Shown in pieces: positions 1 to 64,000 of a stretch of 64,000 nt of DNA. The translations under genes were made by a program, and so were the position numbers. The notes beneath the pieces are model-generated. The model had not been told where the DNA came from and did no database searches. It saw only the letters and a list, made by a program, of their open reading frames with translations. This DNA comes from Bradyrhizobium guangxiense (GTDB taxonomy: Bacteria; Pseudomonadota; Alphaproteobacteria; Rhizobiales; Xanthobacteraceae). The stretch's first letter is position 1; each line of letters opens with the position of its first letter. The DNA lies in the NCBI RefSeq assembly GCF_004114915.1, contig NZ_CP022219.1, positions 6,664,501-6,728,500 of the forward strand, in the 5' to 3' direction.

Positions 1-380
1 AACTGCAGAGCCGTGCCCGCGAATATCTCGAGCAGCAGGAAGCCGAGATCGAAGCGAAGCGCAAGGAGCTCGGTGTCGAGGACGCCGTCAAGGAGGTGCC
101 CGGCGTCACCTCCAAGATGCTGGTGAAGCTCGGCGAGAACGACATCAAGACGGTCGAAGACCTCGCGGGCTGCGCCACCGACGATCTGGTCGGCTGGACC
201 GAGCGCAAGGAAGGCGGCGAGCAGACCAAATTCCCGGGCGCCCTCGACGGCATCGATATCTCCCGCGACGATGCCGAAGCGATGATCATGCAGGCCCGCG
301 TCAAGGCCGGCTGGATCACCGAGGCCGATCTCGCCAAGCCGGCCGAGGAGGCCGAGGCGACCGAAGATCAGCCGGCTTAA
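1..380 (+). CDS. nusA: Transcription termination/antitermination protein NusA, C-terminal fragment
   Basis: The frame is open from the left window edge, so only about the last 125 residues are visible. The piece matches the alphaproteobacterial NusA tail: a helix-hairpin-helix-like acidic repeat (VPGVTSKMLVKLGE, then EDLAGCATDDLVGW) followed by a Glu/Ala-rich end. NusA binds RNA polymerase and controls pausing, termination and antitermination. The genes that follow (ylxR, infB, rbfA, truB, rpsO, pnp) are its usual operon partners, which strongly supports the call. The S1 and KH domains would lie upstream of the window. Confidence 0.93.
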   Translation, partial: LQSRAREYLEQQEAEIEAKRKELGVEDAVKEVPGVTSKMLVKLGENDIKTVEDLAGCATDDLVGWTERKEGGEQTKFPGALDGIDISRDDAEAMIMQARVKAGWITEADLAKPAEEAEATEDQPA

Positions 381-403
381 GGGTAACGGAGGATGTCGCC
401 CGG

Positions 404-1087
404 ATGCTCGCCAGCGTTGACAACGAACTTGACCATGGACCGCGGACCGAAAGGTCCGCGACCATGCGCATGTGCGCGGTCAGCCGCGAGGTCCGGCCGA
501 TCGACGAGCTGATCCGCTTCGTCATTTCGCCGCAAGGCGACGTGGTTCCAGATCTCAAGCGCAAGCTGCCCGGGCGCGGCATGTGGCTCACGGCCTCCCG
601 CGGGGTGGTTGCGGAAGCCGTGCGGCGTCACCAATTTAGCAAGGCCTTCAAGCGCGAGCTGCGCACCCCTCAGACGCTTCCTGCCGACATCGAGGCGCTC
701 CTGGTTCGGAGCGTGACGGAAGCCCTTGGGATCGCCGCCAAGGCCGGCCAGGTCGCGGCCGGCTTCGGCAAGGTCGAAAGCGCCCTTCGGGAAGGCACGG
801 TCGAGGTCCTGATCCACGCCAGCGACGGGTCCGCGGACGGAATCCGCAAATTGGACATGCTGGCGCGTCAAAATGCCGGAAATCGCGGCGCCAAGCCGCA
901 GATTCCCGTCGTCACCGCGCTGAAATCGATAGAATTGGATTTGGCACTGACCCGGTCAAATGTGATACATGCTGCCCTGCTCGCGGGCCCGGCGAGCAAG
1001 TCATTCCTGTCACGTAGCCAGATGCTGGTCCGATACCGGATGGCGGACGCTGACAAGACTGCCGAAGAGCCCGGCCAGGATTTCTGA
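404..1087 (+). CDS. YlxR (DUF448)/L7Ae-like two-domain RNA-binding protein
   Basis: 227 residues, 23 bases after nusA and before infB, the classic ylxR position. Residues about 20-95 form the YlxR/DUF448 domain (RMCAVSREV near the start, then LPGRGMWL). Residues about 100-190 look like an L7Ae/L30e-type RNA-binding fold (ALGIAAKAGQVAAGFGKVE, then VLIHASDGS). The two-domain form is common in alphaproteobacteria; small Gram-positive YlxR proteins have only the first half. YlxR proteins bind RNA, and in Bacillus modulate RNase P; the role here is inferred. The start is uncertain: ATG at 464 gives a shorter protein that still holds both domains. Confidence 0.88.
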   Translation: MLASVDNELDHGPRTERSATMRMCAVSREVRPIDELIRFVISPQGDVVPDLKRKLPGRGMWLTASRGVVAEAVRRHQFSKAFKRELRTPQTLPADIEALLVRSVTEALGIAAKAGQVAAGFGKVESALREGTVEVLIHASDGSADGIRKLDMLARQNAGNRGAKPQIPVVTALKSIELDLALTRSNVIHAALLAGPASKSFLSRSQMLVRYRMADADKTAEEPGQDF

Positions 1088-1156
1088 GAGACAAGACGAC
1101 CCGATAGGACGGTGCGGCAACGCACAACACTGATAAATCAGGATTAGGACTGCTGA

Positions 1157-3865
1157 ATGGTTGATACCAAGACCCCTGACGACAAGAAGCTGAGCGTTCC
1201 GAGCAAGACGCTATCGCTCAAGCCGCGCGTCGAAACGGGCACTGTCCGCCAGAGCTTCAGCCATGGCCGCAGCAAGCAGGTCGTGGTCGAGAAGCGCGGC
1301 AAGCGCCGCATCGACGGCAGCGCCGAGCCGCAGGCTCCCACGGTTGTTGCGAAGCCCGCACCGGCGGCCCCTGCGCCTGCTCCGTCACGCTCGGCGCCGC
1401 CGCGCAACGCCGGCTCCGGCGTCGTGCTGCGCACGCTGACCGAGGACGAACGTTCCGCCCGCGCCAGCGCGCTGGCCGATGCCAAGGTTCGTGAAGTCGA
1501 AGAGCGCCGCCAGGCCGAGGAAGAGGCCCAGCGCCGCGCGGTCCGCGAGGCCGCCGAACGCGCCGAGCGCGAACCCGCCGAATCCCGCCGCAAGGCCGAG
1601 GAAGAGCGCCACCGTCACGAGGAAGAGGCCAAACGCAAGGCCGAGACCGAAGCCAAGAAGCGCTTCGGCGAGGGCGAGCAACCGCAATCCGCTCCGCGCC
1701 CGGCAACTGCAGCCCCGGCCGCTCCCGCGCCGCGTCCCGGCGCGCCCGCAACGCGCCCCGGCGCCGCCCCGACCACGGCACGCCCGGGAACGACCGCGCG
1801 TCCCGGAACCACCACGCCGCGGCCGCCGGGCGGCGGCCCGCTGGGTCGCACGCCCGCGATGGCGGCGGGACCGGACGAGGACGATGGTCCGCGTCAGGTC
1901 CGTCGCGGCCCCGGCGGCGCCGCGCGTCCTGCGGCAGCCCCCAAGACCACCCATAAGCCCGGCCCGCAGAAGGAGCGCGGCCGCCTGACGGTCGTCACCG
2001 CGCTCAATGCCGACGAAGTGCGCGAGCGCTCGATCGCCTCGTTCCGCCGCCGCACCCAGCGCCTGAAGGGCCACGCCTCGAACGAGCCGAAGGAAAAGCT
2101 GGTCCGCGAAGTCACGATTCCGGAAGCGATCACGATCCAAGAACTCGCCAACCGCATGTCCGAGCGCGCGGTCGACGTCATCCGCATGCTGATGAAGCAG
2201 GGCGCGATGCACAAGATCACCGACGTGATCGACGCCGACACCGCGCAGCTGATCGCCGAAGAACTCGGCCACACCGTCAAGCGCGTTGCCGCGTCCGACG
2301 TCGAAGAAGGCCTGTTCGACACCGTCGATGATTCCACCGACACCGAAACCCGGTCGCCGGTCGTCACCGTCATGGGCCACGTCGACCACGGCAAGACCTC
2401 GCTGCTCGACGCGCTCCGTCATGCCAACGTCGTCTCCGGCGAAGCCGGCGGCATCACCCAGCATATCGGCGCCTACCAGGTGGTGTCGCCCGAGAGCGGC
2501 AAGAAGATCACCTTCATCGACACGCCCGGCCACGCCGCGTTCACCGCGATGCGCGCCCGCGGCGCCAAGGTCACCGACATCGTCGTGCTGGTGGTCGCGG
2601 CCGATGACGGCGTGATGCCGCAGACGGTCGAAGCCATCAACCACGCCAAGGCAGCGCGGGTGCCGATCATCGTCGCGATCAACAAGATCGACAAGCCCGA
2701 CGCCAAGCCCGAACGGGTGCGCACCGAGCTGCTCCAGCACGAGGTGCAGGTGGAATCCTTCGGCGGCGACGTCGTCGACGTCGAAGTGTCCGCCAAGAAC
2801 AAGACCAATCTCGACAAGCTGCTCGAGATGATCGCGCTCCAGGCCGAAATCCTCGACCTGAAGACCAATTCGGAACGTCCGGCCGAAGGCACCGTGATCG
2901 AGGCCAAGCTCGATCGCGGCCGCGGTCCGGTCGCGACCGTGCTGGTCCAGCGCGGCACGCTCCGTGTCGGCGACATCATCGTCGCGGGCGCCGAGATGGG
3001 CCGCGTCCGCGCGCTGATTTCGGATCAGGGCGAGACCGTGCAGGAAGCAGGTCCCTCGGTGCCGGTCGAAGTGCTCGGCTTCAACGGTCCGCCGGAAGCC
3101 GGCGATCGTCTCGCCGTGGTCGAGAACGAAGCCCGCGCCCGCCAAGTCACCAGCTACCGCGCGCACCAGAAGCGCGAGAACGCGGCAGCCTCGATCTCCG
3201 GCATGCGCGGCTCGCTCGAGCAGATGATGTCGCAATTGAAGACGGCGGGCCGCAAGGAATTCCCGCTGATCGTCAAGGCCGACGTGCAGGGCTCGCTGGA
3301 AGCGATCCTCGGCTCGCTGGAGAAGCTCGGCACCGACGAAGTCGCCGCCCGCATCCTGCATGCCGGCGTCGGCGGCATCTCGGAATCCGACGTGACGCTC
3401 GCGGAAGGCTTCAATGCCGCGATCATCGGCTTCTCGGTTCGTGCCAACAAGGAGGCCGCCGCGGCCGCCAAGCGCAACGGCATCGAGATCCGCTACTACA
3501 ACATCATCTACGACCTCGTGGACGACGTGAAGAAGGCGATGAGCGGTCTGCTCGCGCCGACCTTGCGCGAAACCATGCTGGGCAATGCCGAGATCCTGGA
3601 GATCTTCAACATCTCCAAGGTCGGCAAGGTCGCCGGCTGCCGCGTCACCGACGGCACCGTGGAACGCGGCGCCAATGTGCGCCTGATCCGCGACAACGTC
3701 GTCGTGCACGAGGGCAAGCTGTCGACGCTGAAGCGCTTCAAGGACGAAGTGAAGGAAGTCCAGTCCGGTCAGGAATGCGGCATGGCCTTCGAGAACTATC
3801 ACGACATGCGTGCCGGTGACGTGATCGAGTGTTACCGCGTGGAGACGATCCAGCGCTCCCTGTAA
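1157..3865 (+). CDS. infB: Translation initiation factor IF-2
   Basis: 902 residues, normal for the long alphaproteobacterial form. IF-2 is the GTPase that brings initiator fMet-tRNA to the 30S subunit and promotes subunit joining. The N-terminal third is a low-complexity, charged and Pro/Ala-rich linker: an R/E-rich helix at about residues 95-170, then repeated APRPG/TARPG units. The G domain starts near residue 400 with GHVDHGKT at 407-414, followed by DTPGHAAF (G3) and NKID (G4). Domain II and the C-terminal fMet-tRNA-binding domains follow to the end. The start is the first ATG after AGGA at 1146-1149. No internal breaks are seen. Confidence 0.98.
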
Positions 3866-3919
3866 GTCCAAATCTTACCGAAGCGTCCGGATCTTTTTGA
3901 ACTGAAATTGCGGGAGTGC

Positions 3920-4000
3920 GATGGCCGGATTTTTCCGGCCATCCACCCCTCTTCGTTTCAACAGGACAAATGACAATGCCCGTGCCCCATGCACGGGCAT
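3920..4000 (+). promoter_or_regulatory. Two strong hairpins between infB and rbfA
   Basis: Two perfect stems lie in the 154-base infB-rbfA gap. The first pairs GATGGCCGGA (3920-3929) with TCCGGCCATC (3934-3943) around a TTTT loop. The second pairs ATGCCCGTGC (3976-3985) with GCACGGGCAT (3991-4000) around a 5-base loop. Neither is followed by a T run, so simple intrinsic termination is unlikely. They may be RNA-processing or stability elements, or dispersed palindromic repeats. The second ends 19 bases before the rbfA start. Confidence 0.5.
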
Positions 4001-4019
4001 GACGAGGTGATTTTCGAGA

Positions 4020-4454
4020 ATGCCACGCCATCATCAGAAGAAGAGTTCCGCACCCGGCGGAGGCTCGCAACGCCAGTTGCGCGTCGGCGAGCAGGTTCGC
4101 CACGCGATGGCCGATATTCTGGCGCAAGGCAATGTGCATGATGCGGACCTCGAAGGCCACATCATCACCGTGCCGGAGGTACGGATGTCGCCCGACCTGA
4201 AGCTCGCGACAGTCTACGTGATGCCGCTTGGTGGCCGCGACACCGAGATCGTCATCGCTGCGCTCGAACGCAACAAGAAGTTCCTGCGCGGCGAGGTCGC
4301 GCGGCGCGTTAACCTGAAATTTGCACCCGATATTCGCTTCCGCGTCGACGAACGATTCGACGAAGCGGAACGGATCGAGAAGCTTTTGCGAACACCTGCG
4401 GTGCAGAAGGACTTGGACAAGGATCTGGATTCGGATCGGGAAGAAGAGCAATGA
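4020..4454 (+). CDS. rbfA: Ribosome-binding factor A
   Basis: 144 residues. RbfA is a small KH-fold protein needed for late 30S maturation and 16S 5'-end processing, especially in the cold. Family features are visible: the N-terminal [17 protein letters not shown] helix, the central strand region [22 protein letters not shown], and [37 protein letters not shown] at the end of the fold. The C-terminal tail is acidic. It overlaps truB by 4 bases (ATGA), implying translational coupling. Confidence 0.96.
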
Positions 4455-5569
4455 CGATGGACCCGGCTCACGGCACGATCGGCGACAACGAGGCTGATCA
4501 GCGCGACGTGCAGACAAACAACTTTGCGGAGATGGGCGGCAACTCTCAGCCGCATCAGGAGCCGCGCCGCGTCAACAACGATCCGCGCGCCAAACAGCAG
4601 AAAGGCGGCCAGGTTCGCCGCGACCGGCGCGACGTCCATGGCTGGGTCGTGCTCGAAAAGCCGATCGGCATGACCTCGACGCAGGCGGTCGCGGTGCTCA
4701 AGCGCCTGTTCAATGCCAAGCGCGCGGGACATGCCGGCACGCTCGACCCGCTCGCCTCGGGCGGGCTGCCGATCGCGCTCGGGGAAGCCACCAAGACCGT
4801 TCCCTTCGTCATGGACGGCCGCAAGCGCTACCAGTTCACCGTGTGCTGGGGCGAGGAGCGCGACACCGACGACATCGAGGGCCGGGTGACCGCGACCTCC
4901 GACCAGCGTCCGACCCGGGAGGCCATCCTGGCCCTGCTGCCCCGTTTCACCGGGGTGATCGAGCAGATCCCGCCGCGCTATTCCGCGATCAAGGTCCAGG
5001 GCGAGCGCGCCTATGACCTCGCCCGCGACGGCGAGGTCGTGGAATTGGCCCCCCGCCCGGTCGAGATCCACCATTTAACCCTTGTTAATCAACCAGATAA
5101 CGACCACGCCGTGTTCGAGGCCGAATGCGGCAAGGGCACCTATGTCCGGGCGCTGGCCCGCGATATGGGCCGGATTCTCGGCACTTATGGCCATATTTGC
5201 GCGCTGAGGCGGACCCTGGTCGGCCCATTTGGCGAAAACGACATGATTCCGCTGGATCAGTTGGAGGCTTTGTGCGATAGAGCCGCGTCCGGCGAGGGCA
5301 GCCTCGCCGACGCGCTTTTGCCCGTTGAGACCGCGCTGGACGACATCCCGGCACTGGCCGTCACTCGGGCTGATGCGGCAAGGCTCCATCGGGGCCAGGC
5401 CGTTTTGTTGCGCGGACGGGATGCGCCCACTTGTAGCGGCACAGTCTATGTCACGGTGGCAGGCCGTCTTTTGGCGCTTGCCGAAGTTGGCAATGGCGAA
5501 ATCATCCCCAAGCGTGTGTTCAACCTGACCGGCCTGACTGCCAGCCCCGGTCGCAACGAGAGAAATTGA
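4451..5569 (+). CDS. truB: tRNA pseudouridine(55) synthase TruB
   Basis: 372 residues. The enzyme makes pseudouridine 55 in the T-loop of tRNAs. The catalytic Asp lies in [16 protein letters not shown] near residue 100. The substrate-binding [17 protein letters not shown] and [12 protein letters not shown] motifs also fit TruB. The first 55 residues are a polar, low-complexity extension before the conserved core ([17 protein letters not shown]), so a later start is possible, but ATG 4451 overlaps the rbfA stop and is the likely coupled start. The stop falls 2 bases before the rpsO ATG. Confidence 0.96.
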
Positions 5570-5571
5570 CG

Positions 5572-5841
5572 ATGTCGATTGCCGCAGAACGCAAAGCGGA
5601 AGTCATCAAGACGAATGCCACCAAGGCCGGCGACACCGGCTCGCCCGAGGTTCAGGTCGCGATCCTGTCGGAACGCATCAACAACCTCACCAACCATTTC
5701 AAGACCCACGTGAAGGACAACCATTCGCGTCGCGGCCTCTTGAAGCTGGTCTCGCCCCGCCGCTCGCTCCTCGACTATCTCAAGAAGAAGGACGAGGCGC
5801 GGTACAAGGCGCTGCTCGAGAAGCACAATATTCGTCGTTAA
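5572..5841 (+). CDS. rpsO: 30S ribosomal protein S15
   Basis: 89 residues, the standard S15 length. S15 binds the central domain of 16S rRNA early in assembly and forms an intersubunit bridge. The whole sequence is canonical: [47 protein letters not shown] 5572 is preferred over the in-frame TTG at 5566 because it gives the conserved MSIAAERK start. It directly follows truB and is followed by a strong terminator-like hairpin before pnp. Confidence 0.98.
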
Positions 5842-5850
5842 GAGTTCCTG

Positions 5851-5873
5851 CGCGCGCCACCGGCGCGCGTTTT
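5851..5873 (+). terminator. Rho-independent terminator after rpsO
   Basis: CGCGCGCC (5851-5858) pairs with GGCGCGCG (5862-5869) around ACC, followed by TTTT. It begins 10 bases after the rpsO stop. The T run is short, so readthrough into pnp is possible. Confidence 0.75.
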
Positions 5874-6120
5874 CGCACGTGGTTTCGAACGAAAGCGCTT
5901 GTTTTTAAGCTTTTTGATCGAGGTTGCGCGCACGTCGGATGCGAGCCGTTGACGGCCAGCATCCGGGCATGATGAGCGAAGATCGAAGGTTCGGTGTTCG
6001 CATTCGTGCCGACTGACAGTCCAGCAGCAATCCGGCGGCTGGGCACAACGGGCAAGGCGCCCGTATGACCCGAAAGGATGGACGCCATCCGAAATCCAAA
6101 AACCATGGCAGGATCGCAGG

Positions 6121-6147
6121 ACGCTGATCATCCGCTCCGATCAGCGT
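6121..6147 (+). promoter_or_regulatory. Hairpin in the pnp leader
   Basis: ACGCTGATC (6121-6129) pairs perfectly with GATCAGCGT (6139-6147) around a 9-base loop, about 70 bases before the pnp start. In Escherichia coli an RNase III-cut leader stem lets PNPase repress its own synthesis. A similar role here is a guess from position and structure only. Confidence 0.4.
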
Positions 6148-6219
6148 CCCGCAATCTTGCGCATGGTTTTTGCTTTTCGGGGTCGTCCCTCTTTCGAGAA
6201 CCCATGAAAGAAGACCTCT

Positions 6220-8382
<2,163 letters not shown>

Positions 8383-8406
8383 TCGCTTCACGGCATCGGA
8401 AACACG

Positions 8407-8433
8407 AAGGGCGGCCGAGAGGCCGCCCTTTTT
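8407..8433 (+). terminator. Rho-independent terminator after pnp
   Basis: AAGGGCGGCC (8407-8416) pairs with GGCCGCCCTT (8421-8430) around GAGA, followed by TTT, giving a 10-base perfect stem and a run of five T. It lies 24 bases after the pnp stop. Confidence 0.9.
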
Positions 8434-8455
8434 GTTAACTCTGGGCGATATGAGC

Positions 8456-8509
8456 CCTCTCCCGCATCCGCCTTCGCTAAGAAGCTTCGGCGGACAAGAG
8501 CGGGAGAGG
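8456..8509. repeat. Palindromic repeat between pnp and katG
   Basis: Outer arms CCTCTCCCGC (8456-8465) and GCGGGAGAGG (8500-8509) enclose inner arms TCCGCC (8467-8472) and GGCGGA (8489-8494). Read on the minus strand, the core closely matches the copy at 13893-13928, so this is a dispersed element. It starts 9 bases after the katG stop (reading leftward) and could also end katG transcripts. Confidence 0.65.
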
Positions 8510-8518
8510 TAAACCGCC

Positions 8519-10744
<2,226 letters not shown>

Positions 10745-10752
10745 TCACGTTC

Positions 10753-10779
10753 GATCAGGTGAAGTTGACTTTAATGATC
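10753..10779. promoter_or_regulatory. Possible OxyR-type operator between katG and oxyR
   Basis: A GATCA...TGATC dyad (10753-10757 and 10775-10779, 17-base spacer) sits in the 114-base divergent region, about 70 bases before katG and 20 before oxyR. OxyR contacts long, weakly conserved dyads, so position is the main support. The sequence match to any consensus is poor. Confidence 0.3.
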
Positions 10780-10798
10780 GCTGCAATAAGATTTCCTG

Positions 10799-11725
10799 AT
10801 GCTGAACGTCACGCTGCGCCAGCTCCGGTATTTCGATGCGCTGGCCCGTCACGGCCATTTCGGCCGCGCGGCCGAGGCCTGCTCCATCTCGCAGCCGGCT
10901 TTGTCGATGCAGATCAAGGAGTTGGAGGAAGCGCTGGGCGGCCTGCTGCTGGAGCGCAGCGCGCGCCAAGTGGCGCTGACGCGGTTCGGCGAGGAACTCG
11001 CCCAGCGCGTCCGCGACATTTTGCGCTCGGTCGATGAACTCGGCGATTTCGCCCGCGCCTCGCAGGACCGCTTCGCGGGCCGCTTACGCATCGGCATGAT
11101 CCCAACCATCGCGCCCTATCTCCTGCCGAAGATCACCAAGAATCTCACGCGCATGCACCCCGAGCTCGACATCCGCGTGCGCGAGACCATGACGCCGCGG
11201 CTGATCCAGGAGCTGGTGGAAGGGCGGCTCGACACCGCCATCGTGGCCCTGCCGGTGTCCGAGCCGTCGCTCACCGAGGTCGCCCTGTTCGAGGAGAAAT
11301 TCCTGCTGGTGCGGCCGGGCGCGGACGAGGGCACACCGGTGCCGTCGCGCGAGATGATGCGCGAGATGCGGCTGTTGCTGCTGGAAGAGGGACACTGCTT
11401 CCGCGATCAGGCGCTGTCGTTCTGCAACATGCAGTCGGCGCCGCCGCGCGAGATGCTGGATGCCAATTCGCTGTCGACGCTGGTGCAGATGGTCAGCGCC
11501 GGCATCGGCGTCACCTTGATCCCGGAGATGGCGGTGCCGGTGGAGACGCGCTCCGCCTCGGTTTCGCTGGCGCGCTTCCGCGCCCCCGAGCCGTCGCGCA
11601 CCATCGGCATGGTCTGGCGCAAGACCAGCCCGCTGGCGCGCCAGCTGCTGCAGATCTCCGAAGTGGTGTGCCTGTCGGCCGGCAAGGTGCGCGCGCGGCC
11701 ATCCGTGCGCAGCCAGCGGGCTTGA
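10799..11725 (+). CDS. oxyR: Hydrogen peroxide-responsive LysR-family activator OxyR
   Basis: 308 residues. The LysR winged helix-turn-helix is at residues 1-60 (TLRQLRYFDALARHGHFGRAAEACSIS begins it), followed by the substrate-binding-like regulatory domain. Cys200 (in EGHCFRDQAL) and Cys209 (in SFCNMQ) align by eye with the redox Cys199 and Cys208 of E. coli OxyR, which form the activating disulfide. It is divergent from katG across 114 bases, the usual arrangement for an OxyR that activates katG. The acetyltransferase gene follows after 4 bases. Confidence 0.95.
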   Translation: MLNVTLRQLRYFDALARHGHFGRAAEACSISQPALSMQIKELEEALGGLLLERSARQVALTRFGEELAQRVRDILRSVDELGDFARASQDRFAGRLRIGMIPTIAPYLLPKITKNLTRMHPELDIRVRETMTPRLIQELVEGRLDTAIVALPVSEPSLTEVALFEEKFLLVRPGADEGTPVPSREMMREMRLLLLEEGHCFRDQALSFCNMQSAPPREMLDANSLSTLVQMVSAGIGVTLIPEMAVPVETRSASVSLARFRAPEPSRTIGMVWRKTSPLARQLLQISEVVCLSAGKVRARPSVRSQRA

Positions 11726-11729
11726 CCAG

Positions 11730-12197
11730 ATGTCGAATCCCATCATCCGCCCCGCTCGCCCGGAGGAGTACGACGAGATCGGCCGAGTCTGGATGGAAAG
11801 CTGGGTCTCCACCGGTCTCGGCGAGGCCAGCGACTTCCTGCTGGCCAATTTGCGTGCACGCATAAGACGCGAGATCGCGGACGGCTGGAGTCTGTTCGTC
11901 GCCGACGATCACGGCGCGATCGCTGCGATGCTGGCGCTGCATCTGCCGAGGCTCTATCTCGACATGCTGTTCGTCGCGCCCGCCTATCAGGGCCAATCGC
12001 TCGGCCGGCAATTGCTCGCCTTCACCCGCACGCAGATGCCGGACGAGATGTACCTGCGCTGCGTCCGCGAGAACGAAAAGGCCTGGCGCTGGTACCAGCG
12101 CGAAGGCTTTGTGTTCGAGAAGGAGGAGGTCGAGCCGTCGAACGAGTTCGTGATGAAATATTACCGGTGGAAGCAACAGCGGCCAACGGATAGGTAG
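11730..12197 (+). CDS. GNAT-family N-acetyltransferase
   Basis: 155 residues, full-length single GNAT domain. It begins with the IRPARPEEYDEI strand/helix, and carries the acetyl-CoA-binding region LYLDMLFVAPAYQGQSLGRQLLAF (the Q/RxxGxG/A-like pyrophosphate loop is QGQSLGRQ), then VRENEKAWRWYQREGFVFE, typical of the RimI/YhbS group. The substrate cannot be told. It starts 4 bases after oxyR and is probably co-transcribed, so a peroxide-linked role is possible but unproven. Confidence 0.88.
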   Translation: MSNPIIRPARPEEYDEIGRVWMESWVSTGLGEASDFLLANLRARIRREIADGWSLFVADDHGAIAAMLALHLPRLYLDMLFVAPAYQGQSLGRQLLAFTRTQMPDEMYLRCVRENEKAWRWYQREGFVFEKEEVEPSNEFVMKYYRWKQQRPTDR

Positions 12198-12284
12198 CGG
12201 CACGCGGGTGCAGCTTGCGGTTGTTACCGTGCTAATCTAGGGTGGCGTGATCGATATTCTCCCGCTGCTGATGCCCTGGAATCC

Positions 12285-13118
12285 ATGATTCGATTTGCTG
12301 CTCCCGCGATCGTTTTGCTGTCTTCTCTAGCTCTGGCAGCAGCTCAAACTCCTCCTGCGATCACCGCGCCACCCACGCCTCCCTCAAAGCCGACCGTCAA
12401 GAAAGCGGCGCCGAAGCCGAAAGCTGCGGCAATCAAACCGACCGAGCAGATGAACGGCGGTCCGTGCCGTCTCGGCGTAATCTCGGCAATCGGCGAGCAT
12501 TACTCCGTACAGAAGTTCGGCGTCACAATCTTCGAGGCGGAAGCAAAAGAGGTCCCGATCGACTGGGGCCTGGATGATCTCGTTTTTGCGCGCGTGCGCG
12601 CGGCAACGAACAACGATCCCTCGATACGCAGGATCGCTTATCCCAAGGGCGCCTTCGATCCCTTCTATCATGCGAAGGCGATCTTCATCCCGGACCCCAA
12701 AGAGACTCTGCCGGTGATCGTGAAGGGGTTCACCCCGAATGCAAATTGCGATCGCTATCTCGTCGCAACCACTTTCAAGACGAAGCTGCCGAACTCGAAC
12801 ATGACGCTGAACGGCATCGGCACCTACAACCAGGGGCTCGGCAGCTTGATTCGGCACTCACACCTTTTCGCCAATGTTGCGATCACGCTGATTGACGGCC
12901 GCAGCTACGAACAGATCAAGCGTCCCCTTACAGATATCGGCGCGAGCCTCGCCACAAGCATGCGTCTGTTTGAAGACCCGATCACGAAGCTGGACAATTC
13001 GCTTTTCCCAGATCCGCCCGAGACAGCTTCGACCAACGCGGCGTTGCGCGAGAGAACGCGTGCGCTCGTCTTAGAAAGGCTCGACCGGAGCCTCCCCGGC
13101 TATCTAAAGGAAGAGTAA
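12285..13118 (+). CDS. Secreted protein of unknown function
   Basis: 277 residues. I do not recognise the family. Residues 1-20 form a clear signal peptide (FAAPAIVLLSSLALAAAQ), followed by a Pro/Lys/Ala-rich linker to about residue 55, then a compact domain with two Cys (GGPCRLG and NANCDRY) that could form a disulfide, so a periplasmic location is likely. The C-terminus is a charged helix. Codon use looks a little less GC-biased than its neighbours, a weak hint of separate origin. It stands alone between the acetyltransferase and a GST gene. Confidence 0.75.
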   Translation: MIRFAAPAIVLLSSLALAAAQTPPAITAPPTPPSKPTVKKAAPKPKAAAIKPTEQMNGGPCRLGVISAIGEHYSVQKFGVTIFEAEAKEVPIDWGLDDLVFARVRAATNNDPSIRRIAYPKGAFDPFYHAKAIFIPDPKETLPVIVKGFTPNANCDRYLVATTFKTKLPNSNMTLNGIGTYNQGLGSLIRHSHLFANVAITLIDGRSYEQIKRPLTDIGASLATSMRLFEDPITKLDNSLFPDPPETASTNAALRERTRALVLERLDRSLPGYLKEE

Positions 13119-13261
13119 CGCGCTCGATTCGCAGAACTCGTTCGAGTGACCCAGATGTCGCTCGCTGAACGCTGTCTCCGCCTAGGCGTTGTGCGTTGCG
13201 GATTCAAAGCAAACAAGCAATGAATGGGCCTTGTCTCTTACACCTGTCGAAGGTCCGCACC

Positions 13262-13858
13262 ATGATCAAGCTCTATTGGTCGCCCCGCTCGCGCTCGTTC
13301 TCGACGCTCTGGCTGATGGAGGAGAGCAACCTGCCCTATGAGCGCGTGCTGACCGACATCTCGACCGGCGCGCAGAAAGCGCCGGACTATCTGAAGATCA
13401 ACCCGATGGGCAAGGTGCCGGCGCTCAGCGACGGCGAAGCTGCGCTCGGTGAAGCCGCGGCGATCTGCGCCTACATTGCCGATCGCTACCCGGAGACGAA
13501 GCTCGCGCCCGCGGTGACCGATCCGCGCCGGGCGCGCTATCTGCAATGGCTGTTCTTTTCGCCGGGCTGTATCGAGCCCGCCATCATCCAGATCTTCACC
13601 AAGATCGAGATCCCGACCTCGACCGCGGCCTGGGGTAGCGCGACGCAGGTGTTCGACGTGCTGGAGGCCGCGCTCGCCAAGGGGCCGTGGATTCTCGGCG
13701 AGGAGTTTTCGGCCGCCGACATCACGATCGGCTCGGGCCTGAATTTCGCGGTGCGGCTGTTTAAGATGGTGCCGTCGCGCCCAGCCTTCGATGCTTATCT
13801 GGCGCGCTGCATCGCGCGCCCGGCGTTCCAGCGCGCGGAGAAGATCGCCGCGGGGTAG
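13262..13858 (+). CDS. Glutathione S-transferase family protein
   Basis: 198 residues from ATG 13262. An in-frame upstream start (13196) would add 22 residues outside the conserved fold. The N-terminal thioredoxin-like domain begins MIKLYWSPRSRSFSTLWLMEE and contains the cis-Pro glutathione site (NPMGKVPALSDG, then GEAAAICAYIADRYP). The C-terminal helical domain includes the N-capping motif FSAADITIGSGLNFA. It likely acts in detoxification with glutathione; the substrate is unknown. Confidence 0.92.
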   Translation: MIKLYWSPRSRSFSTLWLMEESNLPYERVLTDISTGAQKAPDYLKINPMGKVPALSDGEAALGEAAAICAYIADRYPETKLAPAVTDPRRARYLQWLFFSPGCIEPAIIQIFTKIEIPTSTAAWGSATQVFDVLEAALAKGPWILGEEFSAADITIGSGLNFAVRLFKMVPSRPAFDAYLARCIARPAFQRAEKIAAG

Positions 13859-13880
13859 ACAAACTCAGGATTTGCAAGGA

Positions 13881-13935
13881 CGGGCAAAGCGACTTGTCCG
13901 CCGTAGCTCGAAGAGCGAAGGCGGAAGCGTGCCCG
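13881..13935. repeat. Palindromic repeat between GST gene and fabI
   Basis: Outer arms CGGGCA (13881-13886) and TGCCCG (13930-13935) enclose TCCGCC (13897-13902) and GGCGGA (13920-13925). The core 13893-13928 is nearly the same as the minus-strand core of the repeat beside katG. A further partial element (GGTGGGCA near 13949, TGCCCATCCTACG near 13976) follows directly, so the region is a mosaic of repeats. Confidence 0.65.
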
Positions 13936-13992
13936 ATTAGTGAGAGATGGTGGGCACATCGCTTACGTTCCCTTTGCCCATCCTACGGCGTC

Positions 13993-14793
13993 CTACTCCG
14001 TAGCCTTCAAATCGTCCGGCCGCGGCATCAGGACGATGTTGTAGCCGGAATCGACGTAATGAATCTCGCCGGTCACGCCGCCGGAGAGATCCGACAACAG
14101 ATACAGCGCCGAGCCGCCGAGATCGTCGAGCGTGACGCCGCGGCGCAGCGGCGAATGCTTCTGCATGAAGGCGAACATCGCGCGCGCCTCGCCGATGCCC
14201 GAGCCGGCAAGCGTGCGGATGGGCCCTGCGGAGATCGCGTTGACGCGGATGCCGCGCGGCCCGAAATCGGAGGCGAGATAGCGCACCGAGGCTTCCAGCG
14301 CGGCCTTGGCGACGCCCATCACATTGTAGTTCGGCATCGCGCGCTCGGAGGCGCCGAAGGTCAGCGTGATCATGCTGCCGCCCTCGGTCATCAGCTCGGC
14401 CGCGCGCTTCGCGATTTCCGTGAACGAGAAGCAGGAGATCACCATGGTGCGCGAAAAATTCTCGCGGCTGGTGTCGGCGTAGCGGCCCTTAAGCTCGTTC
14501 TTGTCGGCAAAACCGATGGCGTGGATGACGAAGTCGAGCTTGCCCCATTTTTCGCGCAAAACGGCGAAGGTGGCATCGACGCTGGCGATATCCTCGACGT
14601 CGCAAGGCAGCACCAGATCGACACCAAGCTGGTCCGCCAGCGGCTTGACCCGCTTGCCCAAGGCCTCGCCCTGGAAGGTGAAGGCAAGCTCCGCGCCGTG
14701 GGCGTGCAGCGTCTTGGCCATGCCCCAGGCGATTGAATGATCATTGGCGATGCCCATGATCAGACCGCGCTTGCCTTGCATCAGTCCTTCCAT
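13993..14793 (-). CDS. fabI: Enoyl-[acyl-carrier-protein] reductase (NADH) FabI
   Basis: 266 residues, short-chain dehydrogenase fold. It performs the last, NADH-dependent step of each fatty-acid elongation cycle. The cofactor region is GKRGLIMGIANDHSIAWGMA. The catalytic pair is in NYNVMGVAKAALEASVRYLA (Tyr-x6-Lys), and GIRVNAISAGPIRTLAGSGI follows. The start may be this ATG or the in-frame ATG 4 codons later (MQGKRG). It is the last gene of the fabA-fabB-fabI set, separated from fabB by a repeat-filled gap. Confidence 0.96.
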   Translation of the reverse strand: MEGLMQGKRGLIMGIANDHSIAWGMAKTLHAHGAELAFTFQGEALGKRVKPLADQLGVDLVLPCDVEDIASVDATFAVLREKWGKLDFVIHAIGFADKNELKGRYADTSRENFSRTMVISCFSFTEIAKRAAELMTEGGSMITLTFGASERAMPNYNVMGVAKAALEASVRYLASDFGPRGIRVNAISAGPIRTLAGSGIGEARAMFAFMQKHSPLRRGVTLDDLGGSALYLLSDLSGGVTGEIHYVDSGYNIVLMPRPDDLKATE

Positions 14794-14820
14794 TGCCTCG
14801 TAACTCCACTATTCGGTGTC

Positions 14821-14952
14821 ATCGCCCGCCTTGTGCGCGCTGCGCACTGGGGCGGGCGATCCAGTATCCCAGAGAAACTCGTGATAGATCGAGAAGCCGC
14901 GGCGTACTGGATGCCCCGCCCCCCGTGCGCAATTGCGCACCAGGCGGGGCAT
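14821..14952. repeat. Two-hairpin repeat element in the fabB-fabI gap
   Basis: Hairpin 1: ATCGCCCGCC (14821-14830) with GGCGGGCGAT (14851-14860). Hairpin 2: ATGCCCCGCC (14911-14920) with GGCGGGGCAT (14943-14952), enclosing the perfect palindrome GTGCGCAATTGCGCAC (14925-14940). The two halves look like diverged copies of one unit arranged tail to tail. It fills most of the 173-base gap. Confidence 0.75.
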
Positions 14953-14966
14953 GACGACGTCCGTGC

Positions 14967-16190
14967 TCACACATCCATCCGGCTGAACACCAGCGTGGCG
15001 TTGGTGCCGCCGAAGCCGAAGGAGTTCGACAGCACGGTGCCGATCTTGACGTTGTCGATGCGCTTGCGCACGATCGGCATGTCGGCGAAGACGGGATCGA
15101 GCTCCTGGATGTGGGCGCTCTCGCAGATGAAGCCGTTGTTCATCATCAGCAGCGAATAGATCGCCTCCTGCACGCCGGTAGCGCCGAGCGAGTGGCCGGT
15201 CAACGCCTTGGTCGCCGAGATCGGCGGACACTTCTCGCCGGTGCCGAACACCTTGCGCAGCGCCTCGATCTCCGGCGGATCGCCGGCCGGCGTCGAGGTC
15301 GCGTGCGGGTTGATGTAGTCAACCTTGGTCTTCACCGTCGACATCGCCATGCGCATGCAGCGCTCGGCGCCTTCGCCTGACGGCGCGACCATGTCGTAGC
15401 CGTCGGAGGTCGCACCGTAACCGACGATCTCGCCATAGATACGGGCGCCGCGCGCCTTGGCATGCTCGAGCTCTTCCAGCACCAGCACGCCGGCGCCGCC
15501 GGCGATGACAAAGCCGTCGCGGTTGACGTCGTAGGGACGCGAGGCCGTGGCGGGCGGATCGTTGTACTTCGAGGACATCGCGCCCATGGCGTCGAACAGC
15601 ACCGACAGCGACCAGTCCAGCTCCTCGCAGCCACCGGCGAAGATGACGTCCTGCTTGCCGATCTGGATCGTCTCATAGGCATTGCCGACGCAATGGTTCG
15701 ACGTCGCGCACGCCGAGGAGATCGAGTAGTTCACGCCCTTGATCTTGAACCAAGTGGCAAGCGTCGCGGAGGCCGTGGACGACATCGCCTTCGGCACTGC
15801 AAACGGTCCGACGCGCTTCGGTCCCTTGGTGCGGGTGATGTCGGCGGATTCGACGATGGTGCGCGCCGACGGGCCGCCGGAGCCCATGATGATGCCGGTG
15901 CGGATGTTGGAGACTTCGTCGGGCGACAGACCGGAGTCCTGAATCGCCTGCTCCATCGCGACGTGATTCCACGCCGCACCCTGACCGAGGAAACGCATGG
16001 CGCGGCGGTCGACGACCGTCGCAGGATCGAGCGTCGGCGCGCCTTGCACCTGCGAACGAAAGCCGAGCTCGGCATATTTCTCAGCCCGAGAAATGCCCGA
16101 CTTCGCCTCGTGAAGGCTCGCAAGCACCTCCTGGGTGTTGTTTCCGATCGACGAGACGATGCCCATCCCGGTGACCACAACCCGCCTCAT
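14967..16190 (-). CDS. fabB: Beta-ketoacyl-[acyl-carrier-protein] synthase I FabB
   Basis: 407 residues, thiolase-fold condensing enzyme. The catalytic Cys is in [16 protein letters not shown], and the two active-site His are in [15 protein letters not shown] and [12 protein letters not shown]. The glycine-rich [11 protein letters not shown] closes the fold. Being paired with fabA marks it as FabB, which elongates the unsaturated intermediates that FabA makes, rather than a general FabF. It starts 50 bases after the fabA stop. Confidence 0.95.
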
Positions 16191-16240
16191 GACAGCCTCG
16201 CCCTGCTCGTTGTCTTCTCGTTCTCTTCGTGGTGATGCGT

Positions 16241-16762
16241 TCAGCCCAGGCTCGTGCCCTGCTTGAACAGGCCGACCTTCAGGTCTTTCGCGCGATAAAT
16301 AATCTGATCATCGACCGAAAGCCACCCGTCGGCGATACCGAGAACCAGCTTTGAACGCATCACGCGCTTGATATCGACGTTGTACACAACCCGGCGCGCC
16401 TCGGGCAGGACCTGGCCGCTGAACTTCAGCTCGTTGAGGCCGAGCGCGCGACCACGACCCTCACCCCCGATCCAGCCCAGATAGAAGCCGACCATCTGCC
16501 AGAGCGCGTCGAGGCCGAGACAGCCGGGCATCACCGGATCGTTCTTGAAGTGGCAGCCGAAGAACCAGAGGGCGGGCTTCACGTCGAGCTCGGCGCGCAC
16601 CAGGCCCTTGCCGAACTCGCCGCCATCCTCGTTGATGTCGGTGATCCGATCGAACATCAGCATCGGCGGCAGAGGCAGCTGGGCATTGCCCGGGCCGAAC
16701 ATCTCGCCACGAGCACAGGCCAGCAGATCTTCATATTCGTAACCATTGCGCCTGTTCAGCAT
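16241..16762 (-). CDS. fabA: 3-hydroxydecanoyl-[acyl-carrier-protein] dehydratase/isomerase FabA
   Basis: 173 residues from the ATG at 16762. The longer in-frame start (16843) adds 27 residues foreign to the family. FabA dehydrates 3-hydroxydecanoyl-ACP and isomerises the trans-2 to the cis-3 product, the branch point to unsaturated fatty acids. The hot-dog active site is visible: His in [24 protein letters not shown], with Asp in GLDALWQ. It heads fabA-fabB-fabI and is divergent from irr. Confidence 0.96.
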
Positions 16763-17113
16763 GCACGTGCCTCTGTCAAAATTCCGATTGAGCGGCGTTT
16801 TTTGGCGAAATTGGGCCCCGTCTCGGTCGGAGAGCAACGCCAATTGCCACCCGTCAGGCGCGGCTCACACATGCTCGGATGGACGGCGGACGGGCCTCGA
16901 TGCCCGGCTGCGCCAAAATCGGCTAAGCGGAACCGCGCGCTCTCTAACACAGGCCTTTCGGGTGGCAAAGCGCATCCATGAAGGTAAAATGACGCGATCC
17001 ACGCCCGGTTCCAAGGCTGATTAGAACCTCTCTAGTTGCGAGAAACTTGCATCTGCATCTTTCTCTTCCTATATTGCTTAGAGATATTGTTCACGCGTGC
17101 CCGAAATCTGGAA
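16763..17113. other. fabA-irr divergent intergenic region (351 bases)
   Basis: It should hold both promoters. The irr-proximal part is markedly AT-richer than the surroundings (17020-17095), with TATATTG at 17072-17078 and the ICE-like element at 17021-17035. No gene is seen: reading frames here have no recognisable domain. Confidence 0.6.
17021..17035. promoter_or_regulatory. ICE-like site upstream of irr
   Basis: TTAGAACCTCTCTAG keeps the left arm of the rhizobial iron control element (TTAGAA-N3-TTCTAA) fully and four of six bases of the right arm. It lies 79 bases before the irr start codon. Irr binds ICE motifs; autoregulation is an inference. Confidence 0.4.
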
Positions 17114-17605
17114 ATGAGCGAGAATACCGCGCCCCGTCACGACGATGATGTCCACACCGCAGCCCTGCTGTCCGGCCGCCAGCCGGCCTTGACCGGCTGC
17201 CCCTGGCACGACGTCAACGAAATGCTCCAGTCCGCAGGGCTCCGTCCGACGCGCCAGCGCATGGCGCTCGGCTGGCTGTTGTTCGGCAAGGGTGCACGTC
17301 ATCTGACGGCTGAAATGCTCTACGAGGAAGCGACCCTGGCCAAGGTCCCGGTGTCGCTGGCGACCGTCTACAACACGCTGAACCAGCTTACCGATGCCGG
17401 CCTGCTCCGCCAGGTCAGCGTCGACGGCACCAAGACCTATTTCGACACCAACGTCACCACCCACCATCACTATTACCTCGAGAACAGCCACGAGCTGGTC
17501 GATATCGAGGATCCGCATCTGGCACTGTCCAAGATGCCGGAGGTGCCCGAGGGTTACGAGATCTCGCGCATCGACATGGTCGTGCGCCTGCGTAAGAAGC
17601 GCTGA
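17114..17605 (+). CDS. irr: Iron response regulator Irr (Fur family)
   Basis: 163 residues from ATG 17114. An upstream in-frame start (17036) adds 26 hydrophobic residues not in the family. Irr represses or activates haem and iron genes when iron is low and is destroyed on haem binding. The haem regulatory motif Gly28-Cys29-Pro30 (LTGCPWHDV) and the second haem site His117-119 are both present, exactly as described for Bradyrhizobium Irr. The winged-helix part is GLRPTRQRMALGWLLFG through VSLATVYNTLNQLTDAGLL. Most alphaproteobacterial Irr proteins lack the GCP motif, so this points to Bradyrhizobium and a haem-degraded form. Confidence 0.97.
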   Translation: MSENTAPRHDDDVHTAALLSGRQPALTGCPWHDVNEMLQSAGLRPTRQRMALGWLLFGKGARHLTAEMLYEEATLAKVPVSLATVYNTLNQLTDAGLLRQVSVDGTKTYFDTNVTTHHHYYLENSHELVDIEDPHLALSKMPEVPEGYEISRIDMVVRLRKKR

Positions 17606-17634
17606 GATCAGTCTACATCGCTGATTTGATCGTC

Positions 17635-17694
17635 ATGGCCGGGCATAGCCGTCCGAAGGACGGCGTCGCTTGCGCTCGCCTATGTCCCGGCCAT
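17635..17694. repeat. Palindromic repeat after irr
   Basis: ATGGCCGGG-CATAG (17635-17648) pairs with CTATGTCCCGGCCAT (17680-17694) with a one-base bulge, and an inner stem GCCGTCC/GGACGGC is nested within. It lies 30 bases after the irr stop and may act as its transcription end. Confidence 0.65.
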
Positions 17695-17707
17695 TTCCTT
17701 TTAGCAC

Positions 17708-17809
17708 GTCATTCCGGAATGGTGCGCAGCACCAGACCTCAGGTGCGTAATTGCGCACCGGGGAATCTCGAGATCCCGGATTCGATGCTGCGCATCGCTC
17801 CGGGATGAC
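17708..17809. repeat. Second palindromic repeat, family shared with 36596-36674
   Basis: GTCATTCCGG (17708-17717) and GGATGAC (17803-17809) form the ends. Inside are GGTGCG...CGCACC arms, AATCTCGAGAT and GATGCTGCGCATC. The order and sequence of these blocks match the cleaner copy at 36596-36674, which identifies a dispersed family. It ends 9 bases from the SH3 gene stop. Confidence 0.65.
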
Positions 17810-17817
17810 CCTTCGGG

Positions 17818-18351
17818 TCAATTCACCTGCTCGTCCGAGTACACGCCCCAAAGGCGCTCCTGCTGGATCCAGCCGTCAAAGCCGTTGCCGGTGACGCGGC
17901 ACCAGTTTGCAGCGCACTTCTTCACCTGCGTGACGACGCCGGCCTGGAGTCGTGCTGCAACCGCGCTGTCGGGATCGGCCCGGTCGTAAATCGGGGCGAG
18001 ATCGTCCTTGTGCTTCATGGTGACCACCGCGGTGCGGCGGCCCGACAGCAGCGAGTGATAGACCCAGCCCTCGGCGCCCTCGGAATCGCGCACCCGGCGC
18101 CAATTCTCGAACTCGGCAGTGATTTCGACCGGCAGGCCGGCGCGGGTGTAGACCCAGGCCACGTCATTGTCCTTGGTCGGGCCGGCGCGGACATTCACGT
18201 GATCCGATTTGAGGCTGACATAGCGCGGCACCGGCAGGCCGCTGGCGGGCTGAGGGGGATTATCCTTGGCCGAATGCGAGGGGCCGACCGAGGCGCTCAA
18301 CCAGGTGCAAGCGAGCGCCATCACCGAACAAAAACGCCCCAACGCCATCAA
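17818..18351 (-). CDS. Secreted bacterial SH3-domain protein
   Basis: 177 residues. An N-terminal signal peptide (FCSVMALACTWLSASVGPSHS) precedes two bacterial SH3 (SH3b) repeats. The first is VSLKSDHVNVRAGPTKDNDVAWVY through WRRVRDSEGAEGWVYHSLLSGR. The second is more diverged, KDDLAPIYDRADPDSAVAARL through WCRVTGNGFDGWIQQERLWGVY. The fold is usually periplasmic and often binds cell-wall peptides; the exact role is unknown. It is divergent from the 2-hydroxyacid dehydrogenase gene. Confidence 0.88.
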   Translation of the reverse strand: MMALGRFCSVMALACTWLSASVGPSHSAKDNPPQPASGLPVPRYVSLKSDHVNVRAGPTKDNDVAWVYTRAGLPVEITAEFENWRRVRDSEGAEGWVYHSLLSGRRTAVVTMKHKDDLAPIYDRADPDSAVAARLQAGVVTQVKKCAANWCRVTGNGFDGWIQQERLWGVYSDEQVN

Positions 18352-18677
18352 CCCGTCTCCCGTCGAAGACCCGGCCGAGCCGGGTCCCTACTCCAAAATC
18401 CAAACCTGCCGCGTCAGCCCGCCCCACGCGGGTGTTCCCAGCCAGATCCTCCAAGCCTTAACCCGTGGTTCTTGTCTTGGCCCGGCCTTCTGCTAGAGAG
18501 GACGGGCACTTGAACAACCAGTTTGCCCCGATTTTCCGGCCGGAAATGTCGGGAGAGCTTGAAGGAAACGCCGGGGACGGACACGGCAAGGGCAGTGTCG
18601 AACAACCGGGTTAATGAGGCCTCAACGACCGGCCTTTGGCGACAGAGGCGGCCTGCGACGCCTCATGAGAGCAGGAC
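18352..18677. other. Divergent region between SH3 gene and dehydrogenase (326 bases)
   Basis: It holds a GACCCGGC/GCCGGGTC stem (18368-18386), a possible promoter for the dehydrogenase (CTTGTC 18471-18476, 16-base spacer, CTAGAG 18493-18498), and the perfect palindrome TTTCCGGCCGGAAA (18533-18546) flanked by GCCCCGA and TCGGGAG. If the promoter is right, that palindrome lies in a leader of roughly 170 bases. No coding frame is convincing. Confidence 0.45.
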
Positions 18678-19679
18678 ATGTCGGTGAAGAAAAAGCCCCT
18701 CGTCGTGGTGACGCGCAAGCTGCCGGATTCGATCGAGACGCGCATGCGCGAATTGTTCGACGCGCGGATCAATCTCGAGGACACGCCGATGTCCACCGAG
18801 CAGCTCGCGGAAGCCGCGCGCACCGCCGACGTGCTGGTTCCGACCGTCACCGACAATATCAGCGCCGACATCGTCAACCAGCCCGACTGCAAGCTGCGGC
18901 TGATCGCCAATTTCGGCAACGGCGTCGACAATATCGACGTCGCGGCAGCGCATGCCCGCGGCATCACCGTGACCAACACGCCGAAGGTCCTGACCGAGGA
19001 CACCGCCGACATGACCATGGCGCTGATCCTCGCCGTGCCGAGGCGGATGATCGAAGGCGCCTCGATCCTGACCGAAGGCAAACCCTGGGCGGGCTGGTCG
19101 CCGACCTGGATGCTCGGCCATCGCATCGGCGGAAAACGGCTCGGCATCATCGGCATGGGCCGCATCGGTCAGGCGGTCGCGCGCCGCGCCCGCGCCTTCG
19201 GCCTGCAGATCCACTATCACAACCGCCGTCCCGTCGCCCCTGTCATCGCCGAAGAGCTTGGCGCGACCTATTGGGAAAGCCTCGACCAGATGCTGGCGCG
19301 AATGGACATCATTTCGGTGAACTGCCCGCACACGCCGGCGACCTACCACCTGCTCTCGGCGCGGCGGCTGAAGCTGATCCGCAAGGACGCCTATATCGTC
19401 AACACCGCGCGCGGCGAGGTCACCGACGAGGACACGCTGATCAAGCTGATCGAAGGCGGCGAGATCGCCGGCGCCGGCCTCGACGTCTACGAGCACGAGC
19501 CCGCGGTCAACCCGAAGCTGGTGCGGCTCGCCAAGGCCGGCAAGGTGACGCTGCTGCCGCATATGGGCTCGGCCACGATCGAAGGCCGCGTCGAGATGGG
19601 CGAAAAGGTGATCATCAACATCCGCACCTTCCTCGACGCCCACAAGCCGCCGGATCGCGTGCTGCCGGGTATGCTGTAG
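18678..19679 (+). CDS. D-2-hydroxyacid dehydrogenase, glyoxylate/hydroxypyruvate reductase type
   Basis: 333 residues. The NAD(P)-binding motif is LGIIGMGRIGQAVARRARAFG at about residues 155-175. The catalytic Arg lies in NTARGEVTDEDTL, Glu in AGLDVYEHEP and His in TLLPHMGSATIEGR. The dimerising GGKRLG segment and the HTPATYHLLSARRL region fit the GyaR/GhrB group. It likely reduces glyoxylate or hydroxypyruvate, or oxidises a D-2-hydroxyacid. No neighbour narrows the substrate. Confidence 0.9.
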   Translation: MSVKKKPLVVVTRKLPDSIETRMRELFDARINLEDTPMSTEQLAEAARTADVLVPTVTDNISADIVNQPDCKLRLIANFGNGVDNIDVAAAHARGITVTNTPKVLTEDTADMTMALILAVPRRMIEGASILTEGKPWAGWSPTWMLGHRIGGKRLGIIGMGRIGQAVARRARAFGLQIHYHNRRPVAPVIAEELGATYWESLDQMLARMDIISVNCPHTPATYHLLSARRLKLIRKDAYIVNTARGEVTDEDTLIKLIEGGEIAGAGLDVYEHEPAVNPKLVRLAKAGKVTLLPHMGSATIEGRVEMGEKVIINIRTFLDAHKPPDRVLPGML

Positions 19680-19757
19680 GGCGCCCCCAACGCTCGCAGG
19701 TTTGGCTCGTAATCTTGAGCGGAGCGGCCGCAGTGGACTACGGCCGCCCCGAGCCAG

Positions 19758-20033
19758 TCACTGCTTCGCCAAGGCGGCGAGGACTGGGCCGGCTTCGGCG
19801 TCTTCCACGCATGGAGTAACAGTGATCTCCATCACGTTGGCCCATTGGGCATACCATTGATACATGGCCTTCGGGTCGTTGCTCTCCGAAATTGCAAAGC
19901 CCGTTCCATTCATTCCATGCCAGCGGCCGAGCATCTTCACGCCTTCGGGTGGTGCTCCCCCTGTCTTCAGAAACTTTTCGATTGCAGAGTCGATCAAATT
20001 CGGCGGCAATTTCCAGCTCGAGATGTACTTCAT
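19758..20033 (-). CDS. DUF3303-type small protein
   Basis: 91 residues from the ATG at 20033, which gives the characteristic start MKYISSWKLPPNLIDSAIEKFLKTGG. Residues 30-85 continue with EGVKMLGRWHGMNGTGFAISESND and MYQWYAQWANVMEITVTPCVEDAEA, resembling the DUF3303 ferredoxin-like (dimeric alpha-beta barrel) fold. An in-frame start further upstream adds 17 residues but is less likely. Function unknown. It is monocistronic and slightly AT-richer than its neighbours. Confidence 0.75.
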   Translation of the reverse strand: MKYISSWKLPPNLIDSAIEKFLKTGGAPPEGVKMLGRWHGMNGTGFAISESNDPKAMYQWYAQWANVMEITVTPCVEDAEAGPVLAALAKQ

Positions 20034-20129
20034 CGCAATCTCCAATCTGAAATCATCCATTTGCCTTGCGGCGGGTGAATTCAATCACGAAGAGAGACGC
20101 TTGCAAGTATCTATTTTCGTGCCACGCGG

Positions 20130-20933
20130 CTACGCGCGATGGGCGCTGAGGTCGACGACCACAGGCCCGTCGCCGTTGAGTGGATTGGCAGGGGCGCGCG
20201 CGTAACGCAGCGTCTCGAAGCGCATCGCGCGCGCATCGATCATCAGGAGGCGGCCGACCAGGCCATCGCCGAAACCGACGATCTCGCGGATCGCCTCCAG
20301 CGCCATCATCGAGCCGAGCACGCCCGCCAATGCGCCCATGACCCCGGCTTCCGCGCAGGCGGGCACCGTGCCGGGCGGTGGAGCCTCCGGAAACAGGCAG
20401 CGATAGGTCGGGTTGAACTCGCCCTGCTCGTTGGTCTCGTGCGCGCGGATGGTGGTGAGCGAGCCGTCGAAGGTGCCGAGCGCGGCGGTAATCAGCGGCC
20501 GCTTGGCGAAGAAGCAGGCGTCCGAGACGAGATAGCGCGTCGAGAAATTGTCGGAGCCGTCGAGCACGAGGTCGTAGTCGCCAATCAGGCCAAGCGCATT
20601 GTCGGCGTTGAGCCAGGTGGCGTGGCCGACGAAGCGGACATGCGGATTGAGCGCTGCGATCCGCTCGGCAGCGCTCTCGACCTTGTGCCGGCCGATATCG
20701 GGCGTGGTGTGGATCACCTGACGCTGCAGGTTGGACAGCGACACGACGTCGTCGTCGACCACGCCGAGCGTGCCGACACCGGCCGCGGCCAGATACATCA
20801 GAGCGGGCGCGCCGAGGCCGCCGGCGCCGATCACCAGCACCGAGGCCCGCTTCAGCGCGGCCTGGCCCGGTCCGCCGACATCGCGCAGCACGATATGACG
20901 GGCATAGCGTTCGAGTTCGTCCGGACTCAGCAT
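20130..20933 (-). CDS. MoeB/ThiF/HesA-family adenylyltransferase
   Basis: 267 residues. The E1-like Rossmann core is clear: VIGAGGLGAPALMYLAAAGVG binds ATP, followed by DDDVVSLSNLQRQV, GRHKVESAAERI and the DGSDNFSTRYLVSDACF active-site region. Such enzymes adenylate the C-terminal Gly-Gly of MoaD or ThiS during molybdopterin or thiamine synthesis. Only one Cys of the expected first CxxC remains (TYRCLF) and the C-terminal CxxC is absent, so the structural zinc site of E. coli MoeB is missing. MoeB versus HesA/ThiF cannot be settled; no moa or thi genes are adjacent. Confidence 0.85.
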   Translation of the reverse strand: MLSPDELERYARHIVLRDVGGPGQAALKRASVLVIGAGGLGAPALMYLAAAGVGTLGVVDDDVVSLSNLQRQVIHTTPDIGRHKVESAAERIAALNPHVRFVGHATWLNADNALGLIGDYDLVLDGSDNFSTRYLVSDACFFAKRPLITAALGTFDGSLTTIRAHETNEQGEFNPTYRCLFPEAPPPGTVPACAEAGVMGALAGVLGSMMALEAIREIVGFGDGLVGRLLMIDARAMRFETLRYARAPANPLNGDGPVVVDLSAHRA

Positions 20934-20955
20934 CGTTATCCTTCGTGCTCTCGGA

Positions 20956-21062
20956 CCCTCATGGTGAGGAGCGCGGAACGCGCGTCTCGAACCATGAAGG
21001 CCCCGATCTCGCCTGCGGCCATCCTTCGAGACGCGGCCTTCGGCCGCTCCTCAGGATGAGGG
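20956..21062. repeat. Palindromic repeat upstream of the MoeB-like gene
   Basis: The ends CCCTCATGGTGAGGAGC and GCTCCTCAGGATGAGGG are imperfect inverted copies. Inner blocks CGTCTCGAA and TTCGAGACG also pair, so the whole 107 bases can fold into one long hairpin. This is a recognisable dispersed Bradyrhizobium-type intergenic element. Confidence 0.7.
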
Positions 21063-21181
21063 CCTGAGTTCGTGACCTCTACGCCACCTGAACCACCCCA
21101 ACATTGTTCGCGACCAACGAGATGTGCTTCAATGGCACGCTTTTCAACGTATTGGCGTTCAATGGGCTGGTTGGATTTGTC

Positions 21182-22540
21182 ATGAGATCGATGCTTACGG
21201 CAACCTTGATGTTTGCGGCTGCCACGGCCGCGAACGCCCAGATGACGACGCAGCCGATCGCCGGGACCAAGCCCAAGATGGTCCAGACCGTGCCGATCCA
21301 GCCACCGGCCATGCAGACGCCATCGGCGACGGCGGACGCGATGACGCAGGCGGAGCGGCTGTCGCTGCAATCCGACCTCGCCTGGATCGGCCAGTACAAC
21401 GGCGCCATCACCGGCGACGTCAGCACGCGCATGGTCAACGCCATCAAGGAATACCAGAAGGCCAAGGGCGGCAAGCCGACCGGCGTGCTCAATCCGCAGG
21501 AACGCGCCGCGCTCGCCGAGACGGCACGAAAGAAGCAGGACAGCGTCGGCTGGAAAATCGTGACGGAACCGACCAGCGGCGCCCGGCTCGGCATCCCCTC
21601 AAAGCTGGTGCCGCAGCAGGCGAGCGACGCCAACGGCTCGAAATGGACCTCGCCGACCGGAACCGTTCAGGTGCTGCTCAGCCGCCGCAAGGAGGCGAAC
21701 CCGACCTCGGCAAAGCTCGTGGAACTCGAGAAGGAGCCGTCCGGCCGCAAGGTCGACTACACCGTGGTGAAGCCCGATTTCTTCGTCCTCTCGGGCTTGC
21801 AAGGCCTGAAGAAGTTTTATGTCCGCGGCACCTTCAAGGGCGACGAGGTCCGCACCATGACGATCCTTTACGATCAGGCGACCGAGAACACGGTCGAGCC
21901 GGTCGTGATTGCGATGTCGAGCGCGTTCAACGCGTTCCCGTCGGGACCAATGGCCGGGCCGCCGCCGCGCAAGACCGTCGAATACGGCACCGGAATCGTC
22001 GTCAGCGACGACGGCGCGATTCTGGCCGACCGTCTCGTCACCGACGGCTGTCTCGCGATCACGATCGCCGGCCATGGCAGTGCCGACCGCCTTGCCGAAG
22101 ACAAGGAGCGAGGTCTTGCGCTCCTGCATATCTACGGTGCACGCGGCTTGAAACCGTTCAGCCTCGCTGGCGGCGCGGCAAGGACGAACGTGGATGTCGT
22201 CGGCATCGCCGATCCGCAGAGCCAGGGCGGTGCGGGCGGCGTGTCGGTCGTCAAGGCCGCGCTGGCGCCGTTCCCGGGCAGCGATTCCGCGTTGGCCCCG
22301 CCGCCCGCGGTCGGGTTTTCCGGTGCACTGGCAATCGATGGCGACGGCAAGTTCGCCGGCATTGCGCTGTTGAAGCCGGCCATGCTGGCGGGCCCCGCGA
22401 CATCGGCGCCGGCCTCGCAGGCCGTGATGGTGTCCGTAGATGCCGTGCGCGATTTCCTGAAGGGCAACCAGGTCGCGGCGAACGGCACCTCGAGCGATGC
22501 CAAAGCCGCCGTCGTGCGCGTGATCTGCGTGCGCAAGTAG
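21182..22540 (+). CDS. Secreted peptidoglycan-binding/trypsin-like protein lacking catalytic residues
   Basis: 452 residues from ATG 21182, chosen because it starts a proper signal peptide (MRSMLTATLMFAAATAANAQ); a start at 21104 would bury it. Residues about 50-120 are a PG_binding_1 repeat (LQSDLAWIGQYNGAITGDVSTRMVNAI). The C-terminal half resembles a trypsin-like serine protease: GTGIVVSDDGAILAD... and the Ser site VGFSGAL. The usual His position is Leu (DRLVTDGC against the typical NAHVVxGC) and the Asp position is Gly (RGLALLHI against DLALLxV), so it is probably a pseudo-protease in the periplasm. The next gene starts 2 bases after it. Confidence 0.75.
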   Translation: MRSMLTATLMFAAATAANAQMTTQPIAGTKPKMVQTVPIQPPAMQTPSATADAMTQAERLSLQSDLAWIGQYNGAITGDVSTRMVNAIKEYQKAKGGKPTGVLNPQERAALAETARKKQDSVGWKIVTEPTSGARLGIPSKLVPQQASDANGSKWTSPTGTVQVLLSRRKEANPTSAKLVELEKEPSGRKVDYTVVKPDFFVLSGLQGLKKFYVRGTFKGDEVRTMTILYDQATENTVEPVVIAMSSAFNAFPSGPMAGPPPRKTVEYGTGIVVSDDGAILADRLVTDGCLAITIAGHGSADRLAEDKERGLALLHIYGARGLKPFSLAGGAARTNVDVVGIADPQSQGGAGGVSVVKAALAPFPGSDSALAPPPAVGFSGALAIDGDGKFAGIALLKPAMLAGPATSAPASQAVMVSVDAVRDFLKGNQVAANGTSSDAKAAVVRVICVRK

Positions 22541-22541
22541 C

Positions 22542-23054
22542 ATGTGGCGGCGTCTTGTCTCTTCTTCCGCGGCGGCAGCGACCGCACTGTTGAACTTTTC
22601 CGCCTTGGCACAATCGTCGGCGCTGCCGACGCCGAAAGTGGAAGAGGTGATGGTGAAGGTGGCGTTGCTGACGCTCAACGACGCCAATCTCACCGGCAAC
22701 TACAACGTCCTCCACGCGAAGATGGCGAGGCCGTTTCGCGAGCGCTTTTCCGTCGCCACGCTGAAGCAGGCATTCGCGACCTTTGCCGGACATCACATCG
22801 ATGCCATCGCCGGCATGCCGATCGTGACGACGGAAGAGCCCAGGATCGACGACAACGGCGCGCTGTTGTTGCGCGGCCATTTCGATACGACGCCATCGCA
22901 GCTGAGCTACGCGCTGGACTACGCCATGTCGGAGGGCGAATGGAAGCTGATCACGATCGACGTCAAGGTCCGCTCGCTCCAGACCAATGCGAGCGCCACC
23001 GACCTGGTTGCACGCGCCGCCGCGGACCTTGCGGGCAGCGGCGCACAGAAATGA
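22542..23054 (+). CDS. Secreted protein of unknown function, coupled to the preceding gene
   Basis: 170 residues. A signal peptide at residues 1-24 (SSSAAAATALLNFSALAQS) precedes a domain of about 140 residues beginning VEEVMVKVALLTLNDANLTGNYNVLHAKMA and including FRERFSVATLKQAFATF and DNGALLLRGHFDTTPSQLSYALDY. I do not recognise a named family; the pattern resembles small periplasmic NTF2-like or cystatin-like folds but this is not secure. It starts 2 bases after the pseudo-protease gene, so the two are surely co-transcribed and may form a secreted pair. Confidence 0.75.
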   Translation: MWRRLVSSSAAAATALLNFSALAQSSALPTPKVEEVMVKVALLTLNDANLTGNYNVLHAKMARPFRERFSVATLKQAFATFAGHHIDAIAGMPIVTTEEPRIDDNGALLLRGHFDTTPSQLSYALDYAMSEGEWKLITIDVKVRSLQTNASATDLVARAAADLAGSGAQK

Positions 23055-23060
23055 GAGCCG

Positions 23061-24740
23061 TCAGGCGAGCCTGAACCTGATTCCGCTTTTCGCAAGGCCG
23101 CCCGAAATGCCGACGGGCGTACCGTCGGCGCGCCAGCAGGCGGCGCCGGTCATGGTGCCGTCGTCGTGGAAGGCGATCCCGTTCATGCCGCCGGCGACGG
23201 TCGGAACGGGCTGCCCCTTGTGGCCAAGCGCCGCGAGCCTCAAACGCACGCTCTCCGGCACCGTCTGCTCGACCTCGAGCGCATTGCCTTCGGTCCAGAC
23301 CCTCGGCGCCTCGACGGCCTCCTGCAGGCTCATGCCGTGGTCGATCAGATTGACCAGCGCCTGCATCGCGCTCGGGAAGATGCGCTTGCCTCCGGGCAAG
23401 CCGAGCGCATAGCGCAGCTTGCCACCATTCAGCGCCATCATCGGCGACATGGAGGTGGTGACGCGCTTGCCCGGCGCCAGCGACAGCGCGTGGCCCGGTC
23501 GCGGATCGAACAAGTTCATGTAGTTGTTGGCGATGGCTCCCAAGCCCGGGATCATGATCTTGGCGCCAAACAGATTGTTGATGGTCTGCGTGGTCGCGAC
23601 CACGTTCCCGAAACTATCGGCCGCCGTCATGTGCGTGGTGTGCGCGCCTTCGAGCTGCGACACGCCGGCACCCCAGATCCGCGCCCGCGCCGGATCGATG
23701 GCGCGGCGGCGCTCCTCGGCATAGACTTTCGAGGTCAGCTTCTCCACGGGCACGCCGACATAATCAGGATCGCCGCTGGCGGCAGCGCGATCGGCAAAGG
23801 CGATCTTCAGCACCTCGGCGAGGAAATGGATCGTTTCCGGCGTGCTGAAGCCGAGTGCGCCGATGTCGTAGCCTTCCAGGATGTTCAGCATCTGCGCGAT
23901 ATGCACGCCGGAGGCGGCCGGAGGCGGCGGGCCCAAAATGGTCCAGCCGCGATAATCGGCGCGGATCGGCTGCCGCTCGACGGGCTTGTAGCCGGTGAGA
24001 TCGTTGCGGCCGATGAAGCCGCCGGCCTTCTCCATGTAATCGGCGAGAATATCGCCGAGTGGCCCGTCGTAGAGCGCGGTCTCGCCGTGCTCGGCGATAG
24101 TGCGCAAGGTCTCGGCATATTCGGCCTGCACCACGCGCTCGCCGACCTTGAGCGGCTCACCGTCCGGCAAGTAGATCGCCGAAATCGGCTTGTCCTTGCG
24201 CATCTCGGCAGCGCTCTCGCTGATGCATTCGTGCAAATAAGGCGTTGCCGCATAGCCGCGCGCGGCGTGCTTGATGGCGGGTTGCAAGACGTCGGCGAGA
24301 CTCATGGTGCCGAACCGGCGCAGCGTCTCGCACCAGGCCTTCAGCGAGCCCGGCGTGGCAACGGCCTTCGCACCGTTGAGATTCGCGTCGCCGACAGTGT
24401 CGAACACGTCGTGCGCCGAGCCGGGCTTGGAGGTGTAGGTGGTGTCACGAACAGCCGAGGGTACGGTGCTCTGGCCATCGATGATGCGATGGCTGCCGTC
24501 CGCTAGCCGGATGTGTGCCATGCCGCCGCCGATGATGCCGACCATCATCGGCTCGACCACGGTCAGCGTGAACAGGGTGGCGATCGCGGCATCGATGGCG
24601 TTACCACCGGCGGCCAGCATCTCGGCGCCGGCGCTGGAGGCCAGGGGGTGGTTGCTGACCACCATGCCGCGGCTCGAGACCGCCGGCATCTTCTGGCAGT
24701 CAAAGGTGGTTGCCGTCCGGTCGCGCCAGTTGCCGCTCAT
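23061..24740 (-). CDS. ggt: Gamma-glutamyltransferase
   Basis: 559 residues, Ntn-hydrolase fold made as one chain that cleaves itself. It hydrolyses or transfers the gamma-glutamyl group of glutathione and related peptides. The autoprocessing Thr opens the small subunit in EGAHTTHMTAADSFGNVVATTQTIN. Before it are SNHPLASSAGAEMLAAGGNAIDAA and GIIGGGMAHIRL. The C-terminal substrate loop is MSPMMALNGGKLRYALGLPGGKRIFPS. No signal peptide is evident, so it may be cytoplasmic, as for many alphaproteobacterial homologues. The true start could be 17 codons later (MPAVSSRG). Confidence 0.93.
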   Translation of the reverse strand: MSGNWRDRTATTFDCQKMPAVSSRGMVVSNHPLASSAGAEMLAAGGNAIDAAIATLFTLTVVEPMMVGIIGGGMAHIRLADGSHRIIDGQSTVPSAVRDTTYTSKPGSAHDVFDTVGDANLNGAKAVATPGSLKAWCETLRRFGTMSLADVLQPAIKHAARGYAATPYLHECISESAAEMRKDKPISAIYLPDGEPLKVGERVVQAEYAETLRTIAEHGETALYDGPLGDILADYMEKAGGFIGRNDLTGYKPVERQPIRADYRGWTILGPPPPAASGVHIAQMLNILEGYDIGALGFSTPETIHFLAEVLKIAFADRAAASGDPDYVGVPVEKLTSKVYAEERRRAIDPARARIWGAGVSQLEGAHTTHMTAADSFGNVVATTQTINNLFGAKIMIPGLGAIANNYMNLFDPRPGHALSLAPGKRVTTSMSPMMALNGGKLRYALGLPGGKRIFPSAMQALVNLIDHGMSLQEAVEAPRVWTEGNALEVEQTVPESVRLRLAALGHKGQPVPTVAGGMNGIAFHDDGTMTGAACWRADGTPVGISGGLAKSGIRFRLA

Positions 24741-24781
24741 CTTGTCTGCCCCTGCTATTCACGGCAGCAAGCACATCATAC

Positions 24782-24808
24782 GTACGACTACTGGTCCAGT
24801 ATTGGTAC
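24782..24808. promoter_or_regulatory. Palindromic operator candidate upstream of ggt
   Basis: TACTGG-T-CCAGTA (24789-24801) is a perfect dyad, extended by GTAC at 24782-24785 and GTAC at 24805-24808 at equal distance on both sides. It lies about 50 bases before the ggt start, a promoter position. The form resembles sites of GntR-type dimeric repressors. No regulator gene is next to it. Confidence 0.45.
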
Positions 24809-24980
24809 GGATTAGCTGGCATTCCCTGTTCCGCCATCTTTGTGACCGTTGATTCGGACCACCGCGATCCCCCTTTGGATCGGGCCGGCACGTCCTGAGC
24901 GAGAAGAGCTCAGCATCAAGATCGATGCACGTTCGCGTGGCGTATTCCTGACCCAAGCACTCCAAAGGATTGAGCTTCAA

Positions 24981-25724
24981 ATGCACACGATCGTACTGGC
25001 CACCCAAAAGGGTGGCAGCGGCAAGAGCACGCTCGCCGTCGGCCTCGCGCTGGCCGCCAAGCAGGCCGGCTTTACCGTCCGCCTGATCGAGACGGACCCG
25101 CAGGGCACCCTGTCCAACTGGCAGCGCCGCCGCACCGCCGATGATCTCGTCGTGGAGCCGATCTATCACGCCGCCGACATCGAGCCGCGTCTGAGGATGC
25201 TGGCAGACAGCGGCCTGCAGCTCGCGATCGTCGACACCGCGGCCGGTCTGTCCGCCGCCACCACCGCCGCGATCCGCCATTCCGATCTCTGCCTGATCCC
25301 GGCCCGCCCAAGCGTCGCCGATATCGAGGCGACCGTCTCCACGCTCAGCGTCGCGCGCGCCTGGAAGCGGCCCTACAGCTTCGTGCTGAACCAGACGCCG
25401 ATCCGCGGCCAGCGCATCGACAATGCCGCGGGCGCGCTCGCCGACGAGGCTTCGCTCGATCTCGCTGAGGTGCTCGCGCGCCCGCTGATCGTGATGCGCA
25501 ACGATCACCAGGACGCGCTCGCGAGCGGCCTTGCGGTGAGCGAGTTCGCGCCGAACGGCAAGTCGGCGGACGAGATCCACGGCCTCTGGCGCTGGATCGA
25601 GAATCGTCTCGAGCTCAGCACCACGACCAATGTGCTGATCGACCAGGTGATGTCGGCTGCGGACGGCATGCTGCATGTCACCGCCGATCTTGCGGCGGAC
25701 GAGACTACGACCCTGGCGTCCTGA
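24981..25724 (+). CDS. Orphan ParA/MinD-family ATPase
   Basis: 247 residues from ATG 24981; an upstream start at 24849 adds 44 residues outside the fold. The deviant Walker A KGGSGKSTLAVGLA is at residues 10-20, followed by IETDPQGTLSNWQRR (switch I region) and IVDTAAGLSAATTAAIRHSDLCLIPARPS (Walker B and switch II). Such ATPases position DNA, chemoreceptors or other cargo. No parB or parS-like site is beside it, so it is not the chromosomal parAB pair. Cargo unknown. Confidence 0.88.
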   Translation: MHTIVLATQKGGSGKSTLAVGLALAAKQAGFTVRLIETDPQGTLSNWQRRRTADDLVVEPIYHAADIEPRLRMLADSGLQLAIVDTAAGLSAATTAAIRHSDLCLIPARPSVADIEATVSTLSVARAWKRPYSFVLNQTPIRGQRIDNAAGALADEASLDLAEVLARPLIVMRNDHQDALASGLAVSEFAPNGKSADEIHGLWRWIENRLELSTTTNVLIDQVMSAADGMLHVTADLAADETTTLAS

Positions 25725-25781
25725 GCGGGGCAATCGCTCGGACGGCAGTCGGCCCTTCATCATCCGGAAGGGCCCCAGCGA

Positions 25782-25819
25782 CGAAGCAATCCGGCCACCA
25801 GCCCGGCCGGATTGCTTCG
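25782..25819. terminator. Bidirectional hairpin between parA and mutM
   Basis: CGAAGCAATCCGGCC (25782-25796) pairs perfectly with GGCCGGATTGCTTCG (25805-25819) around an 8-base loop. TTTT follows at 25827. It sits between two convergent genes and probably ends both, although it may also belong to the dispersed repeat class. Confidence 0.65.
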
Positions 25820-25855
25820 CTTCGCGTTTTCGCAGCTCCTTCTGGCCCGACTACG

Positions 25856-26755
25856 CTACTTCTGACACTTCGGGCACCAGAAGGTCGAACGGCCGTTCTG
25901 GGTGAAGCGCTTGATGGTGCCGCCGCAGGCGGGCGTCGTGCATGTCTCGCCTTCGCGGTCATAAACCCTGAACGAATGCTGGAAATAGCCGAGCTCGCCC
26001 GAGGTCTGGCGATGGTCGCGCAGTGACGATCCGCCGGCCTTGATGGCGTCATTCAGCACGGTGTGAATCGCGCTGACCAGTCGCTTCGCATGATCGGTCG
26101 TCTCGCCGCCGCCGACACCCTTGCGACCCTTGATCGCGAGCGTCGCGGCGATCCGGCGCGGCGACAAATGCGAGCGGTGCAGCGCCTCGCAGACATAGAT
26201 GTTGCCGAGCCCGGCGACCACGCGCTGGTCGAGCAGCGCAGCCTTCAGGCTGGTGGTCTTGCCGGCGCAGGACCGCGCCAGCATCGCGGCATCGAATTCG
26301 TTGCCGAGCGGCTCGGGACCGAGGCCGCGCAGCAGCGGCTCATCTTCGAGCTCACTGCGCGCGATCACTTTCATGTAACCGAAGCGGCGCGGGTCGTTGA
26401 AGACGATGTCCGCACCCGAGGACATTCGAAACAGCACGTGGTCGTGCGCGGAGTCCTTCCCTCTGGGATAGTGAAACTCGCCAGGCACGGCGTCGTTGTC
26501 CGGCTTGATGACGCGGAACGAGCCCGACATGCCCAGATGCATCAGGAGCACATCGCCGGAGGCGAGATCGGCCATGAGATATTTTGCACGGCGGCCGAGC
26601 CCGGTGACGACCTGGCCCTGGAGTCGGGCCACGAAGTCGGGCTGGAACGGAAAGCGCAAATCCGGCCGACGGGCCTCCGCATTGAGGATCTTTGAACCCT
26701 CCATGACGGGCTGAAGACCACGGCGGACGGTCTCGACTTCGGGCAATTCAGGCAT
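25856..26755 (-). CDS. mutM: Formamidopyrimidine-DNA glycosylase MutM (Fpg)
   Basis: 299 residues, slightly longer than the usual 270-290. It removes 8-oxoguanine and other oxidised purines. Pro2 and Glu3 of [13 protein letters not shown] are the catalytic N-terminus. Lys in LLMHLGMSG and the [21 protein letters not shown] helix-two-turn-helix follow, and the C-terminal zinc finger has CTTPAC and CPKC pairs. It is divergent from ubiE with 81 bases between the starts. Confidence 0.96.
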
Positions 26756-26836
26756 GGTCAGGCATTCACCTTATGAGGGCGGTGTGATAGCGCCATTGCG
26801 GCGGGCAGGCTATGGTCCGCCCAGTGGAGTAGAGTA

Positions 26837-27598
26837 ATGGATCGGCCGGGCGAAACCACGCATTTTGGCTTCAGGGACGTCCCCCTCGGGGACAAGCAGA
26901 CGCTGGTGAACGACGTGTTTCACAGCGTGGCGTCGCGCTATGATCTGATGAACGACCTGATGTCCGGTGGCCTGCACCGGGTCTGGAAGGACATCATGAT
27001 CACCGCGCTCGACCCGCCGAGGAGCGACCGGCCGTTCGCGCTGCTCGACGTCGCCGGCGGCACCGGCGACATCTCGTTCCGTGCCGCCAAGGCCGCAGGC
27101 GCAGGCTTCCATGCCACCGTCTGCGACATCAACGCCGACATGCTGGCGGTGGGGCGCGAGCGCGCCGTGAAGCGGCATCTCGAAACCCAGGTCGATTTCG
27201 TCGAAGGCAATGCCGAAGCGCTCGCCTTCGCCGACCGCAGCTTCGACGCCTATACGATCGCTTTCGGCATTCGCAACGTGCCGCAGATCGACCTTGCGCT
27301 GCGCGAGGCCTATCGCGTGCTGAAGCCCGGCAGCCGCTTCCTCTGCCTGGAATTCTCCACCGTCGAGATGCCCGGGCTCGACAAGCTCTATGATCTGTTC
27401 TCGTTCAAGGTGACCCCGCCGCTCGGACGCATGGTCACGGGCGACGCCGAATCCTACCAATATCTCGTCGAATCGATCCGCAAGTTTCCGAAGCCTGCCG
27501 CCTTTGCCGACATGATCCGCGACGCCGGCTTTTCCCGCGTCAGCTGGCAGACACTCTCCGGCGGCATCGTCGCACTGCATTCGGGCTGGCGTTTGTGA
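26837..27598 (+). CDS. ubiE: Ubiquinone/menaquinone C-methyltransferase UbiE
   Basis: 253 residues. It methylates the ring in ubiquinone synthesis with S-adenosylmethionine. The UbiE signature is [29 protein letters not shown] motif I is [13 protein letters not shown], and the second family signature is [22 protein letters not shown]. The C-terminus [13 protein letters not shown] is typical. It overlaps ubiB by 4 bases (GTGA), so the two are translationally coupled. Confidence 0.97.
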
Positions 27599-29169
27599 TC
27601 TCTGCCTTCACCCACATTGCGCGCCTGATTCGCGCCGCGTTCGTGTTTGCCCGCGAGGGCGTGTTCGGCTCGGTCGATCCGAGCCTGGTGCCGCCGCCGG
27701 GACAGCTCGCGCTGAAGCTGGCGCGCCTCGTCGAACGGCGCGGCGCCAAGCACGGCCCGCGGATATCGCGCGCGCTGACGCGGATGGGCCCCGCCTATCT
27801 CAAGCTCGGACAATTCCTGGCCACGCGTCCCGACGTCGTCGGCGTCATCATGGCGCGAGACCTCGAAAGCCTGCAGGCCCGCCTGCCGCCGTTTTCGCAG
27901 GAGGAAGCCGAGGCCGCAATCGCGATATCGCTGGAGCGGCCGCTGAAGGACATCTTCGTGAACTTCGGCCCGCCGGTGGCGGCGGCCTCGATCGCGCAGG
28001 TGCATCGCGGCGAGGTGTTGCGCAACGGCATCCGCAAGTCGGTCGCGGTCAAGGTGCTTCGGCCGAACGTCGCTGCCCGCTTCCGCCGCGATCTCTCCGA
28101 CTTCTTCTTCGTCGCACACAAGGCCGAAGCCTATTCGGCGGAGGCGCGACGCCTGCGCCTGATCGAGGTCATCAACACCATGTCGCGTTCGGTCGCCATG
28201 GAGATGGACCTGCGGCTGGAGGCGGCCGCGCTGTCGGAGATGGCGGAGAACACGCGCGACGATCCCGATTTCCGCGTGCCTGCAGTCGACTGGGACCGCA
28301 CCACGCACAACGTGCTGACGATGGAGTGGATCGACGGCATCGCGCTGAACGACCACAAGCGCCTGGAAGAGGCGCAGGTCGACCTGCCCGATCTCGGCCG
28401 CAAGGTGATTCAGAGCTTTTTGCGGCACGCGCTGCGCGACGGCTTCTTCCATGCCGACATGCATCCGGGCAACCTGTTCCTCGATGACGCCGGCCGCCTG
28501 GTCGCGGTCGATTTCGGCATCATGGGCCGGCTCGGCATGAAGGAGCGGCGCTTCCTCGCCGAAATCCTGCTCGGCTTCATCACCCGCGATTATCGCCGCG
28601 TTGCCGAGGTGCATTTCGAGGCGGGCTACGTGCCCGCGCATCATTCGGTCGAGAATTTCGCGCAAGCCATCCGTGCCATCGGCGAGCCGATTCACAACCG
28701 CACGGCGGAAGAGATCTCGATGGCGCGGCTCTTGACGCTGCTGCTCGAGGTCACCGGCCTGTTCGACATGACGACGCGGCCGGAGCTGATCCTGCTCCAA
28801 AAGACCATGGTCGTGGTCGAGGGCGTGGCGCGTGGCTTCGACCCCCGGCTCGACATCTGGAAGGTGGCCGACCCCGTGGTGCGCGAATGGATCGAGCGCA
28901 ATCTGGGTCCGATCGGCCGGGTGCAGGGCGCGCTTGCCGGGACCGGGGACATCGCACGCGTGCTGATGCGCATGCCGGAGATCGCCGAGCGGTCCGTGAA
29001 GGTGCTCGAGCAGCTCGAGACCATGACGCGGGAGGGCATCAGGCTGTCGCCGGAGAGCATCGCCGCGATGGGCCGCAGCGAGGGCCGCAAGAATCGCTGG
29101 CGCACCGTGGCACTCTGGATCATCGCCGCCACCTTCATCGGAATCCTGATCGCCGTCCGGAATTTATGA
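27595..29169 (+). CDS. ubiB: Ubiquinone biosynthesis protein UbiB
   Basis: 524 residues, starting with GTG inside the ubiE stop region. UbiB is a membrane-anchored atypical kinase (ADCK/ABC1 family) needed for coenzyme Q assembly. Family features are the KxGQ motif in [15 protein letters not shown], the Ala-rich loop [23 protein letters not shown], the [10 protein letters not shown] catalytic loop and the VAVDFGIMG metal site. A C-terminal transmembrane helix ([17 protein letters not shown]) anchors it. The stop codon lies inside the first operator palindrome of coaBC. Confidence 0.96.
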
Positions 29170-29184
29170 TTGCACTGCAATCAT
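29166..29184. promoter_or_regulatory. Operator 1 upstream of coaBC (perfect 8-3-8 palindrome)
   Basis: ATGATTGC-ACT-GCAATCAT, perfect arms, overlapping the ubiB stop codon. It also covers TATGAT (29165-29170), a good match to a -10 box, although no matching -35 is evident. Half-sites differ from operator 2 by one base. Distance from centre to centre of the two operators is 23 bases, about two helical turns. Confidence 0.75.
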
Positions 29185-29188
29185 TCGG

Positions 29189-29207
29189 ATGATAGCATCG
29201 CTATCAT
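29189..29207. promoter_or_regulatory. Operator 2 upstream of coaBC (perfect 8-3-8 palindrome)
   Basis: ATGATAGC-ATC-GCTATCAT, perfect arms, ending 18 bases before the coaBC ATG and just upstream of its Shine-Dalgarno GGAGG (29216-29220). Tandem short dyads of this size are typical binding sites of ribbon-helix-helix antitoxins; the CoaBC protein itself begins with such a domain. Confidence 0.75.
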
Positions 29208-29225
29208 TCCGTGCTGGAGGGCGTC

Positions 29226-30677
29226 ATGGCTAGCCTGACCATCCGCAAGCTCGACGAGGGCGTCAAAACATATTTGCGGCTGCGCTCGGCCAAGAACCAC
29301 AGGTCGGTCGAGGAGGAGGTCCGGGTCATCCTGCGGGAGCTGATCGAGGGCCGCGAGGAGCCGCTGACGCCGTTTGCGGTGCCGCCGACGCCATCCGCCA
29401 GTGCGACGCCGCAGCGCACCGCGGCCGTGCCCGAGGCCAGCGTCACCCTCATCATCGGCGGCGGCATCGCAGCCTATAAATCACTCGACCTGATCCGAAG
29501 GCTGAAGGAGCGCCGTATCGAGGTCCGCTGCGTGCTGACCAAAGCGGCACAGCAATTCGTCACCCCGCTAGCGGCGAGCGCGCTGTCCCACGAGCGTGTC
29601 TATACCGACCTGTTCGATCCCCAGAGCGAGTTCGACGCCGGGCACATTCGCCTCGCGCGCGACTGCGACCTGATCGTGGTGGCGCCGGCCACCGCCGATT
29701 TGATGGCGAAGATGGCAAATGGCCACGCCGACGATCTCGCCAGCGCCATCCTGCTCGCGACCAACCGCAAGGTGCTGCTGGCGCCGGCGATGAATCCACT
29801 GATGTGGAACAATGCGGCGACACGCCGCAATGTCAGCGCGCTGCAGCGCGACGGCGTGGCGCTGATCGGCCCCAACTCCGGCGAGATGGCGGAAGCGGGT
29901 GAGGCCGGGGTCGGCCGCATGTCCGAAGCGATCGAGATCGCCAATGCCGCCGAGCGGCTGCTGCGGCCGCCGGTGCCGAAGCCGCTGGCCGGCAAGCGCG
30001 TGCTGATCACCGCCGGCCCCACGCATGAGCCGATCGATCCGGTGCGCTATATCGCCAATCGCTCCTCCGGCAAGCAGGGCTTTGCCATTGCCGCCGCCGC
30101 GCAGGCCGCCGGCGCCGATGTGATTCTGGTGAGCGGGCCGGTCGACCTCGATGACCCCGCCGGCGTGACCGTGAAGCACGTCGAATCGGCCCGGCAGATG
30201 CTGGAGCAGGTGCAGGCTGCGCTTCCCGCCGACATCGCGATCTTCGCCGCCGCCGTCGCCGATTGGCGCGTCGCCAACGAAGGTGAGCAGAAGCTGAAGA
30301 AGACCTCTGCCGGCATGCCGCCGCTGCAGCTGGTCGAGACCCCCGACATTCTCGCAACGATCTCCAGGCTGACCGATAAGCGCCCGCCGCTGGTGATCGG
30401 CTTTGCCGCCGAGACCGAGCACCTCATCGACAACGCCAAGTCCAAGCTTGCCCGCAAGGGCTGCGACTGGATCGTCGCCAACGACGTCTCCCCCGCCACC
30501 GGCGTAATGGGCGGCGACCGCAACACCGTGCATCTGATCAGCCGCAAGAATGGTGGGAAGGACGGTGAGATTACCGTTGATTCCTGGCCGGTGATGACCA
30601 AGGAACAGGTCGCGATCGAACTGGTCGCGCATGTCGCAAAGAGCGTGAGCGGCAAAGCCCTGGAGCCGGCATCTTGA
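29226..30677 (+). CDS. coaBC: CoaBC (phosphopantothenoylcysteine synthetase/decarboxylase) fused to an N-terminal FitA-like ribbon-helix-helix domain
   Basis: 483 residues from ATG 29226, with GGAGG 5 bases upstream; the GTG at 29211 is rejected. Residues 1-45 ([20 protein letters not shown], then [14 protein letters not shown]) match FitA/VapB-type antitoxins. A Pro/Ala linker runs to about 75. CoaC (decarboxylase, FMN) follows: [16 protein letters not shown], His in [22 protein letters not shown], and PAMNPLMW. The canonical active-site Cys (E. coli ACGDIGPGRM) appears replaced ([10 protein letters not shown]). CoaB (synthetase, CTP) has [20 protein letters not shown] and Lys in EQKLKK. The pair makes 4'-phosphopantetheine for coenzyme A. 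It sits between ubiB and dut, and two operators precede it. Confidence 0.95.
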
Positions 30678-31132
30678 GCACGAAGATCAGCGTCGAACTG
30701 CAGCAACTGGCTCATGCCGACGGCCTGCCGCTGCCGGCCTATCAGACCACGGAGGCCGCCGGGCTCGATTTGATGGCTGCGGTGCCGGACAGCGAGCCGT
30801 TGACGCTCGCGCCCGGCCAATATGCGCTGGTGCCGACGGGGCTCGCGATCGCACTGCCGGCCGGGCACGAGGCGCAGGTGCGGCCGCGCTCGGGACTCGC
30901 GGCCAAGCACGGCGTCACCGTGCTGAACTCGCCGGGCACGATCGACGCCGACTATCGCGGCGAGATCAAGGTGATCCTGATCAATCACGGCGCGGCACCG
31001 TTCGTGATCAAGCGCGGCGAGCGCATCGCCCAGATGGTGATCGCGCCCGTGGTGCAGGCCACGCTGGTTCCCGTCGCCACATTGTCGACCACCGATCGCG
31101 GCGCCGGCGGCTTCGGCTCGACCGGCCGCTAA
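30674..31132 (+). CDS. dut: Deoxyuridine 5'-triphosphate nucleotidohydrolase (dUTPase)
   Basis: 152 residues. It hydrolyses dUTP to dUMP, keeping uracil out of DNA and supplying thymidylate synthesis. The five trimeric dUTPase motifs are present: [46 protein letters not shown], and the C-terminal [11 protein letters not shown]. The likely start is TTG 30674, overlapping the coaBC stop by 4 bases. The coaBC-dut order is widespread in proteobacteria. Confidence 0.96.
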
Positions 31133-31322
31133 CACACGGCAATCCCAACCGAATCACCCGAAGATTTACGTGCGTTGGAACGGCGCGGGCGGCATTTTTT
31201 TGGGGCCACCTTTGCGTTCACGATCTGGACTCTTACCGGCGGAGTCACGGTGAGGGTATTGTCGTTTGATTCGCGCGCGACGGGGGTCGCCGCGCGTAGA
31301 TTCGTGCGGTCTTGGGGCAACT

Positions 31323-33827
31323 ATGTCAGGCGTGATCGTGTCGATGCGTCGGACGCTGCTGTCGTGCACATCGCTTGCGCGCAACGGCTTGTTGGGAGGC
31401 GCTCTTGCAGCGCTGCTGCCGGCTGCGCCGGCCGAGGCCGCCGACCTCATCGACACCCTCTCCATCATGCTGGATTTCAACCGGCAGGAACTCGCGGTGC
31501 TGGCCACCGCGCTGGCTCTGCTCGGCTTCTCGGTGACGGCTGCAATCCTGTTGATGCGCACGCGGGTGCGGACAGCGAAGAATGAGGCACGGCTGCGGGC
31601 GCGGATCAGGGAACTCCAGCTCCAGGCCGACCGCTTCGGCGCGCTGCTGTTCGCCGAGCCGCAGATCCTGATCTCCTGGCCGGCCGGCGACAATCGCGCG
31701 CAGATCTCCGGCGACATCTCCATGGTGCTGCCGCGCGACTCCTCTCCGCAGCGCGTGCTCGCATTCGGAACCTGGCTGCCTCCGGAACCCGCACTGCAGA
31801 TGGACCATGCCGTCGATGCGTTGCGCGATCGCGGCGACGGGTTCCAGCTGACGCTGACCACCGCGCATGGCCACACGCTGGAAGCCATCGGCCGCGCCAT
31901 CGGCGGCCAGGCCATCGTCCGGATTCGCGAGCTCTCGGGGCTGCGGCGTGACCTGGCTGAGACCAATCTGCGCTACAACGCGCTCTCGCACGAGACCGAG
32001 ATGCTGCGCGGCTTTGCCACCGCCTCACCCTGGCCGATCTGGGCCAAGGGCGAGAACGGCGCGCTGACCTATGCCAACCCGGCCTATGTCCGCGCGACCG
32101 AGGCGAACAGCGTCGCCGACGCGCAGCAGCGCAAGCTCGAGCTGCTCGACAGTGCCGACCGCAGCGCCATGGAGCGGGGGCTGAAGGACGCGGCCGGCTT
32201 CAATTCGCGGCTGCCGATCGTGGTCGGCGGCGAGCGGCGCATGTATGACGTGCGGGCGGTCAATGTCGGCAGCGGCAGCGTCGGCGTCGCCATCGATGCC
32301 AGCGAGGCGGATGCGCTCAGCTCGGCGCTGGTGCGGATGGCGGAAGCGCATCGCCGTACGCTCGACCAGCTCTCCTCCGGCGTTGCCGTGTTCGACGGCC
32401 AGCGTCGCCTTGCCTTCTACAACGATTCCTATCGCCGGCTGTGGGACCTCGACCGCGGCTTCCTCGACGCCAACCCTGACGATTCCAGCGTGCTCGACCA
32501 GCTCCGCGCCGCGCGCAAGCTGCCGGAGCAGCCGGACTTCCGCGCCTGGAAGGCCAAGCTGCACGAAGCCTATCGCGCGGTCGAGACCGCCAAGGACACC
32601 TGGTTCCTGCCCGACGGCCGCGCGCTCTCGGTCGTCACCACGCCGAACCCGGAAGGCGGCGTGACCTATCTGTTCGACGACGTCACCGAGAGCCTCGACC
32701 TCGCCCGCCGCTTCGACGGTCTGATCCGTGTCCAGCGCGAGACGCTGGACAGCCTCGCCGAGGGCGTCGCGGTGTTCGGCAGCAACGGCAAGGCGCAGCT
32801 GTTCAACCCGGCCTTCGTCCGGATGTGGAAGCTGTCGAGCGATGCCATGCGCGACGAGCCGCACATCCAGACTGTGGAAGGCTGGTGCCATCAGCTGTTC
32901 GACGATCCCGCGGTCTGGCGGCAGATCCGCGAGGCCATCACCTCGATCGAGAACCGCGCCGACGTGCCGCTCAAGCTGGAGCGCAAGGACGGCAGCGTGC
33001 TCGACGGCATGATCCGCCCGCTGCATGACGGCGCCACCATGCTGACGTTCCAGGACATCACCGACACCGAGAATGTCGAGCGCGCGCTGCGCGAGCGCAA
33101 CGAGGCGCTGGAGGCCGCCGACCAGATGAAGGTGGATTTCGTCCACCACGTCTCCTACGAGCTGCGCTCGCCGCTCACCACCATCATCGGCTTCGCGCAT
33201 TTCCTCAGCGACCCCTCGACGGGACCGCTGACGCCGAAGCAGGCCGAATATCTCGACTACGTCACCAAATCGACCAATGCGCTGCTGGCGCTGACCAACA
33301 ACATCCTCGATCTCGCCACCATCGATGCCGGCGCGATGAAGCTGGAGCTCGGGCCGGTCGACGTCAGCAAGGCCATCGAGCTCGCCGCCGAAGGCATCCA
33401 GGATCGCCTCGCCACCGACCGCATCCGCCTCAAGGTCGAGATCGCGCCCGACGTCGGCAGCTTCATCGGCGACGAGAAGCGCGTGGTGCAGGTGCTCTAT
33501 AACCTCCTCGCCAACGCGGTCGGCTTTTCTCCACAGGATTCCACCGTCGGCATCAGCGCGCGGCGCACCGAACGCAGCGTGGTCTTCACTGTGACAGATT
33601 CCGGGCCTGGAATACCTGCCGACATGAAGGACAAGGTGTTCAACTGGTTCGAAAGCCGCTCGCAGGGCTCGCGTCACCGCGGCGCCGGGCTCGGCCTGTC
33701 GCTGGTGCGCTCCTTCGTCGAGCTGCATGGCGGCAAGGTGCGGGTGGATTCGATCGTCGGCCGGGGCACGGTCGTGATCTGCGACTTCCCGACCGACCAG
33801 GCGGCGCATCGCGACGCCGCCGAATGA
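31323..33827 (+). CDS. divL: DivL-type pseudo-histidine kinase with Tyr at the phospho-acceptor site
   Basis: 834 residues from ATG 31323. Two hydrophobic segments lie near residues 10-35 and 55-75, then PAS-like regions (about 220-590; NSRLPIVVGGERRMYDV, GVAVFDGQRRLAFYNDSYRRLWDL, GVAVFGSNGKAQLFNPAFVRMW), then the dimerisation helices and ATPase. The H-box reads VHHVSYELRSPLTTIIGFAHFL with Tyr612 where His is usual. N, G1 and G2 boxes are intact (LYNLLANAVGF, VTDSGPGIP, GAGLGLSLVRSF). In Caulobacter, DivL works with DivK and CckA to control CtrA. The tsaE gene overlaps its stop by 4 bases. Confidence 0.92.
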   Translation: MSGVIVSMRRTLLSCTSLARNGLLGGALAALLPAAPAEAADLIDTLSIMLDFNRQELAVLATALALLGFSVTAAILLMRTRVRTAKNEARLRARIRELQLQADRFGALLFAEPQILISWPAGDNRAQISGDISMVLPRDSSPQRVLAFGTWLPPEPALQMDHAVDALRDRGDGFQLTLTTAHGHTLEAIGRAIGGQAIVRIRELSGLRRDLAETNLRYNALSHETEMLRGFATASPWPIWAKGENGALTYANPAYVRATEANSVADAQQRKLELLDSADRSAMERGLKDAAGFNSRLPIVVGGERRMYDVRAVNVGSGSVGVAIDASEADALSSALVRMAEAHRRTLDQLSSGVAVFDGQRRLAFYNDSYRRLWDLDRGFLDANPDDSSVLDQLRAARKLPEQPDFRAWKAKLHEAYRAVETAKDTWFLPDGRALSVVTTPNPEGGVTYLFDDVTESLDLARRFDGLIRVQRETLDSLAEGVAVFGSNGKAQLFNPAFVRMWKLSSDAMRDEPHIQTVEGWCHQLFDDPAVWRQIREAITSIENRADVPLKLERKDGSVLDGMIRPLHDGATMLTFQDITDTENVERALRERNEALEAADQMKVDFVHHVSYELRSPLTTIIGFAHFLSDPSTGPLTPKQAEYLDYVTKSTNALLALTNNILDLATIDAGAMKLELGPVDVSKAIELAAEGIQDRLATDRIRLKVEIAPDVGSFIGDEKRVVQVLYNLLANAVGFSPQDSTVGISARRTERSVVFTVTDSGPGIPADMKDKVFNWFESRSQGSRHRGAGLGLSLVRSFVELHGGKVRVDSIVGRGTVVICDFPTDQAAHRDAAE

Positions 33828-35344
33828 CCGACCCCACCACATTCTCCGTCGCGCTTCACAACGAGACGGCCACCGCGCAATTGATGGCCGACCTCGCGCT
33901 GCTGGTCGGCCCCGGCAATGTCATCACCCTCACCGGCGATCTCGGCGCCGGCAAGACCGCGGCGGCGCGCAGCCTGATCCGCTACCTCGCCGGCAACGAG
34001 GAGCTGGAGGTGCCGAGCCCGACCTTCACGCTGGTGCAGAGCTACGAGCTGCCGCCCTTTGCGGTGCTGCACGCCGACCTCTACCGGGTCGAGGACGAGA
34101 GCGAGCTCGAGGAGATCGGGCTGGCGCCGCTTCCCGATGCCACGCTGGTGCTGATCGAGTGGCCGGAGCGCGCGCCTTCGGCGATGCCGCAAGACCGTAT
34201 CGACATCGCGCTGACGCATCGCCCGGCACTGGGCTCGACTGCGCGCGCCGCCGACATCACCGGTTACGGCAGGGGGGCGGCCATCGTCGTGAGGCTGAAG
34301 GCGCTGCGCGAATTCCTGGGCGCATCCGGCTATGTCGACGCGACGCGTCGGCGCATGGCCGGCGATGCTTCGACCCGCTCCTATGCGCGGCTGTTGCGCG
34401 ACGACGAGATCGTCATCCTCATGAACTTTCCGCAGCGACCCGACGGCGCTGCCCTCTACAACGGAAAGTCCTACAGCGCCGCGGTGCATCTCGCCGAGAA
34501 CGTGAGGCCGTTCGTCGCCATCGACGAAGGCCTGCGCGCGCAAGGAATCTCCGCGCCCGCGATCCACCATTTCGATCTCGAGCACGGCTTCCTCATCTCG
34601 GAGGATTTCGGCAGCGAGGGCGTGATCGAAGGCGATCCGCCGCGCCCGATCGCCGAGCGCTATGAGGCAGCGACCGACGTGCTGGCCGCGCTGCACGGCA
34701 AGACGCTGCCGGAAACACTGAAGCTTGCGGATCAGACCTACACCATTCCCGTCTTCGATATCGAGGCGCTGCTGATCGAGATCGGATTGATGCCGGAATG
34801 GTATCTGCCCGATCGCAACGCATCGCCGAGCGAGACGGCGCGGTCGGAGTTCTTCGCGATGTGGCGCGAGCTGCTGAAGAAGCCGCTGGCGGCGCCGAAG
34901 ACCTGGATCATCCGCGACTATCACTCGCCCAATTTGATCTGGCTGGGCGATCGCGCCGGCATCGCGCGCGTCGGCGTCATCGATTTCCAGGACGCCGTGC
35001 TCGGTCCGCAATCCTACGACGTGGTGTCCCTGCTCCAGGACGCCCGCATCGACGTGCCCGAAAGCCTCGAGCTGACGCTGCTGTCGCGCTACATCAAGGC
35101 GCGGCGCGCCGGCGATGCGGGCTTCGATCCGGCCGGTTTCGCCGAGCTCTACGCGATCATGTCAGCGCAGCGGAACACGCGCCTGCTCGGCACCTTCGCC
35201 CGGCTCAACCGCCGCGACGGCAAGCCGCATTACCTGCGCCACCAGCCGCGGATCTGGACCTATCTCCAGCGCTCGCTGGCGCATCCCGCGCTGAGCTCCT
35301 TGCGCGACTGGTATCTCGCCAACGTCCCGCCCCCCCGAGGCTGA
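33824..35344 (+). CDS. tsaE: TsaE-AmgK fusion: tRNA threonylcarbamoyladenosine ATPase plus cell-wall sugar kinase
   Basis: 506 residues in one frame. Residues 1-150 are TsaE, the ATPase of the t6A tRNA-modification complex: Walker A GDLGAGKT at 38-45, VPSPTFTLVQSYE, and HADLYRVEDESELEEIGL. Residues about 165-506 are an aminoglycoside-phosphotransferase-like kinase: GDASTRSYARL, then catalytic IRDYHSPNLIWLG and metal site VGVIDFQDAVLGPQSYDVVSLLQDAR. This matches AmgK, which phosphorylates N-acetylmuramic acid/glucosamine at the anomeric position in peptidoglycan recycling. MurU, the next pathway step, is encoded two genes on. Confidence 0.94.
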   Translation: MTDPTTFSVALHNETATAQLMADLALLVGPGNVITLTGDLGAGKTAAARSLIRYLAGNEELEVPSPTFTLVQSYELPPFAVLHADLYRVEDESELEEIGLAPLPDATLVLIEWPERAPSAMPQDRIDIALTHRPALGSTARAADITGYGRGAAIVVRLKALREFLGASGYVDATRRRMAGDASTRSYARLLRDDEIVILMNFPQRPDGAALYNGKSYSAAVHLAENVRPFVAIDEGLRAQGISAPAIHHFDLEHGFLISEDFGSEGVIEGDPPRPIAERYEAATDVLAALHGKTLPETLKLADQTYTIPVFDIEALLIEIGLMPEWYLPDRNASPSETARSEFFAMWRELLKKPLAAPKTWIIRDYHSPNLIWLGDRAGIARVGVIDFQDAVLGPQSYDVVSLLQDARIDVPESLELTLLSRYIKARRAGDAGFDPAGFAELYAIMSAQRNTRLLGTFARLNRRDGKPHYLRHQPRIWTYLQRSLAHPALSSLRDWYLANVPPPRG

Positions 35345-35432
35345 TTCCGGGCCCGATTTACCGGCCGTTAGCCAAGATGTCGCTAATCTGGCAGCGAGGG
35401 AGCCGGATGATTACGGGGCTGGAGCAGGGCAG

Positions 35433-35750
35433 ATGGCGGCGAAAGCGGATCAGCGCGGAAACAGCAGGGTCATTTTCGAGCGCGGGATTCCGGCCCAGAT
35501 GATGGGAATCGACGGTACCTGGCGGCGCGACTGCACCATGGAGGACGTCTCCGAAAGCGGCGCCAAGCTGACCATCGACGGCTCGGTCGAAGGCCTGCAT
35601 CTGAAAGAGTTCTTCCTGCTGCTGTCGTCCACCGGACTGGCCTACCGGCGCTGCGAGCTGGCCTGGGTTAATGGCGACCAGATCGGCGTCAATTTCCTGA
35701 AGGTCGGCGACAGGAAGAAAAAGGTCCGTTCCACAGCCGTCGGGGCATGA
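35433..35750 (+). CDS. PilZ-domain protein
   Basis: 105 residues. A single PilZ domain: RVIFERGIPAQMMGIDGTWRRDCTMEDVSESGAKL has the loop and D/NxSxxG element (DVSESG), followed by the beta-barrel strands to the C-terminus. The RxxxR part of the c-di-GMP site is weak: N-terminal NSRVIFERG reads SRxxFER rather than RxxxR, so binding is uncertain. It sits between the tsaE-amgK fusion and murU. Confidence 0.8.
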   Translation: MAAKADQRGNSRVIFERGIPAQMMGIDGTWRRDCTMEDVSESGAKLTIDGSVEGLHLKEFFLLLSSTGLAYRRCELAWVNGDQIGVNFLKVGDRKKKVRSTAVGA

Positions 35751-35868
35751 CGGCAACACCCGTCGTACAACCGTCACGGCGGGCGATTAAGGCGGGTGAG
35801 ATGCGGTGCGGCTGGGCGAACCCCGTGTTAGGCTTGCTGCGAACGCGAAAGGTCTGAGAAAGCGAAGG

Positions 35869-36591
35869 ATGTCCGTCAAACCGACCAAAGCCATGGTGCT
35901 CGCCGCAGGATTCGGCCTGCGCATGCGTCCGTTGACGGACAAGATGCCGAAGCCGATGGTGCCCGTGGCCGGCCAGCCGCTGCTCGACCACGTGCTCGAC
36001 AAGCTCGGCCAGGCCGGCGTGACCGAGGCCGTGGTCAACGTGCACTACCTGCCGGATCAGATCATCGATCACGTCGCATCGCGCCAGCGTCCGCGCGTGA
36101 CCATCTCGGACGAGCGCGACCAGGTGCTCGGCACCGGCGGCGGCGTGGTCAAGGCGCTGCCGCTGCTCGGCAATGCCCCGTTCTTCCACGTCAATTCCGA
36201 CACGCTGTGGATCGACGGTGTGCGCTCGAACCTGACGCGGCTCGCCGAAAACTTCGACCCTGAGCGAATGGACATCCTGCTGCTGATGGCGCCGACCGCC
36301 ACCAGCATCGGCTACAGCGGCCGCGGCGATTACGGCATGCTGCCCGACGGCGCCTTGCGCAAGCGCAAGGAAAAAGAGGTCGTCCCGTTCGTCTATGCCG
36401 GCGCGGCAATCCTGTCGCCGTCGATCTTCGCAGGCGCGCCTGCGGGAGAATTTTCGCTGACGAAGATGTTCGACCGCGCCAACGAGCAGGAGCGGCTGTT
36501 CGGCCTCCGTCTCGACGGCGTCTGGATGCATGTCGGCACACCCGATGCCGTGCATGCCGCGGAAGAGGCGTTTCTGGAGAGCGTGGCTTAA
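35869..36591 (+). CDS. murU: N-acetylmuramate-1-phosphate uridylyltransferase MurU-type nucleotidyltransferase
   Basis: 240 residues from ATG 35869 (MSVKPTKAMVLAAGFG); an upstream start adds 21 non-conserved residues. The sugar-nucleotidyltransferase signature is MVLAAGFGLRMRPLTDKMPKPMVPVAGQPLLDHVLDKL, followed by VVNVHYLPDQIIDHV and NSDTLWIDG (metal-binding Asp). MurU makes UDP-MurNAc from MurNAc-1-phosphate in peptidoglycan recycling, acting after AmgK; the AmgK domain encoded just upstream supports this over a general sugar-nucleotide enzyme. Confidence 0.9.
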   Translation: MSVKPTKAMVLAAGFGLRMRPLTDKMPKPMVPVAGQPLLDHVLDKLGQAGVTEAVVNVHYLPDQIIDHVASRQRPRVTISDERDQVLGTGGGVVKALPLLGNAPFFHVNSDTLWIDGVRSNLTRLAENFDPERMDILLLMAPTATSIGYSGRGDYGMLPDGALRKRKEKEVVPFVYAGAAILSPSIFAGAPAGEFSLTKMFDRANEQERLFGLRLDGVWMHVGTPDAVHAAEEAFLESVA

Positions 36592-36595
36592 CCGC

Positions 36596-36674
36596 GTCAT
36601 TCCGGGGCGCGCGCGAGCGCGAACCCGGAATCTCGAGATTCCGGGTTCGATGCTTCGCATCGCCCCGGAATGAC
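36596..36674. repeat. Palindromic repeat between murU and addB
   Basis: GTCATTCCGGGGCG (36596-36609) pairs perfectly with CGCCCCGGAATGAC (36661-36674). Nested inside are a 28-base perfect palindrome at 36621-36648 centred on CTCGAG and a CGATGC/GCATCG stem. Same family as 17708-17809. Confidence 0.8.
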
Positions 36675-36762
36675 AGTGGGAGAGCGGGGACGACTCCTCC
36701 TCCACCGATGACCATTTGACCTCGCCTCCCTATATTGCCTGATCCTTCGAATCAGGCAGCCC

Positions 36763-39700
36763 ATGAGCGTCTTCAGCGTTCCCATCTCAGTTCCGTTCCT
36801 GCGCACGGTCGTCACGGCCCTGCTCGATGGCCGGCTGGTCGAGGGATTCGAGGCACGCAGGGAACCGGCGCGGCTGGCCGATGCGACGCTGTATTTGCCG
36901 ACCCGCCGCGCCATGCGCGTCGTCCGCGAGATCTTCCTCGACGAGATGAAGGCGGATGCGGTGGTGCTGCCGCGCATCGTCGCGCTCGGCGACATCGACG
37001 AAGACGAGCTCGCTTTCGCCGATGAAGGCGAGCAATTTTCCGGCACGACACCGCTCGAAATTCCGCCGCGGCTCGGCGAGCTCGAGCGGAGGCTGACGCT
37101 GGCGCAGCTGGTCGCCGCCTGGGCCAAGGGTCCGGTGCTGGCGCCGCTGGTGGTCGGCGGCCCCGCCTCGACGCTCGCGCTTGCCGGCGATCTCGCGCGC
37201 CTGATCGACGACATGGTCACGCGCGGCGTCGACTGGAACGCGCTCGACGGCCTCGTGCCTGACAACCTCGATCGCTACTGGCAGCACTCGCTCGAATTTT
37301 TGCGCATCGCCCGCATCGCCTGGCCCCAACATCTCGCCGAGATCAACCGGATCGAGCCGGCGGCGCGGCGCGATCTCTTGATCGCGGCGGAAGCCAAACG
37401 GCTGACCGCGCATCCGAACGGGCCCGTGATCGCGGCGGGATCGACCGGCTCGATGCCGGCCACCGCAAAGTTTCTACACGCGGTCGCTTCGTTGCCGCAT
37501 GGCGCGGTGGTGTTGCCCGGCCTCGATACCGACCTCGACGACGACGCCTGGCGAACGATCGGCGGCCTGCGCGATGCAGTCGGCAAATTCGTGGAGCATC
37601 CGGCGTCGAACCATCCGCAATATGCCATGCACGCGCTGTTGCAGCGCTTCGGCATCAAGCGCGGCGACGTCGAGCTGCTGCAGCCGCCAGCGCAAGGCGG
37701 CCGCGATCTGCTTGCGTCTGAATCGATGCGGCCGTCCGCCAAGACGGAAGTCTGGCACGATCGGCTGAGGCAGGCGGATGTCGCCGCGAAGATCGCCGGC
37801 GGCATGACCAAGCTCGCAGTTGTCGAGTCCCCCAACCCCGAAATGGAAGCGCTCGCCATTGCCATTGCCATGCGCGAGGCGCGGCATCTCGACAAATCGG
37901 CGGCGCTGGTGACCCCGGATCGCGCGCTGGCGCGACGGGTAATGGCTGCGCTGACCCGATGGGGCCTCGCCTTCGATGATTCCGGCGGCGACGTGCTGAT
38001 GGAAACTTCTGCCGGCGTCTTTGCACGTCTCGCGGCGGAGGCAGCGAGCAAGGGATTGGAGCCGCCGACGCTGCTGGCGATGCTGAAGCATCCGCTGTGC
38101 CGGCTCCGCCGCGCGCCCGGCGCATGGACGGCGGCGATCGAAGGCCTCGAGCTGGCCGTCTTGCGCGGCACGCGTCCGCCTGCCGGAACGGCCGGCCTCC
38201 TGCGCGAATTCAACCGCTTTCGCGAGGAGCTTGCAAAACTGTGGCGCAGCGAGGTCTCCGCGCTGCATCGCGCCGAGCCGCGCGCGCGTCTCAAGGCCGA
38301 GGATCTCGACCGCATCCAGGCGCTGATCGATGCGCTGCAAAGAGCATTGGCGCCGATCGAGAGCCTGCCGCTATCAAGACCATATGACTTCGCCGAGCTG
38401 GCGCACCGGCATCGCGAGATCATGATCGAGCTGTCGCGCGACGAGCAGGGCATCCCGCTAGCATTCGAGGAGCGCGAAGGCCTCGCACTCGCCAGCGCTT
38501 TCGACGACCTCCTGCGCGGCGGCACGACCAGCGGATTGCTGGTGCCGCTGCCGGACTATCCTGACGTCTTCCAGACCGCGTTCAGCGATCGCGCGGTGCG
38601 GCGGCCAGACAGGCCAGGGGCACGCCTGCAGATCTACGGCCCGCTGGAATCGCGCCTGATGCAGGCTGACCGCATCATCGTCGGCGGTCTGATCGAAGGC
38701 GTCTGGCCGCCGGCGCCACGCATCGATCCCTGGCTCAGCCGGCCGATGCGGCACGAGCTTGGGCTCGATCTGCCGGAGCGCCGCATCGGCCTCTCCGCCC
38801 ACGATTTTGCGCAGCTGCTTGGCGGCGATGAAGTCATCCTCACCCATCCCGCCAAGGCCGGCGGCGCGCCAGCCGTGGCTTCGCGCTTCCTGCACCGGCT
38901 GGAGGCGGTCGCAGGCGACGATCTCTGGAAGGCGGCGGTTCGCGCCGGTGAAAAATACGTGCAGTTCGCGGGCGCGCTGGACCAGCCCGGCAAGGTCGAA
39001 CCGATCAAGCAGCCCGAGCCGCGACCGCCGCGCGCGACGCGGCCGCTGAAGATGTCAGTGACCGCGATCGAGGATTGGCTGCGCGATCCCTACACGATCT
39101 ATGCGAAATACATTTTGCGGCTGGATGCGCTCGACCCCGTCGACATGCCGCTGTCGGCGGCCGACCGCGGCTCGGCGATCCATGACGCGATCGGCGAATT
39201 CACGGAAGTTTATGCGACGCGTCTGCCCGACGATCCCGCCCGCGTGCTGCGTGCGATCGGCGAGAAGCACTTTCTGCCACTGATGGAGCGTCCCGAGGCG
39301 CGGGCATTATGGTGGCCTCGATTCCAGCGCATCGCGCGCTGGTTCGGCGAATGGGAGACCGCGCGACGCGACGCGATTGAGGCGATCACGGCCGAGACAA
39401 GGGGCGAGATCTCGATCCCGCTCGACAATGCGCGCACGTTCTTTCTTTCCGCGCGCGCCGACCGCATCGAGCGGCGCCAGGGCGGCGGCTACGCCATCCT
39501 CGACTACAAGACCGGACAGCCGCCGACCGGCAAGCAGGTTCGCATGGGCCTGTCGCCGCAGTTGACGCTGGAAGCCGCGATCCTGCGCGAGGGCGGCTTT
39601 CCCGATATCGACGCGGGGTCGTCGGTGAGTCAGCTCGTCTATGTCCGCCTCAGCGGCAACAACCCGCCGGGCGAGGAACGCATCCTCGAGCTCAAATACA

Positions 39701-39909
39701 AGCAGAGCGACGAGCCGCAGCCGCCGGACACGGCCGCTGCGGAAGCGCGGGCCAAGCTGGAGGCGCTGATCCGCGCCTTCGAAGACGAGAACCAGCCCTA
39801 TACGTCGCTGACCCTGCCGATGTGGGCGAACCGCTACGGCACCTATGACGACCTCGCCCGGATCAAGGAATGGTCTGCGGCCGGCGGATTGGGGATCGAG
39901 GAATGGTGA
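36763..39909 (+). CDS. addB: Double-strand break repair protein AddB
   Basis: 1048 residues. AddB is the second subunit of the AddAB helicase-nuclease, the alphaproteobacterial counterpart of RecBCD. The N-terminal part is an inactivated helicase fold, ending in a PD-(D/E)XK nuclease near residue 900: RADRIERRQGGGYAILDYKTGQPPTGKQ. VSQLVYVRLSGNNPPGEE follows. The start (MSVFSVPISVPFLRTVV) is typical. It overlaps addA by 7 bases. Confidence 0.96.
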   Translation: MSVFSVPISVPFLRTVVTALLDGRLVEGFEARREPARLADATLYLPTRRAMRVVREIFLDEMKADAVVLPRIVALGDIDEDELAFADEGEQFSGTTPLEIPPRLGELERRLTLAQLVAAWAKGPVLAPLVVGGPASTLALAGDLARLIDDMVTRGVDWNALDGLVPDNLDRYWQHSLEFLRIARIAWPQHLAEINRIEPAARRDLLIAAEAKRLTAHPNGPVIAAGSTGSMPATAKFLHAVASLPHGAVVLPGLDTDLDDDAWRTIGGLRDAVGKFVEHPASNHPQYAMHALLQRFGIKRGDVELLQPPAQGGRDLLASESMRPSAKTEVWHDRLRQADVAAKIAGGMTKLAVVESPNPEMEALAIAIAMREARHLDKSAALVTPDRALARRVMAALTRWGLAFDDSGGDVLMETSAGVFARLAAEAASKGLEPPTLLAMLKHPLCRLRRAPGAWTAAIEGLELAVLRGTRPPAGTAGLLREFNRFREELAKLWRSEVSALHRAEPRARLKAEDLDRIQALIDALQRALAPIESLPLSRPYDFAELAHRHREIMIELSRDEQGIPLAFEEREGLALASAFDDLLRGGTTSGLLVPLPDYPDVFQTAFSDRAVRRPDRPGARLQIYGPLESRLMQADRIIVGGLIEGVWPPAPRIDPWLSRPMRHELGLDLPERRIGLSAHDFAQLLGGDEVILTHPAKAGGAPAVASRFLHRLEAVAGDDLWKAAVRAGEKYVQFAGALDQPGKVEPIKQPEPRPPRATRPLKMSVTAIEDWLRDPYTIYAKYILRLDALDPVDMPLSAADRGSAIHDAIGEFTEVYATRLPDDPARVLRAIGEKHFLPLMERPEARALWWPRFQRIARWFGEWETARRDAIEAITAETRGEISIPLDNARTFFLSARADRIERRQGGGYAILDYKTGQPPTGKQVRMGLSPQLTLEAAILREGGFPDIDAGSSVSQLVYVRLSGNNPPGEERILELKYKQSDEPQPPDTAAAEARAKLEALIRAFEDENQPYTSLTLPMWANRYGTYDDLARIKEWSAAGGLGIEEW

Positions 39910-42900
39910 AGGCGCCACGCCCCATCCCCGACGAGGTGCGCGCGCGGCAGGCGCGCGCATCGGATCCGACCGCGTCGGCCTTCGTGTCGGCCAATGCCGG
40001 CTCGGGCAAGACGCATGTGCTGGTGCAGCGCGTAATCCGCCTCTTGCTGTCGGGCGTGCCGCCGGAAAAGATCCTCTGCATCACCTTCACAAAGGCTGCT
40101 GCCGCCAACATGGCCGAGCGCGTGTTCACCACGCTCGGGCATTGGGTGACGCTGGACGACACCGCGCTCGACGCCGCGATCAAGGCGGTCGGCATTCCGC
40201 ATCCCGACAGAACATTGCGCCGAAACGCGCGAAAGCTGTTCGCGTGCGCGCTGGAGACGCCGGGCGGGCTGAAGGTGCAGACCATCCACGCGCTGTGCAC
40301 CCGCCTGCTGCAGCAGTTTCCGTTCGAAGCCAACGTGCCGGCGCGCTTTTCCGTCATCGACGAGCGCGACCAGAATGACATGATGGAGCGCGCCAATCTG
40401 AAGGTGCTGCTGGAAGCCGCGCGCGATCCGGACAGCGTCACCGGCCGCGCTTTGCTGACCGCGATGGCGAGCGCCGCCGACGTCACCTTCAAGGAGGTCG
40501 TGCGCGAGGCCTGTCTCAGCCGTGATCATTTCATGGCCTGGACGGACGAGGCCGGCAACGCCGAAGCGGCGGCGGCACAGATGGCATCGGCACTCGGCGT
40601 CGATGCGAGCGATCGCATCGAGGATGTCGAGACCGAGATTCTCGACGGGCCCTATTTGCCGCGCTCGCGCTGGGACGACATCGCCGTTGCGCTCGAAGAC
40701 GGCAGCAAGTCCGACAACGACCAGGCCGCCCGTCTTCGTGAGGCAAAAGCGTTCTCCGGCGGCGCGCAGGTCGATGCCTATCTTGCCGTCTTCCTCACCG
40801 ACGAAAAGCTGCCGCGCAAGGCGGTGCTGACCAAGAAGCTTTGCGATCACAACCCGTCGGTCGCACGCCTGTTCGAGGCGGAGAGCCAGCGCATCGGCGG
40901 ATTGATCGAGAAGCGCCGCGCGGTGACCATGCGCGACCGCACCGCGGCCCTGCTCCATATCGCGACCGCCGCAGCCGCAAACTATCGCCGCGAGAAGCAG
41001 GAGCGCGGCCTGCTCGACTACGACGACCTCATCGACAAGACGCTGACGATGCTGAACCGCGTTTCCTCGGGCTGGGTGCATTACAAGCTCGATCGCGGCG
41101 TCGATCACGTGCTAATCGACGAAGCCCAGGATACGAGCCCGCGGCAATGGGACATCGTCGCGCACATCATCTCCGAATTCACGGCAGGCGAAGGCGCGCG
41201 CGAAGGCCTAAACCGCACCATCTTCGCCGTCGGCGACGAGAAGCAGTCGATCTTCTCGTTCCAGGGCGCAGCGCCGCACGAATTCGACGCCCGCCGGCGC
41301 GAGCTGCACCGCAAGTTCACCGCCGCCGGGCTGAAATTCGATCCTGTCGCGTTCACCTATTCGTTCCGCTCAGGGGCCGCGATCCTGCACTCGGTCGACC
41401 ACGTCTTCCGTGATCCCCAGATCTACAAGAGCATCCATTCGGTCGAGATCGGCCATCCCCTGCACAACGCGCTCGCCGATGCCGGCCCCAGCGTGATCGA
41501 GCTGTGGGATCTTGCGGAGGCCGACGACAGGCAGGACATCGAGGGCTGGCGCGCGCCGTTCGACGGTGTCGCGGTGACCAGCCCCGAAGTCAAGCTGGCG
41601 CGCCGGATCCAGGCCGAGATCAAGCGGCTGGTCGAAAGCGGCACGCTGACCGGGCACGAAGGCGAGCGCCGTCCCTTACGCTACGGGGACATGCTGATCC
41701 TGGTGCGCCGGCGCGGCAATGCCTTCGATGCCGTGATCCAGGCGCTGAAGCACGCCGGCGTTCCGGTCGCCGGCGCCGACCGGCTCAAGCTCACCGAGCA
41801 CATCGGCATCATCGACCTGATGAACCTCGCCGACGCGCTGCTGCTGCCGCAGGACGATCTTGCGCTGGCTGTGGCGCTGAAGAGCCCACTGTTCGGGCTC
41901 GACGACGACGATCTGTTCCAGCTCGCCTACGACCGCAAGGGATCGCTGCGCCGCGCGCTCGGCGAGCAGGCGGCCAGCAACGAGAAGTTCGCGACCGTGC
42001 TGCGTCGCCTGGAAGCTTGCGAGGCGCGCGCGCGCGAGGAGACCCCGTTCGCCTTTTACGCCTGGCTGCTCGGGGGCGACGGCGGGCGGGCACGCATCCT
42101 GCGCCGGCTGGGCCATGAGGCCAACGACGCGCTCGACGAATTTCTGGAGCTTGCGCTGAACTACGAGCGCAAGGCACCGGCCTCACTGCAGGGATTCATG
42201 GCCTGGCTGCGCTCGGCCGACACCGAGGTGAAGCGCGACATGGAAATCTCGCGCGACGAGGTGCGGGTGATGACCGTACACGGCGCCAAGGGCCTCGAGG
42301 CCTCGGTCGTGTTCATGGTCGACACCACGTCGTCGCCCGCGGATTCGCAACGGGTGCGGCTGATTCACGTGCCGCGCGGCAATGGCGGCGAGGTCGTGGT
42401 CTGGGCCGGGCGCAAGGCTGACGATCCCAAGCCCGTCGCCGAGGCACGCAAGGCCATGCTCGAGGAGACCGAGGACGAGTATCGCCGCCTGCTCTATGTC
42501 GCAATGACGCGCGCCGCCGACCGGCTGATTGTCGGCGGCTGCATGCCCGGCAACATGAAGACGGTGCGCAAGCTGAGCTGGTACGACCTGGTCGACACCG
42601 GGCTCGCCGGCTCGGGCCTCGACAAGCAGGTGGTCGAGACGCCGCTCGGCATGGTCACCCGATTCGCCCGGCCGGAGGACGTCGCCGCGCTGGGCATGCC
42701 GGCGGCCTCCGTGGACACACCGGTCAAATTGCCGGACTGGCTGCGAACCCCGGCACCGCGCGAGACTTCCGACGACGATCCCGTGCGCCCGTCCGGCCAG
42801 TCGGCCGAGGAGGGCCGCAGCGTGCGGTCGGGCGAATCGGTGCAGTCCCGCGCGCTCGCGCTGCAACGCGGCACGCTGGTGCACCGCCTGCTGCAATCCC

Positions 42901-43412
42901 TGCCCGACATCGCCAGAGAACGCCGGCGCGAGGCCGCGCTCGGCTTCATGGCCCGCAACGCCACAGACTGGACCGAAGCCGACCGCACTGCACTCGCCGA
43001 CAGGGTGCTCGCTTTGATCAGCGAGCCGCGCTTCGCGCCAGTCTTTGCCGCCGGCAGCCGGGCGGAAGTCGCTATCGCCGGCAGGCTGGAGCGACCGGGC
43101 CGTCCTCCGGCATTGGTGTCGGGGCAGATCGACCGCCTGGTCGTTCGCCCGGATGAGATCTTGATCGTCGATTTCAAGACCAACCAGGCAGCGCCCAAGA
43201 GCGTCAATGAGGCGCCGGCGGCCTATGTCCGGCAGCTTGCGCTGTACCGGGCGGTGCTATCGCGACTTTATCCCCAAAAGCCCATCAGGGCCGTCCTGCT
43301 CTGGACCGAGGCCCTTGAATATATGGAGATTTCGGCCCCCGCGCTGGACGCGGCGCTGGCATCCCTTCATCTCGGTGTGAGCGTCCTTGACCCGGCAAGG
43401 AGCCGTTCATAG
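39903..43412 (+). CDS. addA: Double-strand break repair helicase AddA
   Basis: 1169 residues from ATG 39903; the upstream start at 39870 adds 11 residues. UvrD-type helicase plus nuclease that resects double-strand ends for recombination. Walker A is SANAGSGKTHVLVQRVI near residue 30, Walker B is VLIDEAQDTSPRQWD, motif III is GDEKQSIFSFQGA, and the later VMTVHGAKGLEASVVF and YVAMTRAADRLIVG motifs follow. The C-terminal nuclease motif is SGQIDRLVVRPDEILIVDFKTNQ around residue 1090. Confidence 0.97.
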   Translation: MVKAPRPIPDEVRARQARASDPTASAFVSANAGSGKTHVLVQRVIRLLLSGVPPEKILCITFTKAAAANMAERVFTTLGHWVTLDDTALDAAIKAVGIPHPDRTLRRNARKLFACALETPGGLKVQTIHALCTRLLQQFPFEANVPARFSVIDERDQNDMMERANLKVLLEAARDPDSVTGRALLTAMASAADVTFKEVVREACLSRDHFMAWTDEAGNAEAAAAQMASALGVDASDRIEDVETEILDGPYLPRSRWDDIAVALEDGSKSDNDQAARLREAKAFSGGAQVDAYLAVFLTDEKLPRKAVLTKKLCDHNPSVARLFEAESQRIGGLIEKRRAVTMRDRTAALLHIATAAAANYRREKQERGLLDYDDLIDKTLTMLNRVSSGWVHYKLDRGVDHVLIDEAQDTSPRQWDIVAHIISEFTAGEGAREGLNRTIFAVGDEKQSIFSFQGAAPHEFDARRRELHRKFTAAGLKFDPVAFTYSFRSGAAILHSVDHVFRDPQIYKSIHSVEIGHPLHNALADAGPSVIELWDLAEADDRQDIEGWRAPFDGVAVTSPEVKLARRIQAEIKRLVESGTLTGHEGERRPLRYGDMLILVRRRGNAFDAVIQALKHAGVPVAGADRLKLTEHIGIIDLMNLADALLLPQDDLALAVALKSPLFGLDDDDLFQLAYDRKGSLRRALGEQAASNEKFATVLRRLEACEARAREETPFAFYAWLLGGDGGRARILRRLGHEANDALDEFLELALNYERKAPASLQGFMAWLRSADTEVKRDMEISRDEVRVMTVHGAKGLEASVVFMVDTTSSPADSQRVRLIHVPRGNGGEVVVWAGRKADDPKPVAEARKAMLEETEDEYRRLLYVAMTRAADRLIVGGCMPGNMKTVRKLSWYDLVDTGLAGSGLDKQVVETPLGMVTRFARPEDVAALGMPAASVDTPVKLPDWLRTPAPRETSDDDPVRPSGQSAEEGRSVRSGESVQSRALALQRGTLVHRLLQSLPDIARERRREAALGFMARNATDWTEADRTALADRVLALISEPRFAPVFAAGSRAEVAIAGRLERPGRPPALVSGQIDRLVVRPDEILIVDFKTNQAAPKSVNEAPAAYVRQLALYRAVLSRLYPQKPIRAVLLWTEALEYMEISAPALDAALASLHLGVSVLDPARSRS

Positions 43413-43481
43413 GTTCACCCCATGATCCCGGGCGCGATTCCAGGTCGCGCTGATTCTTTCAACCTGTGTGAGGTACTCCCA

Positions 43482-43802
43482 ATGGCCGTTAGCAAGGTTT
43501 CCGACGCCGATTTCGAAGCCGAAGTGCTCAAGGCGAACGGCCCCGTGGTCGTCGATTTCTGGGCCGAGTGGTGCGGCCCCTGCCGCATGATCGCGCCCGC
43601 CCTCGACGAGATCGCCGGCGCGATGGGCGACAAGGTCAAGATCGTCAAGCTCAACGTCGACGAGAGCCCGAAGACCGCCTCGAAGTATGGCGTGATGTCG
43701 ATCCCGACCCTGATGATCTTCAAGGGCGGCGAGATGGCCTCCCGCCAGGTCGGCGCAGCACCGAAGGCGAAGCTGCAGCAGTGGATCACCTCCGCGGTCT
43801 GA
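43482..43802 (+). CDS. trxA: Thioredoxin
   Basis: 106 residues from ATG 43482; the upstream start at 43422 is unlikely. General dithiol reductant of the cytoplasm. The active site is [13 protein letters not shown] near residue 30, followed by [29 protein letters not shown] with the cis-Pro. Its position after addA is conserved in alphaproteobacteria. Confidence 0.98.
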
Positions 43803-43830
43803 TCGGCTTCGCGTCAGATTATTTTCTACA

Positions 43831-43854
43831 ACGGCCGGCTAAAGCCGGCCGTTC
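43831..43854 (+). terminator. Terminator after trxA
   Basis: ACGGCCGGC (43831-43839) pairs with GCCGGCCGT (43844-43852) around TAAA, followed by TT. It lies 29 bases after the trxA stop. The T tract is short. Confidence 0.65.
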
Positions 43855-43896
43855 TGCGTTGGTGGGGCGTGTCCAGCGTATGACGAGTCCCAGCCC

Positions 43897-44955
43897 TTGC
43901 CCGCTCCTCCCGCCAAGCGCGCGCGAAAATCGAGCTTTCTGGTTGCGATGGAAGCGCGGTCGGTCGACGCGATTCCGCGCGGCAAGGAATGGCAGTACGA
44001 GCCGAAATGGGACGGCTTTCGCTGCCTGCTGTCGCGCGACGGCGGCCGGGTCGACCTGCGCTCCAAATCCGGCGAGGACCTCGCGCGCTATTTCCCGGAA
44101 GTGGTCGCCGCTGCCTTGAGGCTGAAGGCCAATCGCTTCACGCTCGACGGCGAGCTCGTCGTGCCGCAGGGCAAGGGCTTTTCCTTCGACGCGCTGCTGC
44201 AACGGATTCATCCCGCCGCAAGCCGCGTGAAGAAGCTGTCCGAGGAAACGCCGGCGCTCTATCTCGTCTTCGATCTGCTCGCGACTGCCAGGGACAAGCA
44301 GCTTGCCGAACAACCGCTGAGCGCGCGGCGGCCGGTGCTGGAAGCGTTTGCGAAAGCAAATCTGACAAGCGGCACCTTCCGTCTCTCGCCGTTCACCACA
44401 AGCTACGCCACGGCCAAGACATGGCTGGCGCGGTCCGGCCGCGGTTCGGACGGCGTCATCGCCAAGCGCATCGACCTGCCCTATCAGGCCGGAAACCGCG
44501 ACGGCATGCAGAAGATCAAGAGGTTCCGTAGCGCCGATTGCGTGGTCGGCGGCTTCCGCTATGCCAGCAACAAGATCGTGAGTCGCAAGGTCGTGGGATC
44601 GCTGCTGCTCGGGCTCTACGACGATGCCGGCTTGCTGCACCATGTCGGCTTCACCTCAGCGATCAAGGCGGAGGAGAAGCCAGCCTTGACCGATCGGCTC
44701 GAAGCTTTGATTGGCGAGCCCGGCTTCACCGGCACCGCGCCGGGCGGGCCGAGCCGCTGGTCGACCGAGCGCTCGGCGAAATGGTGTCCGCTCAAGCCGA
44801 AGCTGGTGATCGAGGTTTGCTACGATCATTTCAGCGGCGAGCGCTTTCGCCACGGCACCTCGATCCTGCGCTGGCGCCCGGACAAGGCGCCGCGGCAATG
44901 CAGCTTCGAGCAATTGAAGCAGAAGGCGGCCGATCCGATGAAGCTGTTGAAGTGA
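43897..44955 (+). CDS. Stand-alone ATP-dependent DNA ligase
   Basis: 352 residues, apparently starting with TTG 43897 (ATG 43948 is the alternative). Ligase motif I with the adenylated Lys is EPKWDGFR near residue 35, followed by DGELV (III-like region), LVFDLLA, SDGVIAKRID (motif IV) and KIKRFRSADCVVGGFRY (motif V), with a C-terminal OB fold (EVCYDHFSGERFRHG). It resembles the ligase domain of LigD/LigC. No polymerase or nuclease domain is fused and no ku gene is nearby, so a role in break repair is only possible. Confidence 0.92.
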   Translation: MPAPPAKRARKSSFLVAMEARSVDAIPRGKEWQYEPKWDGFRCLLSRDGGRVDLRSKSGEDLARYFPEVVAAALRLKANRFTLDGELVVPQGKGFSFDALLQRIHPAASRVKKLSEETPALYLVFDLLATARDKQLAEQPLSARRPVLEAFAKANLTSGTFRLSPFTTSYATAKTWLARSGRGSDGVIAKRIDLPYQAGNRDGMQKIKRFRSADCVVGGFRYASNKIVSRKVVGSLLLGLYDDAGLLHHVGFTSAIKAEEKPALTDRLEALIGEPGFTGTAPGGPSRWSTERSAKWCPLKPKLVIEVCYDHFSGERFRHGTSILRWRPDKAPRQCSFEQLKQKAADPMKLLK

Positions 44956-44970
44956 GCAGCCGGTGCCGGC

Positions 44971-45711
44971 TTACTCGATCCATCCCGTCGCGAGCGCGTT
45001 CGCCAGCTCCGGCTGCCCATAACGGCGCGCAAGCGCCGCCATCGCATCGTGATCATACGCGACGTTGCGAAACGTCACCTGCCAGGCACCTTCCGCCAGT
45101 TCGAGGATCGCATAACGCGCGTGCGGCGTGCCGGCTTCGACGACATGCGGATAGGGATGCTTGTCGCGAAAGCCGGGACTGCCGACGCTGCCGGGATTGA
45201 CGATCAGCCGGCCGTCGCGCAGGCGCACGGCGCGGGCGAGATGGGTGTGGGCGCAGAGGATCAGGGATTGGGTGATGCCATGCGCGAATTGCTCGATCCG
45301 GTCCAACGGCGACAGCGCCACCGCGCCGTCGGGATGCACGGTGTCGAGCCAATAGATTTCGTCATTGCCGGGGGTTGCGTGGCAGAGGAACACCTGGTCG
45401 CGGAACACGCGCGTCATCGGCTGCGCCCGCAGCCAGGCGAGCTGCCCGGCACTCAGCTGCGCATGCGCGGGCCGATCCCACGAGCCCATCTTCTCCGGCG
45501 GCCGGTCGAGCAGATAGCGGTCGTGATTGCCGAGCACGTGCACGGCCTCGAGCGGCATCAGGATCTCGATGGTCCGGCGCGCATCAAGCGGTCCGCTCAG
45601 CATGTCGCCGAGGTTGACGATATCGGTGATGCCAAACGCGCGAATGTCGGCGAGCACGGCCTCCAGCGCGAGGTAATTTCCGTGCACATCGGCAATCGCG
45701 GCAAAACGCAT
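44971..45711 (-). CDS. Metallophosphoesterase (YfcE/calcineurin-like)
   Basis: 246 residues from the ATG at 45711, which has GGGGA suitably upstream; ATG 45717 is possible. The metal-binding set is complete: AIADVHGNYLALEAVL, LGDMLSGPLDA, GNHDRYLL, and LCAHTHLARAVRL, then NPGSVGSPGF. A small two-metal phosphodiesterase; the substrate is unknown. It is the last gene of this minus-strand block, next to a hairpin repeat. Confidence 0.9.
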   Translation of the reverse strand: MRFAAIADVHGNYLALEAVLADIRAFGITDIVNLGDMLSGPLDARRTIEILMPLEAVHVLGNHDRYLLDRPPEKMGSWDRPAHAQLSAGQLAWLRAQPMTRVFRDQVFLCHATPGNDEIYWLDTVHPDGAVALSPLDRIEQFAHGITQSLILCAHTHLARAVRLRDGRLIVNPGSVGSPGFRDKHPYPHVVEAGTPHARYAILELAEGAWQVTFRNVAYDHDAMAALARRYGQPELANALATGWIE

Positions 45712-45724
45712 TGTCATCCCCACG

Positions 45725-45766
45725 CTCGTGTCCCGGACGCAGCGCTGCGCTTGTCCGGGACACGAG
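45725..45766. repeat. Palindromic repeat between phosphoesterase and folC genes
   Basis: CTCGTGTCCCGGAC (45725-45738) pairs perfectly with GTCCGGGACACGAG (45753-45766), with GCAGCGCTGCGC in the loop able to pair again. It stands 5 bases from the folC stop and may end that transcript. Confidence 0.75.
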
Positions 45767-45771
45767 TCCGT

Positions 45772-47115
45772 CTATGCAGGAGGCGTGCCGTTGATGGCCA
45801 GCACGTGGCCGGCGAGATACAGCGAGCCGGTGATCAGGATCCGCGGCGGCACTTCATAGGCGAGCTTGGACAAGGCGCGCAGCGCGGCTTCGATCCCGGC
45901 TGCGGGCTCGACGCGCATGCCGAGGCTGCGCGCGGCGTCCGCGAGGCGATCAGCCGGCATCGCGTTCTCGGTATCGGGGATCGGCACCGCGATGATGTGA
46001 CGGGTGAGGCCGGCGAAATTGGCGAGAAACCCTGGCGCATCCTTGTTGGCCATCATGCCGACGATGATGACCAGCGGCCGTGACACCCGCTCCTCGAGAT
46101 CGCCGAGCGCGGCGGCTGCAACGCGGCCACCTTCGGCATTGTGGCCGCCATCGAGCCAGATCTCGGAACCCTGCGGTCCCCAGGACAGCAGCTCGCCAGA
46201 GGTGATGCGCTGCATCCGCGCCGGCCATTCGGCACCGACGATGCCGGCCTCGAACGCGGCGTGGCCCACCTTGAAGCCCGGAAGCGCGCGCAGCGTCGCA
46301 ATCGCAAGGCCGGCATTGGCGAATTGGTGGCGGCCGAACAGACGCGGCGCCGGCAGATCCATCAGGCCGCGATCATCGGAATAGACCAGACGGCCACGCT
46401 CGACATTGACGTGCCAGCTCTCGTTCGCGGCAAACAGCGGGGCGCGCACGCGCTTGGCCTCCGCCTCGATCACCGCCATGGCGTCCGGCGCCTGCTCCGC
46501 GGAGACCACGGGCACGCCGCGCTTGATGATCGCCGCCTTCTCCCCGGCGATCGATGTCAGCGTCGATCCCAGGAAATCCATGTGGTCCATGCTGACCGGC
46601 GTGATCACGCAGGCCGCCGGCGTATCGACCACGTTGGTTGAGTCGAGCCGGCCGCCGAGACCGACTTCGAGCAGCACCACGTCGGCCGGGTTCTGCGCGA
46701 ACAAGACAAAAGCCGCAGCAGTCTTCAACTCGAATACCGTTGCCGGTTCGCCGGCATTGACGCGCTCGACCTCTTCCAGCGCGGCGCGCAACGCGTCGTC
46801 ACCGACCAGCATGCCGCCGCCGACACGGCCGAGCCGGAAGCACTCGTTGATGCGGACGAGGTAGGGCGAGGTGTAAGCGTGGACGCGCAAGCCTGCTGCC
46901 TCCAGCGTTGCGCGCAGATAGGCGAGCGTCGAGCCCTTGCCATTGGTGCCGGCGATGTGGATCACCGGCGGCAGCTTGCGTTGGGGGTGGCGGAGCCGCT
47001 CAAGCAGCCGGTGCATCCGTTCCAGCCCGAGATCGATGCGCTTCTGATGCAGGGCCGACAGCCGCCCGATCAGCTCGCCGAGCGGCGTCTTGGTGCTGTC
47101 GGAGGGCGCGTTCAC
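45772..47115 (-). CDS. folC: Folylpolyglutamate/dihydrofolate synthase FolC
   Basis: 447 residues. It adds glutamate to dihydropteroate and to folates. P-loop [23 protein letters not shown] near residue 55, then [55 protein letters not shown], and the C-terminal [10 protein letters not shown] motif, all typical. The start overlaps the accD stop by 4 bases. accD-folC after trpA is a conserved alphaproteobacterial order. Confidence 0.96.
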
Positions 47116-48053
47116 GCGTGGGGCGCAGCCGGCGCCGTCTCAGCGGCCGATACGATCTGTGCCGGGCTCGTGACGGCCTGCGTCGGCTTCGATGCACCCT
47201 CCTGCGCCGGCGCCTTGGTCAACAGGCGGCACAGCCGCGCCAGGGTCGGGCGCAGCTCGTGACGATGCACGACCATGTCGACCATGCCGTGCTCCTTGAG
47301 GTACTCGGCGCGCTGGAAGCCTTCCGGGAGCTTTTCGCGAATGGTCTGCTCGATCACGCGCGCGCCGGCAAAGCCGATCAGCGCGCCGGGCTCGGCGATC
47401 TGCACGTCGCCCAGCATTGCGTAGGACGCGGTGACGCCGCCGGTGGTCGGGTTGGTCAGCACGACGATGTAGGGCAGCTTCGCCTCGCGCAGCATCTGCA
47501 CCGCGACGGTCGTGCGCGGCATCTGCATCAGCGACAGGATGCCTTCCTGCATGCGCGCGCCGCCGGATGCGGCGAACACGATGAACGGCGAATTCTTCTC
47601 GACCGCGAGCTCCATGCCGCGCACGATGGCCTCGCCTGCGGCCATGCCGAGCGAGCCGCCCATGAAGTCGAAATCCTGCACGGCGATGACGACGGCGGAG
47701 CCTTCGAGCTTGCCATAGCCGACCTTGACCGCGTCATTCAGATTGGTTCGTGCGCGCGCGTCCTTGACGCGATCGACGTACTTCTTCTCGTCGCGGAACT
47801 TGAGCGGGTCGGGCGTGACCTCAGGCAGCGCGACGTCGAACCAGGTCTGGTTGTCGAAGATCGACTTCAAGCGCGCCAGCGCGCCCATGCGCATGTGGTA
47901 ATTCGAGCCGGGAATGACGAACTGGTTGGCCTCGACGTCCTTGTAGAACACGAGCTGTCCGGAATCCGGGCACTTGATCCACAGATTCTCCGGCGTCTCC
48001 CGCCGCAGCATGTTGCGGATCTTCGGCCGGACCACATTGGTAAGCCAGTTCAT
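47112..48053 (-). CDS. accD: Acetyl-CoA carboxylase carboxyltransferase subunit beta AccD
   Basis: 313 residues. It forms the carboxyltransferase with AccA, making malonyl-CoA for fatty acids. The core motifs are [23 protein letters not shown] and [26 protein letters not shown]. The usual N-terminal zinc ribbon of four Cys is lost: only the first remains ([11 protein letters not shown]), and the second pair reads [12 protein letters not shown] where E. coli has VCPKCDHHMRM. This appears to be normal for the group but would change the RNA- and subunit-binding surface. It overlaps folC by 4 bases. Confidence 0.95.
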
Positions 48054-48148
48054 GGTTTACTCCGATGTGCGATGCCGCCTCGCGGATCGCCTGAAGGATA
48101 TATGGCGGCCGGACCTCTGCCCGGCAAGCCGCCGTGTCGCCCGCGTTA

Positions 48149-48197
48149 GAGCATGATCCGGAAAAGTGTGAAGCGGTTTTCCGACCAGATCATGCTC
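48149..48197. repeat. Rhizobial palindromic repeat between trpA and accD
   Basis: GAGCATGATC (48149-48158) pairs perfectly with GATCATGCTC (48188-48197), with CGGAAAA/TTTTCCG pairing inside. It lies 29 bases after the trpA stop. This motif is very widely scattered in Rhizobiales. Confidence 0.85.
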
Positions 48198-48226
48198 AAA
48201 CTCAAGAGCTACAGCGGAATTATGGC

Positions 48227-49063
48227 CTATTCCGCCGCCTGCTGCGCGCCCTTGACGCCCTGGGCGAGAGCCGCCGTCAGCTCCGCCACGGCGTTAACGG
48301 TCTTGCCGGTCGCCCGCCCCTCCGCATCGAGGCTGGTCTTGAGCGCATCGACCAGCGCCGTGCCGACGACCGCGCCATTGGCATGGGAGGCAATGGCACG
48401 CGCCGTCTCCGGCGTGCGGATGCCGAAGCCGACGCAGACCGGCAGCTTGGTGTGCCGCTTGATGCGGGCCACCGCCTCGCTCACGGCGGGGGAGTCAGCG
48501 GCGGCCGCGCCGGTGATGCCGGTGATCGAGACGTAGTAGACGAAGCCCGACGTGTTGGCGAGCACCGCTGGCAGACGCTTGTCGTCGGTCGTCGGCGTCG
48601 CCAGCCGGATAAAGTTGAGGCCGGCCTTCATCGCAGGCAGGCACAGCTCGTCGTCCTCCTCCGGCGGCAGATCGACGATGATCAGACCGTCGACGCCCGC
48701 GCTCTTCGCATCAGTGAGGAACTTGTCGACGCCGTAGATGTAGATCGGATTGTAGTAGCCCATCAGCACGATCGGCGTCGCGTTGTCGTCCTTGCGGAAG
48801 CCGCGCACAAGCTCGATCGTCTTCTTCAAGGTCATGCCGGCCTTGAGCGCACGCAGGCCCGCAGCCTGGATCGACGGGCCGTCGGCCATCGGATCGGTGA
48901 AGGGCATGCCGATCTCGATCACGTCGGCGCCCGATTTCGGCAGCGCCTTGATGATCTCGAGCGAGGTCGCGGGATCGGGATCGCCGGCCATCAGGAAGGT
49001 CACGAAGGCCGAGCGGCCTTGCTTCGCAAGCTCGGCGAAACGGGTGTCGATACGCGTGGTCAC
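48227..49063 (-). CDS. trpA: Tryptophan synthase alpha chain
   Basis: 278 residues. It splits indole-3-glycerol phosphate; indole passes to TrpB. The catalytic Glu is in [18 protein letters not shown] and Asp in [11 protein letters not shown]. The phosphate site is [14 protein letters not shown]. Intact and ordinary. The start overlaps the trpB stop by 4 bases. Confidence 0.97.
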
Positions 49064-50277
49064 TTGCTCTTGCCCCTCAGGATGTCGCCGACTTGCGGGA
49101 CATCCTTGTCGCCGCGGCCGGAGAGGTTGACGACCATGAGGTGATCCCGAGGTCGCTTCGGCGCGAGCTCCATCACCTTGGCGATGGCATGCGCGGGCTC
49201 GAGCGCGGGGATGATGCCCTCGAGCTTCGACAGCAGCTGGAACGCGGCGAGCGCCTCGTCATCGGTCGCGGAGAGATAATTGACGCGGCCGACCTCGTGC
49301 AGCCAAGAATGCTCGGGGCCGATGCCGGGATAGTCGAGGCCGGCCGAGATCGAATGCGCGTCCTGAATCTGGCCGTCAGCATCCATCAAGAGATAGGTGC
49401 GGTTGCCATGCAGCACGCCGGGACGGCCGCCCGCGATCGAGGCCGCGTGGAGCTGCGTCAGCCCGTGGCCCGCCGCTTCGACGCCAAAAATTTCGACGCT
49501 GGGATCGTCGAGGAAGGGATGGAACAGGCCCATCGCGTTGGAGCCGCCGCCGATGCAGGCAACCAGCGAATCCGGCAGGCGGCCCTCGATCTCCTGCATC
49601 TGCGCCCTGGTCTCGTTGCCGATGATCGACTGGAAGTCGCGCACCAAGGTCGGATAGGGATGCGGGCCGGCCACCGTGCCGATGCAGTAGAAGGTGTTGT
49701 GCACGTTGGTGACCCAGTCGCGCAGCGCCTCGTTCATGGCGTCCTTGAGCGTGCGCGTGCCCGACTGCACTGGCATCACCTTGGCGCCCAGCATCTCCAT
49801 GCGGATGACGTTGGGCTGCTGCCGCTCGACGTCGACAGCGCCCATATAGACCACGCATTCGAGCCCGAAGCGCGCGCACAGCGTCGCGGTGGCAACGCCA
49901 TGCTGGCCCGCGCCGGTCTCGGCGATGATGCGCTTCTTGCCCATGCGCCGCGCCAGCATGATCTGACCGAGCACGTTGTTCACCTTGTGCGAGCCGGTGT
50001 GGTTGAGCTCTTCGCGCTTGAGGTAGATCTTTGCGCCGCCGAGATGCTCGGTCAGGCGCTCGGCGTAATAGAGCGGCGACGGCCGGCCGACATAGTTCTT
50101 GAGATAGCCGTTCATCTCGGCCTGGAACGCCGGATCGGCCTTGGCCGCGGTGTAGGCCTTCTCGAGATCGAGGATCAGCGGCATCAGCGTTTCGGCGACG
50201 AAGCGTCCGCCGAAAATGCCGAAATGGCCGCGCTCATCGGGACCGCTGCGGTAGGAGTTTGGTTTGGCGATGTTCAT
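49060..50277 (-). CDS. trpB: Tryptophan synthase beta chain
   Basis: 405 residues. PLP enzyme joining indole and serine into tryptophan. The PLP lysine is in [16 protein letters not shown] near residue 95. [11 protein letters not shown] and the phosphate-binding [15 protein letters not shown] follow. The start overlaps the trpF stop by 4 bases. Confidence 0.98.
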
Positions 50278-50933
50278 CGGACGCTCAACTCTTGACTGGC
50301 GCGCGCGGCGCGGATGAAGGCCTTGATCATGTCCGGATCCTTGACGCCGGGAGCGCTCTCGATGCCGGAGGACACATCGACGCCGCCGGCGCGGGTGACG
50401 CGAAGGGCCTCAGCGAGGTTTTCGGCATGCAGCCCGCCCGAGACCATGTAGGGCAATTTGAGATCGAGGTTTTCCAGGAGGTGCCAGTCGAAGGGCGCCC
50501 CGAGGCCGCCGGGCCGCGTCGCATCCTTCGGCGCGCGCGCGTCGAACAGAATGCGGTCGGCCACTGCGGCATAGCCGGGCAGCACGGCGAGATCGGCTGA
50601 ATTCGCGACCGGGACCGCCTTCATCACCGGGCGGCCGAAGCGTTGCTTGATGTCGCGCAGCCGCGCGACGCTCTCCTGGCCGTGGAGCTGGAAGATGTCC
50701 GGCGCGAGCGCATCCATGATGTTGTCGAGCGTCGCATCGTCGGCATCGACGGTGAGCGCCACCTTGAGCGCACGCCCCTTCACCTGGCGGCCGAGGTCGC
50801 GGCCGAGCGCCAGGGATAGGTGCCGCGGTGACGGCGGGAAGAACACGAACCCCACCATGTCGGCACCGGCGTCGAGCGCGACGTCGAGCGTCTCGCGCGT
50901 GGACAGGCCGCAGATTTTGACGAGCAGGGACAT
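50274..50933 (-). CDS. trpF: Phosphoribosylanthranilate isomerase
   Basis: 219 residues, TIM barrel. Catalytic Cys in [35 protein letters not shown] and Asp in ILFDARAP. C-terminal [24 protein letters not shown] is characteristic. It heads trpF-trpB-trpA, which overlap successively by 4 bases. Separate from trpE/D/C, as usual in this group. Confidence 0.97.
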
Positions 50934-50999
50934 GGTCTCAAAGCAAGAGGAGGCCGCGGGTCCGCGGCCGGAAAACGAGGTTTTCGATTGCGGCCGCTT

Positions 51000-51392
51000 C
51001 TACAACGTCGCGCGCTGCTTGTCTCGCCCGATGGGCCCGTAAAGCCCCACCCCGGAGGGAACGGGAAGGCGCTGGGGCTCGGGCCTTGCCGCGGCCGCCT
51101 GGGCCCGCAGATCGGCCAGCTCGCCCCTGGCGGCCCGGGCCTCCGCCTCATGCCGGCGCGCTGCCCGGCGCCAGTGCCGCTGGCCGAACCAGACCGCACA
51201 ACCGCCGGCGAAGACCCCGATGGCGGCCACCAGGATCAGCAGCAGGAACAGCGGCAACGTGACCGAGAGTGACGGGTCGTCCGAAATGAAGGGATCGAAC
51301 GAGACCGTGACGAAATGCCGGTTGGCGACGGCAAACGCCACCAGGATCAGGCCCAGCGGAATCACGATCAGCGCGGTCAGGAACTTTCGCAT
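51000..51392 (-). CDS. LapA-domain (DUF1049) inner membrane protein
   Basis: 130 residues. Two transmembrane segments, LTALIVIPLGLILVAFAVAN and LPLFLLLILVAAIGVFAGGC, with the conserved short loop RHFVTVSFDPFISDDPSLSVTLP. The tail is an Ala/Arg-rich coiled coil. LapA/YciS-type proteins take part in lipopolysaccharide assembly; here it lies between ihfB and trpF, a conserved alphaproteobacterial place. Confidence 0.88.
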   Translation of the reverse strand: MRKFLTALIVIPLGLILVAFAVANRHFVTVSFDPFISDDPSLSVTLPLFLLLILVAAIGVFAGGCAVWFGQRHWRRAARRHEAEARAARGELADLRAQAAAARPEPQRLPVPSGVGLYGPIGRDKQRATL

Positions 51393-51469
51393 CGCGATCG
51401 CTCGTCTTGAATCAAGCTTGCTGCCGCATCATGCGGCCGTTCGGTTAAGCCCGGGCGACAGCGGATACC

Positions 51470-51775
51470 TTAATCGGGCGCGCCGGGGTCCGGATGGTCG
51501 CGGTTCAACCGCTCGCGCATTTCCTTGCCGGTCTTGAAGAACGGAACGCTCTTCTGGTCGACGGGCACATGGGCGCCAGTGCGCGGATTGCGCCCGGCGC
51601 GTGCGGGGCGATGCTTGACCGAGAAGGCACCGAAACCGCGCAGCTCGACGCGATCACCGCGTGCGAGGGCCGCTACGATCTCTTCGAGAATCGCATTCAC
51701 AATGTTCTCGACATCCCGCTGGTACAGATGCGGGTTGTGCTCGGCGATACGCTGAACAAGTTCGGATTTGATCAT
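51470..51775 (-). CDS. ihfB: Integration host factor subunit beta
   Basis: 101 residues. DNA-bending protein of the HU/IHF family. It starts [27 protein letters not shown], and the DNA-intercalating arm is [29 protein letters not shown] (Pro in [10 protein letters not shown]). It follows sppA on the minus strand. The partner IhfA is not in the window. Confidence 0.97.
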
Positions 51776-51946
51776 CGAGAGATAGGACCCGGGAGCGTGC
51801 GGATAACCATTTCCGTGAAAATACCGTGATCTGTCAAGACGCTAAATCAAGGTTGAGCGTCGTGAAAATGCGTGACAAATGCCGAAAAAGCGTGCTGTCC
51901 CGACGCCCGTCAGACGGGAAAACCCTGGTACGCTCGCCCAGCCGCC

Positions 51947-52927
51947 TCAGTTTGAGGTGGCCGGTTGCCACAGGGCCAGCATTCCATCCATTCCGAACCG
52001 GTCGACCGCCTGCGCAACGCCAGTTTGCCCGATTTGGTGCGCAATCGAGCCCAAACCGAGCGCTTCCAGCGTGACAGCCGCCGCCGTCTTGAGGAACGGC
52101 AGGTCGCCAAAGCGCGGCTGAAGCTTGTAGTCGCGTACCGGCAGACCCTTCTTGACGCTCTTGTGCTCGACCAGCCAGCTCACCGCCGTCTTCTCGTCGC
52201 CGATCTGGTCGACCAGCTTGAGATCGATCGCCTGGCGGCCGGTGAAGACGCGGCCGTCGGCCACTTTCTCGAGCTGCGTGTCATCCATGCCACGCCGATC
52301 CTTCACCAATCCCCTGAACCAGGCGTAGGAATCCTTCACCAGCGCATCGAGCGCGGCCCGCGCCTCGGGACTGGTCGGCTCAAAGCCGTTGGGCGCGGCC
52401 TTCAGCGGCGACGACTTCACCTCCTCGACCTTGACGCCGATGGTCTTCAGGAGCTCGGAGACGTTGGGATATTGGAACAGCACACCGATCGACCCGACCA
52501 GCGAGCTCTGCTGGGCGATGATGTGATCGCTCGCAATCGCGGTGATGTAGCCGCCGGAGGCCGCAAGGCCCTCGACCACCACGACGAGCGGCTTCTTCGC
52601 CTTCAACCGGACGAGTGAATCGTAGAGCTGCTCGGAGCCGGCGGTGGTGCCGCCCGGCGAGTTGATGTGAACGATGACGGCCGCGGCCTGCGAATTCTCA
52701 AGCCGCTCCAGCGCCTGCGTGCGATCGGAATCGCTGCGGATCAATCCATCGATCTGGACCCGCGCGATCGAGCCGGCGGATACGAAGCTGCCGCGCGCGC
52801 CGGGCGTCGCAATCAGCGCAAAGCTTGCGATCGCCGCGATCGCGATCAGCGCGGCCATGACGCGCCAGAACGTCAGCTTGCGACGGATCCGTCGGCGATC
52901 GACGATGATGTCCGAATCGAGCGACAT
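51947..52927 (-). CDS. sppA: Signal peptide peptidase SppA (short type)
   Basis: 326 residues. Membrane-bound serine protease that digests leftover signal peptides. An N-terminal membrane segment (VMAALIAIAAIASFALIATPG) precedes the protease domain, with nucleophile Ser in VEGLAASGGYITAIASDHIIA and Lys probably in EEVKSSPLKAAP. This is the short 36-kDa type, half of E. coli SppA. It lies between rpsA and ihfB. Confidence 0.94.
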   Translation of the reverse strand: MSLDSDIIVDRRRIRRKLTFWRVMAALIAIAAIASFALIATPGARGSFVSAGSIARVQIDGLIRSDSDRTQALERLENSQAAAVIVHINSPGGTTAGSEQLYDSLVRLKAKKPLVVVVEGLAASGGYITAIASDHIIAQQSSLVGSIGVLFQYPNVSELLKTIGVKVEEVKSSPLKAAPNGFEPTSPEARAALDALVKDSYAWFRGLVKDRRGMDDTQLEKVADGRVFTGRQAIDLKLVDQIGDEKTAVSWLVEHKSVKKGLPVRDYKLQPRFGDLPFLKTAAAVTLEALGLGSIAHQIGQTGVAQAVDRFGMDGMLALWQPATSN

Positions 52928-53273
52928 CGGAATATCTCCAAATGAAAGCTAGGCGCGTTGTGCCGTCACGGCGTGACCAACGGCTTATCTGGATACATCA
53001 ATTGCGGCGCAATTTGAAGAAAACAAGGCCTCTTGAGGCCACAGCAAGTCGCCACAAACTCCATCGTCATCCCCGCGAACGCCGGGATCCATAACCACAG
53101 GAAGCAGCCGTCGCGCGAGCTGGCAACTGCGAGTCTTCGCCAAACTTCTCCTTGGGGTTATGGGTCCCGGATCGGCGCTCCGCTTGTCCGGGACGACAGT
53201 TGTATATGCGGCAGCAAACAAAAAAGCCCCGGCTCGCGCCGGGGCTTCGATGTCAGCAAAACTTGCGTTTCGC
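52928..53273. other. rpsA-sppA intergenic region (346 bases)
   Basis: Besides the rpsA terminator (53220-53247), most of it (about 53065-53207) is a dispersed repeat: CGGGATCCATAACC (53084-53096 region) pairs with GGTTATGGGTCCCG (53157-53169) with one mismatch. The short AT-richer stretch 52940-53000 beside sppA presumably holds its promoter. No gene is seen. Confidence 0.65.
53220..53247 (-). terminator. Rho-independent terminator of rpsA
   Basis: On the minus strand a 10-base perfect stem (plus-strand 53224-53233 with 53238-53247, loop TCGC) is followed by six T. It begins 27 bases after the rpsA stop. Confidence 0.92.
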
Positions 53274-54980
53274 TTACTTGCTGTCGCGGTTCTTGAGCGC
53301 GGTGCCCAGGATGTCGCCGAGCGTCGCACCCGAATCGGAGGAGCCGTACTGCGCGATGGCTTCCTTCTCTTCGGCGACTTCGAGCGCCTTGATCGACACC
53401 TGGACCTTGCGGGCCTTCTTGTCGAACTGGATCACGCGGGCATCGACCTTCTCGCCGACGGCGAAGCGTTCGGCACGCTGGTCGTTGCGGTCACGCGCGA
53501 GCTCGGAGCGCTTGATGAAGGTCGAGAAGTCGGTACCGGCGATCTTCACCTCGATACCGCTTTCCTTCACTTCGAGCACTTCGCAGGTCACGACCGCGCC
53601 CTTCTTGACATCGCCCGGCTCGGCGAAGGGATCGCCTTCGAGCTGCTTGATGCCGAGCGAGATGCGCTCCTTCTCGACGTCCACATCGAGCACCACGGCC
53701 TTCACCATGTCGCCCTTCTTGTAGTTGTCGATCACCTGCTCGCCCGGAAGCTTCCAGTCGAGGTCGGAGAGATGGACCATGCCGTCGACGTCGCCTTCGA
53801 GGCCCAGGAACAGACCGAACTCGGTCTTGTTCTTGACCTCGCCCTCGACCACCGAACCGGTCGGGTGACCTTCGACGAAGACCTCCCACGGGTTGCGCAT
53901 GGTTTGCTTGAGGCCGAGCGAGATGCGGCGCTTGACGGAATCGACTTCCAGCACCTGCACTTCGACCTCCTGCGAGGTCGAAACGATCTTGCCGGGGTGC
54001 ATGTTCTTCTTGGTCCACGACATCTCGGAGACGTGGATCAGGCCTTCGATGCCCGGCTCGAGCTCGACGAACGCACCGTAGTCGGTGATGTTGGTGACGC
54101 GGCCGGTGAAGCGGGCACCCAGCGGGTACTTGGCTTCGATGCCCTGCCACGGATCGTCCAGCAGCTGCTTCATGCCCAGCGAGATGCGGTGCGTCTCGTG
54201 GTTGATCTTGATGATCTTGACCTTCACGGTCTGGCCGATCGAGAGCACCTCGGTCGGATGGTTGACGCGGCGCCACGCGATATCGGTGACGTGCAGCAGG
54301 CCGTCGATGCCGCCGAGGTCAACGAACGCACCGTAATCGGTGATGTTCTTGACCACGCCGTCGATGACCTGACCCTCTTCGAGGTTCTGCACCAGCTCCT
54401 GACGCTGCTCGGCGCGGGTCTCTTCGAGAACCGTGCGGCGCGACACCACGATGTTGCCGCGGCGGCGGTCCATCTTGAGGATCTGGAACGGCTGCGAGTT
54501 GTTCATCAGCGGCGCAACGTCGCGGATCGGACGGATGTCGACCTGCGAGCGCGGCAGGAAGGCCACGGCACCGTCGAGGTCGACGGTGAAGCCGCCCTTG
54601 ACCTGGTTGAAGATGACGCCGTTGACCTTCTCGTTGTTCTGGAACGCCTTCTCGAGCTTGCCCCAGCTCTCTTCGCGGCGCGCCTTGTCGCGCGACAGCA
54701 CGGCCTCGCCGAGGGCGTTCTCGATGCGATCGAGGAACACTTCCACCTCGTCGCCGACCTTGAGGTCGGACTCACGGCCGGGGCCGGAAAATTCACGCAG
54801 GGCAACGCGGCCCTCGGTCTTCAGGCCGACGTCGATGACGGCCATGTCCTTTTCAATTGCAACCACCTTGCCCTTGACGACGGAGCTTTCCTGCAGGTTG
54901 CCACCTGCGAAGGACTCGTCGAGCATCGCGGCGAAATCGTCGCGCGAGGGGCTATAGGTATCAGCAGAAGTCGAAGCCAT
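53274..54980 (-). CDS. rpsA: 30S ribosomal protein S1
   Basis: 568 residues from the ATG at 54980 (MASTSADTYSPSRDDFAAML); an extended frame up to 55208 is not part of the gene. S1 holds mRNA on the 30S subunit. Six S1 domains: two diverged N-terminal ones for ribosome binding, then VIDGVVKNITDYGAFVDLGGIDGLLH, FTGRVTNITDYGAFVELEPGIEGLIH, SVVEGEVKNKTEFGLFLGLEGDVDGMVH and a final one. A 267-base leader separates it from cmk. Confidence 0.98.
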   Translation of the reverse strand: MASTSADTYSPSRDDFAAMLDESFAGGNLQESSVVKGKVVAIEKDMAVIDVGLKTEGRVALREFSGPGRESDLKVGDEVEVFLDRIENALGEAVLSRDKARREESWGKLEKAFQNNEKVNGVIFNQVKGGFTVDLDGAVAFLPRSQVDIRPIRDVAPLMNNSQPFQILKMDRRRGNIVVSRRTVLEETRAEQRQELVQNLEEGQVIDGVVKNITDYGAFVDLGGIDGLLHVTDIAWRRVNHPTEVLSIGQTVKVKIIKINHETHRISLGMKQLLDDPWQGIEAKYPLGARFTGRVTNITDYGAFVELEPGIEGLIHVSEMSWTKKNMHPGKIVSTSQEVEVQVLEVDSVKRRISLGLKQTMRNPWEVFVEGHPTGSVVEGEVKNKTEFGLFLGLEGDVDGMVHLSDLDWKLPGEQVIDNYKKGDMVKAVVLDVDVEKERISLGIKQLEGDPFAEPGDVKKGAVVTCEVLEVKESGIEVKIAGTDFSTFIKRSELARDRNDQRAERFAVGEKVDARVIQFDKKARKVQVSIKALEVAEEKEAIAQYGSSDSGATLGDILGTALKNRDSK

Positions 54981-55247
54981 TTGTTCTCCAGTTGCGGATG
55001 TCATGCCGGCCGTTGGGTTCATGGGCGCATCGGACGCGCAGTGTCGGAAGGTCCGCAAAACCTTCGAGCGACCGCTCGTTGCTCCGGCTGGCGCCGGAAC
55101 AGCGGAAGCGGGCCGGCTGAGGCCCGCGCGTTCGATACGTGGAAATCTTGTGTCCGGAGCCTGGATCGCGCCGGTCCCGAAACGAGGGGCCTGGCGTATC
55201 GACCTCAAAGAGCGGGAGCGGGCACTTCCTCCAATGACGGCTGCGGC

Positions 55248-55886
55248 TTAACCCCGCGACCGGCCCGCTCGGACGGCCTCGATAATGTCGATGGCGGCCC
55301 GGACGCCGCCTTCTATATCCAGTTGAGAGTTATCTAGCAAGTAAGCATCGGGGGCCGGTTTTAAAGGCGCAATCGGCCTGTTCTGGTCGCGTTCGTCGCG
55401 CTGGAGGATGTCGGCAAGCACGGCCGCCTCGTCAGCCTTCTCGCCCCTCGCTTTGGCTTCCATGGTGCGACGCCGGGCGCGGACCTTGGGGTCGGCGACG
55501 ACGAAGATCTTCACGTCGGCGTGCGGGCAGATCACGGTTCCAATGTCGCGGCCGTCCAGCACCGCGCCTGGCGGATCGGCCGCAAATTGCCGCTGGAAAT
55601 TGATCAAAACCTCCCGGACCCGAGGGATCGCCGAGACGATCGAGGCGCCCTCGCCGGCCTTCTGGGTCTTCAGCGCAGGATTGCCGAACTTTTCGGGATC
55701 GAGCTCCAGCGCGGCCTGCACCGCAGCCGCCTCGTCCCGGAGATCATGACCTGATTGCATCAGGGCGTACGCCACCGCGCGGTAGATCACACCGGTATCG
55801 AGATGACGATAGCCGTAATGGTGGGCGAGACGCTTGCCGAGCGTTCCCTTCCCCGAGGCCGCGGGCCCGTCGATGGCGATGATCAT
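55248..55886 (-). CDS. cmk: Cytidylate kinase
   Basis: 212 residues. It phosphorylates CMP and dCMP. The P-loop is [37 protein letters not shown] and the CMP-site [20 protein letters not shown] follow, with [12 protein letters not shown] and [12 protein letters not shown] near the C-terminus. The start overlaps the aroA stop by 4 bases; aroA-cmk-rpsA is a conserved order. Confidence 0.97.
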
Positions 55887-57220
55887 GAAAACTCGGCCCC
55901 TAACGAACGCATCATCGGAATGAAATCCGGAAAGCTGGTGGCGATGAAGGCGGTATCGTCGACGCTCACGGGCTGGTCGGAAGCGCAGCCCATCACCAGA
56001 GCGGACATCGCGATCCGATGGTCCATATGGGTGGCGACCGTGCCGCCGCCGGGAACGTGACCGCGGCCCTCGACGATCAGATCGTCGCCGGAGATTTCGA
56101 CCTTGACGCCGTTGCCCCGCAGCATGGCTGCGGTGGCCTCCAGCCGGTCGGATTCCTTGACGCGGAGCTCGTGCAGGCCGCGCATGATGGTGGTGCCCTC
56201 GGCATAGGAGGCCGCCACCGCCAGCACCAGATATTCGTCGATCATCGAGGGCGCCCGCTCCGGCGGCACCTCGACGCCGCGCAGTTTCGAGGCGCGCACG
56301 CGCAATTGCGCCATCGGCTCGCCGGCGTCCCCGCGGACCTCGCTTTCCTCAATGGAGGCGCCCATTTCGCGCAGCGTGATGAACAGGCCGGTGCGCAGCG
56401 GATTGGTCATGACGTCCGACAGGACGACATCGGAGCCCTCCGCGATCAGCGCTGCGACCGCCGGGAAGGCCGCCGAGGAGGGATCGGCCGGCACCACCAC
56501 GGTGGCGCCATGGAGTTCGGGCTGACCCTTGAGCGTGATACGGCGGCCATGCACGCCCTCCCGCGCCGAGGCAATGTCGGCGCCGAAATGCTTGAGCATC
56601 AATTCGGTATGGTCGCGGCTGGCCTCGGTCTCGATGACGATCGTGGTGCCGGGCGCGGCGAGCCCCGCCAGCAGCACTGCCGACTTGATCTGGGCCGAGG
56701 CGACCGGGGTCGTGTAGGTGATCGGCAGCGGATCGCGCGCGCCCTGAAGGGTCAGCGGCAGGCGCCCGCCCTCACCGCCGGAGATGACCTTCGCACCCAT
56801 CTTCTCGAGCGGATCGAGGATCCGGCGCATGGGCCGGCTGCGCAGCGAGGCATCGCCGTCGAACCCCGCCGCGATCGGGCAGCCGGCGACGGCGCCCATG
56901 ACCAGCCGGCAGCCGGTGCCGGAGTTGCCGAAATCCAGCGGCGCCTTGGGCGCGGCAAAGCCGGCGACACCCACCCCATTCACCTTCCAGGCGAAATCGC
57001 CGGTCCGCTCGACCTTTGCGCCCAGCGCCTGCATGGATTTGGCGGTGTTGAGGACGTCCTCGCCCTCGAGCAGGCCCGAAATCCGGGTTTCGCCGACCGC
57101 CAGCGCGCCCAGGATAAGCGCACGGTGGGAGATCGACTTGTCTCCGGGCACCCGTACTTTCCCGGTCAGGGGCCCGCTGGCGCGAGACTGGAGCGGTCTC
57201 GGTTGATCGGAATGGGTCAA
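55883..57220 (-). CDS. aroA: 3-phosphoshikimate 1-carboxyvinyltransferase (EPSP synthase), class II type
   Basis: 445 residues from TTG at 57220 (MTHSDQP), supported by AAGGA upstream at a good distance. The long frame to 57268 has no ribosome site. Joins shikimate-3-phosphate and PEP, sixth step of the shikimate path. [80 protein letters not shown]. The overall pattern resembles Agrobacterium CP4 (class II), but [11 protein letters not shown] has Gly where CP4 has Ala. Confidence 0.95.
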
Positions 57221-57378
57221 GATTGTGTCCTTGGATCGGCCCAATGGGCTGGCGCGCAGGTACCACATGGTCCGCGCCCCGTCACGAGCATGTCGTTCTC
57301 CTGTAATGCGCTATTGACAGCGGGCCGCCAACTAGCCAAGTGAAGCACCGCTTTTCAGACATTCCCAGGATTCCTGCC

Positions 57379-57786
57379 GTGGCCAAGTCCGAACTCGGAA
57401 CCAAACGTATTTGCCCGACCACGGGCAAGAAATTCTATGACCTCAACAAGAACCCGGTGATCTCGCCCTATACCGGCGAGGTGGTGCCGATCGCCCCGAT
57501 CGCGCCTGCGCGCGCGCCCCGGGGCGCCGAGGCCCGCAACATGGCCCAGGACAGCGCGCCGGAGCCGGCGGAGGCCGAAGAGTTGGTCTCGCTCGAGGAG
57601 GCCGACGCCGAGGAGAACACCGGCAAGGTCAAGGCCGTCGTGCCCGAGTCGGAGGACGACATCGAGGTCGACGAGACCCTCGACGACGATGATGACGACG
57701 ATTCGACCTTCATTGCCGATGAGGAAGAGGGCGATGAGGACGTGACCGACATCATTGGTGATGTCGGAGGTGATGAAGAGACTTGA
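57379..57786 (+). CDS. TIGR02300-type acidic protein
   Basis: 135 residues from GTG 57379 (MAKSELGTKRICPTTGKKFYDLNKNPVI begins as in the family), with AGGA upstream. The frame extends to 57340 but the longer form is not conserved. The N-terminal 35 residues are highly conserved; the rest is Glu/Asp-rich (a run of DDDD near the end). Such proteins are small, alphaproteobacteria-specific, and of unknown function. It is divergent from aroA. Confidence 0.88.
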   Translation: MAKSELGTKRICPTTGKKFYDLNKNPVISPYTGEVVPIAPIAPARAPRGAEARNMAQDSAPEPAEAEELVSLEEADAEENTGKVKAVVPESEDDIEVDETLDDDDDDDSTFIADEEEGDEDVTDIIGDVGGDEET

Positions 57787-57883
57787 GATCAGTCCTGATC
57801 TGTGAAAAAGGGTTCACCGCGCGAGTCGCCTAGAGCGCTCGCCGGCCGGGACGGGTCCCCCAGGATCCTCCCATCTGGACTAA

Positions 57884-57956
<73 letters not shown>

Positions 57957-57959
<3 letters not shown>

Positions 57960-58062
57960 GCCTTCGCTCGCTTCGCGAGCTTCGGCTGGGCAAGCCTAGG
58001 GAAGTCCCTCGTAGCGAAGTGGGCGAAGGCTGCCCCGCCATAGCCCGAAGGGCGGCGGCGGG
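57957..58062. repeat. Palindromic repeat cluster abutting the tRNA-Ala gene
   Basis: Unit 1: CCAGCC (57957-57962) and GGCTGG (57984-57989) enclose GCTCGC (57966-57971) and GCGAGC (57975-57980). Unit 2: CCCGCC (58034-58039) pairs with GGCGGG (58057-58062) around TAGCCCGAAGGGC, a diverged form of the core at 13893-13928. The cluster leads into the GIY-YIG pseudogene. Confidence 0.65.
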
Positions 58063-58157
58063 CTGGAGCCGATATGCACGCTCCTTAAGCGACAGCAGGC
58101 TAGAACATCCAAAGCGTGTCTCGAAGCTGCTATCCTACCCTCCTGGGAGGAAGCGCG

Positions 58158-58384
58158 ATGAAATACGTCTATATCCTCGAAAGCCTGAATTCTGAGCACT
58201 TCTACGTCGGCATCACCGACGATCTGCGGGCTCGCTTGACGAAGCATAATGCCGGCGAGGTGCCGCACACCTCGAAATACGGGCCTTGGCGAATTCGGAC
58301 CTATTTCGCGTTCGATGACGCCGTACGAGCTGTCGCATTCTGAAATCTGGCTCGGAGCGAGCATTCGCGAAGAAGCATTTCTGA
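58158..58384 (+). pseudogene. GIY-YIG nuclease-family gene broken by a small deletion
   Basis: ATG 58158 starts a good small GIY-YIG protein: MKYVYILESLNSEHFYVGIT, DDLRARLTKHNAGEVPHTSK, YGPWRIRTYFAF. The frame stops at 58341-58343 after VAF. The C-terminal piece continues in another frame: bases 58344-58384 encode SGSERAFAKKHF and a stop, the normal end. Against a typical AFERYLKSGS join, about 10 bases seem missing after GCATTC. The open 5' part is 61 residues; family members have about 90-95. GGGAGGA lies just before the ATG, so it was once a proper gene. Confidence 0.85.
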
Positions 58385-58401
58385 TCGCGCATAGCCGCCC
58401 C

Positions 58402-58863
58402 CTACTCCCCAATCACCGCATTGAGCCGATCTCTCAGCGCGACGATCTCGTCTTTCATCGTCACCAGCTGCGACACCGAGCAGTCCGACGCCGCCAGGAT
58501 CGACTGCGGCACGCTGCGCGCTTTCTCCTTGAGCGCATGGCCCTGCGCCGTCAGGGCGATCAGGACTTGGCGCTCGTCCTCGCTCGAGCGGGTGCGCTTG
58601 ACGAGATGTGCGGCCTCGAGGCGCTTGAGCAGCGGCGTCAGCGTGCCCGAATCCAGGAACAGCTTCTCGCCGATGTCCTTGACCGGCACGTCGTCGCGCT
58701 CCCACAGCACCAGCATCACCAGATATTGCGGATAGGTCAGGCGGAGCCGGTCCAGCAGCGGTTTGTAGACGCGGTTGAAGGCATGCGCGGCGGAATAGAC
58801 CGCGAAGCAGATCTGGTTGTCGAGCCGCAGCGGCGCGTCCGCTGCCGATGATTTTCGAGGCAT
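58402..58863 (-). CDS. ohrR: Organic peroxide-sensing MarR-family repressor OhrR
   Basis: 153 residues from the ATG at 58863 (MPRKSSAADA); a longer frame adds 21 residues. The reactive Cys of OhrR is Cys19 in LDNQICFAVYSAAHAFNRVY. A second Cys lies in the C-terminal part (AASDCSVSQL), which suits the two-Cys mechanism described for Xanthomonas OhrR. The DNA-binding wing is GTLTPLLKRLEAAHLVKRTRSSEDERQVLI. Divergent from ohr, its expected target. Confidence 0.94.
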   Translation of the reverse strand: MPRKSSAADAPLRLDNQICFAVYSAAHAFNRVYKPLLDRLRLTYPQYLVMLVLWERDDVPVKDIGEKLFLDSGTLTPLLKRLEAAHLVKRTRSSEDERQVLIALTAQGHALKEKARSVPQSILAASDCSVSQLVTMKDEIVALRDRLNAVIGE

Positions 58864-58913
58864 GGAGACTCTCTCGGGATTTGTCTCATTCTGGCGCCGC
58901 GCGCCGGCACATT

Positions 58914-58970
58914 CAATTGCGAACAATTAAATGTGAAGCTCCGCAATTTCAATTGCACACAATCTAATTG
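58914..58970. promoter_or_regulatory. Paired OhrR operator candidates between ohrR and ohr
   Basis: Two similar AT-rich elements: CAATTGCGAACAATTAAATG (58914-58933) and CAATTGCACACAATCTAATTG (58950-58970, 21 bases), each with CAATTGC, then ACAAT, then a degenerate AATTG. They start 36 bases apart. OhrR sites are AT-rich dyads of AATT type, and this is the only AT-rich stretch of the divergent region. Confidence 0.6.
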
Positions 58971-59016
58971 CCTGCAATAAAGATCGCGCCCCCACCGAAC
59001 CCTCAAGGAGACGACA

Positions 59017-59442
59017 ATGTCCGTGAACGTCCTCTACAAGACCAGCGCCAAGGCCACCGGCGGCCGGGACGGCCATGCTGCAACCCTCGACGGCGCGCTC
59101 GACGTCAAGCTCACCACGCCGAAGGCGCTCGGCGGCGGCGGCGGCGCCGGCAACAATCCCGAGCAGCTGTTCGCGGCCGGCTATGCCGCCTGCTTCATCG
59201 GCGCGATGAAGTTCGTGGCCTCGCAGGGCGGCCCCAAGGTTCCCGCGGATGCCTCCGTCACCTCGACCGTCGGCATCGGCCCGCGCTCGGAAGGCGGCTT
59301 CGGGCTCGATATCGACCTCGCGGTCTCGCTGCCGGGCCTCGCCCGCGCCGACGCCGAGGCATTGGTCGCGAAGGCCCACCAGGTGTGTCCCTACTCCAAC
59401 GCCACGCGCGGCAATGTCGATGTTCGCCTGACGGTCGTCTGA
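59017..59442 (+). CDS. ohr: Organic hydroperoxide reductase Ohr
   Basis: 141 residues. Thiol peroxidase that reduces organic hydroperoxides. The two catalytic Cys are in [12 protein letters not shown] and [15 protein letters not shown]. The Gly-rich [20 protein letters not shown] loop with the Arg/Glu partners is as in the Ohr family. It has an AAGGAG ribosome site, and lies divergent from ohrR. Confidence 0.97.
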
Positions 59443-59620
59443 CCGGACCGGCGGATTGGCTGGCCTGGGATCCCCCTCGGGCCGGCCGCTTCCGGCTGAA
59501 TTTGCCATCGCGCGGCATGGCTGCGCGGCGGCGCATACGGCTCCACGCGAGGGCCCATTGCTGGCGCAAACAAACCTCGCTAGGCCTGTGATCAAATGAC
59601 CGACACAGGGAAGCGAAGGT

Positions 59621-60826
59621 ATGAGTTCTGAAGCCGCCACAGGTGCCATGAGCGGATTGCGCGTCATCGATCTCACGCGCGTGCTCGGCGGTCCCTACTG
59701 CACCCAGATCCTCGCCGACCATGGCGCCGACGTCATCAAGGTCGAGCCGCCCGCGGGCGACGAAGTGCGCGAATGGGGACCTCCCTTCCACGAGGAGGAC
59801 GCGGCCTATTTCGTCGGCATCAACCGCAACAAGCGCTCCATCGGCCTCGACCTCGCCTCCGAGGGCGGCCGCATCGTGCTGCTCAAGATGCTGGAGACCG
59901 CCGACGTCCTGATCGAGAATTTCAAGCCGGGCACGCTGGAGAAATGGGGCATCGGCAACGACGTCCTCAGCAAGAAATTCCCGCGCCTGGTGCACTGCCG
60001 GATCTGCGGCTTCGGCGCCGACGGTCCGCGCGGCGGCAATCCCGGCTACGACGCCATCATCCAGGCCATGACCGGCATGATCGCCGCGACCGGCTCGCCC
60101 GAGAGCGGGCCGATGCGGATCGGCGTGCCGCTGGTCGACATCACCACGGGCCTTTATGCCGCGATCGGAATCCTAATGGCACTGTCGGAGCGGCAGCGCT
60201 CGGGCAAGGGCCAGTTCCTGGAGACCACGCTGTACGAGACCGGCCTTGCCATCATGCATCCGCACACCGCGAACTATTTCATGCATGGCAAGCCGCCCTC
60301 GCTCACCGGCAACGAGCATCCGAACCTTGTGCCTTACGCGATCTTCCCGACCAAGACCGACAACATCTTCATCGGCGTCGGCAATGACGGCACCTTCCGC
60401 AAGCTCGCCAAGGAGATCGGCAAGCCCGAGCTCGGCACCGATCCGCGCTTTGCCCGCAACAAGGACCGCATCGCCAATCGCGAGGCGCTGCGCGCCGAGC
60501 TGGCCGCCGTGTTCAGCCAGCACGAGGCCGAGCCGCTGTGCAATCGCCTGCTGGCAGCGGGCCTGCCCGCGGGGCCCGTGCAGAAGATCGACCAGGCGCT
60601 GACCAACGCGCACACGATCGCACGCGGCGACATCATCGAGAAGGACTGGTACAAAGGCGTCGCCTCGCCGATCCGGCTCGATCGCAGCAAGCCGAGCCTG
60701 CGCCGGCTGCCGCCGAAATTCAGCCAGCACGCGGCCGAGGTGCTCGGCGAGTTCGGCTACTCCAAGGCCGAGATCGACGCGATGGTCGCGAAGGGCACCG
60801 TCTGCGGCCCCGAGCGCAAGCGCTGA
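59621..60826 (+). CDS. CaiB/BaiF family CoA transferase (class III)
   Basis: 401 residues. These enzymes move CoA between carboxylic acids through acyl-enzyme anhydrides. The start is canonical: GLRVIDLTRVLGGPYCTQILADHGADVIKVEPPAGDEVREWGPPF. The catalytic Asp is probably in GVPLVDITTGLYAAIGILMAL near residue 170. The C-terminal part (PSLRRLPPKFSQHAAEVLGEFGYSKAEIDAMVAKG) is typical. The acid substrate cannot be told; no partner genes are beside it. Confidence 0.93.
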   Translation: MSSEAATGAMSGLRVIDLTRVLGGPYCTQILADHGADVIKVEPPAGDEVREWGPPFHEEDAAYFVGINRNKRSIGLDLASEGGRIVLLKMLETADVLIENFKPGTLEKWGIGNDVLSKKFPRLVHCRICGFGADGPRGGNPGYDAIIQAMTGMIAATGSPESGPMRIGVPLVDITTGLYAAIGILMALSERQRSGKGQFLETTLYETGLAIMHPHTANYFMHGKPPSLTGNEHPNLVPYAIFPTKTDNIFIGVGNDGTFRKLAKEIGKPELGTDPRFARNKDRIANREALRAELAAVFSQHEAEPLCNRLLAAGLPAGPVQKIDQALTNAHTIARGDIIEKDWYKGVASPIRLDRSKPSLRRLPPKFSQHAAEVLGEFGYSKAEIDAMVAKGTVCGPERKR

Positions 60827-60974
60827 GGCCGCCACCTCCGTTCAACGAATGATGCCGCACTGCGGCGCGGGCACGATAGTGCAGCGCGAACGGAGGAGGC
60901 TGCCCGCAGCGTCTTCGCCTATTTGACGACTTCCCATTTAGCAGCGCTTGCTGCTTTCGTTTCTCCCGCTTACA

Positions 60975-60992
60975 CAGTCATGTGAACGTCAT
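60975..60992 (+). promoter_or_regulatory. Pho box upstream of ugpB
   Basis: CAGTCAT (60975-60981), 4 bases, then ACGTCAT (60986-60992): 11 of 14 bases match the direct repeat CTGTCAT-N4-CTGTCAT bound by PhoB, with the correct 11-base period. It lies 54 bases before the ugpB start. ugp genes are phosphate-controlled in E. coli and rhizobia. Confidence 0.65.
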
Positions 60993-61046
60993 ATGGCGCT
61001 GCTAGCGCAAGCGCTTCTTTATTGACGGGCAAGGGAGGTTTTCTTG

Positions 61047-62363
61047 ATGGCTCTTCGACATTTTGGCACCGCTGCTGCTGTTGCACTCGCGGTTGGTCTC
61101 GGCGCTTCGCCGGCGCTGGCCGTGACGGAAATCCAGTGGTGGCACGCGATGACCGGCGCCAACAACGACGTCATCGTCAAGCTGGCGAACGATTTCAACG
61201 CGTCGCAGACCGACTACAAGGTGATCCCGACCTACAAGGGCAACTACCCCGATACGATGAATGCCGGCATCGCCGCATTCCGCGCCGGCAACGCCCCGCA
61301 CATCATGCAGGTGTTCGAAGTCGGCACCGCGACCATGATGGCCGCGACCGGCGCCGTGAAGCCAGTCTACAAGCTGATGGCCGAGACCGGCGAAAAGTTC
61401 GATCCCAAGGCCTATCTGCCCGCGATCACCGGCTACTACTCGACCTCGAAGGGCGAGATGCTGTCGTTCCCGTTCAACTCGTCGTCGACCGTGATGTGGG
61501 TCAATCTCGACGAGCTGAAGAAGGCCAATGTCGAGATCCCCAAAACCTGGCCCGACGTGTTCGCCGCGGCCAAGAAGCTCCATGACAACGGTCATGCCAC
61601 CTGCGGCTTCTCCAACTCCTGGATCACCTGGGTCAATCTCGAGCAGCTCTCGGCCTGGCACAACGTGCCGCTGTCGAGCAAGGCCAACGGCCTCGACGGC
61701 TTCGACACCGTGCTCGAGTTCAATGGCCCGCTGCAGGTCAAGCATCTCGAGAAGCTGGTCGAGCTGCAGAAGGACAAGACCTACGATTATGCCGGCCGCA
61801 CCAACACCGGCGAAGGCCGCTTCACCTCGGGTGAATGCCCGCTCTACCTGACCTCCTCGGCGTTCTTCGGCAACGTCAAGGCCCAGGCCAAGTTCAACTT
61901 CACGGCGGTGCCGATGCCCTACTACCCGGACGTCAAGGGCGCGCCGCAGAACTCGATCATCGGCGGCGCTTCGCTCTGGGTCATGGGCGGCAAGCCGGCC
62001 GACGATTACAAGGGCGTTGCAAAATTCCTGACCTTCCTCTCCGACACCGATCGTCAGGTCTACATCCACAAGGCCTCGGGCTATCTGCCGATCACCAAGG
62101 CGGCTTACGAGAAGGCCAAGGCCGAAGGCTTCTACAAGGACCAGCCCTATCTCGAGACCCCGCTGCTCGAGCTGACCAACAAGGAGCCGACCGAAAACTC
62201 GCGTGGTCTGCGCCTCGGCAACATGGTCCAGCTGCGTGACGTCTGGTCGGAAGAGATCGAGCAGGCGCTCGCCGGCAAGAAGACCGCCAAGCAGGCGCTG
62301 GATGCGGCCGTCGAGCGCGGCAACACCATGCTGCGGCAGTTCGAAAAGACCGCCGTAAAGTAA
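61047..62363 (+). CDS. ugpB: sn-glycerol-3-phosphate ABC transporter, periplasmic binding protein
   Basis: 438 residues from ATG 61047 with GGGAGG 8 bases upstream. A signal peptide ([20 protein letters not shown]) leads into [55 protein letters not shown] and [19 protein letters not shown] follow, the UgpB pattern. It captures glycerol-3-phosphate and its diesters for phosphorus and carbon supply. First gene of ugpB-ugpA-ugpE. Confidence 0.96.
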
Positions 62364-62410
62364 GACGATCAGCGGCAGGCCGTCAAAGCGGCCTGCCGCT
62401 CCGGGGCATC

Positions 62411-63292
62411 ATGCAAAAGCAAGCCATTTTCCAATCCAAGCTGTTGCCTTACGCGCTGGTTGCGCCGCAGCTCGCGGTCGTCCTGATTTTCTTCTACTGG
62501 CCGGCCCTGCAGGCCGTGATCCAGTCCTTCCTGCTGCAGGACGCTTTCGGCCTGTCGACCAGCTTCGTCTGGTTCGATAATTACGTCGAGCTGTTCAGGG
62601 ATGCCGCTTATTTCGAAGCGATCCTGCGCACCTTCTTCTTCTCGTTCGCCATCGCCGCGTCGTCGCTGTCCTTTGCGCTGCTGCTCGCCGTGATGGCGGA
62701 CAAGCCGCTGCGCGGCTCGATGCTCTACCGGACGCTCCTCATCTGGCCCTATGCGGTGGCTCCGCCGGTGGTCGGCGTGCTCTGGATCTTCATGCTGCAT
62801 CCGTCCCTCGGCGTGCTCTCGCGCTACCTGCGCGCCCTCGGCATCGACTGGAATCCGTTGCTCGATGGCGATCAGGCCGCAACGCTGATCATCATCGCCG
62901 CCGCCTGGAAGCAGATCTCCTACAATTTCCTGTTCTTCCTCGCCGGCCTGCAGAGCATCCCGAAGAGCGTGCTCGAGGCCGCCGCGATCGACGGCGCGCG
63001 CCCGATGCGGCGGTTCTGGACCGTGACCTTCCCGCTGCTGTCCCCGACCATCTTCTTTCTCCTGGTCGTCAACATCGTCTATGCCTTCTTCGACACCTTC
63101 GGCATCATCGACACCATGACCCGCGGCGGGCCCGGCAAGTCGACGGAGACGCTGGTCTACAAGGTCTATTCCGACGGTCTGCTCGGCGGCAATCTCGGCA
63201 GCTCGGCGGCGCAATCGGTGATCCTGATGATCATGGTCATCGTGCTGACGGGAATCCAGTTCCGCTTCGTCGAACGCAAGGTGACGTACTGA
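62411..63292 (+). CDS. ugpA: sn-glycerol-3-phosphate ABC transporter permease UgpA
   Basis: 293 residues, six transmembrane helices of the MalF type. Helix 1 is [20 protein letters not shown]. The EAA loop that meets the ATPase is [28 protein letters not shown]. It overlaps ugpE by one base (TGATG), so they are translationally coupled. Confidence 0.96.
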
Positions 63293-64000
63293 TGGTCGAG
63301 GAAGAGGGCTTCCGGCGCTACGTCGCCCATTTCATCCTCTGGATCGGGATCGCGATCGTCGCGTTCCCCGTCTACATCGCGATCATCGCTTCGACCCAGG
63401 AGAACGCGCTGATCGCGAACGGGCAGATGTCCCTGCTGCCGGGCGGTCATTTCTTCGAGACCTACTACCAGACGATCTTCGTCGGCACGAGCGGCTCGAC
63501 CCGCGAGCCGGTCGGCAACATGATGCTGAACTCGCTGGTGATGGCGCTGATGATCGCGGTCGGCAAGATCGCGATCTCGATCATCTCGGCCTATGCGATC
63601 GTGTATTTCCGCTTTCCGTTCCGGATGCCGATCTTCTGGCTGATCTTCATCACCCTGATGCTGCCGGTCGAGGTGCGCATCTATCCGACCTACAAGATCG
63701 TCGCCGACCTGCACATGCTCGACAGCTATGCGGGCCTGGCGCTGCCGCTGATCGCCTCGGCCACGGCGACGCTGCTGTTCCGCCAGTTCTTCATGACCGT
63801 GCCGGACGAGCTATTGGAAGCCTCGCGCATCGACGGCGCCGGCCCGTTGCGCTTCTTCTGGGATACGCTGCTGCCGCTGTCGCGCACCAACATGGCGGCG
63901 CTGTTCGTGATCCTGTTCATCCTCGGCTGGAATCAATATCTCTGGCCGCTGCTGATCACCACGCGCGACGACATGCAGACCATCCAGGTCGGCATCCGCA
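63292..64000 (+). CDS. ugpE: sn-glycerol-3-phosphate ABC transporter permease UgpE (5' part)
   Basis: The frame opens with ATG 63292 and runs off the right edge: 236 residues seen of about 280. The start is [20 protein letters not shown], then MalG-type helices (FPVYIAIIASTQ, then MMLNSLVMALMIAVGKIAISIISAYAI). The EAA loop is DELLEASRIDGAGPLRFFWDTLLPLS. The second permease of the ugp transporter. The ATPase gene ugpC is expected just beyond the window. Confidence 0.95.
   Translation, partial: MVEEEGFRRYVAHFILWIGIAIVAFPVYIAIIASTQENALIANGQMSLLPGGHFFETYYQTIFVGTSGSTREPVGNMMLNSLVMALMIAVGKIAISIISAYAIVYFRFPFRMPIFWLIFITLMLPVEVRIYPTYKIVADLHMLDSYAGLALPLIASATATLLFRQFFMTVPDELLEASRIDGAGPLRFFWDTLLPLSRTNMAALFVILFILGWNQYLWPLLITTRDDMQTIQVGIR

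Follow-up and report, generated by a model that had tools for sequence, protein, structure and literature searches.

The coenzyme A biosynthesis enzyme CoaBC of Bradyrhizobium and many of its relatives bears at its N-terminus a ribbon-helix-helix (RHH) domain that belongs to the FitA antitoxin family, and it is very probably a regulator of its own synthesis. The reading as a whole, in which CoaBC is both an enzyme and the repressor of its own gene, with an RHH domain derived from a fitAB operon upstream of coaBC, appears to us highly likely. Candidate operators were found immediately upstream of the gene. They follow the domain across genomes, and related sites occur upstream of toxin-antitoxin (TA) pairs that precede unfused coaBC genes.

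The coaBC locus

The window, that is, the whole analysed stretch of 64,000 nucleotides of Bradyrhizobium guangxiense DNA, contains coaBC at positions 29226-30677, with the ATG at 29226 and a product of 483 residues. The features of the locus are:

27595..29169, plus strand: ubiB-like gene, named by eye; its stop codon (29167-29169) lies inside dyad 1
29166..29184, no strand: candidate operator dyad 1, ATGATTGC-ACT-GCAATCAT, exact and conserved in relatives; boxes TGATTGCA (29167-29174) and TGCAATCA (29176-29183)
29189..29207, no strand: candidate operator dyad 2, ATGATAGC-ATC-GCTATCAT, conserved in relatives; boxes TGATAGCA (29190-29197) and CGCTATCA (29199-29206), the latter with one mismatch to TGCNATCA
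29216..29221, plus strand: Shine-Dalgarno-like GGAGGG, read directly from the sequence
29226..29351, plus strand: FitA-like RHH domain, residues 1-42 (PF22513 match)
29352..29435, plus strand: Pro/Ala-rich variable linker, residues 43-70 (dN/dS, pLDDT)
29436..30677, plus strand: catalytic part, CoaC (PF02441) and CoaB (PF04127), residues 71-483 and stop codon (profile matches)
30674..31132, plus strand: dut, dUTPase (PF00692, E = 2.8e-35), overlapping the coaBC stop codon

The two perfect 8-3-8 dyads reported in the initial annotation are indeed present, with a gap of 4 bases, centres 23 bases apart, and the second dyad ending 18 bases before the ATG. They had been described by their half-sites; the dyads stand, whereas the conserved unit is rather the 8-bp box TGATNGCA, and not only the 19-bp dyad. 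A TATGAT -10-like box had been proposed within dyad 1, but the consensus promoter scan gave no such site, and neither sigma-70-like nor terminator-like sites were observed at 29050-29300.

No PIN-domain gene was seen next to coaBC, as had been noted: the ubiB-like gene precedes it and dut lies on its 3' side. Considered as a type II TA locus, the region has operator-like inverted boxes upstream of its own gene, as far as can be judged from sequence, and no toxin gene was seen beside coaBC. The PIN toxin of genome G192, considered below, has no relatives in the window's genome at E 1e-20.

The boxes appear to be nearly private to coaBC. The pattern ATGATWGCNNNGCWATCAT, with at most two mismatches, occurs at eight places in the 8.2-Mb genome, namely the two dyads (exact) and six sites with 2 mismatches; the reversed control occurs at none. 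We also compared the positions of the 17-bp dyad TGATNGCANTGCNATCA with those of the CoaBC matches in 60 genomes. Exact copies were found at 22 places in 21 of the 60 genomes, and 20 of these 22 sites are situated just upstream of a fused coaBC, one copy in each of 20 of the 36 same-genus genomes. The remaining two (G034:C86 and G042:C128) are away from coaBC. Reversed TGATNGCANTGCNATCA occurs nowhere in the 60 genomes. The exact 17-bp dyad is missing in 16 of the 36 same-genus genomes, and those of them whose loci were read show other arrangements of the boxes. The window's genome has one 1-mismatch site beyond coaBC, at C1:3514369.

An antitoxin-like domain on a complete enzyme

Residues 2-38 of CoaBC match the FitA-like RHH profile PF22513 (E = 7.9e-16, 58.2 bits against a curated cut-off of 27), and the profile search supports the earlier reading of the N-terminus as a FitA/VapB-like RHH. 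The enzyme behind it is a full CoaBC, again as first described (TIGR00521, 385 bits against a cut-off of 220), with complete CoaC and CoaB domains by profile matches. Among solved structures, gonococcal FitA (2bsq, 2h1o) is nearest to the RHH in sequence, in a weak match (E about 0.09). Structure prediction, proposed initially as a check, yields two helices (residues 11-24 and 28-40) with pLDDT of about 80; the ribbon strand of such a domain would form in the dimer. In the linker (residues 43-68) pLDDT is under 50. Fold comparison of residues 68-477, a range that begins after the RHH, gave only relatives of the CoaBC core among the matches listed.

Judging by pairwise dN/dS (ratio of means over pairs, 23 Bradyrhizobium-type sequences), purifying selection acts on the RHH (0.147) almost as strongly as on the catalytic part of the enzyme (0.124), which is not the case for the linker (0.582). 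In an alignment of 39 fused proteins M1, R7, A22, S27, E29 and R33 are invariant. The apparent purifying selection on the extension speaks for its expression. No other PF22513 match was observed in the window's genome at E 1e-3 among the 150 of 244 candidates scored.

In 35 of the 36 same-genus genomes (the window's own included) the CoaBC match reaches back to residue 1 or 2 of the window's protein; in the 36th, a contig end truncates CoaBC. No CoaBC match begins before residue 43 in the 24 genomes from other families, and in one of these (G049) only a C-terminal piece of CoaBC was found. The RHH-CoaBC fusion is present in Bradyrhizobium, Rhodopseudomonas, Afipia, Nitrobacter, Pseudolabrys, Phyllobacterium, Mesorhizobium, Zhengella and Nitratireductor. 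CoaBC without the RHH is found in Microvirga, Methylobacterium, Rhizobium, Ensifer, Kaistia and Mesorhizobium denitrificans. Residues 1-60 match 1685 proteins of the protein database at E 1e-3, and at least 120 of these, all the matches listed, carry both PF22513 and PF02441. On a tree of 93 CoaBC rows the presence of the RHH requires six changes, at least three of them on well-supported branches.

Candidate operators follow the domain

We analysed the 110 bases before the start codon in 138 coaBC loci, comprising 87 fused and 48 unfused genes (85 and 47 distinct sequences, respectively), with three loci omitted: L031 (frameshift), L045 (contig end) and L136 (no start found). The unfused set takes in one HTH-fused locus (L133) and one toxin-linked locus (L128). 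The exact box TGATNGCA, in either orientation, is present in 82 of the 85 fused upstream regions and in 0 of the 47 unfused ones (Fisher p = 1e-32, uncorrected for kinship); as background, it occurs in 59 of the 4414 tiles taken from other parts of the fused loci. The initial annotation had proposed comparing upstream regions for conserved sites, and in this comparison the boxes are kept with the extension and absent without it. After clustering at 90% identity, boxes are found in 34 of 37 fused regions (39 fused rows, 2 skipped) and in 0 of 43 without extension or toxin. All 3 of the independent contrasts located on supported branches show a joint change of boxes and domain, but this number is too small for significance (sign test p = 0.25).

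The three fused regions without an exact box are L024, L026 and L028. When one mismatch is allowed, a looser count in which a TGATATCA site scores twice, at least two matches are present in 84 of the 85 fused regions and at most one in every unfused region. Exact boxes that neighbour each other most often lie 9 apart in facing orientation (48) or 14 apart and back to back (25), and the sum of the two spacings gives the distance of 23 between the centres of the window dyads. L028, which encodes a fused RHH-CoaBC, has no box even at one mismatch, the sole such case in the 85.

Toxin-antitoxin pairs upstream of coaBC

In f16, a family of the same order, a PIN toxin gene lies directly upstream of unfused coaBC in 6 of 28 genomes (E 1e-12), and a seventh genome, G216, has a remnant of one there. 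A PIN toxin gene also precedes coaBC in G069, of family f35. Toxin-linked coaBC is confined to f16 plus this one f35 case in the genomes examined. Kaistia granuli groups among the f16 genomes in the CoaBC tree, and two f16 genomes, G240 and G239, have RHH-CoaBC with boxes.

In G192, G238 and G254 a PF22513 antitoxin precedes the coaBC-linked toxin, and the TA pair is situated between a ubiB-like gene (identified by eye) and coaBC. In G235 the upstream gene is not ubiB (by eye). A script that sought RHH antitoxins before 24 PIN genes recognised six. Boxes of the form TGA[TC]NGCA are found upstream of 4/4 RHH antitoxins linked to coaBC (exact TGATNGCA in two) and upstream of 1/2 not next to coaBC. 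G254 carries TGATAGCATCGCTATCG, one base from dyad 2. In G216 (L150, bases 321-660, minus strand) the 3' part of the toxin gene remains (PIN E = 0.007, below the cut-off) and is preceded by TGATTGCA-type boxes in two facing pairs, all of this before the unfused coaBC; no antitoxin was seen among ORFs of at least 50 residues. At L169 (G243) and L173 (G244) the gene before the linked PIN toxin has no RHH by eye and keeps a tail like that of the linked antitoxins; no boxes were observed upstream.

Compared with the linked antitoxins, the RHH of the window has 69% identity in G192, 55% in G238 and 52% in G254; five other fused RHHs share 50-69% with it, and one unlinked FitA shares 36%. The early guess of a domesticated antitoxin gains evidence from these TA pairs. 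We infer that the simplest path would begin with a fitAB operon before coaBC, the toxin then being lost and the antitoxin fused to the enzyme, while the operator stayed in place.

It is possible, though in our view unlikely, that the RHH and its operator were recruited from elsewhere and that the linked fitAB pairs are independent insertions, which would be compatible with autoregulation. The tree offers this origin some room: in addition to the six changes of the RHH state, at least three of them on supported branches, the seven toxin-linked rows need seven changes and cluster no more than shuffled labels, so that the linkage may have arisen more than once. Linked toxins are also restricted to f16 and the single f35 case, and an RHH of 42 residues is too short for a phylogeny of its own. 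On the other hand, recruitment from elsewhere fits poorly with the position of the pair between the ubiB-like gene and coaBC in three genomes, with the toxin remnant and TGATTGCA boxes retained before the unfused coaBC of G216, and with the 69% identity of the window RHH to the linked antitoxin of G192. The intact TA pair, the decayed toxin and the fusion all survive in relatives, which suggests how an antitoxin may become the regulatory domain of an essential enzyme.

Possible mechanism and alternatives

In the proposed autoregulation, RHH domains of neighbouring CoaBC subunits would pair and bind the TGATNGCA boxes between ubiB and coaBC. Once there is enough CoaBC, transcription of coaBC, and probably also of dut, would be limited. 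Repression is suggested by the placement of the boxes between the end of ubiB and the ribosome-binding site. In FitAB the toxin FitB tethers FitA to the operator: it stays off the DNA and stabilises the complex that holds the antitoxin dimers (PMC3920265). The oligomeric CoaBC core could replace the toxin in this role and hold several RHH dimers on the array of boxes. In mycobacteria CoaBC forms a dodecamer with CoaC at its core, and CoA thioesters act as inhibitors of its CoaB (PMC7794376). Twelve RHH arms on such a dodecamer might form up to six RHH dimers, enough for the array. We infer the oligomeric state of the present CoaBC, its binding to the boxes, the repression and the order of the evolutionary events, and a CoA-related signal for release is speculation. 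If the proposed autoregulation is true, coenzyme A synthesis is under transcriptional self-control at the CoaBC step, and the question arises which metabolite of the pathway, if any, makes CoaBC release its operator.

The palindromes might instead act in the mRNA, as leader hairpins of coaBC affecting attenuation, translation or stability, with the RHH unrelated to them. Indeed, the dyad region has a strong predicted RNA fold (z = -4.3), which is expected of palindromes anyway, and facing exact boxes at spacing 9 occur in 48 of the 85 fused regions. However, 7 of the 85 have only direct repeats at this spacing, and these cannot pair as that hairpin. Leader hairpins with no relation to the RHH also sit badly with the distribution of exact boxes (82/85 with the RHH, 0/47 without it) and with the related boxes before fitA genes. 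Moreover, the scan gave no terminator-like site, and no Rfam match to the dyad region exceeds the gathering score, the single match being far below it. We therefore consider action in the mRNA very unlikely. Equally improbable, in our estimate, is that another regulator binds the boxes in trans and that the RHH of CoaBC is structural or vestigial. The survey of regulators, which covered FitA-like RHH proteins (150 of the 244 PF22513 candidates scored), leaves some space for this, but the one FitA-like RHH it found in the genome is CoaBC itself. A structural or vestigial role is further at odds with the constraint on the RHH, nearly that of the enzyme, with the invariance of R7 in 39 sequences and with the joint change of boxes and domain in all three supported contrasts.

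Relation to known systems

Autoregulation by CoaBC itself, the preferred reading, has analogues. FitAB and VapBC share with it the RHH family PF22513 and related boxes before the fitA genes. The gonococcal fitAB operator contains TGATAGCA-like repeats. The difference is that no toxin is present here and CoaBC replaces the toxin-binding tail of the antitoxin. In the FitAB-DNA structure each repeat half has 8 positions, of which the protein contacts 6, in agreement with a box of 8 bp; in the same account VapBC29 binds its own promoter, and VapBC1 and VapBC27 do not (PMC6118392).

RHH enzymes that repress their own genes are known, and the kind itself is therefore not new: PutA is an RHH enzyme and an autogenous repressor (PMC5293562). 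The likeness is that in both a flavoenzyme with two activities bears an RHH at its N-terminus. The window CoaBC has such a domain on a complete enzyme and, at the level of DNA sequence, candidate operators at its own gene. PutA differs in being a trifunctional, catabolic flavoenzyme of proline utilization that answers to proline and flavin reduction, whereas the RHH of CoaBC belongs to the FitA antitoxin family and fitA-toxin pairs precede coaBC in relatives. With other bacterial CoaBC (Dfp) proteins it shares complete CoaC and CoaB domains; 6tgv, the sole full-length solved CoaBC among the matches listed, aligns from its residue 9, which leaves no room for an RHH. BirA and NadR are biosynthetic cofactor proteins that also repress transcription, through an HTH domain and with known ligands. 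They differ from CoaBC in having an HTH rather than an RHH and are not known to be antitoxin-derived. The initial annotation knew of no described fusion of this sort, and our search, which covered the open literature, likewise found no paper on a DNA-binding or antitoxin-derived CoaBC.

Other N-terminal domains on CoaBC

In G097 (f16; L133) CoaBC has an N-terminal Cro/CI-type HTH (PF01381, E = 1.3e-6), and 11 database proteins match this N-terminus. The HTH joined CoaBC independently of the RHH. Upstream of this gene (L133, 1241-1278) the GGATATATCC palindrome occurs twice, at a distance of 19 bases, and the second copy ends 6 bases short of the ATG. A third N-terminal domain, of about 65 residues, was found on CoaBC of G237 (L203) and G241 (L204), and 34 database proteins match it. 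At E 0.1 Pfam gave no match to it. AlphaFold models it as helical, though poorly (block pLDDT 38-63 for residues 1-70), and we do not claim it as an HTH. In G237 TAGGATAAATCCTA stands before the coaBC start. The upstream palindromes of G097 and G237 are candidate sites read by eye.

The repeated gain of domains at the N-terminal end suggests that self-control of CoaBC is favoured here. A tentative extension, which we would rather doubt than accept, makes CoaBC of the Hyphomicrobiales a TA-derived, metabolite-sensing autorepressor: loss of the toxin would have captured RHH and operator, occupancy of CoaB by CoA thioesters or substrates would switch DNA binding, and strong selection for self-control would have led related lineages to capture one or two other DNA-binding domains (the Cro/CI HTH and the small helical domain).

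A short GreA-like ORF (by eye) lies before coaBC at L133 (G097) and L228 (G240); both genomes have a fused DNA-binding domain.
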